From Rhizophagus irregularis (lineage: Eukaryota; Glomeromycota; Glomeromycetes; Glomerales; Glomeraceae): 64,000 nt of DNA. Below are positions 1-64,000 of this stretch, in pieces (the first letter of the stretch is position 1; the number at the start of each line of letters is the position of its first letter). The DNA is taken from contig NC_089429.1 in the NCBI RefSeq assembly GCF_026210795.1, forward strand, positions 7,287,001 to 7,351,000. Direction: 5' to 3'. Under the pieces are notes generated by a model that saw only the letters and a program-made list of their open reading frames with translations, was not told the DNA's origin and ran no database searches. Made by a program: the position numbers and the translations under genes.

Positions 1-2061
1 GCAGTTGAAGTTGCAGAAACTGCTAAATATTTTTGTGCAAGGTTACGTAAAATAGGAAATTTATCCTGTTTTCCATTCCACCATACAAGTGGATCTGACG
101 CAAAAGGAATTTCATTAAGTTGTAAATATTCCCCAACTTCATCAAGAGCTATTACATTATCTTTAATAAGTCGTTCCATTAGTGATTTTCTTTTGAATGT
201 GCTGGATGAGCCAGATGTACTGGATGCATCAGATGTACCAGATGCTTCAGGTGTATTTTTTTGATTATTTTTTTCTTGTTCAAATAGAGTTCGTAACTGC
301 TGCTCAGTATGAGATTTTTGAATTGATGAAGTAAAATCAAGACTTTTAAATCTAGGATCAAGTATTGAAGAAATTAAAGCATCAGTAGTAATTGTAGGAT
401 AATACTTAATTAAATTTGTATATAAAATTGATTTAATTTCATTAATTAAACCATAAGTATTAACTGATTTATTAATATCATCATTTGGTATTTCATCTTG
501 ATTCTCCTCATCAAATGCATCACCTGTTTCTTCTCTATTAATATTTTGTGAATCAGTTTCAAGTATTTTAATTATTTCTATTATTAATCGTGAATGTAAA
601 CTGCTTGTCACATATTTACTTCCTCCTAATTCCGTTGTTGCATCTGCAAATGTTGATAATACCTCTATTATATCAGCAAGAAAATCCCATTCCTCATCTG
701 TAATCATTATTTGCTTTAATCTTTTAGCTTCTTTTTTTGTATCTAAATCTGTACTAATTGAAAGAGTATTAGATAAAAGCTTAATCCATTCTTTCAAATA
801 TATTAAACGTGACCAGGCAAGATAACTTGAATTCCAACGAGTGGCCACGTCATTAACTAATCGAAGATATTTGGCTGTATCTTTGGCACTCTAAAAAAAT
901 TAAAATTTAATATTATAATTATATATAAGAATTTATAAATTATTATTAAAACTTACAATTTGTTCATTAGATTCTAAATTTTCATCTTTATTTGCATTTG
1001 GATATTTTTTTTGAATATCTTCTAGGCGTTCAGATTGTTTGGGACGCATAAAAAAATCAATTAATCTTTTCACTCGTAAAATTAATGGTTTTGCTGGGAT
1101 TAGCCCTTTTCCAATTATTAGTTGTAAAGTGTGTGCCCCACATGCTTGCCATTTAATTGAATTCATATCCGAAATGGCTTTTTTCATATTGGCAGCATTA
1201 TCAGTGGTGATTACAAAGACTTTTTCTCGTAATTTCCATTCCTCTAATGTTTCTTCTAAACTTTCTGCAATATGCTGTACAATGGAGATAACGAATACGA
1301 TTAACTGTTAAGGTAATTTCATTAAGTACAAAATTGGAATCAATATAGGTGCAAGTTACTCCAATATAACCTTGCCCATTTTTCACGATCCACATATCTG
1401 TGGTTAATGATACACTCTTTGCTTCCACCCTAATTTTTTCAATTAATATTGGCAATGTGGATTTATAGGATTTCGAAATAATTCTCTTAATTCCTTTTTC
1501 ATCTGGAATTATAAAAGCTGGATCTAATTCATTAATCAATTTACGAAATGAAAGACTTTGTACTACGTATAATGGTTGAAGATCTTCAGTTATCCAGTTG
1601 GTCAAAAATTGGCGAAGTTTACGTTGCCGACTTTCTTTATGCTTATAAGTATGAACAATAGATGTAATTGTTGACTGATTTTTCTATATTATAATAAGAT
1701 TATTAATTAGTTTTAACAGCACATAATCCACATATAATAAAAGATTAAGAAAAATACCAACATTCTTCATTCTATCATCATTTGTTATATCATGTTCCGA
1801 TGATAAATGATTAATCACGTTACCGGTTGAACCATCATTAACATGAATAGCTTCACATTTTTTTCCATCTGCACTTAAAACTTTACACCTCTTAAGTGGT
1901 TCTCCTTTATCACTTGTTTGTTCATTAATATCTACTTCTTCAAAATATTCCCACGTCCAACTTGATTTTTTTCGACTACTTTTTGCTTTCTTTGATTGCG
2001 GCACTTCTTCAGGATTTGAAGGACGAGAATGATCTTGCCTTATATCAGTGATATCACTCAT
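1..2061 (-). pseudogene. hAT transposase, BED-finger type, frameshifted and cut by window edge
   Basis: This is a cut-and-paste DNA transposase read on the minus strand from an ATG at 2059-2061. The first exon (to about 1762 or 1758) has a BED zinc finger: aromatic WTWEYF, then cysteines in RCKVL and KKCEA and the pair H-x4-H in NHLSSEH. An intron of about 75-80 bp follows (to 1684). The next exon holds the RNase H-like core with TTDMW and ITTDNAANM. An intron at 956-891 has a clean GTAAGT donor and TTTTTAG acceptor. The last visible exon runs to base 1 and contains the hAT dimerisation segment (PLVWWNG, then FPILRNLAQKYLAV). The frame breaks near 1281-1285, between NRIRYLHCT and HIAESLEE, so this copy looks inactive unless that is a sequencing error. 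The 3' end lies outside the window. Family assignment is firm; activity is unlikely. Confidence 0.9.
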
Positions 2062-2379
2062 AATTATAAAGAATTAACGATGTGTGTGATAATATATTAA
2101 TATAAAACGTAATATAAAATTAATAAAAAAAATTAAAAAAAAATAGTCAATTTTTTTTGACGATTTTTTTTATTTGATGTGTGTGATAATACAAAATGTA
2201 AGATAAAAAAAATTTAAAAAAAAATATTTTTTTTTTTTGACGATTTTTTTTTTATTTAATGATTCTGATTTCTGATGATCCGATGATTCCGATGATTCCG
2301 ATCTATCAGGTTATAGACAATTAGACAAACACATCACAATGATCACATATTCACATGAAAATTCTCCAACCCATTTAGC

Positions 2380-2577
2380 TAACCCGTTTAAACCGTTAAC
2401 CCAATAATCCGTTACAAAACTGATACCTGATATCATTTGGCGGGTTAAACCAGTTGTACCCGATAGTCAATTTTCAAACCTGGGTTGAACCTGTTAGTTA
2501 AAATTTAAAACTGTCAACCCGATATTAACGGATATCCGTTATAACCCGTTAATAACGGTTTACGGGTCTGAACACTA
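2380..2577. repeat. Terminal and subterminal repeats of the hAT element at 1-2577
   Basis: Short AACCCGTT/AACGGGTT words recur here on both strands, as in the subterminal repeats of hAT elements. On the minus strand the block ends at 2577 with TAGTGTTCAGACCCG, a typical hAT terminal inverted repeat start. The partner terminus and the target duplication are outside the window. The end was placed by motif, not by a matched duplication. Confidence 0.7.
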
Positions 2578-2682
2578 ATAATTTTAATGATCATTTATCG
2601 ATCATTTAAGAATCCCGGACATTACATATACAACTCAATGGCAACTTTTTTGCAGATTGACCTAAATTTCACAAAAAAAATC

Positions 2683-2826
2683 AGTTTTTTGCGATTATCT
2701 TAGCATCCAGTAGTCCAATTTGTACGAACTTTTTTTTGTTTTGTAGCTCTCATTGAGCTCTACAAAATAAAAAAAATCCGCATGAATTGGATTACTGAAT
2801 ACTGAGATAATCGCAAAAAACAGAAA
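2683..2826. repeat. Foldback repeat, arms of about 65 bp
   Basis: The left arm starts with CAGTTTTTTGCGATTATCT. The right arm ends with its near complement, AGATAATCGCAAAAAACAG. The centre is a GAGCTC-N-GAGCTC hairpin. The arms differ at several positions, so this is an old foldback. It carries the TATCT..GCATCCAGT word shared with the larger palindromes at 6950-10160. No coding sequence was seen. Confidence 0.65.
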
Positions 2827-3254
2827 ATAAAAAAAGAGCAAATGGGTTTTTTTTGGCAATAAGTCAGTTGTGAGTTCTATAAGAGATGTCTGGGATTTTA
2901 TCATTTATTCAATTTTATCTCTTCACTATAATTAAATTGATTGGCTTTAGTTGAAAATTCTACATATTAATATGTACTCAAATTTTACAGTCAGCTTAAT
3001 ATTTATTTAAGTTTACTACATATTAAATTTTATCAAGATTGCATCATTATTGGGCAACTTTTACTAGTAATAACTTTTTAAATTCTAATAAAATGTGTTT
3101 TTATGAGTATTTTTTCACAAAATTTTAAAGACTATTTATAAAAAAATGAACAATATAATTTTTAATGATCAAATTTATTGTTTAAATAAATAAAACAAAA
3201 AAAATTCTTTAAACAGTTCATAAAATTTTGCCAAAATTTTTTCCTAATATATAT

Positions 3255-3965
3255 TTTAAAACATTCTTTTAATAATAACTTTTGGTTTATCTAAAATTCT
3301 GCTGATTTATTTTAGCCATTAATTCTTGAATACCTAAATCAGTGTTAGGCAATTGGACAATTGGATGTTTTGGACATTTGTCCAAAACCTATCCAAAACT
3401 TGTCCAAAACTAAAACCTTTTTTTCATTGGACAGGTTTTGGACAGATTACATGACAAAAAATTTAATTTTGGCCAGAATTATGATTAATTTTGGCTAATT
3501 TTAATTTTAGTTCAATTATTAAATTACTTCAAAAATCTTTAAATATTAATTTTTAATATTATTTGATTTTATATTAATTTTTTATCATTTAATTTATATT
3601 AAATATTTAATTTTAACATTATATTTTTATTTTATTTTTAGTTTCAGTTGATAAATATTAGAACTCTTGAGCAGTTTTAAACTGTCTAAAACTATGTCCA
3701 AAACTATGTCTAAAACTGGTTTTAGATAGTCCAAAATTGTCCAATTAAAAAAACCAATTGGACAAGTCCAAAACCCAATACTGCCTAAATAATATATTTT
3801 AAAAATTTCAAGTTTCACCCATAAATCTGTGGCTTCACCCAAAACTTCAAAATCAGGTTAGCAGATGATTGGCAAATGATTGGCAATTATCAAATTATTG
3901 GAAATTTTGATTTAAGGCTAATCTTGGCAATACATTTTTTTTTACCATAATAATTTTATGGCAAT
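3255..3965. repeat. Degenerate dispersed repeat (copy A), interrupted by a MITE
   Basis: The sequence on both sides of the 3340-3783 insertion matches two more copies, at 15859-16674 and 17132-17747. The shared landmarks are TTTATTTTAGCCATT, TTTCAAGTTTCACCC, TCTGTGGCTTC and a run of GATYGGCAAATGAT words. No coding capacity is visible. Copy A has lost its outer terminal repeats; the other two copies keep theirs. Confidence 0.65.
3340..3783. mobile_element. Non-autonomous MITE, 444 bp, hAT-like
   Basis: The ends are CAGTGTTAGGCAATTGG on the left and, on the complement of the right, CAGTATTGGGTTTTGG. The interior is full of TCCAAAACT/TTGGACA words, like hAT subterminal repeats. It is flanked by the 7-bp direct repeat CCTAAAT (3333-3339 and 3784-3790). 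The paralogous repeat at 17401-17415 reads TATCTAAATAATATACTG straight across this point and so serves as an empty site. A scrap of the right end recurs near 48537-48590. Confidence 0.8.
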
Positions 3966-4208
3966 TTCTATTTGTATACGGAACAGAATGTTTAAACATG
4001 GGTCATATTAGTAGATTAAAAATGGCATTCAAAACCTTCTTTAATGCCTTAAATAAACTTGCAGAGCAGGTAAAAATACATATATTTATCTGTAATATAA
4101 TAAGAATAAAAAGTCAAAGAGTATAATGTCGGTAGCATTCAATTTCAAATTAAAAAACAAAAAATTAGTCTATTAAAAATTATAATTATATGACCCGTGT
4201 ACAAACAC
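3966..4208. other. No gene seen; AT-rich spacer
   Basis: I see no open frame or recognisable repeat here. The last eight bases, ACAAACAC (4201-4208), are the left target-site duplication of the hAT element that follows. Confidence 0.6.
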
Positions 4209-4739
4209 TAAGGATGGTCATCGGTCCTAGAAGACCACAGTCCTATGGTCCTACACCATAAAAAGACGGACCAGTCCGTCTTAGTGTAGGACCGCGGTCT
4301 TTCGGTCCTGTATCACATATAATAAGACCGTCGGTCTTTTTAAGGACCGCAGTCTTTTTAAGATTGATCGGTCTTTTTTCTTTTTTTGCAAATAAAAAAA
4401 GATTTTCTTCCTTAACTTTATTAGGAATAGCCTTGTTTTATAAATGAACACTAATTGGGATGATTTTTAATATAAATTTTTTTTTTTACAAATCACCTGG
4501 ATTTATGATCATCACATACGTCATGCACTTACTATTATTGTATTAGTGACAATCATATGATCATTTTCGTTTAATCAAACACTTGGTAATCATAACCTTT
4601 TAGCTAAATATGAGTTAAGCATGATAAAACTAGTTGTATTTATGCAAAAATGCATCACTGTGTTCAAACTTGCACAGTAGTTAAAAAATTTTCCCATCGC
4701 AATTTTTTTTTTATTAAATTTTTTTTTTCTTTTTGAATT

Positions 4740-6695
4740 ATGGCTGAAGAATAAGAACAAGAGGATAATTACAACTCTTTTCCATATGAATCCTTTATAG
4801 AGGATCAAATTTTTATTGATTATGAGGATGAGGAATATGAAGAAAGAGATAGTGAAATAACAACAGAAATGGCTGAAAGAGAAACTGAAATTACTGAAAC
4901 TGAAACTGAAACTTCTAGTATTAGATCTAAAGAATTAAGACAAGCTCGAGTTTAGAAACATTTTGAAAAAAAGACAATTGAAAAAGATGATGAACAAACT
5001 GAAACTTATATTTTATGTCATATTTGTGAAGGCCATTTTATTCTGCAAAGCAATTCTACTACAACTCTTGAACGTCATTTAAAAGCTAAACATTTTGATG
5101 TATATAAAGACTTAGGTCAAGTTGAATCTAATGCAAAACCCTGGACAGTTGATATACAACAAGAAAAGCATAATCTTTTTGTTAATTGGATTATCACAGA
5201 CCAGCAACCATTTACCATTGTTGAAAATCAAAGTTTTAAAAAATTTATAGCATCTATTCAACCAAAATACAAAATTCCATCTCAACACACAATAAAAGAT
5301 ATGATAATGAAAAAGTTTGAAAATGCACAAATTCAAATAAAAAACTACCTTCAACTTTCAACTTCCAAAATTTCGTTAACAATGGATATGTGGACAACAA
5401 TTAGTTCATTAGGTATTTTGGCAGTAACAATTCATTTTATAAAAGATGATTGGCAGTTTGATCACTTTGTATTAGATGTATTGTATATTCCTTCACCACA
5501 CACAGCTTTAGCAATTAAAGATTCTATTATTAAAATTGTTTCAGAATTAAATATTGCAGATCGATTAATTGGAATTACTAGTGACAATGAAGCAAAGATG
5601 TTAGCTGCGACTCGACTGATTAAAGAAGATCTTAATTTATCAGAATTTTGCCACTATCGCTGTGCAGCACATATTTTAAACCTTGCTGTTGAAGCAGCAC
5701 TTAATACAAGTATAGTTCCTAATTGTGTCAAAAAGTTGCGTATATTTATTAGTACAGTAAGAAATTCACCTAAACAAATGGATAAGTTAAAGGAGTTTTT
5801 TCAAGTTGAAAAAATTAAATTTAAAGTACCACTTCCAGATTGTACTACAAGATGGAACTATACATTCTACATGATAGATCGAGCATTAGAAATTAAACCT
5901 CTTTTGGCTCATTTAGTATCAAATCTTACATCATTATCAAATAATTGGCCAAATGAAGAAGAATGGAATATACTTACTATTTTAGCAGACTTATTAGCTC
6001 CTTTTGCATCAGTAACAAGAGTGATATCTGCTTCTAGTTATCCAACTATTGGTGAAGTTAAATTACTTTTTGAAGGTATTAGAATGCATTTAAATCAATC
6101 TCGAGGTGAAAATTTTATTTTACAAGACCAAGTAGATGAAATGAACCGTGTTTTTACAAATTATTTTGATGAAATAAGTGAGGCATTACATGTTCCAGCC
6201 TTTTTTGATTCCCGTTATAAAAAATTAGCATATGGTGATATGTCTCAAAATAATATTTTTGAACCAATTCGTAGAGCAATGGCCAATTATAGAGAATCTG
6301 ATGATACTCATATACCATCTCAACCCATTCAGGCTTCTCAGCGTCATTTAATGAATTTATCAGCAATTGAAACAAGAAATTTTTTTCGCAATTTAATAGC
6401 ACCAAATCAAACTCCGCAGCCTGTTTTAAATGAATTGGAACTTTATTTTACTTCTAACTCACCAGGTGATGAAATAGTACCTTTAGAATGGTGGAAAAAC
6501 CATTCTATGGAATACCCAACATTATCAAAAATGGCAAAGGACTACTTAGCCATAATGCCAATGTCTGTTCCTTGTGAACAGTTTTTTTCAATTGCAGGAA
6601 ACCAATTTAGTCAAACACGTAACAGAATTGATGCTAATACAGCACGAGCATGTTTATGCTTAAAATCTTGGTTAGAACAAGGAAAAATTGAATAA
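4740..6695 (+). pseudogene. hAT transposase with two in-frame nonsense codons
   Basis: One frame runs from ATG 4740 to the TAA at 6693-6695 (651 codons), broken only by TAA at 4752-4754 and TAG at 4953-4955. A 464-codon uninterrupted part begins at 5301. The N-terminal part is acidic, then a BED finger has CHIC and HLKAKH. The TAG sits where BED domains normally have an aromatic Trp before KHFE. The core carries TMDMWTT, ITSDNEAKM and the CAAHILNL stretch of hAT transposases. The C-terminal 90 residues form the dimerisation domain (PLEWWKNH, YPTLSKMAKDYLAIMPMSVP, CEQFFSIAGNQ). Both stops could arise by one C-to-T or G-to-A change. A product starting at an internal ATG would lack the finger. 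Nothing here suggests an intron. Confidence 0.9.
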
Positions 6696-6949
6696 AATAT
6701 TAAAAAATTTTGATATTTTATCCTTTCATATAATTAAAAAATCTTTTATTTTATTTTTTTTGTATAAATTTTTTAACTTTTTATGTATTCTCTTTAAAAA
6801 TATATGTATTTATTATTAACATTAAAAATAAATTAACATTTATAAAAAATGAATAAATTACTAAATTTCAGAATGAACAAATAATCTTAAAAATTAATAA
6901 ATTAGCATTAGGAAATTCTTTTTGAAAGAATATAAGCATGTAAGTGGGC

Positions 6950-7672
6950 AGAGTTGCCTGTCAAAACACTGAAACTCCAAACTTTAAAAAAAGCGTTTAA
7001 GCGGAATATCTCGTCATCCAGTGATCAGAAAAGGATGAAACCACCACCATTCGAATCCTCTCAGCGAGACGCATCGAATGGTGACTAAACCATATTTCCA
7101 GGATCAATAGATAACCAACAATTATTGAATTTGTTATAAAATAGTTTTGCCGACGTAATTGTTTTTCTATCGATTCTAAAATCATGATTTTGATACCATT
7201 CGACACGTCTCAGTAAGACGATTTGAATGGTGGTAAATTCATCCTTTTATAATCACTGGATGGTGAGATATTACGTTTTAAAGTTTTTTTTTGAAATTTT
7301 CGAAGTCATAGTTTCGAAAATTTAAAGCTTTGAGAAAAAATACTTCAAAACGCAATATCTCACCATCCAGTGATTGTAAAAGGATGATTTTACCACCATT
7401 CGAATCGTCTCGCTGCAGCGCGTCGAATGGTATCAAAATCATGATTTTATAATCAATAAAAAAAATATTACGTTGGCAAAATTATTTGATAATAAATTCA
7501 ATAATTACCGACTATCTATCGATCCTGAAACATTGATTTATCACCATTCGACGCGTCTCGCTGAGACGATTCGAATGGTGGTGTTTCATCCTTTTCGATC
7601 ACTGGATGACGAGATATTCCGCTTAAACTTTTTTTGAAGTATCAGAGTTTCAGCGTTTTGACAAGCAACTCT
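6950..7672. mobile_element. Nested palindromic (foldback) element, 723 bp, inside the hAT element
   Basis: The left edge AGAGTTGCCTGTCAAAACAC is mirrored at the right edge by GTTTTGACAAGCAACTCT, and complementarity continues inward to a centre near 7311. Each arm is itself a palindrome built round CCATTCGAAT..TCTC-N-GAGACG..ATTCGAATGG, preceded by ATCCAGTGATC and AAAAGGATGAAA. There is no open frame worth calling. It lies 3' of the hAT transposase and ahead of the right terminal repeat, so it either inserted there or is a captured module. I found no convincing target duplication. Confidence 0.8.
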
Positions 7673-8083
7673 ACAAATGGGAAGAGTGATTGTCATTATT
7701 TATTGGTTTGGAAATGGCCGGTCTTTATATTATTTTATGAAGACCTTTATCAGATTAATAGGTTTATTCAATATAAAAATCATTTATTATATAAAGACCG
7801 GTACGAGGACTGGTCGGACAAGAGGACAGTCCTCTTGCTTGGCCATCAAAAAAATGCAAGACCGCGGTCTGGTCCTACAAGTCCTGGGACTGACCGGTCC
7901 AGGACCGAGTAGGACCAGTAGGACCGATGACCATCCTTAACAAACACCCGTGTAAACTTAGAAATTTTCTAATTTTATAATGTATTTTTCATAAATTAAA
8001 CTGACAAAAAAAATAATTAGTATAATTTGCCTGAGTATTTATGATTTTACCCGATGTTTTCAAAGTAGAAGTAATATAATATA

Positions 8084-9746
8084 CAGTGGCTTACAAAAAT
8101 AACTGACCAAACATTTTTTTAACTATTAATTTTATATATTGGACTTAAAATATATTTAATTAACATAAAATTTAAATATAAATTATTTATTACTATATAA
8201 CCTATTAAAATAATAAATTTTATACAAATTGGTTGATTAATTTTCCAAATATAATACATTTTATTAAAAAAGAATGGTTATTTACTTTTGTCACTTTTTA
8301 GTATTTATAATAAATTAAAAATTTTGTAAAATTTAGTAATATGTTTATTATAAATTAAATAATAAAAAATATATTAAATTGTTTAAATTATTAATTAATT
8401 TAAAAAAAACCAATAATTTTAATAGTTTATTAATTTTAAATTTATTTAAATAACAAATTTTATATTGTTATGTATATATTTATAAATTAGTATTAATATT
8501 ATTAATAGAAAATATATTTTAAAAAGATTTTTATAATAAAATTATTAAATTCTTTTTAACTGTTAATAAGAGGATCATTTTTAAAAAAATTTCGTCATGA
8601 TTGGTTAGGTAGATCTGAAATAATTAATTGTGTAACGATCATCATTCTTCATATATCAAATAATGTTTTATTAGCTATCTCTGCATCCAGTGCTCACAAA
8701 AAGATGAAATACAGCTCATTGGAATCGTCTCACTGAGACGAATCCAATGGTGGTAAATTCATATTTTTAGGTACGATAGATGTAGAGTTATGAGCAAAAA
8801 TGTAAAAAATCGTCATTCTTATTTTGGTAGTTATTGTATTACACGAACATTTTAGCGTCTAACTCCATATCTATCGTACCTAGAACTATGAAATTACCAC
8901 CATCAGATTCGTCTCAGTGAGACGATTTCAATGGGCTGTATTTCATTTTCCTACAATCACTAGATGCGGAGTTAAATGTCAAAATGTTCGCGTAATACAG
9001 TAACTACCAAAATAAGAATGACGATTTTTTACATTTTTGCTCATAACTCTACATCTATCGTACCTAAAAATATGAATTTACCACCATTGGATTCGTCTCA
9101 GTGAGACGATTCCAATGAGCTGTATTTCATCTTTTTGTGAGCACTGGATGCAGAGATAGCTAATAAAACATTATTTAATATATGAGAATGATGATCATTA
9201 CACAATTAATTATTTCAGATCTACCTAACCAATCATGACGAAATTTTTTTAAAAAATGATCCTCATTAACAGTTAAAAAAATTTAATAATTTTATTATAA
9301 AAACCTTTTTAAAATATATTTTCTATTAATAATATTAATACTAATTTATAAATATATACATAACACTATAAAATTTGTTATTTAAATAAATTTAAAATTA
9401 ATAAACTATTAAAATTATTGGTTTTTTTAAATTAATTAATAATTTAAACTATTTAATATATTTTTTATTATTTAATTTATAATAAACATATTACTAATTT
9501 TTACAAAATTTTTAATTTATTATAAATACAAAAAGTGACAAAAGTAAATGACCATCCTTTTTTAATAAAATGTATTATATTTGGAAAATTAATCAACTAA
9601 TTTGTATAAAATTTATTATTTTAATAGGTTATATAGTAATAAATAATTTATATTTTAAATTTTATGTTAATTAAATATATTTTAAGTCCAATATATAAAA
9701 TTAATAGTTAAAAAAATGTTTGGTCAGTTACTTATGTAAGCCACTG
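8084..9746. mobile_element. Giant palindrome, 1663 bp, with Tc1/mariner-like ends
   Basis: The left edge CAGTGGCTTACAAAAATAAC is matched at the right by GTTACTTATGTAAGCCACTG, and TA dinucleotides flank both ends (8082-8083 and 9747-9748), as in Tc1/mariner target duplications. The two arms of about 830 bp are nearly identical; differences are scattered single bases. The centre (about 8915) is GTCTCAGTGAGAC. Smaller hairpins of the same module sit in each arm at about 8727 and 9094. No transposase is present, so it is non-autonomous. A transcript across it would fold into a very long hairpin. Confidence 0.88.
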
Positions 9747-9754
9747 TATGACAA

Positions 9755-9810
9755 ATGATCGGCAAGGTGATAAAAGCATGTCTGCTATGCTATGCCCAAT
9801 ATGTATAATA
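9755..9810. repeat. Fragment of the 15859-16674 repeat family (right end)
   Basis: ATGATCGGCAAGGTGATAAA followed by GCATGTCTGCTATGCT matches the right terminus of the element at 15859-16674 (GATCGGCAAATGATCAGCAT, then GCATGTTCGCTATGCTCG). Only this edge is recognisable. It suggests that the giant palindrome inserted into an older copy. Confidence 0.5.
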
Positions 9811-9884
9811 TAGTAAATTTTATGCAAAAATTTGGATGTACTGTATATTACCAAAATAAAAGAAAATACATTTTGTTATATATC

Positions 9885-10160
9885 TTACCACCCAGTGATC
9901 GTAAAAAGATGAAATACAGCTTGTTGGATTTGTCTTGATAAGACAAATCAAATGGTAGTAGTTTTGTGTTTCTATGTTAAGCTATAGTATACATTGACAC
10001 TTTGTATTTTCGTTCACTGTACATTTTTACATTTTATCATATAACTTGGCATCTATCACACCTAGAAATATGAAACTACCACCATTCGACTCGTCTTATT
10101 GAGACGAATCTAATAAGCTGTATTTTGTCTCTATAATTACTGAATGCCGAGATATGTAAT
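9885..10160. repeat. Degenerate hairpin-module repeat
   Basis: Two inward-facing copies of the module seen in the neighbouring palindromes: ATATCTTACCACCCAGTGATC..AAAAAGATGAAATACAGC on the left, and GCTGTATTTTGTC..ACTGAATGCCGAGATAT on the right. Inside are TTTGTCTTGATAAGACAAA and TCGTCTTATTGAGACGA hairpins. The arms are diverged and no terminal repeats were found. No coding sequence. Confidence 0.6.
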
Positions 10161-10654
10161 AAACTAATTTTGTAAATGAATTTTAAAAAAAATTCTTAAT
10201 TTCTATTAAAAAAATGTCTTTAAACGAACCCCTAAAAACTTTTTAAACAAAAAACAATTTCTATTAAAAAATATTTCAAGTGTTTTTTAAAACAAATAAA
10301 AAAACTCTTTATTAAAAAATATCTTAAAATATCTTAAACAAAAAATAAAAAAAAACTTTAAAAAATTTTAAACATTTTAAACGTATATAAAAATAATTCT
10401 AATATCTGTTATACAAAATGAAAACCTTACTTATAGTAAAAATCATTATTGTTATACAAATAAAAATCTGACTTTTTGTGTAACTGCTATTTGGTTATAC
10501 AATTTCAAACATAAGAAATTACATAGTAAATTTATACAAAATTGGATTCCAGTATTATATATATTCTTCGGGGTCCTATTACAGATATTGAATTTTTATT
10601 ATAGTACATATCCATGGATAGACGGATATGTGGATCCAAACTCTACTTCAAAGT

Positions 10655-10775
10655 CTATAACAAAAATTGTATTCTGGAATTGAATAATCAACTTTAGCTA
10701 TTGATATTATTTGGATTTTGGATGTATAATATGAAAATCAATTTCTAATTTCAATAATAGGGTTTGATTATCTAT
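10655..10775 (-). pseudogene. Relic of exon 1 of the four-copy membrane-protein family
   Basis: Read on the minus strand, this gives LEIDFHIIHPKSK, then after stops AKVDYSIPEYNFCY. The intact paralogs have RIDLRILHPNGT and AKVDYPIPEYNFC at the same spacing. It contains stop codons and a small length change. I could not follow the homology convincingly on either side. It lies head-to-head with family gene 1, only about 390 bp upstream of that start codon, so a fifth copy in the opposite orientation once stood here. Confidence 0.75.
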
Positions 10776-11090
10776 ATATTTAAGATACGGAGATACCATT
10801 TATAGGTTAGATCCATTAAGAAATTTATTTAATGGCCAGTGATCTCCACAATGTTTACAATGTTTTAAACAGTACTACAGTAGTACAGTAGAACCCCCTG
10901 GATTGTTACCTTTTTATGTATTTCTAGTCCTAGTACAGTAAAGGTATTAGTATTATAGTTTCTATTTTTAGATTGTTTTACCAAAAAATTATATTGTTAT
11001 TTATTTATTTATATATTGTATTATATATTGTTATTAAATAAAGTTACATTGTTATAACGATATATTTAAATAATATTGTTTACTGGATTG

Positions 11091-11100
11091 TATATAAAAG
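11091..11100 (+). promoter_or_regulatory. Probable TATA box of family gene 1
   Basis: TATATAAAAG lies 61-70 bp upstream of the ATG at 11161, a good fit for a fungal core promoter. There is no competing ATG between it and the start codon in frame. This is assigned by motif and distance only. Confidence 0.6.
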
Positions 11101-11160
11101 CACACTTGAAATGCACCCTATAATTTTTAGCTGGCTCTTAAAGTTCGATAAAATTGTAAG

Positions 11161-14100
11161 ATGAATTGGTCAGGAACTAATTCTTTTTTATACTTTGTAG
11201 CAATTTTTATTTTATTTATAAATCCATTTGGTATACATTCTTATAAAATCTTATCTCATAACGAGAGCGAACCTGGATATCAAGTACATCAAATATTAAC
11301 CAATCACGATGGTACATCAGTCATCTATTTAACCAAACCTATAAACGAAACCTGCAACGAACCAAGTATCGATTTTCGCATTATAAGACCTGATGGCGCA
11401 GTTGATATTACTAAAGTTCACCATCCGATCCCAGATTTTAATTTTTGTCTTAAGCCAAATAATTTGTCTTTGCATATTAAACTTTTTGGTAATATGCAAG
11501 ATAATGTGATTATCCTTTATGAAAATTCTACCAATATAAATTCGGCAAGTTTTTATGCATTGCTTGTTAATGCTCGCACAGGAAACGTTATTAGGTTTTA
11601 TATATATTTTTTTCCCTTAATTGTTAATATTTTATTTGTACCATAATTAACACTACGTATAATCCATTAATTTAAAGCAATACTTTTCTCTCACTCGTTT
11701 CCACAATCAATGGGACTTTATCCTTCTCCGGAGACATTCTACCACACATTAACGAAGAGTATGGCTTTCTTTTCTGGAGTTTCATAACTGAAACTAAAAT
11801 ACGTTGGATTTACTTTAGTAAACCGTAAGTCCGTGCATTAAATTTTTTGTTTCTATAAATCAATTAATATTAATGATATTTTAATCGTCTTTAGTGATTC
11901 AGATGGTAATTTTAAGCCAATAAATAGTAATCAGTTTGAATTATTAAATCCGTTAGACAGATTTAATATATTTGCCGCCATTGATGGAACCTTTGGATTG
12001 GTTACTAGTAATTATAATACAAACGCTTCAATCCAACTTCAACCAAATGTTGATTTAATTAACCCAACCGAACCTATGTTTGGACTTTATATAACATTCA
12101 TTAAGCCGAGTGAAGATGCTGTTGATGGACCTTTCTTGCTTTATCAAACCGCAATTCCGACGTTACGGATAGTATTTCAATGTAATTCCATTTATACGAC
12201 TATGGGTTATTTTTGCATATTAAATATGAATGAAGTGCAACCTAAAGAAGAATCTAAAAATTATTTAATTAAAATAACATTTCAAAATACTGGGTTCGTA
12301 ATTTCTATATAAAATTATATAAAATTTAATAATTGTCATTATTGATTCGTATTTTTCCTTATTAATATAGCTCAGTTATTGATGTTGAAAAATTTTCGAA
12401 TCTCGAACTATATACTGAATTATATAACAATTTATCGGAAACTACGATATTTGAAAGTTTATATCATGGGGGCTTTTTAGTACTTTATTCCAAAAACTCA
12501 GAAAATAACCATAAAACGGTTCAAGCTATCATTCTTGATAATAATGGATTCTATAACAACACTTTGGACTTTCCAAAAAATTTGGAAGCCTCTAATTATC
12601 TCGCAATGCCGGGTTTTCGAGATAGCAATTTTATTATCGCTCAACAAGAAAACGAATATACTTGGAAGGTTTACTCGGAAGAATATCCAAAATTCGTTTA
12701 TTATGGTAATATTATGCCGAATAGTTTTTAAAATTATTTTTATTCGTTATATTTTAAACTTACTTACATTCTCTTTGTATCTTTAGATAATGATTATGAT
12801 AGTCCATATATTCAATCTACCTTTCCGTTAATTAATTCTATTATATCACTTTCAACAACTAATATTAATATCTCTTATAAATTACCAATTACGTTATCCA
12901 CAAATAATATTTCTATTTATCAACATAATAATGAAAATCCTATATTAAGACAATCAGTTCCAGGTAGTTCACTATCTCTTTCCCATAGTGCTGATAATCA
13001 AACTTTAATTTTAAATGTTTTGGAAAGTACATTTAATCAACCAAATGCAAAGTATTATATTGTTATTGATGATAATTTTGTTCAAGATTGGGAAACAAAT
13101 CAACCTTTATTAGGTTTAGAAAGTAATATTTGGACATTTAATACTAGTAAGTAAATAATATCTGTGGTAAATAAAAAAACTAAAATTTTTTTAACATTTT
13201 TACACAAACTTCTTTTCTTTATAGCTGATGACCGAGATATCTTCGCAGGTAATTAAATATTAATCGATTAATATTTTTTAAACAAATTATTAGTTGATAA
13301 TATAATATTGATAATTAATTTAAATATAGAGGATGCGATTGGTCGATTTTCTTTAACTACAGAAGGAACAGAATATTATGAAGGCCTTTCGACTTACGAT
13401 CAAAAAAGATTTTTATCACAATTAAGGGTTGATTTAGCAAAATCAATACCCATTGATATTAATAGATTGGACAATATTAAATTTTATAAGTTTGATCAAA
13501 GTCAACGACCTCCAAAAATTCTTTTATCATTACTTATTAAATCGACAAGAAATTCAAATGAACGGAACGTTGATCGAATCATAAAAGATTTGAATATCTT
13601 GATCAAGGAAAAAGACATTACTCCAATTTCATGGTTTAATACAACAATGTTTTTAGATGCCAATTTTGGATTCCAGAAAAATAGTAAGTTTTACCGCTAA
13701 TCCTCGTGCGTAGAAAAATATACATATGTATATATAATATTTACATATTTATTAATTGTATAGGGAATCTCTTTGATGAATATAAATTTTATTTAGTTGG
13801 TATTGCTATAGGAATAATAATATTAGGATTATCATATTTTTATGCTAAGAGAAGACATCCTAAAGTAAAGTATTCAAAGCTTATCTTATAACGTTTTCGA
13901 TGATTTGTGATTTCCATTCATTAATTTATTTGATTTGTAGGGTAAAAATATTATGGTTTTTAAAATTTCTTTAATTATTATGGATTTTATATTGGATATA
14001 TTGTTTGTTCTAAATAATGGGAGAAATGTACCACAGTTATTTATTCCCAGGTATAATCAATTAATCAATTATTATTAATTGTAACATATCTATTTATTAA

Positions 14101-14741
14101 GACTAAATTTTTTTTTTTGTATTTCAGTATTATTTTTTGTTCAATACCAATAGCGGCTAATTCCATAATGAGCATGATTATAATACTTAAAGAGATCACA
14201 CGAAATGAATCTTTCTACAATTGGTTTAAATTAAATACGAATATAGCAGCACTATTTACTATATTAGCGAGTGCTGATCTTGAAGTATTAGACACGCTTT
14301 CCTCACAAGTCGGTGGTATTAAGTTATTTAATGCTCCTATGTCAGAAAAGACTCAATTGTATATTTTTTGGGGGAGTCTTGTTGGGCTTTTTATAGAAGA
14401 TATTCCTCAATTTATTATTCAGGTATGTAATTAATATTTTTTTGCTTTAAAAGACTAATAAAAAGCTTTACTGACCTTTTTAACACTTTTAGATTTTCTA
14501 CGTGAAATTTACAGTTACATATGATTTCATCCCTTTTCTTACACTTCTAACAAGTTCAATTGTTTTGACAATTAATATAATATCTAGGTTATATCATATA
14601 ATAATAGTACATTTACATACAAAAAAAAGAATATCCGTTATGATATTGCCAATTGATCAAAAAATGACATTTGATTCAGATATTGAGAACGGTTTAACCG
14701 TTCCGCAAGCAGCCAAAGTGTATTATAGACATTCTATGTAA
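11161..14741 (+). CDS. Family gene 1: secreted-ectodomain multi-pass membrane protein, function unknown (935 aa, 11 exons)
   Basis: Exons: 11161-11594, 11678-11824, 11895-12293, 12371-12705, 12787-13146, 13225-13248, 13330-13683, 13764-13864, 13941-14050, 14128-14422, 14493-14741. The joined frame is open for 2808 bp, and every junction keeps the phase seen in the three paralogs. Residues 1 to about 28 form a signal peptide. About 30-440 is beta-rich and propeller-like (repeated G-G-[FY]-L and DG[PT]F strands). About 440-560 looks Ig-like (STFNQPNAKYYIVIDDNFVQ). Exon 7 (about 566-684) looks SEA-like (FLSQLRVDLAKSIPIDINRL, then PPKILLSLLIKS). Membrane segments follow in exons 8 (VGIAIGIIILGLSYFYA), 9, 10 and 11; exon 10 ends in IEDIPQFIIQ. 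This is the most diverged copy. Folds are inferred from pattern only and no function is claimed. Confidence 0.9.
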
Positions 14742-15858
14742 ATAATGTGAAAAGTAAAATTGGTTTGTTTTTTTCTTACTAAACCTTTTGATTAATAATA
14801 ATAAATGTAATTGTAATATAATATTATCTTCTTAAAAGAAAATAAATTTCTACATCATGACAAGTTATATAAAGAATCTGAGAGTAAATAGTAATAATTT
14901 AAAATAATTTTAATTAGATCAATAATATATCCAACATCGAAGTAGTTCATAATCTAAATAATCTAAATATAATTTCATCTAGGGAATTTGATTCCCAAAT
15001 CTCTTGATAGATTGATTGATTGGTTTCAGTGGTCCATGATCGATCAAAAATTGATTAGTCGTATTTAATCGATTAATTGATCAAAATACGTATTAATGTT
15101 ATGACCTCTTAGCGGCTCTTACCTAGTTGTTTCCTGCGTAAGCTTGTCCAAATACGAAATTATCATGACGGAAGAGAGTCCCATATGGAGATTGGTATAC
15201 ATTTACCATTTACCATCTGTACTTCTAGATGGTGCTGATAAATATTATATAAGTAAAGAAGTCAAATCAAAAAAACCTTTGAAGGGCTTTTTAATGCTAA
15301 AGTATTGATATTAATAAATGTAGTTAAGAGTCGGATCTTTTGTCTTTTGTGTCTTCTTCAGGTTGTAAGCGCAAAAAAAGGAAGGAATTTCGAGTTTTGG
15401 AGTATATATCATCAACTGTTCTCAATAATTATATTTTAGACTTATAATATTTGGATGTTACCCACAAACGAATTGCAAGATTAAGGCCTTGCATGAAATT
15501 CATCATTTCATATTGATGCTTTTGTAATCTGTTGGGCGTGATCTATTATATCATCCGAAAATATAATCTGTTTTTATATTACTATTTAATATATCCCGAT
15601 CATTTGTAGTAACTTTCTTTAACTGTTAAGAACTTATTCTCATTTCTTTGATCCATATTTCGTTACCATTCCTCTTTGGTACGGGCTATCGGCTACTGCT
15701 CATTTGATAGATGAACAAAATCATGTCTTACTTTCTTATATCAGTTCCCGATATCTTCAGTTAGAAGAAATTAATTTCCTAGATTCTTTGTTCGTATCAT
15801 TTTCCTTTGATTTACGATTATTGGAAATTTGTTTTTTTTTGTTATTTTTTTTTATACG
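14742..15858. other. Intergenic, no gene called
   Basis: AATAAA-type signals near 14800 and 14840 may end family gene 1 transcripts. The stretch 15110-15700 is slightly less AT-rich, and on the minus strand gives short coding-like pieces with stops. I could not identify them. A local inverted repeat of TGATCGATCA/TTAATCGATTAATTGATCA sits near 15045-15090. Confidence 0.5.
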
Positions 15859-16674
15859 TATATACAGCATAGCGAACATCCCTTATATTGTCACATTATT
15901 GCCGATCATTTGCCGATCATTTATTAATCATCTTTTCAATATTGTCACATAAAAAAATACTATCTGGTTAATATATAAAGCTGAAATGATGTTTGATTTG
16001 ACAATTTTGAGGGTAAAATTGATCAATATTAACAGAAATTATATCAATAAATGTAAATTTTTATAATTAATAAATAAAATGAAAATTCAAATTTTATAAT
16101 CTTGAGATCCAGTGAACATATTCTAATGAATTATATACTATTAGATTGGTCTCAGTGAGAGGATTCGAATGGTAGTAAAATCATTGCCATCAGATCCATA
16201 TTGGCGAAGTTATTGCATTTTAAAATTTTGTACTAAATTAAATAGTAATATTATTAGTATTAATAATTGCGAATATTAATTTGGCCATAACTTTTGTGTT
16301 ACCTAAAATTATGTTGTGTTACTTCGGCCATTAATTTTAAAGACATTAATCTATAACTCATAAAAATTTCAAGTTTCACCCGAACTTCTGTGGCTTCGCC
16401 CAAAGCTTCAAAGTCTGATTAGGAGATGATCAGCATATATTAATTAATTGAAAAATTTGGCCTAAAACTAACTTTGGCATTACATTTTATTTTGGCACAA
16501 AATTTTTATATTAAACTGTTAATACTTTAAACTATTAAATAAAATAATTTAATGTGATTTTTTTACATATTTATGGTTTGAAATAATGCTTCAAAGTTAA
16601 TGTGATGTCACATATATTATGATCGGCAAATGATCAGCATGTGATAATAAGCATGTTCGCTATGCTCGTATATA
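15859..16674. mobile_element. Foldback/MITE, copy B (about 816 bp)
   Basis: The left end TATATACAGCATAGCGAACA is mirrored at the right by TGTTCGCTATGCTCGTATATA. Inside both ends are TATTGTCACAT/ATGTGATAATA and GCCGATCATTTGCCGATCAT words. The interior matches copies A (3255-3965) and C (17132-17747). A hairpin-module copy (GAGATCCAGTGA..GGTCTCAGTGAGAGG..ATTCGAATGG) sits at about 16100-16180. No transposase is encoded. Confidence 0.7.
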
Positions 16675-16979
16675 CTAGGTAGATTTTCATATATTACCAG
16701 AAAATTACTTATTGCTGTTTTTGATCTTTGATCAATTATTAAAAATAAAAATACCAAGTAATAATATATATAATTTGTCTCATACAATAATTACAAAATA
16801 AATTTATTAGGAAGAATAATAAATTCTACAAAATTTTTTCATTAGAATATAAAAATATTCTTTCAAAATAATGAATTTTCTCACCTAATAAATCTTTAAG
16901 ATTCTTTTATATAACTATTCATCTTCAATTATTAGATTATATTTCAACTTTTATTGCTGCATAGATTGTTTGCGAATTG

Positions 16980-18110
16980 TATAAAAAAGGAAAAAAATTA
17001 AAATGAAATAGCTAACGAATCACCAGCTTAATTGCGCCATCTTCCTACCTTCTTGACTTACGAAAGAAGCAATCCTTTATAAGATCATCATCAATGACTA
17101 CATTGTCATAAAAGGCTTGCTAAAGTTAGTTGTATACAACAGGGCAAACATCCCAATATTATCACATAAAAAAATACTGTTGAATTAGTTTTTTCACAAA
17201 TTCTACATAATAATGTATAAAATTTCAATTTTATTTACTTTATTTATTTATTGTTAATAAATTAGTTCTTAAAATAATTCATAAAGATTTTGTTAAATAT
17301 TAAACATATATTAATTTTACAATAATTGTAAACATTTATTTAATGATAACTTTTGGGTTATCAAAAATTGTCCAGGTTTATTTTAGCCATTGATTCTTGA
17401 ATATCTAAATAATATACTGTAAAAGTTTCAAGTTTCACCCAAAGATCTGTGGCTTCGCCCGAAGCTTTAAAGTCAAATTAGCAGATAATCGGCATATATA
17501 TAGCATATATATTAATTATTGAAAATTTGATGTAAAATCTAACTTTGGAAACACACCTTATTTTTCCACAATACTTTTATATTAAATTATTGATAAATGT
17601 AACTATTAAATAAAATAATTTAACATAAATTGTCAGAACATTTATTGCTTAGAATAAAGCTTTAAATTTAACGTAATATCACTTATATCATGATCGGTAA
17701 GTGATCAACATTGTGATATAATGCATGTCCGTCCTGTTATTGTATACTACTGACAATTCCAGTAAGTTGTCTTTGAATTCATCGAATTGTTCTTTAATTG
17801 TCGTGTATTGATCCATAATACTTCTTGCGTTCATTTTATGACATCCCATTACATCAGTGTTTGGAAATAACCTGTTCATTTATCATTCTTCCAAATTCAT
17901 TTTGTCACATCAATCATTTGATTTTGATTGTCTAATGATATCATCATATCAACCATAAACGTAATATGTAGGTGTAATCCATTCTCAAGAATTCATTATC
18001 AACTATATATTCGTAAGGCATTGCAAACAGCAGCTTTTAAAGAATGCCATAGATGCCAAGTTTACCTTTTTGTTTAAAGTTTCTGTTTCATTATAATTAT
18101 CGCATCAGAA
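16980..18110 (-). pseudogene. Unidentified degenerate coding region split by an insertion
   Basis: Minus-strand coding-like pieces lie on both sides of the 17132-17747 element. Right piece: MNRLFPNTDVMGCHKMNARS followed by IMDQYTTIKEQFDEFKDNLL (about 17760-17879), with ETETLNKKVNLASMAFFK further upstream in another frame. Left piece: AFYDNVVIDDDLIKDCFFRK (about 17050-17120). The amphipathic helical composition looks protein-like. Stops and frame changes rule out a working gene. I do not recognise the family. Confidence 0.35.
17132..17747. mobile_element. Foldback/MITE, copy C (616 bp)
   Basis: The left end GTATACAACAGGGCAAACAT and the complement of the right end (GTATACAATAACAGGACGGA, then CATGCATTATATCACA) form imperfect terminal inverted repeats of about 36 bp. 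The interior shares the TTTCAAGTTTCACCC and TCTGTGGCTTCGCCC landmarks with copies A and B. It is non-coding. It interrupts a coding-like region on the minus strand. Confidence 0.65.
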
Positions 18111-18879
18111 AATTTCAGAGTTTAGATTTAAAGCCTAAGATCTACTAGCAAATGAAATCAGACTTCTTCCTAACAAGTTCCAATAAACTCCAAAGCTGAT
18201 CCTCATTTATATTATGAATATCAAGTTATTAGGTCATTTTTGTATGACTATAATGCACTGAAGTTTTGTAAAGTAACATGACGTTTGATGATCCTGATGA
18301 ATCAATTTATCCATTTTTTTTCAGCGTAATCCCGTTTGGTAAACTGTGCAGTAAATGTTTGTTCTTGACTCACCACGCGATGCTAACTACTAATTTTGCA
18401 ACTGTGCAATAATAATAAATTGGAAGAAATTTTACACATTTGTTTAAATTATTAAATCAGATTGTTTTGATTATTGGCATCTTTGATTATAAATGCAAAT
18501 TTAATAGGAAAAAACTTGAAATAATGATAATGCTTAAACGTTATAAACAAATTGAAATATATTTATAAATCAAATGCAATTAATCACATGCTTCCAAATA
18601 CTTTATAATAAAAAACTCTATTTCTTAATGAATTTATTTGATATTTCACAAGATAAAAGTATATTATTTATATTAGAAATGAATAAAGATCAAAAAAGAT
18701 GAAATGATTGGAAAACAGGTATAGTTTTCTCAAAGAAAAAATTATATGTTACAAATGGATTCTATATTAGGGTAAACTAAAAGAATTTGTTTGGCTAAAG
18801 GTTAAATATTATTTTTATATAATTATTTAAATAAATACATATGTATAAATGTAATTATACTTGCTATTCATATTAATGG
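18111..18879. other. Intergenic, nothing recognised
   Basis: AT-rich sequence without an open frame of interest or a repeat that I could place. Confidence 0.5.
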
Positions 18880-18884
18880 AATTG

Positions 18885-19010
18885 AAAAAATCTTACATCC
18901 CATTCTATTACATATTCCATCCCATTTTCTATAATCCCATTCCAATCTCATTTCCTATATCCATATCCTATCTTTCATCTTTCATATCCCATCCTATATC
19001 CCATTTATTA
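18885..19010. repeat. CCCAT/CCATCCC-rich low-complexity tract
   Basis: About 125 bp made of ATCCCAT, TTCCATCCCATTTTC and CATATCCCAT variants on one strand, bounded by ordinary AT-rich DNA. It resembles subterminal repeat clusters of hAT-like elements, but I found no matching terminal repeat. It may also be a simple decayed satellite. Confidence 0.5.
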
Positions 19011-19149
19011 ATTTGATTTTTTTATTGTTGAAAAATTATTTTTATATATTTTATTACAATAATTTTTTGTTATACTAAATTTTATTTCAATAATTTTATA
19101 AAATAATAAATAAATAAAAACATAAAAAACTTATTAATTAACATTAAAA

Positions 19150-19520
19150 TTTAAATTTCTATAATCCATTATTCTTATTTTATTTTGTTCACCATATTTA
19201 TTATATAGAAGACTTATTGATAAATCAATAATATTTTCAACTTCTAATTCATTATTATTCACTTTTTCTAATTCTATAGTTTATTCTATCTTATTAATAT
19301 CTTCAAAATTGACTTCAATATTATTATTGTTAAATAAATCAATTTTATTATTGATTGATAATGCAACTTAATTTAATATTTCATCAAGTTTTTCTAAAGT
19401 TATTTTATTACTTATAAATTTCAGTTATAATTTTACATTTACTACAAGATATAACTATATTTATACTATTATTTGAAGTTATTAATATTAATTCTGTTAT
19501 AAAAAAATAAAATATTAAAT
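19150..19520 (-). pseudogene. Degenerate coding-like fragment, family unknown
   Basis: The minus strand gives KLDEILN-stop-VALSINNKIDLF, then VNFEDINKIE-stop-TIELEKV and ELEVENIIDLSISLLYNKYG. The frame is nearly continuous, and its stops are TAA codons that one base change could make from CAA or GAA. A CSKCK pair lies further upstream. It is probably a transposon- or gene-derived relic, but I cannot name the family. Confidence 0.35.
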
Positions 19521-20344
19521 AAAAAATAATTAAAATTAATATTTGCATATTTTTAAATTTATTAGATCTAATCAGTTTTAAAAGTGCAGTTATTAAACCA
19601 GTCTAATTATGATGAAGTTATAAATTTGATTTCACCAATTATGAAAATTAAAAGATTAAAATAGTTAAATTGTTATTATGGTAAATTAATATGTATAGCA
19701 GTATAGTCACATATTTCAATAAAAAGTTTTAATGTTCTTTTAATATTTCTTACAAAGCCTTTAAAAGATTTATTATTCTGTTTAAATGACTATTACTTGC
19801 ATATTATTTAAGGAAATCTAAAATTACTTGTTTAAATCTCACCAAAATTCTATAATTAGTTTTTCTAAAATTTTACTATAATTTTATTATAGTTTTGGCA
19901 AGATTTTAGCAGTTTTAGCATTCATAATAAATTTTATCAGGTTTTACTTTTCTCCAAAAATTTAACAATTTTTTAATATAATTTTAATAAAGTTTCACTA
20001 TTTTAGCATTTTATCAATTTGCTGAAATCTTTTAGTTTCTTCAGTAATAATCTTAATAAGATTATTATTTCATAATACTAGTATTATAATATAAAAAGAG
20101 ATTAAATTATTTATTAATAAATAATAGATGTTAGTAATAATATGGTCATATGGAATTTCTAAATAGAGTGATGAATAGTTATTTAATCTTTAGTTTAATT
20201 AAAAGCGCTTGTATTTATATACATTTTAAATAAAAAAAATAAAAATAAATTTACTTTTTAAACTTAAAAAAAAAAGGTATTTATATCATTTTTGATTATT
20301 CAATAGTATTATATACCTTTTTTATATATTTTACTGTATACTGC

Positions 20345-21100
20345 AGTTTTTATAAGTTTGTTTAATCAAATAATAATATTATGTAAGTTTACAGTCTTAT
20401 AAATTTTCAAAATATTTTAACTATAATATTATAGATTTACAGTCTTGTAAAATTTTAAAATATTTCAACTATAATATTACACAAATTTACAGATTATAAA
20501 TTTTTGAAATTTTAATCATAATATTATGCAGGTTTATAGTAGGACCCGAATATTACTAAAAAAACTCAGATCTGAATTTGTATAAACCTTATAATTAATT
20601 TCTGTTCCAAATGTATAAAGTTATATGTAGATTTTAGACTCAAATTTTGCTATCTCGGGATCCAGTGATAGGATTTTAATGATCTTTAGCTTGTTAGATT
20701 CGTCTCAACGAGACGAACATTTTGATATATAATTCATCTTTTTAGGTGTAATATTGACCGAGATATTGCATTTTGAAATTTTAGTTATACGGGATCTGAG
20801 TTGTTTTAGTAATATTCGGGGTCCTTTTATCGTCTTGTAATTTTTGAAATATTTTAACTATAATATTACGCAGGTTTATAAAACTGTAAATTTTTGAAAT
20901 ATTTTAACTGTAATATTATGCAGGTTTATATGACCGTCAATTTGTAAAATATTTTTACATAAATTTTATGTTATTGAAAACTTGTGTAATATTTTAATCA
21001 TAATATTATATAAATTTTATGAAATTGTAAACTTATATAATATTTTAAAATTTTTTGAAATATTATATCATAAACTCTCATAAATTTACAAAATTATAAA
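20345..21100. repeat. AT-rich minisatellite, unit about 58-62 bp, roughly ten degenerate copies
   Basis: The recurring unit contains AATATTATGCAGGTTTATA, then a variable ACAGTCTTGTAAATTTTTGA and AATATTTTAACTATAATATT. Copies grow more diverged at the edges. The array is interrupted by a MITE at 20541-20825. Confidence 0.7.
20541..20825. mobile_element. MITE, 285 bp, inserted in the minisatellite
   Basis: Terminal inverted repeats of about 33 bp: the left starts AGGACCCGAATATTACTAAA and the right ends TTTAGTAATATTCGGGGTCC then T. Flanking octamers are TTTATAGT (20533-20540) and TTTATCGT (20826-20833), an 8-bp duplication with one mismatch. The interior carries the TCGTCTCAACGAGACGA hairpin module with GGATCCAGTGATAGG. 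A related ATTCTTCGGGGTCCT end-scrap occurs at about 10570. Confidence 0.78.
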
Positions 21101-21337
21101 ACTTTGCTGATCTTTCTAATCTGATTTTTTCCAATAATACATAATTACACATGATGCGTAATAGCATATATATTAGTTATTTGATAGAGAAGCAGTTTAA
21201 ATGATATTTTAATACCCTATCAAATAACTGTATTATTCTGCAACCTGCAATGATCATTTTATAAATATAATAAACTATTGATTAAACAATAAATTTAGTA
21301 ATTAAGCATTTATAAATTCTTATATATATTTTAAAAT

Positions 21338-21872
21338 GTCCTATGTGTTTAAAAGACAAAGAAACATATACACATTTATGGAAATGTGAACATTTAGGAC
21401 AAGTAACTGAAACCGGAATATGATAGGTAAATTTCAGCAACACTTACATGAACTGATATTAGCTAATAGTCAAGTGGAAAATGTAAATTCTGATGATATT
21501 TTTAAAGAAATCTTGCGTTGTAGGATTTGGGACTTTAATAAAGCATATAATTTGTCTATGCTAGCAAAAGGTTTTATACATATAGATCTGATTAACTTAT
21601 TTAAGAGTTATAAAATATTAGATAAAGATAAGACAAAGTTATTAGATGGTTTGGTTAATAAATTAATTTTTGACTTTAAAATTTTTATATGGGAGTATAG
21701 AAATGTTAAATTAGCTGATTTAGAACATCAGAAAGGGATCAATGCTAAGATAAAAAAATCAGCCAACAAGTCTAAATTAGTGGCTAACAAATTAGATAAA
21801 ATAGTAAGTTCACGTTGGGAGCTATGGAATAGCTTAGTTTTTGAGAAAGGAGGTCATTGGTCAAATTTTTAG
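21338..21872 (+). pseudogene. C-terminal part of LINE ORF2, frameshifted
   Basis: The first 80 bp read CPMCLKDKETYTHLWKCEHL, a C-x2-C-x9-H-x3-C knuckle typical of the end of non-LTR polymerase proteins. After a one-base frame change near 21418 the frame stays open for 150 codons to the TAG at 21870-21872. That part ends with the IFIWEYRNVKLADLEHQKGI stretch, similar in pattern to the fragment at 35535-36001. The reverse transcriptase core is missing through 5' truncation. It cannot act on its own. Confidence 0.75.
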
Positions 21873-21885
21873 GTCTTTCATGACA

Positions 21886-21910
21886 TGTCACCTTTGACCT
21901 CAAGGTGACA
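21886..21910 (+). other. Perfect stem-loop in LINE 3' untranslated region
   Basis: TGTCACCTT and AAGGTGACA pair over 9 bp around a 7-base loop (TGACCTC), just 14 bp after the LINE stop codon. Stem-loops near the 3' end serve as reverse-transcriptase recognition sites in some LINE families. That role is inferred here. Confidence 0.6.
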
Positions 21911-22494
21911 GGTCGGTCTTTTCCTTTTGGAGGGGCAGTGTATTGATAATGTTTAAATTTATTTAGAATACTTTAGTTTATTTAACTTTTGTAAATATAT
22001 TGTATTACTTCAACATTATTATCAATAAACATGATCGCGCCTTTACATAGAAAAAAAAAAAAAAAAAAAAATATATATTTTAAAATTATTTTATGTTAGC
22101 TAAGTATCTTGATACCTTATTATATATATAAATAAATTGTATATATAATAATAAAATATTTACATTCTAAATTTGTTTTAATTGGTATTTAAATTACAAG
22201 AATATATAACAGAACTTTCTGTATTTTATATAATTAATAAACTCACAAATTGTACTACCTTGTAAAAAAAAAAAATAAAATTACAAGAATATATGCAATT
22301 ATTTACTTTAAAAGGGTTTGATTAGTTTCTTTTAAAGGCTACTATATATTATAATACAACTAAAAAATTTGTAAAAAAAATTTTTTTTAAAAAAAATATG
22401 CAGTATATATTTATTTTTTGAAAACCCATCAAAAAGTTTGATTTTTTAATTTTTTAAAATTTATTTACACCTATATTATTTACCATTGTGATAA

Positions 22495-25400
22495 TTATTT
22501 AACAGTTTTTCTTATTTTTCGTGGAACTGTAATACTGGAATTTTCATTTGCTAGATTACATGATATTTTTTTATTTTGTAATATCATAATAGATTTCCTT
22601 TTTTTTGAATATAAATGTATTATTGCATGATATATTTTTGAAATTATATTATTTGCTAAAATAATTGAACTTGTTGAAAGAGTGAGAAAAGGAATTATAT
22701 CATAATTAACAACTAACTTTATGTAGAAAACCTAAATGTATTTAAAATTCAATGATATTTTAGTTTAATATAATAGTGTATAATAATGTTAAAATTTTAC
22801 ACAAACCTGAATAATAAATCGGGGGACATCATTAATAAAAAATCCAATAAAACTTCCCCAAAAAATATAAAATTGAATTACTTCTGATAGAGGAGCATTG
22901 AATAACATTATACCAGCAACTTGAGAAGAAAGTATATTTAACATTTCAAGGTTAGCACCAGATAATATAGTAAATAATGATGCTATATCAACATTGTTTT
23001 TAAACCATTCATAGAAATATCTGTTTTTTTTAATTTCTTGAAGCATTATAATTACACCCATAACAAAATTAATTATTGTTGGTATCACGCAAAAAATTAT
23101 GCTATAATAAAAATTTTTGCAAAAAATTAAAAAAAATCTAATTTTTAAAATATAAAAAAATTTTTGAAAATAAAGATGAAAAAGATGGATCATACCTTGG
23201 AATAAATAATTGTGGAACATTTTTTCCATTATTCAAAATAAACATAATACTCATGATAAAATTTAAAATAATTAAAGGAAATTTAAATATTACGATATTT
23301 TCACCCTATAAATAAGTAATATATTATTAGTTACGAATAATAATAATAAAAAGTATATGATGTACTTTACCAAAGGATATTTCTTCTTGGCATAAAAATA
23401 AAGGAATCCTAAAATTACTATTCCAATGACAATACCAATTAAATGGAATTTAAAATCATCCAATAAATTTTCTAAATAATAAAGAAAGAATTAAAATTTA
23501 AATAATAAAAAATTTTTTATAATAATAATTATATTTACTATATCTCCGAAATCCAAAGCTAGCTTCTAGATTATTTGTTGTACCAAACCATGAAATTGGA
23601 GTTACTTCTTTGTGTTTAATCAAAATATCTAAGTCTTTTATAATATGATCAACATTTCTTTCATGTGGACTTGTTGTCGATTTAATAGGTAATGATAAAA
23701 GAATTCTTGGAGGTTTTTGGCTATAATCATATTCACAACATTTTATATAATCTAATCTATTAATGTCGACAGGTATTGATTTTGCTAAATCAATTCTTAA
23801 TTGTGATAAAAATCCTCTCCGTCCATCCAATGAAAGTTTCTCAAAAGATTTTGTTCCTTCTTCCGTTAAAGAAAATCTTCCAATAGATTCCTCTAAATAA
23901 GATGAAACATTAAAATTGAATATTAATCAATTTGATTAATTATAATTTTTTTTTAAAAAAAATTTTTTTTACCTGCAAAATTATCTTGGATATTTACTAA
24001 AAGGAATTGTAATTGGTATTAATAAAGAACCAGTATAATTTAGGATATTAAAAATGCTTACTTGTATTAAATTTCCAACGATTTCTTACAACACCTAATA
24101 GTGGATTATTTGACTTCCAATCCCTGACCATATTACCATCAATAACAATATAATAATTTGAGTTTGGTTGATTAAATGTACTTTCCAAAACTTTCATATT
24201 TATTGTCTTTTTATCAGAACTATACGAGAAATATGGTGAATTTCCCGGAACAAATTGACGCAGTATAGGAATATCGTCATTATTAATATATTGATAAATT
24301 GAAACGTTGTTGGTTGATATCGTTACAGACAAATGATATGTAATATTTATGTTTGTGATTGATAAGGGTATACTTGAGTCAATTGATGGATAAGTTGATT
24401 TAATATGCGGATTCTCATATCCTTGATCTAAAGAAATAAAGAAAGATTAATTTTAACTAAAAAAAATAATTATTTGCATATAACAACTTATATTATGCTT
24501 ACCATTAGAGAAAAATTTAGGTAAAGTTGTAAAAGAAATTTTCAAAGTCATTTCATTCTCGAAAGTAACTAAGCGCAGTGACCCATTTAGGGAGGCTGTC
24601 ACTCCAAAAGAACCAGATGATTTCAAACCTGGTGGAAATCCCCAAGTGCCATTATATTTTCCATCATTATCAAGTATTATTCCTTCAATAGTCTTACGTT
24701 GATTATCACGTAAAGTTATTAAATATCCTCCTTGAAATAAACCATTAAAAGTTACTATTTCTGCATTAACAAATTTATCACCAAGTTTTCTCATATCAAA
24801 TACAGAACTAAGAATAAAAAAACCAATCATTAGATATATAATTAAGGTTATAAGAAATATTATAAACAATATAACGAACCCCGAAGTTTGAAATGACAAC
24901 TTTATAACTTCTGACGTATTTTTATCTTCTGCTCTGTTAAACATCAAAAGGCAAGTATTGCCGATCCCTGAAAAAGCAGTATCACAAAAGAAATCCAGTT
25001 CAAAATGAGGTATCGCTGATTGGTAAATTAAGAAAGGGCCATCCACACTCTCCATAACAGGTTTAATAAAACTGACATAAACCTTAAATGTAAATTTAGA
25101 CGGATTGATGAATTCATTAGATTTTATATTGATATCTGTTGAATTTGCATTTACAATACCAAAATTTCCATCAATTGAGGGAAATATGAAATAATAATTA
25201 GATGAACTTTGCAGATAATGTCTTCCTTCGTTTAATAGACTAAAATTTCCTTTATCGTCCCTAATAATCAAAAAGATTAATTAATTTTCATATTTACTTT
25301 ATTACAATTAAAATTATTAAAATAAACATAGTGCATACGGTCTACTGAAATACTTCCACATTACAATATTCTCAGTTTCATAATTAGCAAACATAAAACC

Positions 25401-25973
25401 GCACTCTTCGCTTGTGTGAGTTGTGAGATAGCCGTCGGCGTATATACTTCCATTTATTATAGAGATAGGTGCCACGTATGTATTGCTTGCCAATATAAAA
25501 ATTTTAATAAGCTAATATACATATATCAGTATATACTTAAAACATAATATACATGGATGCGTAACAAACCTAAGAACATATCCTGATCGAGTAATAGATA
25601 ATACATAATAACTTGCTGAAGCGATATCTAAATAAAGTATATTTATAGATCTTGGAAGGGAACGGTTAATGTCAAACCAATAATATCTATGGGGTCCAAG
25701 ACAAAAATTATATTCTGGGATCGGATAATCAACTTTAGCACTATCAATAGTACCATTTGGATGTAAAATGCGAAGATCAATTCGTGGTTCAATACAAGAT
25801 TCATTTATTGGTTTAACTAAATGGACAACCGTTATCCCATCTCTATAACTAAGTACTTTATAGATTTTGAATCCAGGTTCAGTTTCATTATGTAATATCA
25901 CATCATAAGAATATACAGTCAACGGATTTATGAATAATAAGATAAAGTAAAATAAATTTGTCAACAAATTCAT
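22495..25973 (-). CDS. Family gene 2: secreted-ectodomain multi-pass membrane protein, function unknown (907 aa, 11 exons)
   Basis: Exons on the minus strand: 25973-25570, 25485-25339, 25260-24880, 24807-24503, 24427-24062, 23996-23973, 23892-23539, 23471-23371, 23305-23196, 23101-22807, 22731-22495. Every exon length equals that of family gene 3, and the joined frame is open for 2724 bp. The signal peptide is LTNLFYFILLFINPLTVYSY; cleavage is probably near residue 22. Sequons HNET, INES and HPNGT suggest glycosylation. The ectodomain is beta-rich to about residue 535, a SEA-like segment lies in exon 7, and membrane helices lie in exons 8-11. Exon 10 ends NDVPRFIIQ, where gene 1 has EDIPQFIIQ. 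Intron 3 (24879-24808) is 72 bp, has no stop in frame, and would add a 24-residue hydrophobic stretch if retained. Function unknown. Confidence 0.92.
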
Positions 25974-26035
25974 TTTTTAGATTTTAAGAGTAAAAAGCTA
26001 AAATAATCAAATTTAAATATAATTTGTAGTAACAC
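25974..26035 (-). promoter_or_regulatory. Conserved block upstream of family gene 2
   Basis: ACAAATTATATTTAAATTTG followed by ATTATTTTAGCTTTT and ACTC is almost identical upstream of genes 2, 3 and 4, directly ahead of the start codon in each. Non-coding sequence in this window is otherwise poorly conserved, so the block may be core promoter or 5' leader. TTATTTTAG could also be the acceptor of a 5'-leader intron. Confidence 0.5.
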
Positions 26036-28780
26036 TAGTGTAAGATGTTAAACAATGTATGTAGTAAGATTGCCTTTGTTGTACATCAAAGAATGTTTCA
26101 TGAATGAAACTTACCATTTCCAAACGATACCCTGAGCTGTGTTTCTTGTGTAACGCAAAAAAAAGTCAAAGGATAATGAATAAGCTTTCCAAATCGGTTT
26201 AACCATTTAATATTCGGATGTGAAACTTTCTTTGATCACAAGTCTTTCTTAATCACGAAGTAAAATATTTTTATTAATATGCAGCGATAACAAAGGATTA
26301 TAAAGAATTTCATTATGTGAAATATCTCACCAATCACGTGATTGTGACGGCTAATGCCAAAAAAAAACAATATTTACTTCGCTGTTATGTTCGCTATTAT
26401 TCTTAATATTTTTTTTCAAACTGTTTGAATGATAATAATAATACTTTCTATTGATGTTGTTTCACACCGAAAATACAAACTTGAAGATGTATCACAGTAT
26501 CACTACAAAACAATTTAAAAAAATCACAAAAATTTAAGCGATTTTTATATTATTTATAAATAGTAAATAATAAGCTAAAAAAGTTTTTATATTACATATT
26601 AAAAACAACAAAGTTAAAAATTTTAAATTATACTATAATTTAAAAAATTAATTGTTTTTAAATGTGTAAAATTATAAATTATAAAGAATATGATTTGACG
26701 TAGTTTAATATTTATGTTTCAGTGGAACTCGATAAATGTTCATTTTATCATTTGTTTATTTTAAAAAAATGTATTTTATTTATTTATTTATTTATTTATG
26801 AATTGTTCTTCCACCTTTTTTTTAAAAAGAAAAGGAGAAGTTTTTATTAACAAAAAAGGGAGCGCAGATTAAGGTTAAGTCGGAAATAAGTAATTAATTC
26901 TAGTTTTGAATGTGCAGATGAATAAATTTTACTCATAATGTTTGATTTCTTCATCACAGAGATTATAGATTAAAGGAGGAAATAAGGATTTGATCAATTA
27001 AGCATATTAAATTAAAGAAGGAAGTTTAAAATCATACACTAACAAAGGACGAAGAATGAAGGTCAGTAAGACTCAATCAAATTGTAACTAAAGTTATCTC
27101 CAAAAAGAAATTGATATCTCTCCTATTTGCCCAATTTTTTAAGAATTTAAAGTAGCAGAATAAGAAGCAGGCCGACTAGCATAGCTACAGATCATGGATA
27201 TTGGACGAACTGAATTTTTTTTCTTAACAAGATAGAAAATAATCATATTTGTATTTGATAAGGAAGGAGTCAATGGTATATTTGTTATGTTGAGTTTCTG
27301 GATCTTAAAATGAAGAATTGCAATCATTACAATCATTCGTAAACAATAACCATAAACTGTGATTGGTACTAAGTACTAATCGGATCCTAACGCTTCACAT
27401 AATACAAAATATACAACTTCAATTCTAATAATTAAGGTAAAGTAAGTTTATATATATATAATCTTTTTGGTAAATTTGCATTTATTAATAATGCCTAATA
27501 CTAACTGTAAAAGGTTTTTATAACTTCTTTAGTGGTTCATATATTCTTATTATTAGTTTGTACACTGTAAGATTTAAAAATATTTTAGTGTTTAAATATT
27601 GGAGGTAATTCATTTTTTTTAAAGGAATATTTTTACTTAGACGAAAAAATTTTATATAATTTATTATTTATATAATTAATTATTCTTCCTCAATAAATCT
27701 ATTTTGTAATTATTGTGAGAAAAATTTATATTGTTACAATTTTAATGTTTTTATCTTTTTTTAATAATTTTAATAATTGATCGAAAAAAACCACTCATCC
27801 ACATTAATTCGAAAATTTTATTTTTCGACAAGAATCATTAGGTTAATTCGTATTACTTAAAGCTTAATAATCGTTCAGATTCTTTTACCATTGGTATTGA
27901 CATATGTAATGCTGGGAATGTCGCATATGCATTAGAATTATGAATTTCTCATCAGCAGCCAACCATATTTTAATAGTTTGTCTTGTGATCCCGTTGTAAT
28001 TTTTTTCGTGTGTTTGATTTGTGTATTATATACTTATCATCACACTACAATAGAATGAATAGATCTATTAAGACATAAGAGACACGAAGTGTTAAAGTAA
28101 ATTAAATTACTGAATTCAACAAAAGTTAATTAACCAGCAGATTTAATTTTACCTGTCTAAGATAAGGTTCTAATGTTTATAGTCCGATCTTCAAACTTTA
28201 AAATCTTATTCAATAATTCCAGTAGCTTAAGTATATTCAACGCAAATTTCACATCCTTTAAATTCCTTATTGCCTTCGTTTCATATGCTTCAACATTAAT
28301 TTTTCCATAATCTTGAAGTATTATGATCAGATCATACAATAATATCTATAATTACTATTATTCCATACATTCTTTTTTAAATCAGAAGATATATTATAAA
28401 ATAGTATATAGTTATTGCTATCAAATAATTTCTCTCGCAAAGAAACTAAAAGCTTAGTAAGTTTAATGAGAAAATTTAATAATTTTGAAAATAAAGAAAA
28501 TTTCACAATTCACATACATTATGTCAGAAATGCCATATTTGCCATCTCGAAGATTCCTGATTTGATTTAATAGTTTAGGTTTAAACTATCATCCAGTTAT
28601 CCTATTGTCTCAACCATCTAAAAAAAATAACAGATTAAACGATGTCATGTGAGGCGTATATAAAATTAAAAGAATGTCCTTAAAAATAGACCGGGGGTTC
28701 AGGTTCTTATCCTAGACCGCAACTGTATTAATCACGTGACGATTACTCCGGTTCTGTCCAAATTTAAAAAGGGTTTACTA
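26036..28780. other. Intergenic, no supported gene
   Basis: AT-rich. A TTTA microsatellite lies at about 26775-26800. Short open frames at 27139-27336 and 28157-28339 (minus) have no recognised features. The second (IRNLKDVKFALNILKLLELL) looks helical, but it stands alone without splice or start evidence. No tRNA or other RNA gene was seen. Confidence 0.5.
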
Positions 28781-28796
28781 AAAATAAAGATAACTG

Positions 28797-28914
28797 GGCC
28801 ACCCTAGATCTCAGTTTTTTTTTTTTTTGAATTGTTTTTCGATTCTAGCATGTAGTTTCCATGTAATTTGTACTGTAGCTTAATTCACTTTTAGGATTAA
28901 AAATAAAATAAAAT
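28797..28914 (+). mobile_element. Short truncated retroposon with 16-bp target duplication
   Basis: The 118-bp insert begins GGCCACCCTAGATCTCAG plus a T-run and ends in an AAAAT-repeat tail. It is flanked by AAAATAAAGATAACTG at 28781-28796 and again at 28915-28930. The A-rich tail may overlap the duplication. The insert is too short to identify the source. The mechanism fits LINE-driven target-primed integration. Confidence 0.75.
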
Positions 28915-28930
28915 AAAATAAAGATAACTG

Positions 28931-29466
28931 TTAAAATTTTGAAAGAAACATAGAGCTTTTCTTACTATAATATTTATTAATTTGTAATAATCCGATCAAT
29001 TACAAATTTACTTTATAAATTAACTTTATATGAAAAAATTATATATTTTTTTTTCTTTTTCTTTTCTTTTTTTTTCTTTTTTTTATGATACTATATTGTG
29101 CCTACAATTGAATTGTCGTAACATTTTTGGATAAGGTACAGGAACTACTTTATCCATATGGCTTTCAGTTACAAAGGAAAGAATATGAACAGAAAAAAAT
29201 TACAAAATATCAAAATATAGACATGAATACAAATGAATACAAATGAAAAAATGAATATGATAATATGAAATGAAAATTACAAACAATGAATGAAAAGTGC
29301 AAAAAAATTACAAATGACACCAATCTATATAGGTTGATATTAAGATGCAAAGTATGTATATGCTATATATGCAAAAAATGAATGATTATACATGTTTCTA
29401 AGTATATATAAATGAAATGAATTAAATGATTTATAATCCGCAAAATCTAAGAAATTCAACTCGACA
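28931..29466. other. Probable 3' flank of the peptide gene
   Basis: Pyrimidine-rich tract at about 29050-29085 and degenerate AATGAA-type repeats at 29220-29330. I see no clean AATAAA signal on the minus strand near the stop, so the transcript end is not placed. Confidence 0.4.
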
Positions 29467-30144
29467 TTATTGACCGCCACCTCCACGGTATGCTTCAGCT
29501 TCACGTTTTTGGCCGCCACCTCCACGATACGGTTCAGCTTCACGTTTTTGACCGCCACCTCCACGGTATGGTTCAGCATCACGTTTGCCTGCTCCTCGGT
29601 GTGGTTCTGCTTCAGCATCACGTTTTTGGCCGCCACCTCCACGGTATGGTTCAGCTTCACGTTTTTGGCCGCCACCTCCACGGTATGCTTCAGCTTCACG
29701 TTTTTGGCCGCCTCCTCCACGGTATGCTTCAGCTTCACGTTTTTGACCGCCACCTCCACGGTATGCTTCAGCTTCACGTTTTTGGCCGCCTCCTCCACGG
29801 TATGCTTCAGCTTCACGTTTTTGGCCGCCTCCTCCACGGTATGCTTCAGCTTCACGTTTTTGGCCGCCTCCTCCACGGTATGGATCAGCTTCACGTTTTT
29901 GGCCGCCACCTCCACGGTATGCTTCAGCTTCACGTTTTTGGCCGCCACCTCCACGGTATGGGTCAGCTTCACGTTTTTGACCACCACCTCCACGGTATGG
30001 GTCAGCTTCACGTTTTTGACCGCCACCTCCACGGTATGGGTCAGCTTCTCGTTTCTGAAGGGCTACATTATCAAGTTGTAAGGGTGCGGATTGGACGGTG
30101 ATGATGATAGCGAGAAAAAGGAGAATTGCAAAAATGGGCTTCAT
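29467..30144 (-). CDS. Kex2-processed repeat secreted peptide precursor (alpha-factor-like organisation), 225 aa
   Basis: The precursor has a signal peptide (MKPIFAILLFLAIIITVQSA), a short pro-segment (PLQLDNVALQ) and then 15 tandem units of exactly 13 residues up to the stop at 29467-29469. Each unit opens with Lys-Arg (Kex2 site) followed by EADP (4 units), EAEA (7), EAEP (2), DAEP (1) or DAEAEP (1). The core is YRGGGGQ in 14 units and HRGAG in one. All spacer dipeptides are X-Ala or X-Pro, the substrates of Ste13/DPP-type aminopeptidases, so after Kex2, Kex1 and dipeptidase action nearly every unit gives the same heptapeptide. Family knowledge: this layout is that of yeast alpha-factor precursors and fungal Kex2-processed repeat proteins. 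I chose the ATG at 30144 because it opens the signal peptide; an in-frame ATG at 30195 would bury it. There is no intron. It is likely to be secreted. Whether it is a pheromone or a host-directed signal is not known. Confidence 0.93.
   Translation of the reverse strand: MKPIFAILLFLAIIITVQSAPLQLDNVALQKREADPYRGGGGQKREADPYRGGGGQKREADPYRGGGGQKREAEAYRGGGGQKREADPYRGGGGQKREAEAYRGGGGQKREAEAYRGGGGQKREAEAYRGGGGQKREAEAYRGGGGQKREAEAYRGGGGQKREAEPYRGGGGQKRDAEAEPHRGAGKRDAEPYRGGGGQKREAEPYRGGGGQKREAEAYRGGGGQ
29470..30054 (-). repeat. Tandem array of fifteen 39-bp coding units
   Basis: The units are in frame and unusually GC-rich (about 55-60%) for this locus. Silent variants cluster: neighbouring central units use GGAGGAGGCGGC for the four glycines and most others use GGAGGTGGCGGC. 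This suggests recent unit duplication or gene conversion. There are no spacers, so it is not a CRISPR array. Antisense frames of about 200 codons across it come from the repeat length being a multiple of three. Confidence 0.9.
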
Positions 30145-30345
30145 GGTTTTGTAATTATATGATGAGGGTAAATTAAAGAGTGTACAAGTGGACATACTTG
30201 GCTGATTAATATCGTTTAGTATAATATAAAGGTGAACTCTTCCGGAGAGTATGTCACACTATGAATTATTTGTTTGGTAGATTGGTGTCGAAAAATTAAA
30301 GGAATGAGTTGGAGAAAAAATTTTTTTTAGCGATTTTCAGAGAGT

Positions 30346-30355
30346 ATTTATATAA
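30346..30355 (-). promoter_or_regulatory. Candidate TATA box of the peptide gene
   Basis: On the minus strand TTATATAAATACTC lies about 205 bp upstream of the chosen ATG. A weaker TTTATATTATA sits nearer, at about 30220-30230. Assigned by motif only. Confidence 0.4.
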
Positions 30356-30399
30356 GTATCCCATCTATTCCCATTCTCGACTAAGAAGGCTGTGATTAC

Positions 30400-32570
30400 T
30401 TTATTATTAGTGTGACATTCATTCTTTGTGACATCAACAAAGACAAAAAGTTTGGAACAAATAATTTAGTTTCACAGGTTGTTTTCCAAATTTAGCAGAC
30501 AGGCCTAACTAGTATAAATGATGAACATTGTACTTGAAAATGATTGGATATTATTTGCATATTTTGGCATATTAAGATGCGATTATTATAACAGATAACA
30601 ATTTCTTGTTACTTATATTTCTGAACTAGTCTTTCATAAAAGGAAATATGATTAAAACTAACTTTCGATGTTTGTTTATCTCCCAAATTACATCCATAGT
30701 ATTTTAATCTCCATTGTTGTAAACACTAAAGCGATTAAATATAAAAGAGAGAAATATAAAATAATTTACGGTTCTAAATATGAATCATTGGTGCGAATAC
30801 AATTAAGGGGTAAAGTCCTAGGTATCTTTGTCTTTTGAGCATTCATTTTTTTTAAAAACAGAAAAACATAACATATCAGTAAACCATTTTTGTAAAATAC
30901 CGAGTTAAAAAACAAACTCTTTTCTAATGAATCAATCGTATAATAAATAAATTTCCTGTTATAGAGGACAGTGTCATTACTTTTCGGATGATTAATCGTT
31001 TACAATAAATTTCCTGTTATAGAAGACAGTGTATTAACAATTTCTAATGATTTCGCGTCAATTTATTTATCGTTTTTTAATTGTACAAATGAAATAAGTT
31101 TTAATGATTAAATAAATTTCTATAAAAACAGAAATCTTATAAAAAATTAATGAAACAACATCGAAAATTCTATATAAATCAATATAAACAAAAAAAAAAA
31201 TGATACGTATAATTACTAACAAAGAATAAATTTAGAGCTATATGATTGGTTTCTGAATTAAATAAAGATTTAAATATAAGGAATACGTAAAAATAGGAGT
31301 TGGCTTGGCATATAATAAGCCTTATTTTCTGTTACACGTTTTACATTTTTTTGAATTTAAATTTTTAAAATTAAAAGTATATAACATAAAGTTACCTTAG
31401 AATACTATAAAAAATTAATACTAGTTTTGCGCGAAAAAATATATTTTTTTTATATTGTTCCACAAGATTGTATTTTTTTTTCACAATTGTGAAAAGGGAA
31501 AGCGTTTGCAAAACGAAAGGGGTTATAAATGTAAAAAAATCTTCCCCCGTTTCCCCCGTTTGAGAGAATATATAAAAACGACAACATATCATTGTATGGC
31601 GATCATTATTAAATTTGCACGTTTCGTATATAAAAGGCGCTTAATCTTATAGTATAGAACCTTACAAATAATAAAAAATATTTTATAACTCATTGTTCCA
31701 ATGTTTTTTTTTTTTAATTTCTGTAATTGATGATTTTATTAACGAATTTTTAATTTAATTTCATCGAATCGTATTCCATATTTTCTCACTAATTTATCTA
31801 CAAACTTCTCTAATTAGTGAATTGTTTGTCCTATTGTCAATTTGTCATATGTATAATTTTTCCTTTAGATTGACTTTGATTTATTATTATGAAAGAATGC
31901 CTGCCATACATGCGTTACATGCGACATTCGTGACATTTACAAGTCTCAAAATTGCATAATTCTGAATTAAAAGTTAGTATTCTTTTAATAAAAGAAATAA
32001 TTGAAATAAAAAATAGTTACTGTATTCTTTAACAAATTCACCTTTTGCTTGCATTAATTTTTTCTTTAAAATTTGTAATTTTTATAATTACAGTATATGT
32101 TATATTGTTTAATAATAATGGTATGATGTAACATTTTGTCGCTCCCTATTATGTATGGTTTGTACGTTGTAACATAAAATAATTTTTAATAAAAAGGCAT
32201 AACCTATGAAGTGGATCATCAAAACACTGGTAGGTATAACTCTTTTTGGTTAGATTTACTAGACGAATTTGGAAAAAAAATGATTGTAAAATTATATTAA
32301 TCAAATTAATCAAAAAATTAATCAATTTAATTCGATTTTAATCTTAGTACTAGTATTCGATTTGGTAAGAGTAGCGGCCAACTTGTCTTATTTATACAAT
32401 TATAAAATTATTTTCTATTCTTTGAACATATTTTGCGTATCATATTAGAAGATCTATTCAGATTTCTTACGATGAAAAATCTTTAGAGTTGATTTTTATT
32501 CGTATAACATAACGCAAATTATGTAATCTTTTCATAATTACTAAAATATTTTATTTTTTTTAAAAATAAA
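30400..32570. other. Intergenic, no gene called
   Basis: Contains a 58-bp-spaced direct repeat of AATAAATTTCCTGTTATAGA (about 30945 and 31003). Short open frames at 31392-31652 overlap on both strands and look random. No RNA gene was recognised. Confidence 0.5.
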
Positions 32571-32579
32571 AAAAAAAAA

Positions 32580-33060
32580 ATGCCCGCAAAACTTGTAATT
32601 CACAATTCTACCAAGCGTATAGCTAACAAGACTGTCCGTATTACTTCATAAACTTGAAATATTGATTTTATATCTAACATATCTGCAAGAATTCAAAACG
32701 ACCCTATCACCTTTGGTGGTATCTCGCTCAACTTCCCCACCACCAGTCAACCTTTCTTCCGTGCGGTCACTCCCTTCCCAAAATCTCAACATGCATAACA
32801 TGACATTCTACCAACTTTTAAAAGAGGTACGGATAAACAATATCTCAATCTCATCACAAATAAGAACAATAACATTCAGAGTTCACATTCCAAACCACAC
32901 CTTAGTACTACCACCTACTGTACATCATTGGATTTATGGAAACTGCCCAACAAATCAACACACTTATCTATAACTTCCCTCCCACGTGGGATAATGTTAG
33001 TATATCTCACCTCGATGGGCCAGTGTTTATAGTTGACCCTAACATTATCCAATAGTACTA
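32580..33060 (+). pseudogene. Less AT-rich coding-like relic, unidentified
   Basis: Base composition changes sharply here, with many C-rich codons. Frames give KLVIHNSTKRIANKTVRITS at the start, then DPITFGGISLNFPTTSQPFF and RAVTPFPKSQH, and an overlapping 103-codon frame at 32662-32973 with a serine/proline-rich start. No frame is intact throughout and splice sites are not obvious. It may be a decayed gene or transposon piece from a different compositional background. I do not recognise it. Confidence 0.35.
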
Positions 33061-34640
33061 GAGATTGCAACCACCAACCTACACATAATATTAATATTAT
33101 ATTTATGCAGGAATATGGCCTCTAGAAAATAATAAAATTGTATGTGTATTTACTATAATAAATTTTTTTTTTTTTATCGAATTTTATTATCTTGAATTCC
33201 TTTCGCTAACAGTTTATGAGAACACATGAGGAATAAAAAATAAAAAAAAAATACTAGCCCCTTGTACCACCAACCAAAACCCGGTGCCAGTTAATTAATT
33301 TTTGCTAAATATTGGTACAAACAATGTACATGATGCTCCTATAGGGCAAATAATAATTTAATAAATTACCGATAAAATTAAATGATTAACACAAAAAAGA
33401 TTTTACATCATATAAATATTAACCTAAAATAGAATGTTATAGGATAATTACGGATGTTTGAATATCCGACAAAGTAAAATTTGAAAACTTTTAGAAGGAA
33501 TATGAAAAATCAAAAGATGAAAGTAAGAAATAAACCACCTAAAAGAAAATAAACTATTTAGAGAAAGTTAAAAGTAAAGACGATAAAGGAGGAAGAATCA
33601 CTGCTTGCAAAGCACAGTAATCTAAACAAAAGGATCAAAAGAATGGAACCAAAGCATGATCCATCAGATGATAAAGCTGTATCTTAGATTCTTGATGGAC
33701 GGCGACGATCGTTTCATCCTTCCAATGATGAATTGATGAGTCAATGGATGTTGATAGCAAATTGAAGAAAATTTGCTTGCTGAAAAATTTCTTGTAAGGT
33801 ATGACTCAGTATTCGAACATAAAGGTTGACCTTCCATTACATTTATACTTTTCAAGTCATATCTTTCCTTCCCTCTCTTTCTTTTCCTTCCCTTTCTTCT
33901 CCACCTCAACGTTGATGATCAAGTGCCAACAAGTTTTTTTAAAACTTGGCTAAGGAAAAAAATAAATCTTTTAATTGAATTTATTGGAAGAGACCTTTAG
34001 AGAGAATCAAGAATTTACCTCAGTTACAGTCACAACATTATTATTAAGAGTCTAGGAACAAGTAGAGCGATTACATCAAGTTCAAATATAAAACTACAGT
34101 AATGGTAGCAGGAAAAAATGTCAATAACAAATAGTGTGAATTACAGCTTTCAAGCTTCTCAGGAAAATAAACCATCTGAGGAAGAAACGCTGGAGGCAAA
34201 CGAAACTTATGTCGCTAGAGAAATAGCACCTAGATATATGTATAGCGGGTCCAACGTTCGTAGGTGAAAATTTTCAGAAAAAAAATATTTAGAACTTCTA
34301 ATTGTTACGTTAGCCTGATCGTATATACATCCAATCAGATTATCGTGTTGCAAACTATGGCCGGCATTATGCGGAATTATGCACTGTCACGTTTATATTA
34401 CATATCAATCATGGGGACTGAGCCACAGATTTTGTGTAACTTTATCTTTGAAAATATGAAAATAAAGTAAGAACACATAAAATTAAAAAGAAAAAAACTT
34501 TCAAAAATTTTTAACATTTAACATGTATATTTCAGTTTATAATAATTTTATTTGTACTTTATTAAATTTTAATAAATAAACATAAGACTCATATATATAT
34601 AGTGAATTTTATTATAAAAAATATTAATTAACTTTATTAA
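33061..34640. other. Intergenic with unclassified repeat-like segment
   Basis: 33256-33330, read on the minus strand, contains CTGGCACCGGGTTTTGGTTG then GTGGTACAAGG followed by a T-run. It looks like a dispersed repeat end, but only one copy is present. At 33660-33910 and 34080-34260 there are mixed-composition stretches without a convincing frame. Confidence 0.4.
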
Positions 34641-34645
34641 TACTA

Positions 34646-35202
34646 CAGTCAACTCTCGATATACCGAAGTCGCCATTCAAGACTAAAACTTTGGTATATA
34701 GTGATCTTCGGTATATCAAATTTTTTTATATACCGAAGTTTATATAATTTTTTTTAGAAAACTTCGTTATATTAAGATTAAAATCATGTGACTTTATTAT
34801 ATTATAAAAATCGTTACATATTTTATATTTAACAAATTTTACAAATTACTTGTTGCTAATCCAATTATCTAACGTTCATATCTTTTAAAGCAGCTACTAA
34901 ATATTTAACTTCAAAGTAACGTTAATACTGAAAAATAAAAATGAGAGAATAAAATTGCGAAAGTTACGCAAATTAAACATCATTTGATCATATGATTTTG
35001 ATCTTCAGTATAACGAACTTTTTTTTATTATATACTATTATAAACGGTAAAAATGAAAACTTCAGTATAATGTTATATAAAATTTTATAGTAAAATCGGT
35101 ATATCAAAAGATTTTAATTATTAATGAAAATGGTTATACAAAAATCTTCAGTATATGGTGATCTTTGGTATATTGTGGCTTTGGTATATTGAGAGTATAC
35201 TG
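34646..35202. mobile_element. pogo/Tigger-type MITE, 557 bp
   Basis: The left end is CAGTCAACTCTCGATATACC. The complement of the right end is CAGTATACTCTCAATATACC. TA dinucleotides flank both ends (34644-34645, 35203-35204). CTTCGGTATA/TATACCGAAG words recur inside. The CAGT..ACTCTCGATA start is characteristic of Tigger-like terminal repeats. No transposase is present. A pogo/Tigger transposase relic lies elsewhere in the window (46369-47925), with a different but related end. Confidence 0.8.
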
Positions 35203-35534
35203 TAATTTTTTTTTTTAACCAAGGTAGTGCAATTTGTGAGTTTATTAATTATATGTAAGAATATAAAAAAACATCTGTTATATAACTAATTTATTAAAAC
35301 TCCAAATCAGTTCCCCATCCATAAGATTGCTCCTGTGCCCTACCATTACCTTATGAAATTCACCTATATCTTTCAATAGTAGCTATTAAATTATATAGGA
35401 TTACTATTTCATAAGGCTTAAGTAAATGCTTTCACTACCCTCTAGATAAAAAAAAAAAGAAAGGTTATATTATATTTGTATATTTTTGTATTATTATATA
35501 CCTTCCAAAGTATCCTGTTTCCTTCTCTAATAAA

Positions 35535-36001
35535 TTAGTTAATGTATTGTTTTGTTTTTTCTAATGCTATTGACCATTGTTCATTATGTTTCAATATTTT
35601 CTTTTTTTTCAAGTCAAATGTGCCCTCTTCTGTTTGTATAGTTAGAATCCATTTGTATGCAATGCGTTGATGTGCTAATGGCCTTTTCCTTAAATCTTGT
35701 TTTTTTATGCCTTTAGTATGTTCACATTTTGCTACTGCCTTACAACGTGATTGCCAGATGATATTGTAAAATTCACTAACAAATACTTTCAAGAAAAGAG
35801 CTACAATAGTTAATGCTATTCTCTTTGACTTAACAATGGTCTTGAGTTCCTTGTATTTTCCTTTTGGAAAAAAACTTTTTATCATTAAGTGAACATATGG
35901 AATAGGCATATTCAAATCAACAACAGTTGTATTAACAAAGAAGTTGTTATTCCATGAGAGCAGTTGTTGTGTGTCTTCTTGACTTAATTGAATATATTTT
36001 T
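35535..36001 (-). pseudogene. LINE-like ORF2 C-terminal fragment
   Basis: The minus-strand frame runs from about 36001 to the TAA at 35535-35537 with no internal stop. It contains QLSQEDTQQLLSWNNNFFVN, then VSEFYNIIWQSRCKAVAKCE and HTKGIKKQDLRKR. The W-x2-R..E-x3-GI..D-x-R pattern is like the C-terminal tail of non-LTR polymerases, including the copy at 21338-21872. No poly(A) tail or target duplication was found, so the assignment is moderate. A TAA stop marks the upstream limit. Confidence 0.5.
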
Positions 36002-36706
36002 CTTATAATAAAAAATTTTTGATTATTTGATTACATTTACATACAGTGTTGTCAGCTACAATTGTCCACTTTTATTAATACTAATTCAAGACAATGAAAA
36101 TTAACTTTTAAATATTTTCATATCCATTAAATAACTTTATTTATTATCAAAAGTTAGTTTTATTTGACTAAAATATTTAAATTATATGACAAAATGATAT
36201 TTGCATGAAATATAACAAAAATTAAAGATAACTTCTTCATGAATATTCAAAATAACTTGATGAAAATTAATATTTAAATAATTTTTTATACTTGTAAAAT
36301 AGCCTTTAAAAATGCATTCACTTTGATTAATAAGTTATTGTAACTATATAATAAAGTTAAAAAACAGGTGCAACACAGTTTTTAATTTCAAAAAACTTTA
36401 ACTATCAAATATATATTTAAATAGTTTAATAAAAATTAATAAAAATTACATATCTTTATATCTGCTTAAACAATTTTATTTAAAAGAGAAAAGGGCAAAG
36501 AGAAAAAGAAGAATAAGCAAAAATATATATTATCATTATAATAAATAATTATAGGTTAAAAGAATACTATTATCCAAATTTCAAAAAATTCAAATTTTAT
36601 ATTTTTCTAGAAAATGATGGGAAATTGTGAAAAATGCTATAAATTTTTGGAATAACATTCAAATTTTATGAAAATTTGGAAAAATGTTACATTATACTTC
36701 AAATTA

Positions 36707-37313
36707 TACATGAAGTCAAAATTAGAGCCCAAAAGTAGAAATATTTTGACTTGGGAAGGTCAAAAGTCGAAATTAAAGTCGAAATGGTTGAAATTAAATC
36801 ATAGTCATGTGATTTTTATAATTATAATTTAATATAAAATTTTAAATGTGAATAACTCCGTCAATATTGATGCTACAGATATGAAATATATATCATTAGA
36901 ATCCTCTTGATGAGCTGAATCCAACCGCGTAAAGATCATAAAAATCGAATTACTGGATGCGGAGATCGTTAACTTTGAATTTTAAAATTATTGTTTACTA
37001 TAAAAATTATAAGACTATTTAATACCAAATTTTAAACATGAATAACTCCGTCAATATTGATGCTACAAATATGAAATACATATCATTGGAATCCTTTCGA
37101 TGAGCTGAATCCAACCGCGTAAAGATCATAAAAATCGAATTGCTGGATGCGGAGTTCGTTAACTTTGAATTTTAATATTATTGTTTACTATAAAATCATA
37201 TAATTATGACGTAATTTCGACTATTTTGACTTTTGAAGGGGCTCAAGTCAAAATCATTTTGACTATTTCAACCATTTCGGAGGTCAAAATTAACTAATTT
37301 CAGTTTCATGTAT
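36707..37313. mobile_element. Foldback element containing a tandemly duplicated core
   Basis: The outer arms are inverted: ATACATGAAGTCAAAATTAG on the left and TAATTTCAGTTTCATGTAT on the right, followed inward by matching GGTCAAAAGTCGAAAT-like words. Between them a unit of about 185 bp is repeated directly (36841-37020 and 37031-37198). Each copy holds AATAACTCCGTCAATATTGA, ATCCAACCGCGTAAAGATCA and the ACTGGATGCGGAG word of the hairpin module. Non-coding. Confidence 0.7.
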
Positions 37314-38439
37314 ATATATGGGTACCCAATATGTACCCAATAGCATTGATTTTGACCTGTGCTAGTTCTTTAAAATAGATAAATTTGACAATTTACTTTT
37401 TTTTGAATAAAAAATATTTTTCAATTTTTTCAATTTTATTATATTATTTTACACTACAGATCATTTTTGTATGTGCAATTCTTTCATTAAAATGAAAATA
37501 TAAAATAAAAGTGAATTTAAATAAATATTCTTTCCAATTACTAATATTGATTTTTCTATTGGCTGTTCTTTAAGTACACACCTTTCCTAACTGCATGTAT
37601 GTGTATAGCCAGGCCTCAGGTGCATGCATTTATAGAGGTGCAACTGTATTACTTATTATTATATTATTATACTACTTGTACTATTTAAATTACTGCATTA
37701 TATATCACTGTGTAACTTGTATTACTTATTATTATATAATTTATTATGTAATCTTCTATAATAAATATAATTAATATAATTAACTAAATATATATAAAAG
37801 TAGAAGATTATTTTTCTACTTGTATATAAATGAATTATATATTCTACCTATAAATAAAGATTAAATATAAATAAATATTTTAGTATTTTTACTTTTAGTT
37901 TTCTTTTGACAGAACTGAAAATACTGGAATATTAATCATTTGGATTGAAAGTTTAATATTACTTAACTTTTTTAGATTTATGTAAATCAATTTAATTAGA
38001 GGATGAAACTAATGGAATTGGTGGATTTTAGTTTTTAATTTTTACTAATTCAAGTTAATTAGCAAAGAGAAAAGCATACAGTAACCATCAAAAGAAATAT
38101 AACATCATAATTGTTAATCATAATTTACATATATATTTTTTTTCACTTAATTGATAAATATAAATTTAACTAAATTAGGATACATACCCAGTGATCATTT
38201 ATATATATCAAATTAGATTTAATTAAATTTGTAGATTATTCCAGAAATGTACCACTTTATCTCTTTTTAGTGTTGCGTTTCTTTTAACAGTTTATAATGG
38301 TTTATATTAAAATAAAATAATTACACATTTTTAAAAATTATACACAGTTTTTAAAATGTAAAGTATTTATTTATTTTCTTTCATTAATACTTTTCTTTAT
38401 TTTTTTTATTTTAAATATGCCAAACTGACTAACAATAGA

Positions 38440-39670
38440 ACAATGAGTTCAAGCAATTCAATTATTAAAATTAGGTCTTAGTTTATTTAAAGGAAATGGC
38501 TGCAAGAATTGGTGAAAATATTTACTATTCAAGTATTTAATAATGTAAATGATAAGGAAAAAACTGAAAGATCACATAAGTTAACTGACTGTGATGAAAG
38601 AATTATGATTAAGCATATAATAATAACAAATAAGTATTTCACAGGAGTAAGTGTTTAAAAATCTCTAAAAATTAATGATAAAATTGAAGTAAGTAAAAGA
38701 ATAGTGCAGAGAGCATTAAATAAAAATGGGTTGTTTGCTAGTGCAAAATGTAAGAAACCTTTTTTATCAAAAACACATTGGAAAAAATGATTAAAATTTG
38801 CACAAAAATATCAGAAATGGATTGTAAGTAATTGGAGTAAAGTTGTATGATCAGAAAAGTCTAAATTCCAGATTTTTGAATCAGATAGCCATGCTTATTG
38901 TTAGAAAAAAAGAATGAGCTTCTTAATAATTAACATGTAAAGCCTACAGTTAAGTTTGGTGATGGAGTATTTTCGTATGAGAGTGTTTTACTTGTTTTAA
39001 AGTGGAATACTTATGCAAAATTGATGGAGCTTTGATACTGAATTGTATTGAAAGATCCTTAATAGGAATTTCTTAGATATGTTAAAATACTATAATTTAG
39101 ACTGTGAAAATATTATATTTTAACAGGACAATAATCCTAAGTATATGTTAGAAAAAAAGAACGAGCTTCTTAATAATTAACATGTAAAGCCTACAGTTAA
39201 GTTTAGTGATGGGAGTATTTTCGTATGAGAGTGTTTTACTTATTTTGAAGTGGAATACTTATGCAAAATCAATGGGACCTTGATACTGAATTGTATCGAA
39301 AAATCCTTAATAAGGATTTCTTAGATATGTTAGAATATTATAATTTAGACTGTGAAAATATTATATTTTAATAGGACAATGATCCTAAGTATACTGCAAA
39401 ACATACTTTAAAGTGGTTTGAGGATAATAATATTCAATTACTTAGCTGGCTACCTTAATCTCCAGATTTAAATCTAATTGAATACTTTTAGAATGATGTA
39501 GACTGCCATCTTAGACAATTAGATGTAGAAAATTAGAGGTAAAAATACGTTATAAAAATATGTTTCAAAGATATAGAATAAAACATTATTAGAAACATAT
39601 ACAAAGTTAATAAATACGATGCCAGAGAGAATTAATGATGTTTTAAAAGCTAAGAAAGGGTATACAAGAT
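38440..39670 (+). pseudogene. Tc1-family DDE transposase riddled with stops
   Basis: An HTH-like N-terminal part contains LTDCDERIMIKHI and KRIVQRALNKNGLFASAKCK. The catalytic part has WIVSNWSKVV-stop-SEK, where relatives read VVWSDE, and later F-stop-stop-DNDPKYTAKHTLKWFE, LP-stop-SPDLNLIEYF-stop-ND. In Tc1 relatives these stops stand at Trp or Gln codons. Each could be made by one C-to-T or G-to-A change. The frame is further broken by the internal duplication at 38900-39145/39147-39393. It is clearly dead. Family assignment rests on the DND and SPDLNLIE motifs. Confidence 0.85.
38900..39393 (+). repeat. Direct duplication, unit 247 bp, within the Tc1 pseudogene
   Basis: Both copies start GTTAGAAAAAAAGAAYGAGC and end in CCTAAGTATA. 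They differ at scattered positions, so the duplication is not very recent. It duplicates the middle of the transposase. Confidence 0.85.
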
Positions 39671-39802
39671 AGTAGATTTATTTTTAAAAGTAATTATAAT
39701 AAATTTTATTACATATTTTTGCTAGATAAAAAAAAATATATAAAATTTATTTTCATTAAAAAAAACGCAACAGCATTTTTTTTACATATCATTATGTAAT
39801 TT

Positions 39803-40068
39803 TAGTGTTGTGATCTGTTAATCCGTCAATTCATCAATCCACAAATTTATCCAATTTGAAACTCATCTGGATCATCTATGAATCCGTTTTTTGCTCATCT
39901 GGATCAATCTGTTATCCATTACCTCTATGTTTAATGGATTGGATCTGAATCATCCAGATTGTGCATATAACTTTCTCATCTGAATTAGATCCAGATTTTC
40001 ATCCAGATCATCCATTTATTTTCAGACTGGATTGAACGGATGACAGATTCATCCAGATTGTAACACTA
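39803..40068. mobile_element. hAT MITE, 266 bp, with perfect 8-bp target duplication
   Basis: Terminal repeats: TAGTGTTGTGATCTG on the left, and TAGTGTTACAATCTGG as the complement of the right end. The flanking octamer TGTAATTT is identical on both sides (39795-39802 and 40069-40076). The interior is packed with CATCTGGAT/ATCCAGATC subterminal words. It inserted about 20 bp from the Tc1 right end. Confidence 0.92.
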
Positions 40069-40246
40069 TGTAATTTAAAAATTTATCCAATTAAAATTAT
40101 TTAAAATTAATATATTTATATATTACATCATATGGTAAATAAAATGTATATATTTGTTTTATTTCAATTGGATTTAATTTAATGGATTTGCACATAATTT
40201 ACAGTTTACAATTATAGTGTTGCGTTTTTTTTGACAGCCACTGTAA

Positions 40247-41730
40247 ATGATAATAAAGGTAACAGATAATTTTCAAATATAGCAAAAAAGCAAAAAAATA
40301 ATTGCTATAATAAGAAAATATGACTGAAATTATTGATTTAAATGATTTAAATAAAAACCAGTATATTAAGTAATGTTATTAAAAAGTAAATATTTAAAAT
40401 ATAACTTGTTAATAAATATTCAAAAATAAAGAAATAATAGAAATTACATTAATTGAAAAGCAAAATTAACTGCTAGATTTGTGAAATTTATATATTATAT
40501 TTTTTATATTATTTTTTTGCCAATTAATAATAAAATATATCAATAATATTTTAATTTATTATTACTACAGTATTACTACAATAGAAAAAAAAGAAACATA
40601 ATAATCTGATAATCATATAACTAAATATATAAGAAAGATGAAAAGTTGAATTTATTTTTAGTAAATTTACTATTATTAGGGAGATCATAAAAATGAAATG
40701 ATTAAGTGGAAGAAATCTTTTAGTAATTTTTTTTATTACTTTTTTGCGCTTTTTTTTTAAAAAATTAAAAATTTTAGTGTAAAATTACAGTAATAAACTT
40801 AGATTTTGAAAATTTGATTTATATCTTATTATAATAAATAAATAACCAAATAATAAATAATAAATTGTAAATAAGTTTATTAAGAAATAAATATAATAAA
40901 TATATACAATTAATTTCATTTTTACTATAAATACAAGTACATAAAAAATGCGTGTGATTAATTATAAGAAACTAATATAAGTCATATAAAATTACAAATT
41001 ATGTGACTTAAATAACTGTACTGTACAGTAAATTTGAATAAAATTTTGTATAATACAGTATAATGTTTAATATAGTATTATATAATACTATACTGTATGA
41101 ACTTTTTGTTAAAACTTACCATAAAATGTTAACCATAATTAAAAAAGTGTTGTAACATAAAATTTTTATATGCTGTAATTAATTAAGATTATAAAAATCT
41201 TATAGCTGTAATTCAAAATTTTTTAAAAAATAATTAAAACTAATATTTTTAACTTATTATACAATACAATTTATGGCTAGATCTACCTAAAAATTCTGAA
41301 TATTACTAATTAGATTAATTAATCAAAATTCTGATTTTGATTAATTAAAAAAAAAATTCTTATATGGTTGATTAAATATAATTAATTCAAAACCTGGCTA
41401 TAAATCAATAAAAACTAAAATTTGTAAATCATTAATGAAATTTATTTAATTGGCATTTTGTGGATAAGGTATTATTTTATCCAGTACAACAAAATGAAAA
41501 TATTACCCAATATTTTATAGTATATCTTTATGATGTTAGTGAATTCTTATTATTTACAAATTTTTACTGATTGATATTTAGATTACAAATTAATTAATTT
41601 TTAATTGATTATGAACTACCAATTCAATTTGGGTTTAATTTACAAAATAAACTTTTAAATAATAACTGATTATTTTTTAATGTTATTATTAAAAACTAAA
41701 AGTTATTTTCAATATTAATTTGTACTTTTA
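40247..41730. other. Intergenic, extremely AT-rich, nothing recognised
   Basis: Long A/T runs without a plausible frame, repeat structure or RNA gene. Confidence 0.5.
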
Positions 41731-41732
41731 CT

Positions 41733-41960
41733 CAAAATCCTCTTGAATTTCTTGTATTAAACATTATAAATAATAGCAAAGCAGTTTATACAATTTAAAC
41801 ATGAAATTCTTACTATTAAATTAAATAAAAACTGATAATGAAAATTCTCATACATAAAAATAAAAATAGATCAAGATTTTGAAATTAACAACTAATAGAA
41901 TTATTCCTATAAAGAAAAGTAGATAAAACCTGTTTAGTAAGTTTCAATTTATATTAAAAA
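41733..41960. repeat. Segment duplicated upstream of family genes 3 and 4
   Basis: TACTCAAAATCCTCTTGAAT..ATTATAAATAATAGCAAA..AAGTTTCAATTTATATT here corresponds to TACTCAAGATCCTCCCGAAT..TAAATAATAGCAAAAAG..AAGTTTCAATTTATATT at 58656-58890. Both lie about 0.9-1.2 kb ahead of their gene, so the duplication unit was larger than the coding region. Confidence 0.75.
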
Positions 41961-42799
41961 AATTCTTTTCCAAACTTACAAATATAGGATTTCCTCTAAA
42001 TATACAAAAAGAAGAAACTAAATCTATAATTCCAAATTCCAGAAGGCAACTACAAAAAAAGTTCCATCAGAATTCTCATTAATAAATTGTTGCATTTGGT
42101 GGTACTTTTTTTGATTTTATTACTTTTTTGAAAGGTAAAAAGGAGTTTTGCTGTGTAAATTTTGCTTTAAAATACTAACAAATCACAAATCTAATTACAT
42201 CACTAGAATAAATGAATAATATTTTTTATTTATCATGAGTAAAAATTATGGAAAAATAAAAAAAAAATTTAAAAAGTCCGTAACATACCAAGTTTACCAA
42301 GTATAGTTAGGCATCATACTATACTTATCGGTACGACAATATACTATATAATAATATAGTTAGTAGTTAAAAAGTGATCGCCTTCTTTTTAAAAATAGGT
42401 CTATAGCAAAAATCAGAAAAGCAAATTACTATTTAGTCTTTACTGCAAAGAAATTATCCTCATTTCATTAATGAAAAGCGCTTCAATATTATCAGTTATA
42501 ATGAGGTGTATATTCAACCGAGAGCAAATTAGAAATATTTATTCTAATACAATTATCAACAACATCAAATCATAATATAGATATTTGTAAACTCAGTTTA
42601 TATTAATAATATTGATTCATTTATTAATAAAGTGTTTCATAAATTTAGTGTAAATATTATTGTCGCTTAAACATTGTTTATTTCAAGAATATTTAAAATT
42701 TTTACCTTTATTGTTATTTTTTTATATATTGTTTACTTACTCCTTATTCCCGATACGACACAGATAAAGCAAAGCATACTAAGTGATACAATGGTGTTA

Positions 42800-42854
42800 C
42801 CACAAATTATATTTAAATTTGATTATTTTAGCTTTACTCCTAAAAATCTAAAAA
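42800..42854 (+). promoter_or_regulatory. Conserved block upstream of family gene 3
   Basis: CACAAATTATATTTAAATTT then GATTATTTTAGCTTTACTCC precedes the ATG and matches the blocks ahead of genes 2 and 4. It is probably promoter or 5' leader. Confidence 0.5.
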
Positions 42855-45800
42855 ATGACTGTGTTGACAAATTTATTCTACTTTATCTTATTATTCATAA
42901 ATCCGTTGATTGTTTATTCTTATGATGTGATATTACATAATGAAACTGAACCTGGACTTAAAATCTATAAAGTACATACTTATAGAGATGGGATAGCGGT
43001 TGTCCATTTAGTTAAACCAATAAATGAATCTTGTATTGAACCACGAATTGATCTTCGCATTTTACATCCAAATGGTACTGTTGATAGTGCTAAAGTTGAT
43101 TATCCGATCCCGGAATATAATTTTTGTCGTGGTCCCAACGGATTTTATTGGTTCGACATGATCCGTTCCTTTCCAAGTTCTATAAATATACTTTATATAG
43201 ACATCGCTTCAGCAAGTTATTATGTATTATTTGCTACTCGAACGGGATATGTTATTAGGTTTGTTACACATCCATTATGTTTTAAGTATATACTACATAT
43301 GTATATTAACTTATTTATTGAAATTTTTATATTTGCAAGCAATACATACGTGGCACCTATCTCAATAATAAATGGAACTATATACGCCGACGGCTATCTC
43401 GTAACTCATACAAGCGAAGAGTGTGGTTTTATGTTTGTAAATTATGAAACTGAGACTATTGTAATGTGGAAGTATTTCAGTAAACCGTATGCACCATTAT
43501 TATTGATGTTTATTTTAATAGTATTAAAGTAAATATGAAAATTAATTCATTCTTTTTGATTTATTAGGGACGATAAAGGAAATTTTAGCCTAATAAATGA
43601 AGGAAAACATTATCTGCAAAATTCATTAGCTAATTATTTCGTATTTCCCTCAATTGATGGAAATTTTGGTATTGTAATTGTAAATTCAACAGATATCAAT
43701 ATAAACCCTAATGAATTCATCAATCCGTCTAAATTTACGTCTAAGGCTTATGTCACTTTTATTAAACCTGTTATGAAGAGTGTGGATGGCCCTTTCTTAA
43801 TTTACCAATCAGCGATACCTCATTTGGAAGTTCGAAGTTTTTGTGATACCGCTTTTGCGGGGATCGGTAATACTTGCCTTTTAATATTTAACAGAGTAGA
43901 AGATGAAAATACGTTAGAAGTTATAAAACTGTCATTTCAAGCTTCAGGGTTCGTTATATGTTATATGTTTATAATATTTCTTATAACTTTAATTACATGT
44001 CTAATGATTTGTTTTTTTTATTCTTAGTTCTGTATTTGATATGAGAAAACTTGGTGATAAATTTGTTGATGTAGATATAGTAACTTTTAATGGTTTATTT
44101 CACGGAGGATATTTAATAACTTTACGTGATAATCAACGTAAGACTATTGAAGGAATAATACTTGATAATGATGGAAAATATAATGGCACTTGGGGATTTC
44201 CACCAGGTTTGAAATCATCTGGTTCTTTTGGAGTGACAATCTTTCTAAATGGGACACTGCGTTTAGTTACTTTCGAGAATGAAATGACTTTGAAAATTTC
44301 TTTTACAACTTTACCTAAATTTTTCTCGGATGGTAAGCATAATATAAGTTGTTATATGCAAATAATATTTTTTAGTTAAATTAATTGTTTTTTATTTCCT
44401 TAGATTATGGATATGAGAATCCGCACATTAAATCAACTTATCCATCAATTAGCTCAAGTATACCCTTATCAATCACAAACATAAATATTACGTATCATTT
44501 GTCTGTAACGATATCAACCAACAACGTTTCAATTTATCAATATAATAATAATGACGGTCTTCCTATACTGCGTCAATCTGTCCCGGGAAATTCACCATAT
44601 TTTTCGTATAGTTCTGATAAAATGACAATAAGCATGAAAGTTTTGGGAAGCACATTTAATCAACCAAACTCAAATTATTATATTGTTGTTGATGGTAATG
44701 TGGTCAGGGATTGGACGTCAAATAATCCACTATTAGGTGTTGAAAGAAATCGTTGGAAATTTAATACAAGTAAGCATATTTTAATATCCGGATAAATTAT
44801 ACTAGTTCTTTAATAATATCAATTACAATTCCTTCAGTAAATATCCGAGATAATTTTGCAGGTAAAAAATGTTTTTTTAAAAAAAATTTATAATTAATTA
44901 AATTGATTTTATTCAATTTTAATAATTTTAATGTTTCATCATATTTAGAGGAATCAATTGGAAGATTTTCTTTAACGGAAGAAGGGACAAAATCTTTTGA
45001 GAAACTTTCATTGGATGGACAGAGAGAATTTTTATCACAATTAAGAATTGATTTATCAGAATCAATACCTGTCGACATTAATAGATTAGATTATGTAAAA
45101 TGTTGTGAATATGATAATAGCCAACAACCTCCAAGAATTCTTTTATCATTACCTATTAAATCGACAACAAATCCATATGAAAGAAATGTTGATCATATTA
45201 TAAAAGATTTAGATATTTTGATTAAACACAAAGAAGTAACTCCAATTTCATGGTTTGGTACAACAAATCATTTAGAAGCTAGCTTTGGATTTCAGAGATA
45301 TAGTAATTATAATTATTATTACAAGAATTTTCATTATTTAAATTTTAATTCTTTTTTTATTATTTAGAAAATTTATTGGATGATTTTAAGTTCCATTTAA
45401 TTGGTATTGTCCTTGGAATAGTAATTTTAGGATTCCTTTATATTTACGCCAAGAAGAAATATCCTATGGTAAAGTACTTCATATATCTTTTTATTATTAT
45501 TATCCGTAACTAATAATATATTACTTATATATAGGGTGAAAATATCGTAATATTTAAATTTCCCTTAATTATTTTGAATTTTATCATGGGTATTATGTTT
45601 ATTTTGAATAATGGAAAAAATGTTCCACAATTATTTATTCCAAGGTATGATCCATCTTCATTTTCAAAATTTTTTTTATATCAATTAAATTTTTAATTTT
45701 TGTAAAAAATTTTTAATTATAGCATAATTTTCTTCGTGATACCAATAATAATTAATTTTATTATGGCTGCAATTATAATGCTTCAAGAAATTAAAAAAAA

Positions 45801-46328
45801 CAGAGATTTCTATGGATGGTTTAAAAACAATGTTGATATGGCATCGTTATTTACCATATTATCTGGTACTAACCTTGAAATGTTAAATATACTTTCTTCT
45901 CAAGTTGCTGGTATAATGTTATTCAATGCTCCTATATCAGAAGAAACTCAATTTTATATTTTTTGGGGAAATTTTATTGGATTATTTATTGGTGATATCC
46001 CTCAATTTATTATTCAGGTTTGTAAAATTTTTAACATTATTATACATTATTATATTAAAACTAAATTCCATTGAATTTAAAATACATTTAGGTTTTCTAC
46101 ATAAAGTTGGTTGTTAATTATGATATAATTCCTTTTCTTACTCTATCAACAAGTTCGATTATTTTAGCGAATAATATAATTTCAAAAATATATCATGCTA
46201 TAGTACATTTATATTCAAAAAAAAGGAAATCTGTTATGATATTACAAACTGAAAAAATATTATGTAATGAAAATTCCAGTATTACAGTTCCACGAAAGAT
46301 AAGAAAAAATGTTAGATATTCAATGTAA
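42855..46328 (+). CDS. Family gene 3: secreted-ectodomain multi-pass membrane protein, function unknown (907 aa, 11 exons)
   Basis: Exons: 42855-43258, 43340-43486, 43568-43948, 44028-44332, 44404-44769, 44838-44861, 44949-45302, 45368-45468, 45535-45644, 45723-46017, 46092-46328. The joined frame is open for 2724 bp. The signal peptide is LTNLFYFILLFINPLIVYSY. Approximate residues: propeller-like beta region 25-410, Ig-like segment 413-534 (STFNQPNSNYYIVVDGNVVR), SEA-like segment 543-660 (FLSQLRIDLSESIPVDINRL), helix 669-688 (FHLIGIVLGIVILGFLYIYA), further helices at about 698-718, 732-755, 808-836 and 842-864. GDIPQFIIQ closes exon 10. The C-tail is basic (YSKKRKS). Frames that run on past exon ends are intron read-through, for example the hydrophobic stretch after FQASG. 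A pogo/Tigger relic begins 41 bp downstream. Function unknown. Confidence 0.92.
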
Positions 46329-46368
46329 ATAATATTTCAATAAAATAATTACAATAGTAAATAATATA

Positions 46369-47925
46369 CAGTTGGCTCGCGTTATAACGAATTTGGTGTC
46401 CATGCTGATCTGACCTTCGTTATGGAAAAATTCGGTAACACTATAACGGATTTTTTGACATCCATATAGCAAAATTCGGAATATTGTATAACGAATTTTT
46501 ATTAAAAATTCGTTAAATATTTTAAAGTAAATTTATGTAAATAAATGTAAATTATAATATATTTATATTATTTATTATTAAATGTAATACAATTATTATA
46601 TTATATATTGTAAACATTAATGAAATTAAGAGATATTAATAAAATCATTAAGATTCGTTTGTCTCACAGAAATAAAACGTTGTTTTAACGCTTCCTTCCT
46701 AAGTTTTTTAATGCATCTTATTTCTTCTTTTTTCATATCAAATTTATCCTCTTGTTGCTCTAAATACAAAATCACCTTATCATAATGTTCAATGGCCTCG
46801 CTATGAGTAATGGATGGTAAAGGATCAGAATTTAGTTCTTCTACCTCTTGTTCATGATTATTGGGAAGAACTACTTTCAAAATTTCTTCATTGGATATCA
46901 TTTCTGCTGTAAGTTCAGATTTATCACATTGAATAAATTCATCAGCAGTTAAAGGATTTTCAAGATTAAGTTTATCAATTAAATCTTGAACTTCTTTCAA
47001 CTCATTTGTATGTGTTAGAAGAACTTGTGTTTCAGCACAGAAATCCATATCAATTTCACTTTCATTATCTTTAGGTAAAATATCTGCTTTTAACCAGCAA
47101 TTTTCAATAGTAGATTGAGTAAGTGCATGTGACATATTTGATGCACTTTTTGATATTAATTTCAACAGGGTTAATGTCAAATTCATTATAATTATCAAAG
47201 GCTTTAACATGATTTCACAATAATAATTTTCGGTATTGTGCCTGAAATAAAATTAAATTTTTTATAGTTAATAAAAGGATTTGAAATTACTAAAATATAA
47301 GGTGTAGATTTAAAGTTAAAGTATGAATTCAACTACCTTGAAACTGTTAATGATCCCTTGATCACATGGCTGGAAGTGTAAAGTGGTATTTGGAGGAAAA
47401 AATACAATTTTAATATTAGTTAATTTTATATTTTCATTGAGAGAATGAGTTGGTGCATTATCAACAAGAAGAATGATATTTCAGTTCTGTGCTCTCATTT
47501 GAGCATCAAGCCTTTTAAGATATGCATTCCAGATCAATACTTGCATCCAACTTTTTGAATTCCAATAATAATTTATTGGAAGAGTAGTTTTGTTAATATT
47601 TTTTAGAGCCCAGGGATTTTCATATTTGTGTATGAATAAGGAGCGTAACTTTTTAGTTCCAGTTGCGTTACAAGTAAATAAGACCGTTATACGATCCTTA
47701 GATTGTTTCGTTCCAGTCACAGGACCATTAGATATGGTGTGATTGGGTCGCATTTCCAAAAAAAACCTGTCTCATCACAGTTAAAAATATCATTGGAATC
47801 ATAATTTTTTAGAATTTGGCAAAAATTTTCACGCATTATGTCAAGTTCTGCAAGTGGTGCACTTGCCGCTTCTCCATGCATATTATACAAAATTTCAAAC
47901 TGTGTTACACAAGGGATGTAATTCC
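46369..47925 (-). pseudogene. pogo/Tigger DDE transposase relic with one terminus
   Basis: The left edge is CAGTTGGCTCGCGTTATAAC after a TA (46367-46368), a Tigger-style end with ATAACGAATTT words. The minus-strand coding holds NCDETGF (first catalytic Asp), GTKQSKDRITVLFTCNATGT, LLVDNAPTHSLNENIKLTNI and FQPCDQGIINSFK. An intron-like gap at 47336-47242 follows, then the C-terminal IENCWLKADILP and LEQQEDKFDMKKEEIRCIKK regions (194-codon frame, 46626-47210). TGA stops at 47481-47483 and 47215-47217 and a frame change disable it. The N-terminal DNA-binding half and the second terminus are missing; homology stops near 47925. Confidence 0.85.
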
Positions 47926-48110
47926 GGCCAGAATTATAACTTGGCAGGATTTATGCCGATCACATTTAATTCTGGCCAGAATTATCAAATATATACGAAT
48001 CGGTTATTCAGTTTCAATCAGATTTTGCAAAATTAGTTTGAAATGGATTGAACCGGTTGCGCCCATTTTAAATTTGGTTTTCGAAAATAGAACCGGTTCC
48101 AAACTCTATT
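47926..48110. repeat. Remnant with inverted GGCCAGAATTAT and AACCGGTT words
   Basis: TTCCGGCCAGAATTATAACT and AATTCTGGCCAGAATTATC lie near GAACCGGTTGCG and AGAACCGGTTCC. The clustering of these words resembles the subterminal zone of a hAT-type element. No terminal pair was found. Confidence 0.4.
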
Positions 48111-49454
48111 CTGTATATAATTTTAATAAACTGAAATTCTGCACAAAAATCATAAATTTTTTTCTTCAAAGTTTGATAGTATATCTTAAGATTTGTGTAG
48201 AAAAATTAATTTGCAAATCTGAAGATTCTAAAAATTTTCTGATAGCTTAATATTAATTTTATACAGAAGTTTGTATATTTCATTAGTAAATCTATTAACA
48301 ATTCCAAACTGATAAATTAATAAAAATGCTAACTATATAACTTAGGTAGATTTAGATTAAATCATAAAAATCTTGACATAAGTTTTATTTATGTAATAAT
48401 TGATTTCTATTGAAAGTAAAATTAATTATTAAAACTACTGAAATTTCTATTTAAATTACTATTATTTATAAATTTACCTCAAATTCATTAATATTTGAGT
48501 CAGTAAGTATATCTTTATTAGTATCCAAAATTAATTTTGAACAGTCCAAAATTATCCAATTAAAAAAACTAATTGGACATAATACTGGCTAACTGGAATT
48601 TCAAAATATAAAAGTTTAGTGTAATTATTCAAAAAAAAGATATTTCTTAAATTTGTGATAGTATAAACTAAGATAAGTTCTTTTTAAACTACTGTATATT
48701 AAATCCTATATAATTAAAATAGTATTCAGTTTTCTAGTTAAGATTAATATCTAGATCTTCTTTAATTTCTAACTTCAAGTAAAAATACAAAAAAAAATAA
48801 AAAAAAATAAAAAATACTAATCACAAAAATTTTAACTTAAATAATAAATATATTAATAAATATTAATTATAATAAATTTTTAAAATCATATCCGCCAATT
48901 TGCAAAATTTGCCGATCATCAGTTATGTGACGCAGTATTGATTAAAATCGATCAAAACCCGTTTCTACATAAGAAAAAATGTCAAAAAATATATAAAAAA
49001 ACTTTTAAGACCTCTCCCAAAATATTTACCTCTTTAACCCGAAACTAATAGAAGGAATTTCTAGAAAAAAAGGAAAAAAATATTATAAAGTTAGTTTATT
49101 AAAAAAAATAAAGAAAAACTTTATAAAATCCAGAATATTTAATGATTTAACAAAAAAAAATTAACTGAAAAATAATTAATAATAAATATCAAATAGATTT
49201 TAATTAAATAATTAATCAATATATAATCTAAATTCGCTAAAACATCATTATTAATATTTAGAGTTATTTATTGATTGAAAGATTTTTTTGAATAATTTTG
49301 CTTTTTAAATAAATTTTTTCATAAAGGGTATAAAAAAATAAAAAACAGGCTTGAAGTTGTATCAATATTGTTATTAATCGACATTAAAAGCGGACTGAAA
49401 AACTTTAACGCTTTAATAGATTAACTGGAATTTAACTTAATAGAAGAGTCTTAA
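48111..49454. other. Intergenic, with a MITE scrap
   Basis: 48537-48590 (AGTCCAAAATTATCCAATTA..CTAATTGGACATAATACTGG) matches the right end of the 3340-3783 MITE. The rest is AT-rich with no supported gene. Confidence 0.5.
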
Positions 49455-50040
49455 TTGCCGATCCGCCTAAAAATGGCACTGCGTTACTAATAAAATTCGG
49501 GGATAATAGCGATAATAAAAAAAAGCATTTTTTGCATCTCGCGCGCGAAATAAGTTTCACCCATTTTACAAACAGAAATATCATAAAAACAATATTTTCT
49601 TTCATTTTATGACAAGTCATATTTGCCAAAAAATTTTATAATTATATTTCTGTAACTGGTTTTCTTCAACTTTCACTTGTTTTTAATAATAAAAATATTT
49701 TAAAAAAGCTTTTAAAACCAACTTTAGAAGCTAAAAATTATAGGTTTTTATTGTAAATAATGCAATATAGTAAAATGAAATATTGAAATTTCGTATATTT
49801 TAAGGTGTAAATCTGACGCGCGCGCATAGTAAACTCATTATTTTGCATACGAATATATAACTTTTTTTTGCAAATTCGTTTTATTCAAGTATTTTTTCAG
49901 TATATCATATGATTTTTTTTTATAGTCAATATGTCATCTATGAGATATCCTTTTTTGAAGTTTGTGTTCTAGCACAAAATCGGCAAATTTAACCCCGAAT
50001 TTTATTAGTAACGCAGTGCCGATTTTAGGCGGATCGGCAA
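49455..50040. mobile_element. MITE, 586 bp, long terminal inverted repeats flanked by TTAA
   Basis: The left arm TTGCCGATCCGCCTAAAAAT, continuing through GGCACTGCGTTACTAATAAA to CGGGG, is mirrored at the right by CCCCGAATTTTATTAGTAAC to GGCGGATCGGCAA (about 49 bp, with small differences). TTAA lies on both sides (49451-49454, 50041-50044), which fits piggyBac-type target use, though TTAA is common in such AT-rich DNA. Inside, a GCGCGCGAAA/GACGCGCGCGC pair is also roughly mirrored. No transposase. Confidence 0.75.
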
Positions 50041-50325
50041 TTAAGTTGATTACAAATAATCATGTGAAATAATATTGGATGTTCAGTTAAAGAAAATAGG
50101 TTTTTATTAAAATAATGTAAGATTTTAGATGTGATGAAGAATATAGATAATTTCTTGGTTGCGAAATTAACTATCTTGAATTATACTACTGGGAATAATA
50201 CTCTTTTCGTATAACTCAAAAATTACAATATGATTCTCAACTATTCGTAAAAAACTAATTGTAAAACTGATGAACTCTTCTTCAATTTAGTAAAATCCTA
50301 TCACTATTTATAATATTACGCGTCT

Positions 50326-50620
50326 TATTTGTAACAACCCCCAATTTTATCCAATTAAAATTTAAGATCAGGCGTAATGTAAACAAAAACAAAAGATCAA
50401 TCGTGTAACTAAGACAAAAGAATTTTTTAAAAAATTTCAAGAAACTGCTTATAACTTAAAATTTTGTCTATGAAACTGTCTTAAGTACATTAAGTAAAAG
50501 TTTTCCAAATTAAATTTTGAATATAAAAATTTTATTTGTAAAATACATACTAAATTTATTATTAAAAAAAATAAAAAAAGGATGTTATAAATAAGATATG
50601 TAACAGGCTGTTACAAATAC
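50326..50620. repeat. Possible small MITE (TATTTGTAACARCC ends)
   Basis: TATTTGTAACAACCCCC on the left and GGCTGTTACAAATA on the right are complementary over about 14 bp. The interior is AT-rich. The short repeats and the lack of a clear target duplication keep this tentative. Confidence 0.4.
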
Positions 50621-51845
50621 ATTTATTCATAAAATAAAATAAATATATCAAATAAATAAAATATAACAAATAATAAAATTAATAAAATTAATAAAATAAA
50701 TAAATCAAATTTATCAAATTTATCAAATAAATCGAAAAAATCAAGAAAATTAAGAAAATTGAAAAAATTAAGGGATCTATGAAATGATCTACAAAATTGA
50801 TCTACATAAAATTACTGCACCATATTTCTATTTTAGCAATATAAAATAATTACTAATATATTTGCAAAAATTCTCAACTTACTCGATGTAAAAACTGGTT
50901 GAAAAGTTGATGGGGGAATTGATGGGGAGTTTAATAGGAAGTTTACGAAAGAAAAAAATTTTTTAACACTACTTTTTGTTGAAGTAATTTCTTAATATCT
51001 GTCATATGATCATGTAGCACAAGTGTGATCATTTTTGCAAAACTTAATTTACCTAATTTTTATTAAATTATTGTCAAATTCCTTAATTTAAATGAATTTT
51101 ATTAATTCTGCAGATCGGCAGATATGTTTTTGTTAAAAAATTAATATTAGCTTTAAATCTTAAATCTTCTTTATAATTATTATATTAGCAAAGTAATAAA
51201 ATTATTAGCTGAATCATTAGAATGTTTTGGTATATTTTTATTTTACCTTCTAGTTTGCTGGTTAAATCAAATTAAAAGTTTAATAATTTATCATCAAAAT
51301 ATAATTATTAAATAAAAAAAAATATATTTTTTTCATATTTGTTGCTTAAAGCTACTCAAAATTTAAATTATTCAAATTCATAGAAATGAAAATACAACTA
51401 ACTTTAAATCTGATCATTATGGATTTTTTATTACTTTCTCTATTTAATTATATTTTATTTAATTTTAGTTACATTTATTAAATACATTTTTTAAAACTTT
51501 CATAAACTATAATTAGATGAGAAACATATAATTCTGAATTACTATTTAAAATATTTCTTTTATCAATTTTATTAAATAAAGATATCATTAAGTATTTGAT
51601 TGAAGTTTTAATTTCTGACATTTTTATCAAATTTATCAAATTTGGATTTTTATTTTGAAAAAGGAACATTTTTTGGATATTTTTTTTCTTTTCTGAAATA
51701 AATTTAGACTTATATATAAGTTTTTTAGTATTTTTACAATAAACAGTTTGGTAAGAGTAGATTTTACATTCACGTATGGCTAGCCTAAAAAAGCACTGGT
51801 TATGTGACCATGTAAAATCATCACATCTGTGCATCCGTAATACCT
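50621..51845. other. Intergenic, no supported gene
   Basis: Includes an AATAAA/ATCAAATTT-rich simple-sequence zone at 50640-50760. A 118-codon minus-strand frame at 51478-51834 (start MHRCDDFTWSHNQCFFRLAI) has a protein-like N-terminus but turns to low-complexity Lys/Ile/Asn sequence. I do not call it a gene. Confidence 0.4.
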
Positions 51846-52418
51846 CTCAGTGGCAAAAATTACTTTCTTGACCCTCCTCATATTACTTTCTTGACTTGAT
51901 CAAAATATGCATGATTATGTATGACAAAAATGTTCTTTTCTTGACCTGCAAAAAACATTAACGCGTTGTTATTTTTCTTATTTTCATAATTTTTCAAGAG
52001 ATATACACAAAGATTAAATTTTTTTATCATTAATGATTAATGACAAAATAATTTATTTTTTTTTTTATTTTAATATTTTAATATTTAGTTTTATGCTAGT
52101 ATTTATTACCTAATTAATGTATTTCTCTTAAATGTAATCTTTTTATCAGCTATCTTTTGTAAATAAAATAAAATTATTTTAATTTTATCAATATTGTAGA
52201 AATAAAAAAGTATTGACCATGCTCGCAACTCGCAAAAGACAGATTGCACGCTATTTTTGTTAAATATAAATAAAAAATAAAATATTTCTTTTTTGTTTAT
52301 CACAATCGCGTTTCAGGTCAAGAAAGGAACATTTTTGTCATACATAATCATGCATATTTTGACTGGGTCAAGAAAGTAATGCGAGAAGGGTCAAGAAGGT
52401 AATTTTTGCCCCTCAGTG
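51846..52418. mobile_element. Terminal-inverted-repeat element, about 570 bp
   Basis: Arms of about 100 bp are inverted: GGCAAAAATTACTTTCTTGA then ATGCATGATTATGTATGACA on the left, mirrored by TGTCATACATAATCATGCAT then TCAAGAAGGTAATTTTTGCC on the right. CTCAGTG occurs at both edges (51846-51852 and 52412-52418) and could be a 7-bp target duplication. TTCTTGAC is repeated several times per arm. The interior is AT-rich and non-coding. Confidence 0.7.
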
Positions 52419-52979
52419 TTTTCATTGTAAAAACTTATTAGTCACACATTATTTGTCACCGCACTGTTCACGTGACAGTGAATAATTCCGCATAATGCTG
52501 GGCGACCAGTGCTTTTTTTAACGCTAGGGTAGTTTATATGGCTTTGCTTTGAATGAGTATGATTGGTAGCAGCTAGATTCGCATTGTGTCATTTGAGTGA
52601 GAACTTATTTTTTTTTTCTCCCACACTCGTTGCGTTTTCGATAACTGAATCGGAAAATAGAGTACAGTACGTTTACATTTTTAAAATTATAAAAGTTAAG
52701 TCTAATGAATAAAATTATATATAACTATTTTTTTTTAATATATAGGTTTCATATCGTAACTTTGTAGCTGGCACTTAAAGTGAATGTATGCGAAAACATT
52801 ATTATGAGGCTTTTCATACTTCAATGTCTTTCATGATAAGAAAATAGGATCATATGAAAAATGTTTTCAGAACGTAAAATCATATCTTTTAATGTCCGAT
52901 GATTTAATAATATATACGTAAGTTTATAAACAAGTTTTTGAATATTTATTAATTATATATTACAATAAAGAATTCTTAT

Positions 52980-54180
52980 TTATAATAATTAATTCTAATC
53001 CAGCCGGGATTCAGATGAAGGAAGGCCAATGAAGACCTGTGGATTTTTTGATTACAATACCTCCAAAGCTTCTACTTCACAAGACAAAATCTACTCTATA
53101 TCGCTCTCAATCATTACGGCTTAATCGAAAAAAAAACACCAAATTTGAAAATGAGCAATATTAACAACTAAGGAAAGAATACAAACAACAAGTTCTATTA
53201 CTCCTGGGCATTCGAGAAAAACTACAGAAGTAACATCAAAAGCAATAACCGAAAAGCTCTAAAACAAAGATTGATGATGATAGTTGAAATTGAGAAAAAG
53301 AATCAAAGTCACTTTGCCTCCAAGAAAATGAAACGGGAACAAAAATAGTATTACATAGCCTTCTAATAATCGTAATAATCGTGCTATTAAATCCTCCCGA
53401 TCAAAAAAATAAAGTATAGACGATGATGGTGATGAAAAAGGTATGGGAAAAGGACGAACGAATACTACTTCTAATATAATTCGGTGGTGATCAGTATAAA
53501 AGTCATATCTTAAAATGCAGGAATGTGCTTACTTGGCAAACCTTTGTTTTACTTCCTATCGTAAAATGCTAAAACAAACAAGAAAACAATTGGGATTAAA
53601 AACATCGGCATCTGCTAATTCAACAAACCTAGGACTATGATAAGAAATAAGAAATGTAATGGTGATTTGGTTGAGACAAAAACGAGAGACAGGGAATATT
53701 TTAAAAATTAATATACGCTTTTCACTTAGTGAGTCTGAAGCCAAAAATAATCAACTGATTAGGGCAACATCGAATAAATGCCACACTTAAGAAAGTTAAC
53801 TATAAATTATTTACGTAATCTCAAAGGGACTCAAAATATGAGAATAACAGAGAAAACAAATAAAAAAATAGAATCTCTAATAAAAAATGTAAATAAATCT
53901 ATAGAACTAATAATCAAAATCCCTTTAAAATAAATAAAAATAGAGATTCTTTCTTTAAAAAGTATGTGATGATACTCGATGGAGACGATTGTAGGTCCTA
54001 GAACTATATGAAATTTTCGTTTGGATACAATTGGAATTTCACAACAGAAGGGTTAAAATCGTTTTTTGAAAGTTAGAAATACCAAAAAAGATTTCCAATT
54101 AAATTTAAGGGTTATTACGGGCCGGATAGTGCATGGACAAATGAACATGATGAGTTGGTGGCTAACCGGAAAAAAAACCA
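52980..54180 (+). pseudogene. Degenerate coding-like region, unidentified
   Basis: Composition is less AT-rich than the surroundings. Broken frames read FLITIPPKLLLHKTKSTLYR, LRKEYKQQVLLLLGIREKLQ, ECAYLANLCFTSYRKMLKQT and GYYGPDSAWTNEHDELVANR in order along the plus strand. Stops and frame changes are too many for one gene without introns, and I could not splice it. It may be one decayed gene or a chain of transposon pieces. No family was recognised. Confidence 0.35.
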
Positions 54181-55156
54181 TGTTTATATTAATTTATTAT
54201 ATTTATAAATAAAATCATAATTCTATTAAATTATTGCTGTACATTATAAAATGAATCGAGCGGATCATAAATAATTTAAAGATTAAAAAACTTTTTTCTA
54301 CTTTACGCTATGGTGTTGTTTACCCTGAAGAAGTATGGGATAAAGAGGCTATGTATCTTTAAACGGATTAAATTTTAAGATCAATAAGAAAAAAAGAAAA
54401 TTAAAAATTTTGTTGATGAACGAATGATTATAGTTGACGGGACGATAAATGTCCCATAATTGCGGAGAAATACAATATTATAGAAAAATACAATAGTGTA
54501 TTAATTTTCACAACTCTTCTGTGGAGCAATTGGAACTTGGAGGATACTTTAATTGCGTTACAAATTGTTTTTGATGTGTTAAAGACAAAATTTGAGTAGT
54601 ATAGAAAGACTATACAATCGTATTTATTTTTTTGTAAAAGTTTTTTTTTTAAAAAAATAGAATATACATTTTATCGTTTGAAGAAGAAAAAAAAATATTT
54701 TTTTCTTAAAATGTATAAATTCTTTTATTTTAAAGTATTGAAAGGTGAAGCGTTAATTGAACCAGACTGTTTTTGATTATTAGCATTTTTGATTATAAAA
54801 TGCAAATTTTAAAAATTTTAATAGAAAAAAAAAACAGAAAAACTTTGAAATAATGATAATACTTAACGTTAAGAAGGTTGAAAAACCTTTAATTGTAATT
54901 AAAAACACGAATTAAAATATATTGTAATCAATAGATAATAGATAATGTTAGCAGCCGAAACTTGATCCAAGATGCTCCCAAATACTTTATAAACTCTACT
55001 ATCTCTTACAATTTAAATGTCAATAAATTCAAATCTAACAGAAACTAAAGAATTTCTTTAAATAAATACATATGTATAGGTTACTTCTAACTTGCCAGGA
55101 GTGTACATATCAACGTCATCTTGATCTATGATAATAACTGATAATGTTAAATGAAT

Positions 55157-55339
55157 TTTTTATTTTTATTTTTAGAAAACAGAAAAGCGAACCCGTAGAT
55201 TCAATTATACAGAGAACATAAAAGTCTATATATAATACTATCACTACATGGCAAGCCACCCCGAAGCGTGACGATTTCTGTTCTTTATGGAATAGGTGAA
55301 CACGAGTCAGAACCACGAACTTTCCCAAGAACACCCGCC
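55157..55339 (-). mobile_element. Truncated retroposon with 19-bp target duplication
   Basis: CTGATAATGTTAAATGAAT occurs at 55138-55156 and again at 55340-55358. Between them, on the minus strand, a 183-bp sequence of mixed composition (GGCGGGTGTTCTTGGGAAAG at its 5' edge) ends in a TAAAAATAAAAATAAAAA tail. This is the signature of LINE-driven integration. The source transcript was not recognised. Confidence 0.85.
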
Positions 55340-55372
55340 CTGATAATGTTAAATGAATCTACCACTTACAAA

Positions 55373-55518
55373 TAGGGATGTTGGTTCAAGTAGAGCATGT
55401 GATGATAATCAATCTGATTGGCCTTAAATCGGTTCGGTTTTAAGCCCAAGAGATCCAAATTTAAGTTCGGTTCCAGAATCGACTCGAGTCGACTCATTTT
55501 GAACCGATTCCATCCCTA
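55373..55518. mobile_element. hAT MITE, 146 bp, with perfect 8-bp target duplication
   Basis: The ends TAGGGATG and CATCCCTA are exact inverted repeats of the widespread hAT type. CTTACAAA flanks both sides (55365-55372 and 55519-55526). The interior has GGTTCGGTT, CGACTCGAGTCGACTC and GAACCGATTC words. It is only 14 bp from the right duplication of the neighbouring retroposon. Confidence 0.92.
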
Positions 55519-55663
55519 CTTACAAATGTAAAATATATTCCTTTAAGAACATGGGAGTGAAACGTGAAAATAATGATTCAAAGAATTTTTTATAATGACT
55601 TTCCAATCCAGGTAAAACTTAGAATCTATTTTATAAAACTAAATATAAGTCTTAGTATACACG

Positions 55664-56347
55664 GACGATCCTGAGATGCAGAAGGAGATTGTGGAGTTGG
55701 CAACAAAATACAAGAAGAAATATGAGGAAGTGCATTAAAAGAAATGAAGGAAAGGGAGGATGCGACGAAAGAAAAGGGAGAAAAAGAAGAAAAGGAAGGG
55801 AAGGCCAAAACTATGAAACAAGTTACTCCAGTAGAGATACACGAATATAATACCGTAAACGCTTCATGCTCGACGAGGTTATTGCCTAACCAAAAAAAAA
55901 ATCTGATAAAGATTGCATAAAAGAGGGTAAGAAGCGGATTATCGGTAAGTAAGGTGATAGAAGCAAAGTAGAGGATGAAGAGGATAGTGAAGGAGAATGG
56001 ACGACGTATCATGGAAGAGGTAAAGGTAGAGTTAGAGGTGTAAGAGGTAGAGGAACAAGAGGTAGAGGTAATCAAAAACAGTAGTGTGTAGATAGTTTGT
56101 GATTTTCTGAGTATCTTTATTTACGTGTTTTTCGTTGGTGGGATAGTATAGTTTTATTAGTATAGTGGACCGCATCACGTTATTGCACTGCCGCGTGAGG
56201 GCCTCGCGTTATTGCACTCCCGCGTCGAGGTGATGGTATGGAGAGATTGGTCAAACTTGATTTGGCCAATTTCAATGTATATGTTCTTGTAAAGTAATTA
56301 GTACTCTTACTTATTGCTAATAAAGTTATACGTTTACCACAAAAAAA
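55664..56347 (+). pseudogene. Processed (retroposed) pseudogene with poly(A) tail; C-terminus RG-rich
   Basis: AAGTCTTAGTATACACG (17 bp) lies at 55647-55663 and again at 56348-56364. The insert ends with AATAAAG (56319), then 16 bp, then nine A residues, so it copies a polyadenylated mRNA, 5'-truncated. The plus strand reads DPEMQKEIVELATKYKKKYE, a Lys/Glu-rich helix, then after frame changes EDEEDSEGEWTTYHGRGKGR and GTRGRGNQKQ followed by TAG at about 56083. The 3' untranslated region of about 250 bp has two CGTTATTGCACTSCCGCGT repeats. The RG-rich acidic-basic tail suggests an RNA-binding source protein or a gag-like ORF1. I cannot say which. Several frame changes make it non-functional. 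Confidence 0.85.
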
Positions 56348-56364
56348 AAGTCTTAGTATACACG

Positions 56365-58085
56365 TAATACGCATATAATACGCGTGTAATTGAGTTCTAC
56401 CATCCGCTATTCTAATCTTGCGATGATTTTATCATATTCAACATTTGACAGGAATTCAGTTGACTTCATTTTGGATCCAACACGTTTCCTTGTTTGTTGG
56501 TCAAATCAGTGCTTTCAGTATGTAACTATTAAATAAAATTGTAAGATAACAAAAATGATCTATATTAAATATAAAATTTGAATACACAAGCATCACTGTA
56601 TTCTCACAGATATAATTGTTATCGGATAAAGAGATAGCAGACATTGGTATTTTGTCTCGTTATTATTAAAGATAATTGTTATAGTGATAAAAGAGGTGTC
56701 ATTAACAAAGAATTAAATATATAACATTTCTGAATCTTTAAAATTCTTTAAAATCGAGTATTAATGATTCCTGCTTTATAAAGCTCTTTATATTCGAAAT
56801 GATCTATCTATCTTACTTTTCAAGCCCTTCTTCTAAAGCATTGCTTAAATTCTGTTCAGTTAATTGCCAGTTTAGTCGACGATAGCTGTCTTTATATCTC
56901 TATATTACTGTATATAAATTTATAAAAATATAACATACTTTTATCACTACTTTTATCCAATCAGTGTTCTTTATAATTTTGTAATCCGTATTTCAGTAAT
57001 CTTTATTATTTATTGGGAATATACTTTAATATAGATGGTTCAAAAATTTACGGCGGCACAGTATTAATAAAAAGGGTGCGCTTAACTATTAAGTCCCTAT
57101 AAAAAAAATTCTGGAAAAAACTCTGATAAATGATCATTTTCTTCATTGAATTATCTGATTAATGTATAAGAAAGTAAATTTAGGGTATCACTCGATTATG
57201 TTTTACAATTTACATATTAAATATTTAAATTGAAGTAATGGACCAAAAAAATTTAAGGTTATCCATTTATCCCCAATTTTATAGATTCAAGTTCTATTGG
57301 GCCGTTTACTTATAACACAGTAGAGAGTAGATGTGAAAATTAATATACAATATAGAGTATATATTAAATCACCCGTGACTTTACTTATAACGCGTCTTTT
57401 CCCTCATCGTGGGGATATTATTTTTAAATATGACACGGCACACTATATGTTGCGTGCTATGTCCCGATTATTCATGAATTTAAACAAGGTATTTCTTTTA
57501 AATGCAACTTTCATTGGATTATTTCTTTACAAATATCAATAAAATTTGTCATCTCATCGAGGATTTAACTTATACTAAAAATACAAAAACCTTCATATTT
57601 TCTCATAAAGAAATATGCAACTTACTGAAAAAAATTTAAACCAATGGAAGTTAAAATTCTTGCAATTTGAAAATAAACTGAATTATGTAAATTTATTACA
57701 ATACGACAATTCATATTTCACAACCTTAAATTGAATATATTGAATATTTTTCTAAAGGTGAATAATCTAAAATAAATTAATTTGTTGTCAAATTATTACA
57801 ATCATTTGTATTCTCCTTTTTATTTGTATATTGAAAAAATTTTTTCTTCTTTTTTTTATATCTTTATTTTTTAAAGAAATGGAAAAAGTAAATTCTACAT
57901 CAGTTGAAGTATTTTCAACTATTTTAATGCTAACAAAAAAAGATAAGAGAAGAAAAAGAAACACGTGAAACTTTAACTTCTTCTCATAGAAGAGCAAAAC
58001 AAGGCTTGTTTCCTCAAATAGAAACAAATATAGTCTTTGAGTAAGTTATTTTATATTAATTATAATATATATTTTTATGATTGTA
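56365..58085. other. Intergenic, nothing recognised
   Basis: AT-rich. Open frames at 57333-57542 and 57788-58027 show no domain features or conserved structure. Confidence 0.5.
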
Positions 58086-58088
58086 CGA

Positions 58089-58200
58089 TTAAGCACCGAA
58101 CCCAAGGTGGAGTTGAGTATTCCGAATAAATCTAACGGCACCTAAATCTTACGGGAATTAGTCCCGGTTGGTGAAATATTAATGAAATAAATTGATTGAT
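58089..58200 (+). repeat. Repeat-like tail segment ending in ATTGATTGATT
   Basis: A compact, less AT-rich piece (TTAAGCACCGAACCCAAGGT, ACGGCACCTAAATCTTACGG, then TTAGTCCCGGTTGGTGAAAT) runs into GAAATAAATTGATTGATT. Its abrupt composition and short repeat tail look like the 3' end of a truncated non-LTR element. I found no target duplication. Confidence 0.4.
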
Positions 58201-58655
58201 TATTTCTTAGCAATATCATTAATTGTAATGCATTATATTTCTTGCTCTTCTACAATACTTTGCTTTCAATTCATTTAAAAATTATCCAAAAGTGATTCAA
58301 GTCTCTCTAATCTCTGATTCAAAAAGTTTTTAATTTATGTTCATGCTCATGATCAAATTATATGACATGAGGATAATTCAGTCTTGCCGCGTGCTTTTTT
58401 ATCATCTGTTTAACTTGTTCATTTGCCTCGTCCTCAAAAAGATTGTGAGAATACGATCCAAACGGATTTAAGATCCTAAATTACCTAACGGTTAAGTAGG
58501 TCATTACTTGACTTAAGTAACAATATTACACCAATTTACCTAATGATAAAATAACGATATATCAACATAGCATATTTTTTTATATTATTTTCACGCTATT
58601 TTATTTTATTTAGTTATAATATGATAGAAAGTATTATTTCGTATATATATATGTA

Positions 58656-58890
58656 TTTTTACTCAAGATCCTCCCGAATTCCTCGTTATTATAAATAATA
58701 GCAAAAAGATATATTTATTTGTTCTAAATCAAAATTCAGTTGATTTAAACAGTATTTAAATATGAAATTCTTGTTATTTGAATTACAAAAAATAAAAATA
58801 AATCAAAACTTTGATTTAATAATTGATAAAATTGTTCCTATGAAAGAAAAGAAGATAAAACTTGTTTAGTAAGTTTCAATTTATATTATA
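58656..58890. repeat. Duplicated flank of family gene 4; also inverted at window end
   Basis: This matches 41733-41960 directly (the flank of gene 3). Its part 58686-58790 also occurs inverted at about 63900-64000: AATAGCAAAAAGATATATTT and TGTTCTAAATCAAAATTCAG here, complemented there. The inverted copy continues beyond the window. Gene 4 therefore sits between inverted repeats about 5 kb apart. Confidence 0.8.
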
Positions 58891-59802
58891 AACAATAAAA
58901 TCTAAACAAATACAAATATGCCGAAATTTATTGTTAGTTTTTTATTAAAAAGAAGAATGTAAAAAGAGAAAAGGATGCAAAAAATATAAGAATATAAAAA
59001 AAAAACGAAATTACAGCAACTTGAAATTTTAATTTTAAAAATTACGCAGTTCTACTGCATCTAAAATGAAAATAGTATACAGTAGTATGAAAAAAATAAA
59101 AATAAAAATAGAAATAAAATCGCAGAAAACGCAAAAAGAAATCTCAACAACTTGATTTAACTAAAACATCATTTATATATTTATTTTATTATTTTATTTA
59201 ACATGGATTTATATTTTATACAGTAGCCGTTTATACAAAAAAGGAGAAAAAAATTAACTTGAATAGAAAAAAAAGTTCTAAAAAAAGGTAAAGATTTATT
59301 CAGAAGTTTATTATTACAATATGTAAATTATAACAATGCACAATGCATCACCTTGTTAATAATATACTGTAATTATGTTCGGAACTCGAAACTCGGAAGG
59401 ATAATGTCTAACCGTCCGTTCATATGATTGTTGCGTCATAGACTTATTTTTAAAAGATAAGAAAAGACGCGGATTAAAGTTAGGATAAGAATTAGCTTAG
59501 AAATAAGTTAAAAAAAAATCTCTTTCTTTGCAAATATTAATATCCTTGATAAAGTAATTTAGCAAGAAGGGTTTTGAATTACGTATTTGTTAAGCATTTT
59601 GCCGATCACTAATAATAAAAAAGCATTATAATATGTTAATTTTTAAACAATTTATTTTTATAAAGTTTTATAAAGAATATTTAAAATTTTACCCTTATTA
59701 TTATTTTTAAAATTTTTTTGACTATTGTTTACTAGAATACGATTTATAAGTTACACAGTAAGTATTACTATAAGTATACTAATAAGTAAGAATTACACTT
59801 GT

Positions 59803-59855
59803 GTTACCACAAATTATATTTAAATTTGATTATTTTAGCTTTACTTCCCTAAAAA
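59803..59855 (+). promoter_or_regulatory. Conserved block upstream of family gene 4
   Basis: TTACCACAAATTATATTTAA then ATTTGATTATTTTAGCTTTA abuts the start codon and matches genes 2 and 3. Further upstream (59650-59800) similarity to the gene 3 flank continues at a lower level. Confidence 0.5.
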
Positions 59856-62800
59856 ATGAATTTGTTGGGGATAAATTTATTCTACTCTATCCTTTTATTC
59901 ATAAGTCCGTTGACTGTTTATTCTTATAATGTGATACCATATAATGAAACTGAACCTGGACTTGAAGTCTATAAAGTATTTTCTTATAGAGATGAAACAG
60001 CGGTTATCCTTTTAATTAAACCAATAAATGAATCTTGTGTTGAACCACGAATTGATCTTCGCATTTTACATCCAAATGGTACTATTGATAGTGCTAAAGT
60101 TGATTATCCGATCCCAGAATATAATTTTTGTCTTGGACCCAATGGATTTTATTGGTTTGATATTACCCGTTCCCTTCCAAAATTTCTACTTGTGCTTTAT
60201 GCAGATATCGTTTCAGCAAGTTATTATGTATTAGTTATTACTCGGACAGGATATGTTATTAGGTTTGTTACGCTATGATGTTTTATACTGCATATGAATT
60301 TTAACTTATCAAAATTTTTTATATTGGCAAGCAATACACCCGTGGCACCTATCTCTATAATAAATGGAAGTATATATGCCGATGGCTATCTCATGTCGCA
60401 TACAAGCGAAGAATATGGTTTTATTTTTGCAAATTATGAAACTGAAACTGCTGTAATGTGGAAGTACTACAATAAACCGTATGTACCATCATTATTATTG
60501 TTTATTTCAATAATATTAAAGTAAATATGAAAATTAATTCATTCTTTTTGGTTTATTAGGGACGATAAAGGAAATATTAGTCTAATAAATGAAGGAAAAC
60601 ATTATCTGCAAAATCCATTTAATTATTATTTCATATTTCCCGCACTTGATGGAAATTTTGGTATTATAATTGCAAATTCAACAGATATTAATATAAAACC
60701 AGAACCTAATAAATTCATCAATCCATCTAAATTTACGTCTAAGGTTTATGTGTCTTTTATTAAACCTGTTATGAATAGTGTAGATGGCCCTTACTTAATT
60801 TACCAATCAACAATACCTCATTTTGAAGTGGATTTCTTTTGTGATACGGCTTTTACAGGGATTGGTAATATGTGTATTTTGACATTCAACAGAGCAGAAG
60901 ATAAAAATACGACCGAATATATGACTGTGTTATTTCAAACTTCGGGGTTCGTTATATGTTTATAATATTTCTTAAAACCTTAATTATATGTCTAATGATT
61001 GTTTTTTTTTATTCTTAGTTCTGTATTTGATATGAGAAAGCTTTTTGTTGATAAAGAAATAATAGGTGTTAATAGTTTATTTCAAGGAGGATATTTAATA
61101 ACTACACATGATGATCAAAATAAAACTATTGAAGGAATAATACTTGATGATAATGGAAAATATAATGGCACTTGGAGTTATCCACCAGATTTAAATGTAT
61201 CTAATTCTTTTGGAACGGCAGCCTTTCGAAACGGGACACTGTTCTTAGTTACTTTCGAAAATGAAATGACTTGGAAAGTTATATCTACACCTTTACCTAA
61301 ATTCTTCTCGGATGGTAAGCATAAATAAGTTGTTATATATTAATTATTTTTAGTCAAATTAATCTTACTTTATTTCTTTAGATTATGGATACGAAAATCC
61401 GAATATTAAATCGACTTATCCATTAATTAGCTCAAGTATACCCTTATCAATCACAAACATAAATATTACGTATCATTTGTCTGTAACGATATCAACCAAC
61501 AACGTTTCAATTTATCAATATAATAATAATGACGATCTTCCTATACTGCGTCAATCTGTTTCAGGAGATTCACTATATTTCTCGTATAGTAGTTCTGATA
61601 AAAAGACAATAAACATAAAAGTTTTGCAAAGTACATTTAATCAACCAAACTCAAATTATTATATTGTTGTTAATGATAACGTGGTCAGGGATTGGACGTC
61701 AAATAATCCACTAATAGGTGTTGAAAGAAATCGTTGGAAATTTAATACAAGTAAGTAAGCATATTTTAATATCCGGATAAATTATACTAGTTCTTTATTA
61801 ATATCAATTACAATTCCTTTTATTTAGTAAATATCCAAGATAATTTTGCAGGTAAAAAAATGTTTTTTTATAAAAAATATTATAATTAATTAAATTGATT
61901 TTATTCAATTTTAATAATTTTAATGTTTCATCATATTTAGAGGAATCAATTGGAAGATTTTCTTTAACGGATGAAGGAACAAAATCTTTTGAGAAACTTT
62001 CATTGGATAGTCAGAGAGGATTTTTATCACAATTAAGAATTGATTTAGCAAAATCAATACCTGTCGACATTAATAGATTAGATTATATAAAATGTTGTGA
62101 ATATGATAATAGCAAACAACCTCCAAGAATTCTTTTATCATTACCTATTAAATCGACGACAAATCCATATGAAAGAAATGTTGATCATATTATAAAAGAT
62201 TTAGATATTTTGATTAAAAACAAAGAAGTAACTCCAATTTCATGGTTTGGTACAACAAATCATTTAGAAGCTAGCTTTGGATTTCAGAGATATAGTAATT
62301 ATAATTATTATTATAAAGAATTTTCATTATTTGAATTTTAATTCTTTTTTTATTATTTAGAAAATTTATTGGATGATTTTAAGTTCCATTTAATTGGTAT
62401 TGTTATTGGAATAGTAATTTTAGGATTCCTTTATATTTACGCCAAGAAGAAATATCCCATGGTAAAGTACTTTATATATCTTTTTTTATTATTATTATCC
62501 GTAACTAATAATATATTACTTATTTATAGGGTAAAAATATCGTAATATTTAAATTTCCCTTAATTATTTTGAATTTTATCATGGGTATTATGTTTATTTT
62601 GAATAATGGAAAAAATGTTCCACAATTATTTATTCCAAGGTATGATCCATCTTCATTTTCAAAATTTTTTTTTATGCCAATTAAATTTTTAATTTTTTGT
62701 AAAAAATTTTAATTATAGCGTAATTTTCTGCGTGATACCAATAATAATTAATTTTATTATGGGTGCAATTATAATGCTTCAAGAAATTAAAAAAAACAGA

Positions 62801-63331
62801 GATTTCTATGGATGGTTTAAAAACAATGTTGATATGGCATCATTATTTACCATATTATCTGGTACTAATATTGAAATGTTAAATATACTTTCTTCTCAAG
62901 TTGCTGGTATAATTTTATTCAATGCTCCTATATCAGAAGAAACTCAATTTGATATTTTTTGGGGAAGTTTTATCGGATTATTTATTGGTGATATCCCTCG
63001 ATTTATTATTCAGGTTTGTAAAAATTTTAACATTATTATATTAAAACCATTATTAAATTAAAACTAAAATCCCATTGAATTTTAGGTTTTCTACATAAAG
63101 TTAGTTGTTAATTATGATATAATTCCTTTTCTTACTCTATCAACAAGTTCGATTATTTTAGCGAATAATATAATTACAAAAATATATCATGCAATAGTAC
63201 ATTTATATTCAAAAAAAAGGAAATTTGTTATGATATTACAAACTGAAAAGATATTATGTAATTCAGCAAATGAAAATTCCAGTATTACAGTTCCACAAAA
63301 GATAAGAAAAACTGTTAGGCATTCAATGTAA
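59856..63331 (+). CDS. Family gene 4: secreted-ectodomain multi-pass membrane protein, function unknown (911 aa, 11 exons)
   Basis: Exons: 59856-60262, 60332-60478, 60560-60946, 61019-61314, 61382-61750, 61828-61851, 61941-62294, 62361-62461, 62530-62639, 62719-63013, 63086-63331. The joined frame is open for 2736 bp. It is the closest relative of gene 3; exons 7-11 are nearly identical, while exon 4 is the most changed (296 versus 305 bp, with RKLFVDKEIIGVNSLFQGGY). The signal peptide is NLFYSILLFISPLTVYSYNV. Sequons YNET, INES and HPNGT are kept. The SEA-like exon 7 (FLSQLRIDLAKSIPVDINRL) and the membrane part in exons 8-11 match the paralogs. Exon 10 ends GDIPRFIIQ, with Arg for Gln as in gene 2. 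Short frames that stop soon after exon ends are intron read-through. Function unknown. Confidence 0.92.
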
Positions 63332-64000
63332 ATAATATTTCAATAAAATAAAATAATCATTATAATAAATAATATAAAAACATATAATTTAAATAAATTT
63401 TCAAAAATTAAATTTTTTTTTTTTATTTATAATGAGTTATCTTCATTAAAAATTTTTTAACAAATTTTTTATTATAAAGTTACATTATATTTACATTCCA
63501 AGTTTTAAGCTTTATTTTTTAATGGTGTATAGAAAAAAAAAAGAAAAAAAGAAATCTTAGATTGACAATTTCATGTTTTAAAAAAAAAAAGATTTCTTAA
63601 AATTTTGAATTTGTTTTTCAATTATTATTAACTTTGTTAAAATTTTATTAAAGATTAAATTTCAAGTTCAAAACCAACTAAAGTGTCAAATTACACTATA
63701 AAATTTCAGTTATTATATTGAAAAAAGTTTTGTAATGAATCATATTGTAATGAATCAATTTATATATAAAAGAATAATTACAAATTTGCTATTTTATTTT
63801 TTTTTGAATTATATCAAAATTTTTTTTTCTTTATAATTTTACTTTATTTATGAAAACAATTTATAAATAAAAAAAAAAATTTTTAAATTTTTATTTTTTG
63901 TAATTTAAATAACAAGAATTTCATATTTAAATACTGTTTAAATGTTTAAATCAACTGAATTTTGATTTAGAACAAATAAATATATCATTTTGCTATTATT
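63332..64000. other. 3' flank of family gene 4
   Basis: A/T homopolymer-rich, with no gene. From about 63900 to the window end the sequence is the inverted copy of 58686-58790. Confidence 0.6.

What the first reader, a model, noticed from the sequence alone, without database searches (positions are those of the whole stretch)
29467..30144. Alpha-factor-style precursor with 15 Kex2/dipeptidase-processed units
Seen: signal peptide, then 15 in-frame 13-residue units, each starting KR and carrying an X-Ala/X-Pro spacer before YRGGGGQ. Established: Kex2 cuts after KR, Kex1 trims C-terminal KR, and Ste13-type enzymes remove X-Ala and X-Pro dipeptides; yeast alpha-factor uses this layout. Inference: the gene secretes many copies of one glycine-rich heptapeptide, a candidate pheromone, self-signal or host-directed signal in a fungus group long regarded as asexual.
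Basis: partly seen in the sequence, partly recalled or inferred. Interest (0 to 1): 0.88.

Follow-up and report, generated by a model that had tools for sequence, protein, structure and literature searches.

The report
Fungal precursor of repeated secreted peptides
This fungal gene appears to encode a secreted protein that is cut into about fourteen copies of one seven-residue peptide, laid out like the yeast alpha-factor precursor; its class is already published, its receptor and role are unknown, and the same genome holds other precursors of similar layout.

Summary
Observation confirmed. On the minus strand at 29467-30144 a 225-aa ORF has a signal-like start and 15 tandem 39-bp units: 14 with YRGGGGQ, one variant (HRGAG). 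All 15 spacers tile into X-Ala/X-Pro dipeptides. Among the 14 standard units KR and YRGGGGQ vary only silently, while the spacer changes only between E/D and A/P. Two decayed relatives exist (C5, C29); three of eight C5 units keep YRGGGGQ through silent changes. The genome holds Kex2-like, DPP-IV-type and S10 carboxypeptidase genes by domain, and one STE3-type receptor; no STE2 match, but that search had no positive control. It very probably is processed like alpha-factor; a mating role is not shown. The class is published: Kex2-processed repeat proteins (KEPs) with Ste13 signatures are reported as numerous in Rhizophagus irregularis (PMC6339444), so this is a new member of a known kind at most. 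Following the motif outwards showed a large two-exon family: 45 copies of a signal-exon stretch (control 0), many followed by KR[DE]A and short variable peptides. My paper searches found no description of it.

The parts
29467..30144 (-). Precursor ORF, 225 aa plus stop, single open frame
   Evidence: genome match C1:7316470-7317144 with no stop inside
30085..30144 (-). Signal-peptide-like N terminus MKPIFAILLFLAIIITVQSA; cleavage site not determined
   Evidence: read from the sequence; no signal-peptide predictor was available
30055..30084 (-). Short pro-segment PLQLDNVALQ before the first KR
29470..30054 (-). Array of 15 x 39 bp units; 14 are KR-[ED]A-[ED][AP]-YRGGGGQ
29587..29625 (-). Variant unit 12, KRDAEAEPHRGAG: three spacer dipeptides and a different core
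30193..30195 (-). Alternative in-frame upstream ATG (adds 17 residues, 242 aa in all)

Best explanation
A Kex2-processed repeat protein (KEP) with Ste13-type spacers. The precursor enters the secretory pathway; a Kex2-like convertase cuts after each KR; a carboxypeptidase removes the C-terminal KR; a DPP-IV/Ste13-type dipeptidase removes X-Ala and X-Pro dipeptides one by one and stops at Tyr-Arg. This would yield about 14 YRGGGGQ and one HRGAG per precursor, secreted as a linear signal peptide that probably acts on the fungus itself or on the host root. Shown here: the ORF, the units, the constraint pattern, the enzyme families by domain, and the relatives. Inferred: secretion, cleavage, linear product, signalling role.
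For: 15 of 15 spacers tile in X-[AP] dipeptides, and the variant unit's spacer is longer by exactly one dipeptide. In the 14 standard units the core has 0 nonsynonymous against 111 synonymous pairwise differences, KR 0 against 13, and the spacer 102 against 16, its amino-acid changes being E/D and A/P exchanges only. 5 of 5 variable codon columns in KR plus core are silent, about 0.002 under a simple expectation with transitions weighted 2:1. In the C5 relative 3 of the 8 units compared keep YRGGGGQ with only silent core changes, while their spacers differ (EAAA, EALP, KTLP). Candidate enzymes: S8 and P-domain exons on C32; DPPIV_N exons on C5 and C12, with an S9 domain at the C5 locus; 23 S10 carboxypeptidase matches. 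Published precedent for the class in this species.
Against: No transcript or peptide data. The units are closely related copies, so pairwise counts are not independent events, and unit 12, left out of the codon counts, breaks the core. In the C5 relative 5 of the 8 units compared have altered cores and one lost its Kex2 site (KC), and the C29 relative is a remnant, so the peptide was not kept in those copies. The enzymes are assigned by domain, not shown to be orthologues of Kex2, Ste13 or Kex1. No orthologue from another isolate or species could be examined.
Confidence: 0.82

Rival explanations
1. Mating pheromone proper: YRGGGGQ is sensed by a pheromone GPCR and drives mating in a fungus with cryptic sex.
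For: Alpha-factor-like layout; one STE3-type receptor gene; a pheromone-sensing pathway without a known peptide pheromone gene was described in AMF (PMC3834313, passages).
Against: Recalled: alpha-factor-type peptides act through Ste2 in ascomycetes. No STE2 match (no positive control); STE3 is called the a-factor receptor in PMC3834313. The genome has many other precursors of this layout, more than a mating pair needs. The co-inoculation study says that upregulation of mating-pheromone genes was not found (PMC7490403, passages).
Confidence: 0.13
2. Host-directed peptide: secreted YRGGGGQ acts on root cells during symbiosis.
For: Kamel 2017 describes a group of putatively cleaved repeat proteins of R. 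irregularis mostly expressed in planta (PMC5293756, passages); the twelve KEP-rich species singled out in PMC6339444 all interact with plants (section 7).
Against: No expression data for this gene; resemblance to plant peptides was not tested.
Confidence: 0.28
3. Surface peptide like Ustilago Rep1: the cleaved peptides coat hyphae instead of signalling.
For: Glycine-rich core, many copies per precursor.
Against: Very short polar core; PMC6339444 states that Rep1 lacks the Ste13 signature.
Confidence: 0.12
4. Cyclic RiPP of the ustiloxin (dikaritin) type made by UstYa enzymes.
For: Tyr-containing short core between Kex2 sites; PMC6339444 raises cyclisation for the Tyr-rich R. irregularis KEPs.
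Against: No UstYa (PF11807) match in the genome (no positive control). PMC6339444 states that the Ste13 signature is absent from such precursors. Of 39 window ORF pieces of 110 aa or more listed, I scanned 10 in Pfam besides the precursor; 2 matched, both hAT transposases; the others were not scanned.
Confidence: 0.05
5. Uncleaved glycine-rich repeat protein or unexpressed array; the Kex2 layout is incidental.
For: No product data; the relatives on C5 and C29 are decayed.
Against: Dipeptide tiling in 15 of 15 spacers and the silent-only core of 14 units are hard to explain without processing.
Confidence: 0.1

Closest known systems
Kex2-processed repeat proteins (KEPs) of Rhizophagus irregularis (Le Marquer 2019, PMC6339444)
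   Same: Signal stretch, at least three near-identical motifs split by KR, Ste13 signatures described as nearly identical to yeast's, peptides rich in tyrosine
   Different: The supplementary list could not be read, so I cannot say whether this gene is in it; the core/spacer constraint and the decayed relatives are described here
Saccharomyces cerevisiae MF(alpha)1 precursor
   Same: KR followed by EA/DA dipeptides before each core copy
   Different: 15 units instead of four, a 7-residue core (similarity to alpha-factor not tested), pro-segment of about 10 residues, no STE2 match in the genome
Ustilago maydis Rep1
   Same: Repeat precursor cut by Kex2
   Different: Rep1 lacks the Ste13 signature (as stated in PMC6339444)
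Ustiloxin-type (dikaritin) precursors
   Same: Short repeated core between Kex2 sites; Tyr in the core (recalled for ustiloxin)
   Different: Ste13 spacers here; no UstYa match in the genome (no positive control)

Membership tests
KEP (Kex2-processed repeat protein) | Secretion signal | tested here: inconclusive
   Hydrophobic N terminus read by eye; no predictor available
KEP (Kex2-processed repeat protein) | At least three near-identical motifs separated by KR/RR/KK | tested here: met
   15 units, 14 with the same core
KEP (Kex2-processed repeat protein) | Repeats make up at least 15% of the protein (criterion of PMC6339444) | tested here: met
   15 x 13 = 195 of 225 residues
KEP (Kex2-processed repeat protein) | Actual Kex2 cleavage | not testable with these tools
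   A Kex2-like gene is present on C32
Alpha-factor-type mating pheromone | KR followed by X-Ala/X-Pro spacers | tested here: met
   15 of 15 units
Alpha-factor-type mating pheromone | STE2-type receptor in the genome | tested here: inconclusive
   0 matches, but none of the 14 control genomes rang either; one STE3 gene found
Alpha-factor-type mating pheromone | Role in mating | not testable with these tools
   no functional data
Dikaritin RiPP | UstYa (DUF3328) enzyme | tested here: inconclusive
   0 matches in the genome, no positive control
Dikaritin RiPP | Cyclised Tyr-containing core | not testable with these tools
   needs mass spectrometry

The most novel reading that the evidence does not exclude
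The fungus runs a large, diversified peptide-signalling repertoire built on one processing code (KR plus Ala/Pro dipeptides): the window gene supplies one peptide in many identical copies, and dozens of small two-exon genes with a shared signal exon supply many different short peptides, possibly for recognition of self, partner or host.
Probability: 0.3. Interest if true: 0.82.

Novelty: new member of a known kind. Interest (0 to 1): 0.55.

Why it matters
A 2013 survey found no peptide pheromone gene in arbuscular mycorrhizal fungi (PMC3834313, passages), which were long taken to be asexual. A defined, short, easily synthesised candidate peptide makes self-signalling, mating and host signalling directly testable, and the processing code gives a way to find the rest of the repertoire.

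Tried and rejected
Relatives outside the genome: a viral-contig scan (3 pattern stretches) and a genome-contig scan (31 pattern stretches) gave none confirmed by tblastn. Pfam had no family for the window protein. Weak genome matches on C6, C3 and C12 (E 0.008, 0.047, 0.99) were not taken as relatives: L005 and L006 hold no ORF with two [KR]R[DE]A sites, and L007 is an Arg/Ser-rich ORF. The matches on C3:2056204 and C21:2479878 lie in short ORFs with one site and no array. A bacterial-type promoter scan upstream gave 5 sites against a shuffled mean of 3.1 and says nothing for a fungus. Paper searches for YRGGGGQ and for six processing-motif strings found 0 papers; figures and supplements are not covered. 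Two searches meant to support the species by chromosome number or assembly size found no paper, so the species name is inferred.

Rows dropped before counts; four listed matches whose second codon is Ser and not Arg (C3:4117642, C6:1038305, C9:2482451, C21:2065209) were not fetched; three such matches (C9:2482455, C12:1555440, C21:1009922) were not fetched; about 100 of 146 places were listed and the rest were not seen; 15 of the 146 are the window array itself; of 45 signal-exon places, 43 lie in loci that I held (22 from earlier fetches, 21) and 2 were not fetched; unit 12 was left out of the codon counts; 9 of 51 sites without an in-frame ATG were left out of the splice models, and for each site the model with most KR[DE]A was picked, which flatters the result; eight C5 units fitting a search form were compared; a partial unit at the start of the second piece and a last one (KREALVNH) were not.

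Full report
Observation. The array is real. The minus-strand ORF 29467-30144 encodes 225 residues: a hydrophobic signal-like start, a short pro-segment and 15 units of 13 residues. The units are 39 bp long and give the top tandem-repeat score of 53 rows in the window. Fourteen of 15 have the core YRGGGGQ; unit 12 is KRDAEAEPHRGAG. The window lies at C1:7287001-7351000 of a 146.7 Mb genome in 32 contigs.

Constraint. Codon by codon over the 14 standard units, KR and YRGGGGQ vary only silently (pairwise sums: core 0 nonsynonymous against 111 synonymous; KR 0 against 13), whereas the four spacer residues vary mostly by amino acid (102 nonsynonymous against 16 synonymous) and only between E and D or A and P. 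All 15 spacers, including the longer one of unit 12, are whole numbers of X-Ala/X-Pro dipeptides. This is what stepwise removal by a Ste13-type dipeptidase would ask for. Since the copies are related, pairwise counts are not independent; counted as codon columns, 5 of 5 variable columns in KR plus core are silent, about 0.002 by a simple expectation. Unit 12 is outside these counts and does change the core.

Relatives in the genome. A protein search found a match on C5 in two pieces and a weak one on C29 (E 0.0016); with the first C5 piece as query the C29 match is stronger (E 7e-9). The C5 copy begins with a similar signal stretch (MKLIFVTFFLIIITIVQSA). Of the eight C5 units compared, three keep YRGGGGQ with only silent core changes against the window unit (KREAAA, KREALP, KRKTLP); two of these, both in the second piece, also keep KR-EA and an Ala/Pro-ending spacer. 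The other five have changed cores, and one of them has KC for KR. The last 22 or so residues of the first piece match many other genome places: 57 of the 64 matches listed lie in that tail, 12 of them at E below 0.001. The C29 copy is a remnant with one stop inside the match. So the window holds the only intact copy that I found in this genome.

Machinery. A Kex2-like gene with S8 and P-domain exons is on C32 (the whole-genome match spans one stop, as expected where it runs across an exon boundary). DPPIV_N exons are on C5 and C12, and the C5 locus also has an S9 domain. S10 carboxypeptidases gave 23 exon matches. One STE3-type receptor is on C13. STE2 and UstYa gave no match, but none of the 14 control genomes rang either, so absence is not shown. 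Assignment is by domain; orthology was not tested.

Literature. Le Marquer 2019 (PMC6339444; abstract, passages, sections 6, 7, 11 and 24) defines KEPs and says that R. irregularis has a high number of them, that most of these have Ste13 signatures nearly identical to yeast's, and that their peptides are rich in tyrosine. Kamel 2017 (PMC5293756, passages) reports putatively cleaved repeat proteins with stage-dependent expression. Umemura 2020 (PMC7329392, passages) surveys KEPs in 1461 strains. Halary 2013 (PMC3834313, passages) found one STE3 gene and no peptide pheromone gene in AMF. A co-inoculation study (PMC7490403, passages) saw mating-related genes but no upregulated pheromone genes. 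PMC8786786 and PMC6960344 were seen in passages; the first describes glycine/proline-rich AMF surface proteins whose genes also have one intron just after the signal sequence. No paper with YRGGGGQ was found, which does not cover figures or supplements.

The wider set. A pattern for KR-[DE]A-[DE]-[AP] gave 146 genome matches, 15 of them in the window array, against 4 for the reversed pattern. Some are long YGY arrays (C24:1408k with 25 and C20:2223k with 19 KR[DE]A sites). Many belong to small genes with a near-identical signal exon: a 32-base stretch of it has 45 genome copies at up to 3 mismatches against 0 for the control. Of 36 loci fetched for the KR motif, 26 carry that stretch within 350 nt upstream at up to 5 mismatches, against 0 of 36 within 350 nt downstream; the stretch was itself drawn from some of these loci. 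Conversely, of 21 sites fetched by the stretch alone, 7 have KR[DE]A in some frame within 450 nt downstream, against 0 on the reverse strand and 0.05 expected in shuffles; 14 of 21 do not, so many copies lack the motif or are decayed. Splice models give 25 of 42 sites with an ATG a product with at least one KR[DE]A, and 11 of 42 no product with KR at all (best model chosen, and most sites came from loci selected for the motif, so an upper figure). Of the 31 models, 26 have a first exon of 52 nt and 18 an intron of 83-105 nt. Many products have a leader, DAAP or similar, then KRDADAEA or similar and short differing peptides. The window gene has no such intron and a different signal stretch, so I treat it as a separate lineage using the same processing code. 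The KEP pipeline of PMC6339444 needs three repeats, so one- and two-unit members would have been missed there; my searches showed no description of the family, within the held library and without supplements.

Verdict. Processing like alpha-factor: very probable. Membership in the KEP class: the repeat criteria are met; the signal and the cleavage remain to be shown. Mating pheromone: possible, supported by analogy only. The gene is a well-preserved member of a known kind, and its most interesting context is the larger repertoire.

Noticed in passing
G000, e.g. L025, L031, L036, L040, L042, L052, L054, L058, L068: Large two-exon family: near-identical signal exon (52 nt in 26 of 31 models), intron of 83-105 nt in 18 of 31 models, exon 2 with KRDADAEA or similar and short variable peptides; 45 copies of a signal-exon stretch, control 0.
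   Followed up: partly
L016 (C24:1408k), L049 (C20:2223k), L045 (C20:1900k), L021 (C2:1755k): Tyr-rich KEP arrays with YGY-type peptides; L016, L049 and L021 share the signal exon of the two-exon family. L045 also carries a long KRQEE repeat.
   Followed up: partly
L024 (C3:3197k): Long-unit KR repeat protein (KRDASAVADASGYNKYDDY...) with 11 [KR]R[DE]A sites; no Pfam match in the 240-aa piece scanned.
   Followed up: no
C5:5711.2-5713.1k (L002, L003): Relative of the window gene in two pieces; the tail of the first piece matches many genome places, as an inserted repeat element would.
   Followed up: partly
window 3-890 (-) and 4956-6692 (+): hAT-type transposase ORFs (Dimer_Tnp_hAT).
   Followed up: no
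window 11152-14431 (+), 22792-25976 (-), 42852-46071 (+), 59853-63058 (+): Four sets of ORF pieces that look alike by eye, with a signal-like start (YSYDVILHNETEPG type), probably four multi-exon relatives; three pieces scanned (11152, 24456, 42852) had no Pfam match. Not aligned.
   Followed up: no
window 36827-37195 and 38899-39393: Two long tandem duplications (periods 190 and 248 bp, 93% and 92% matches).
   Followed up: no
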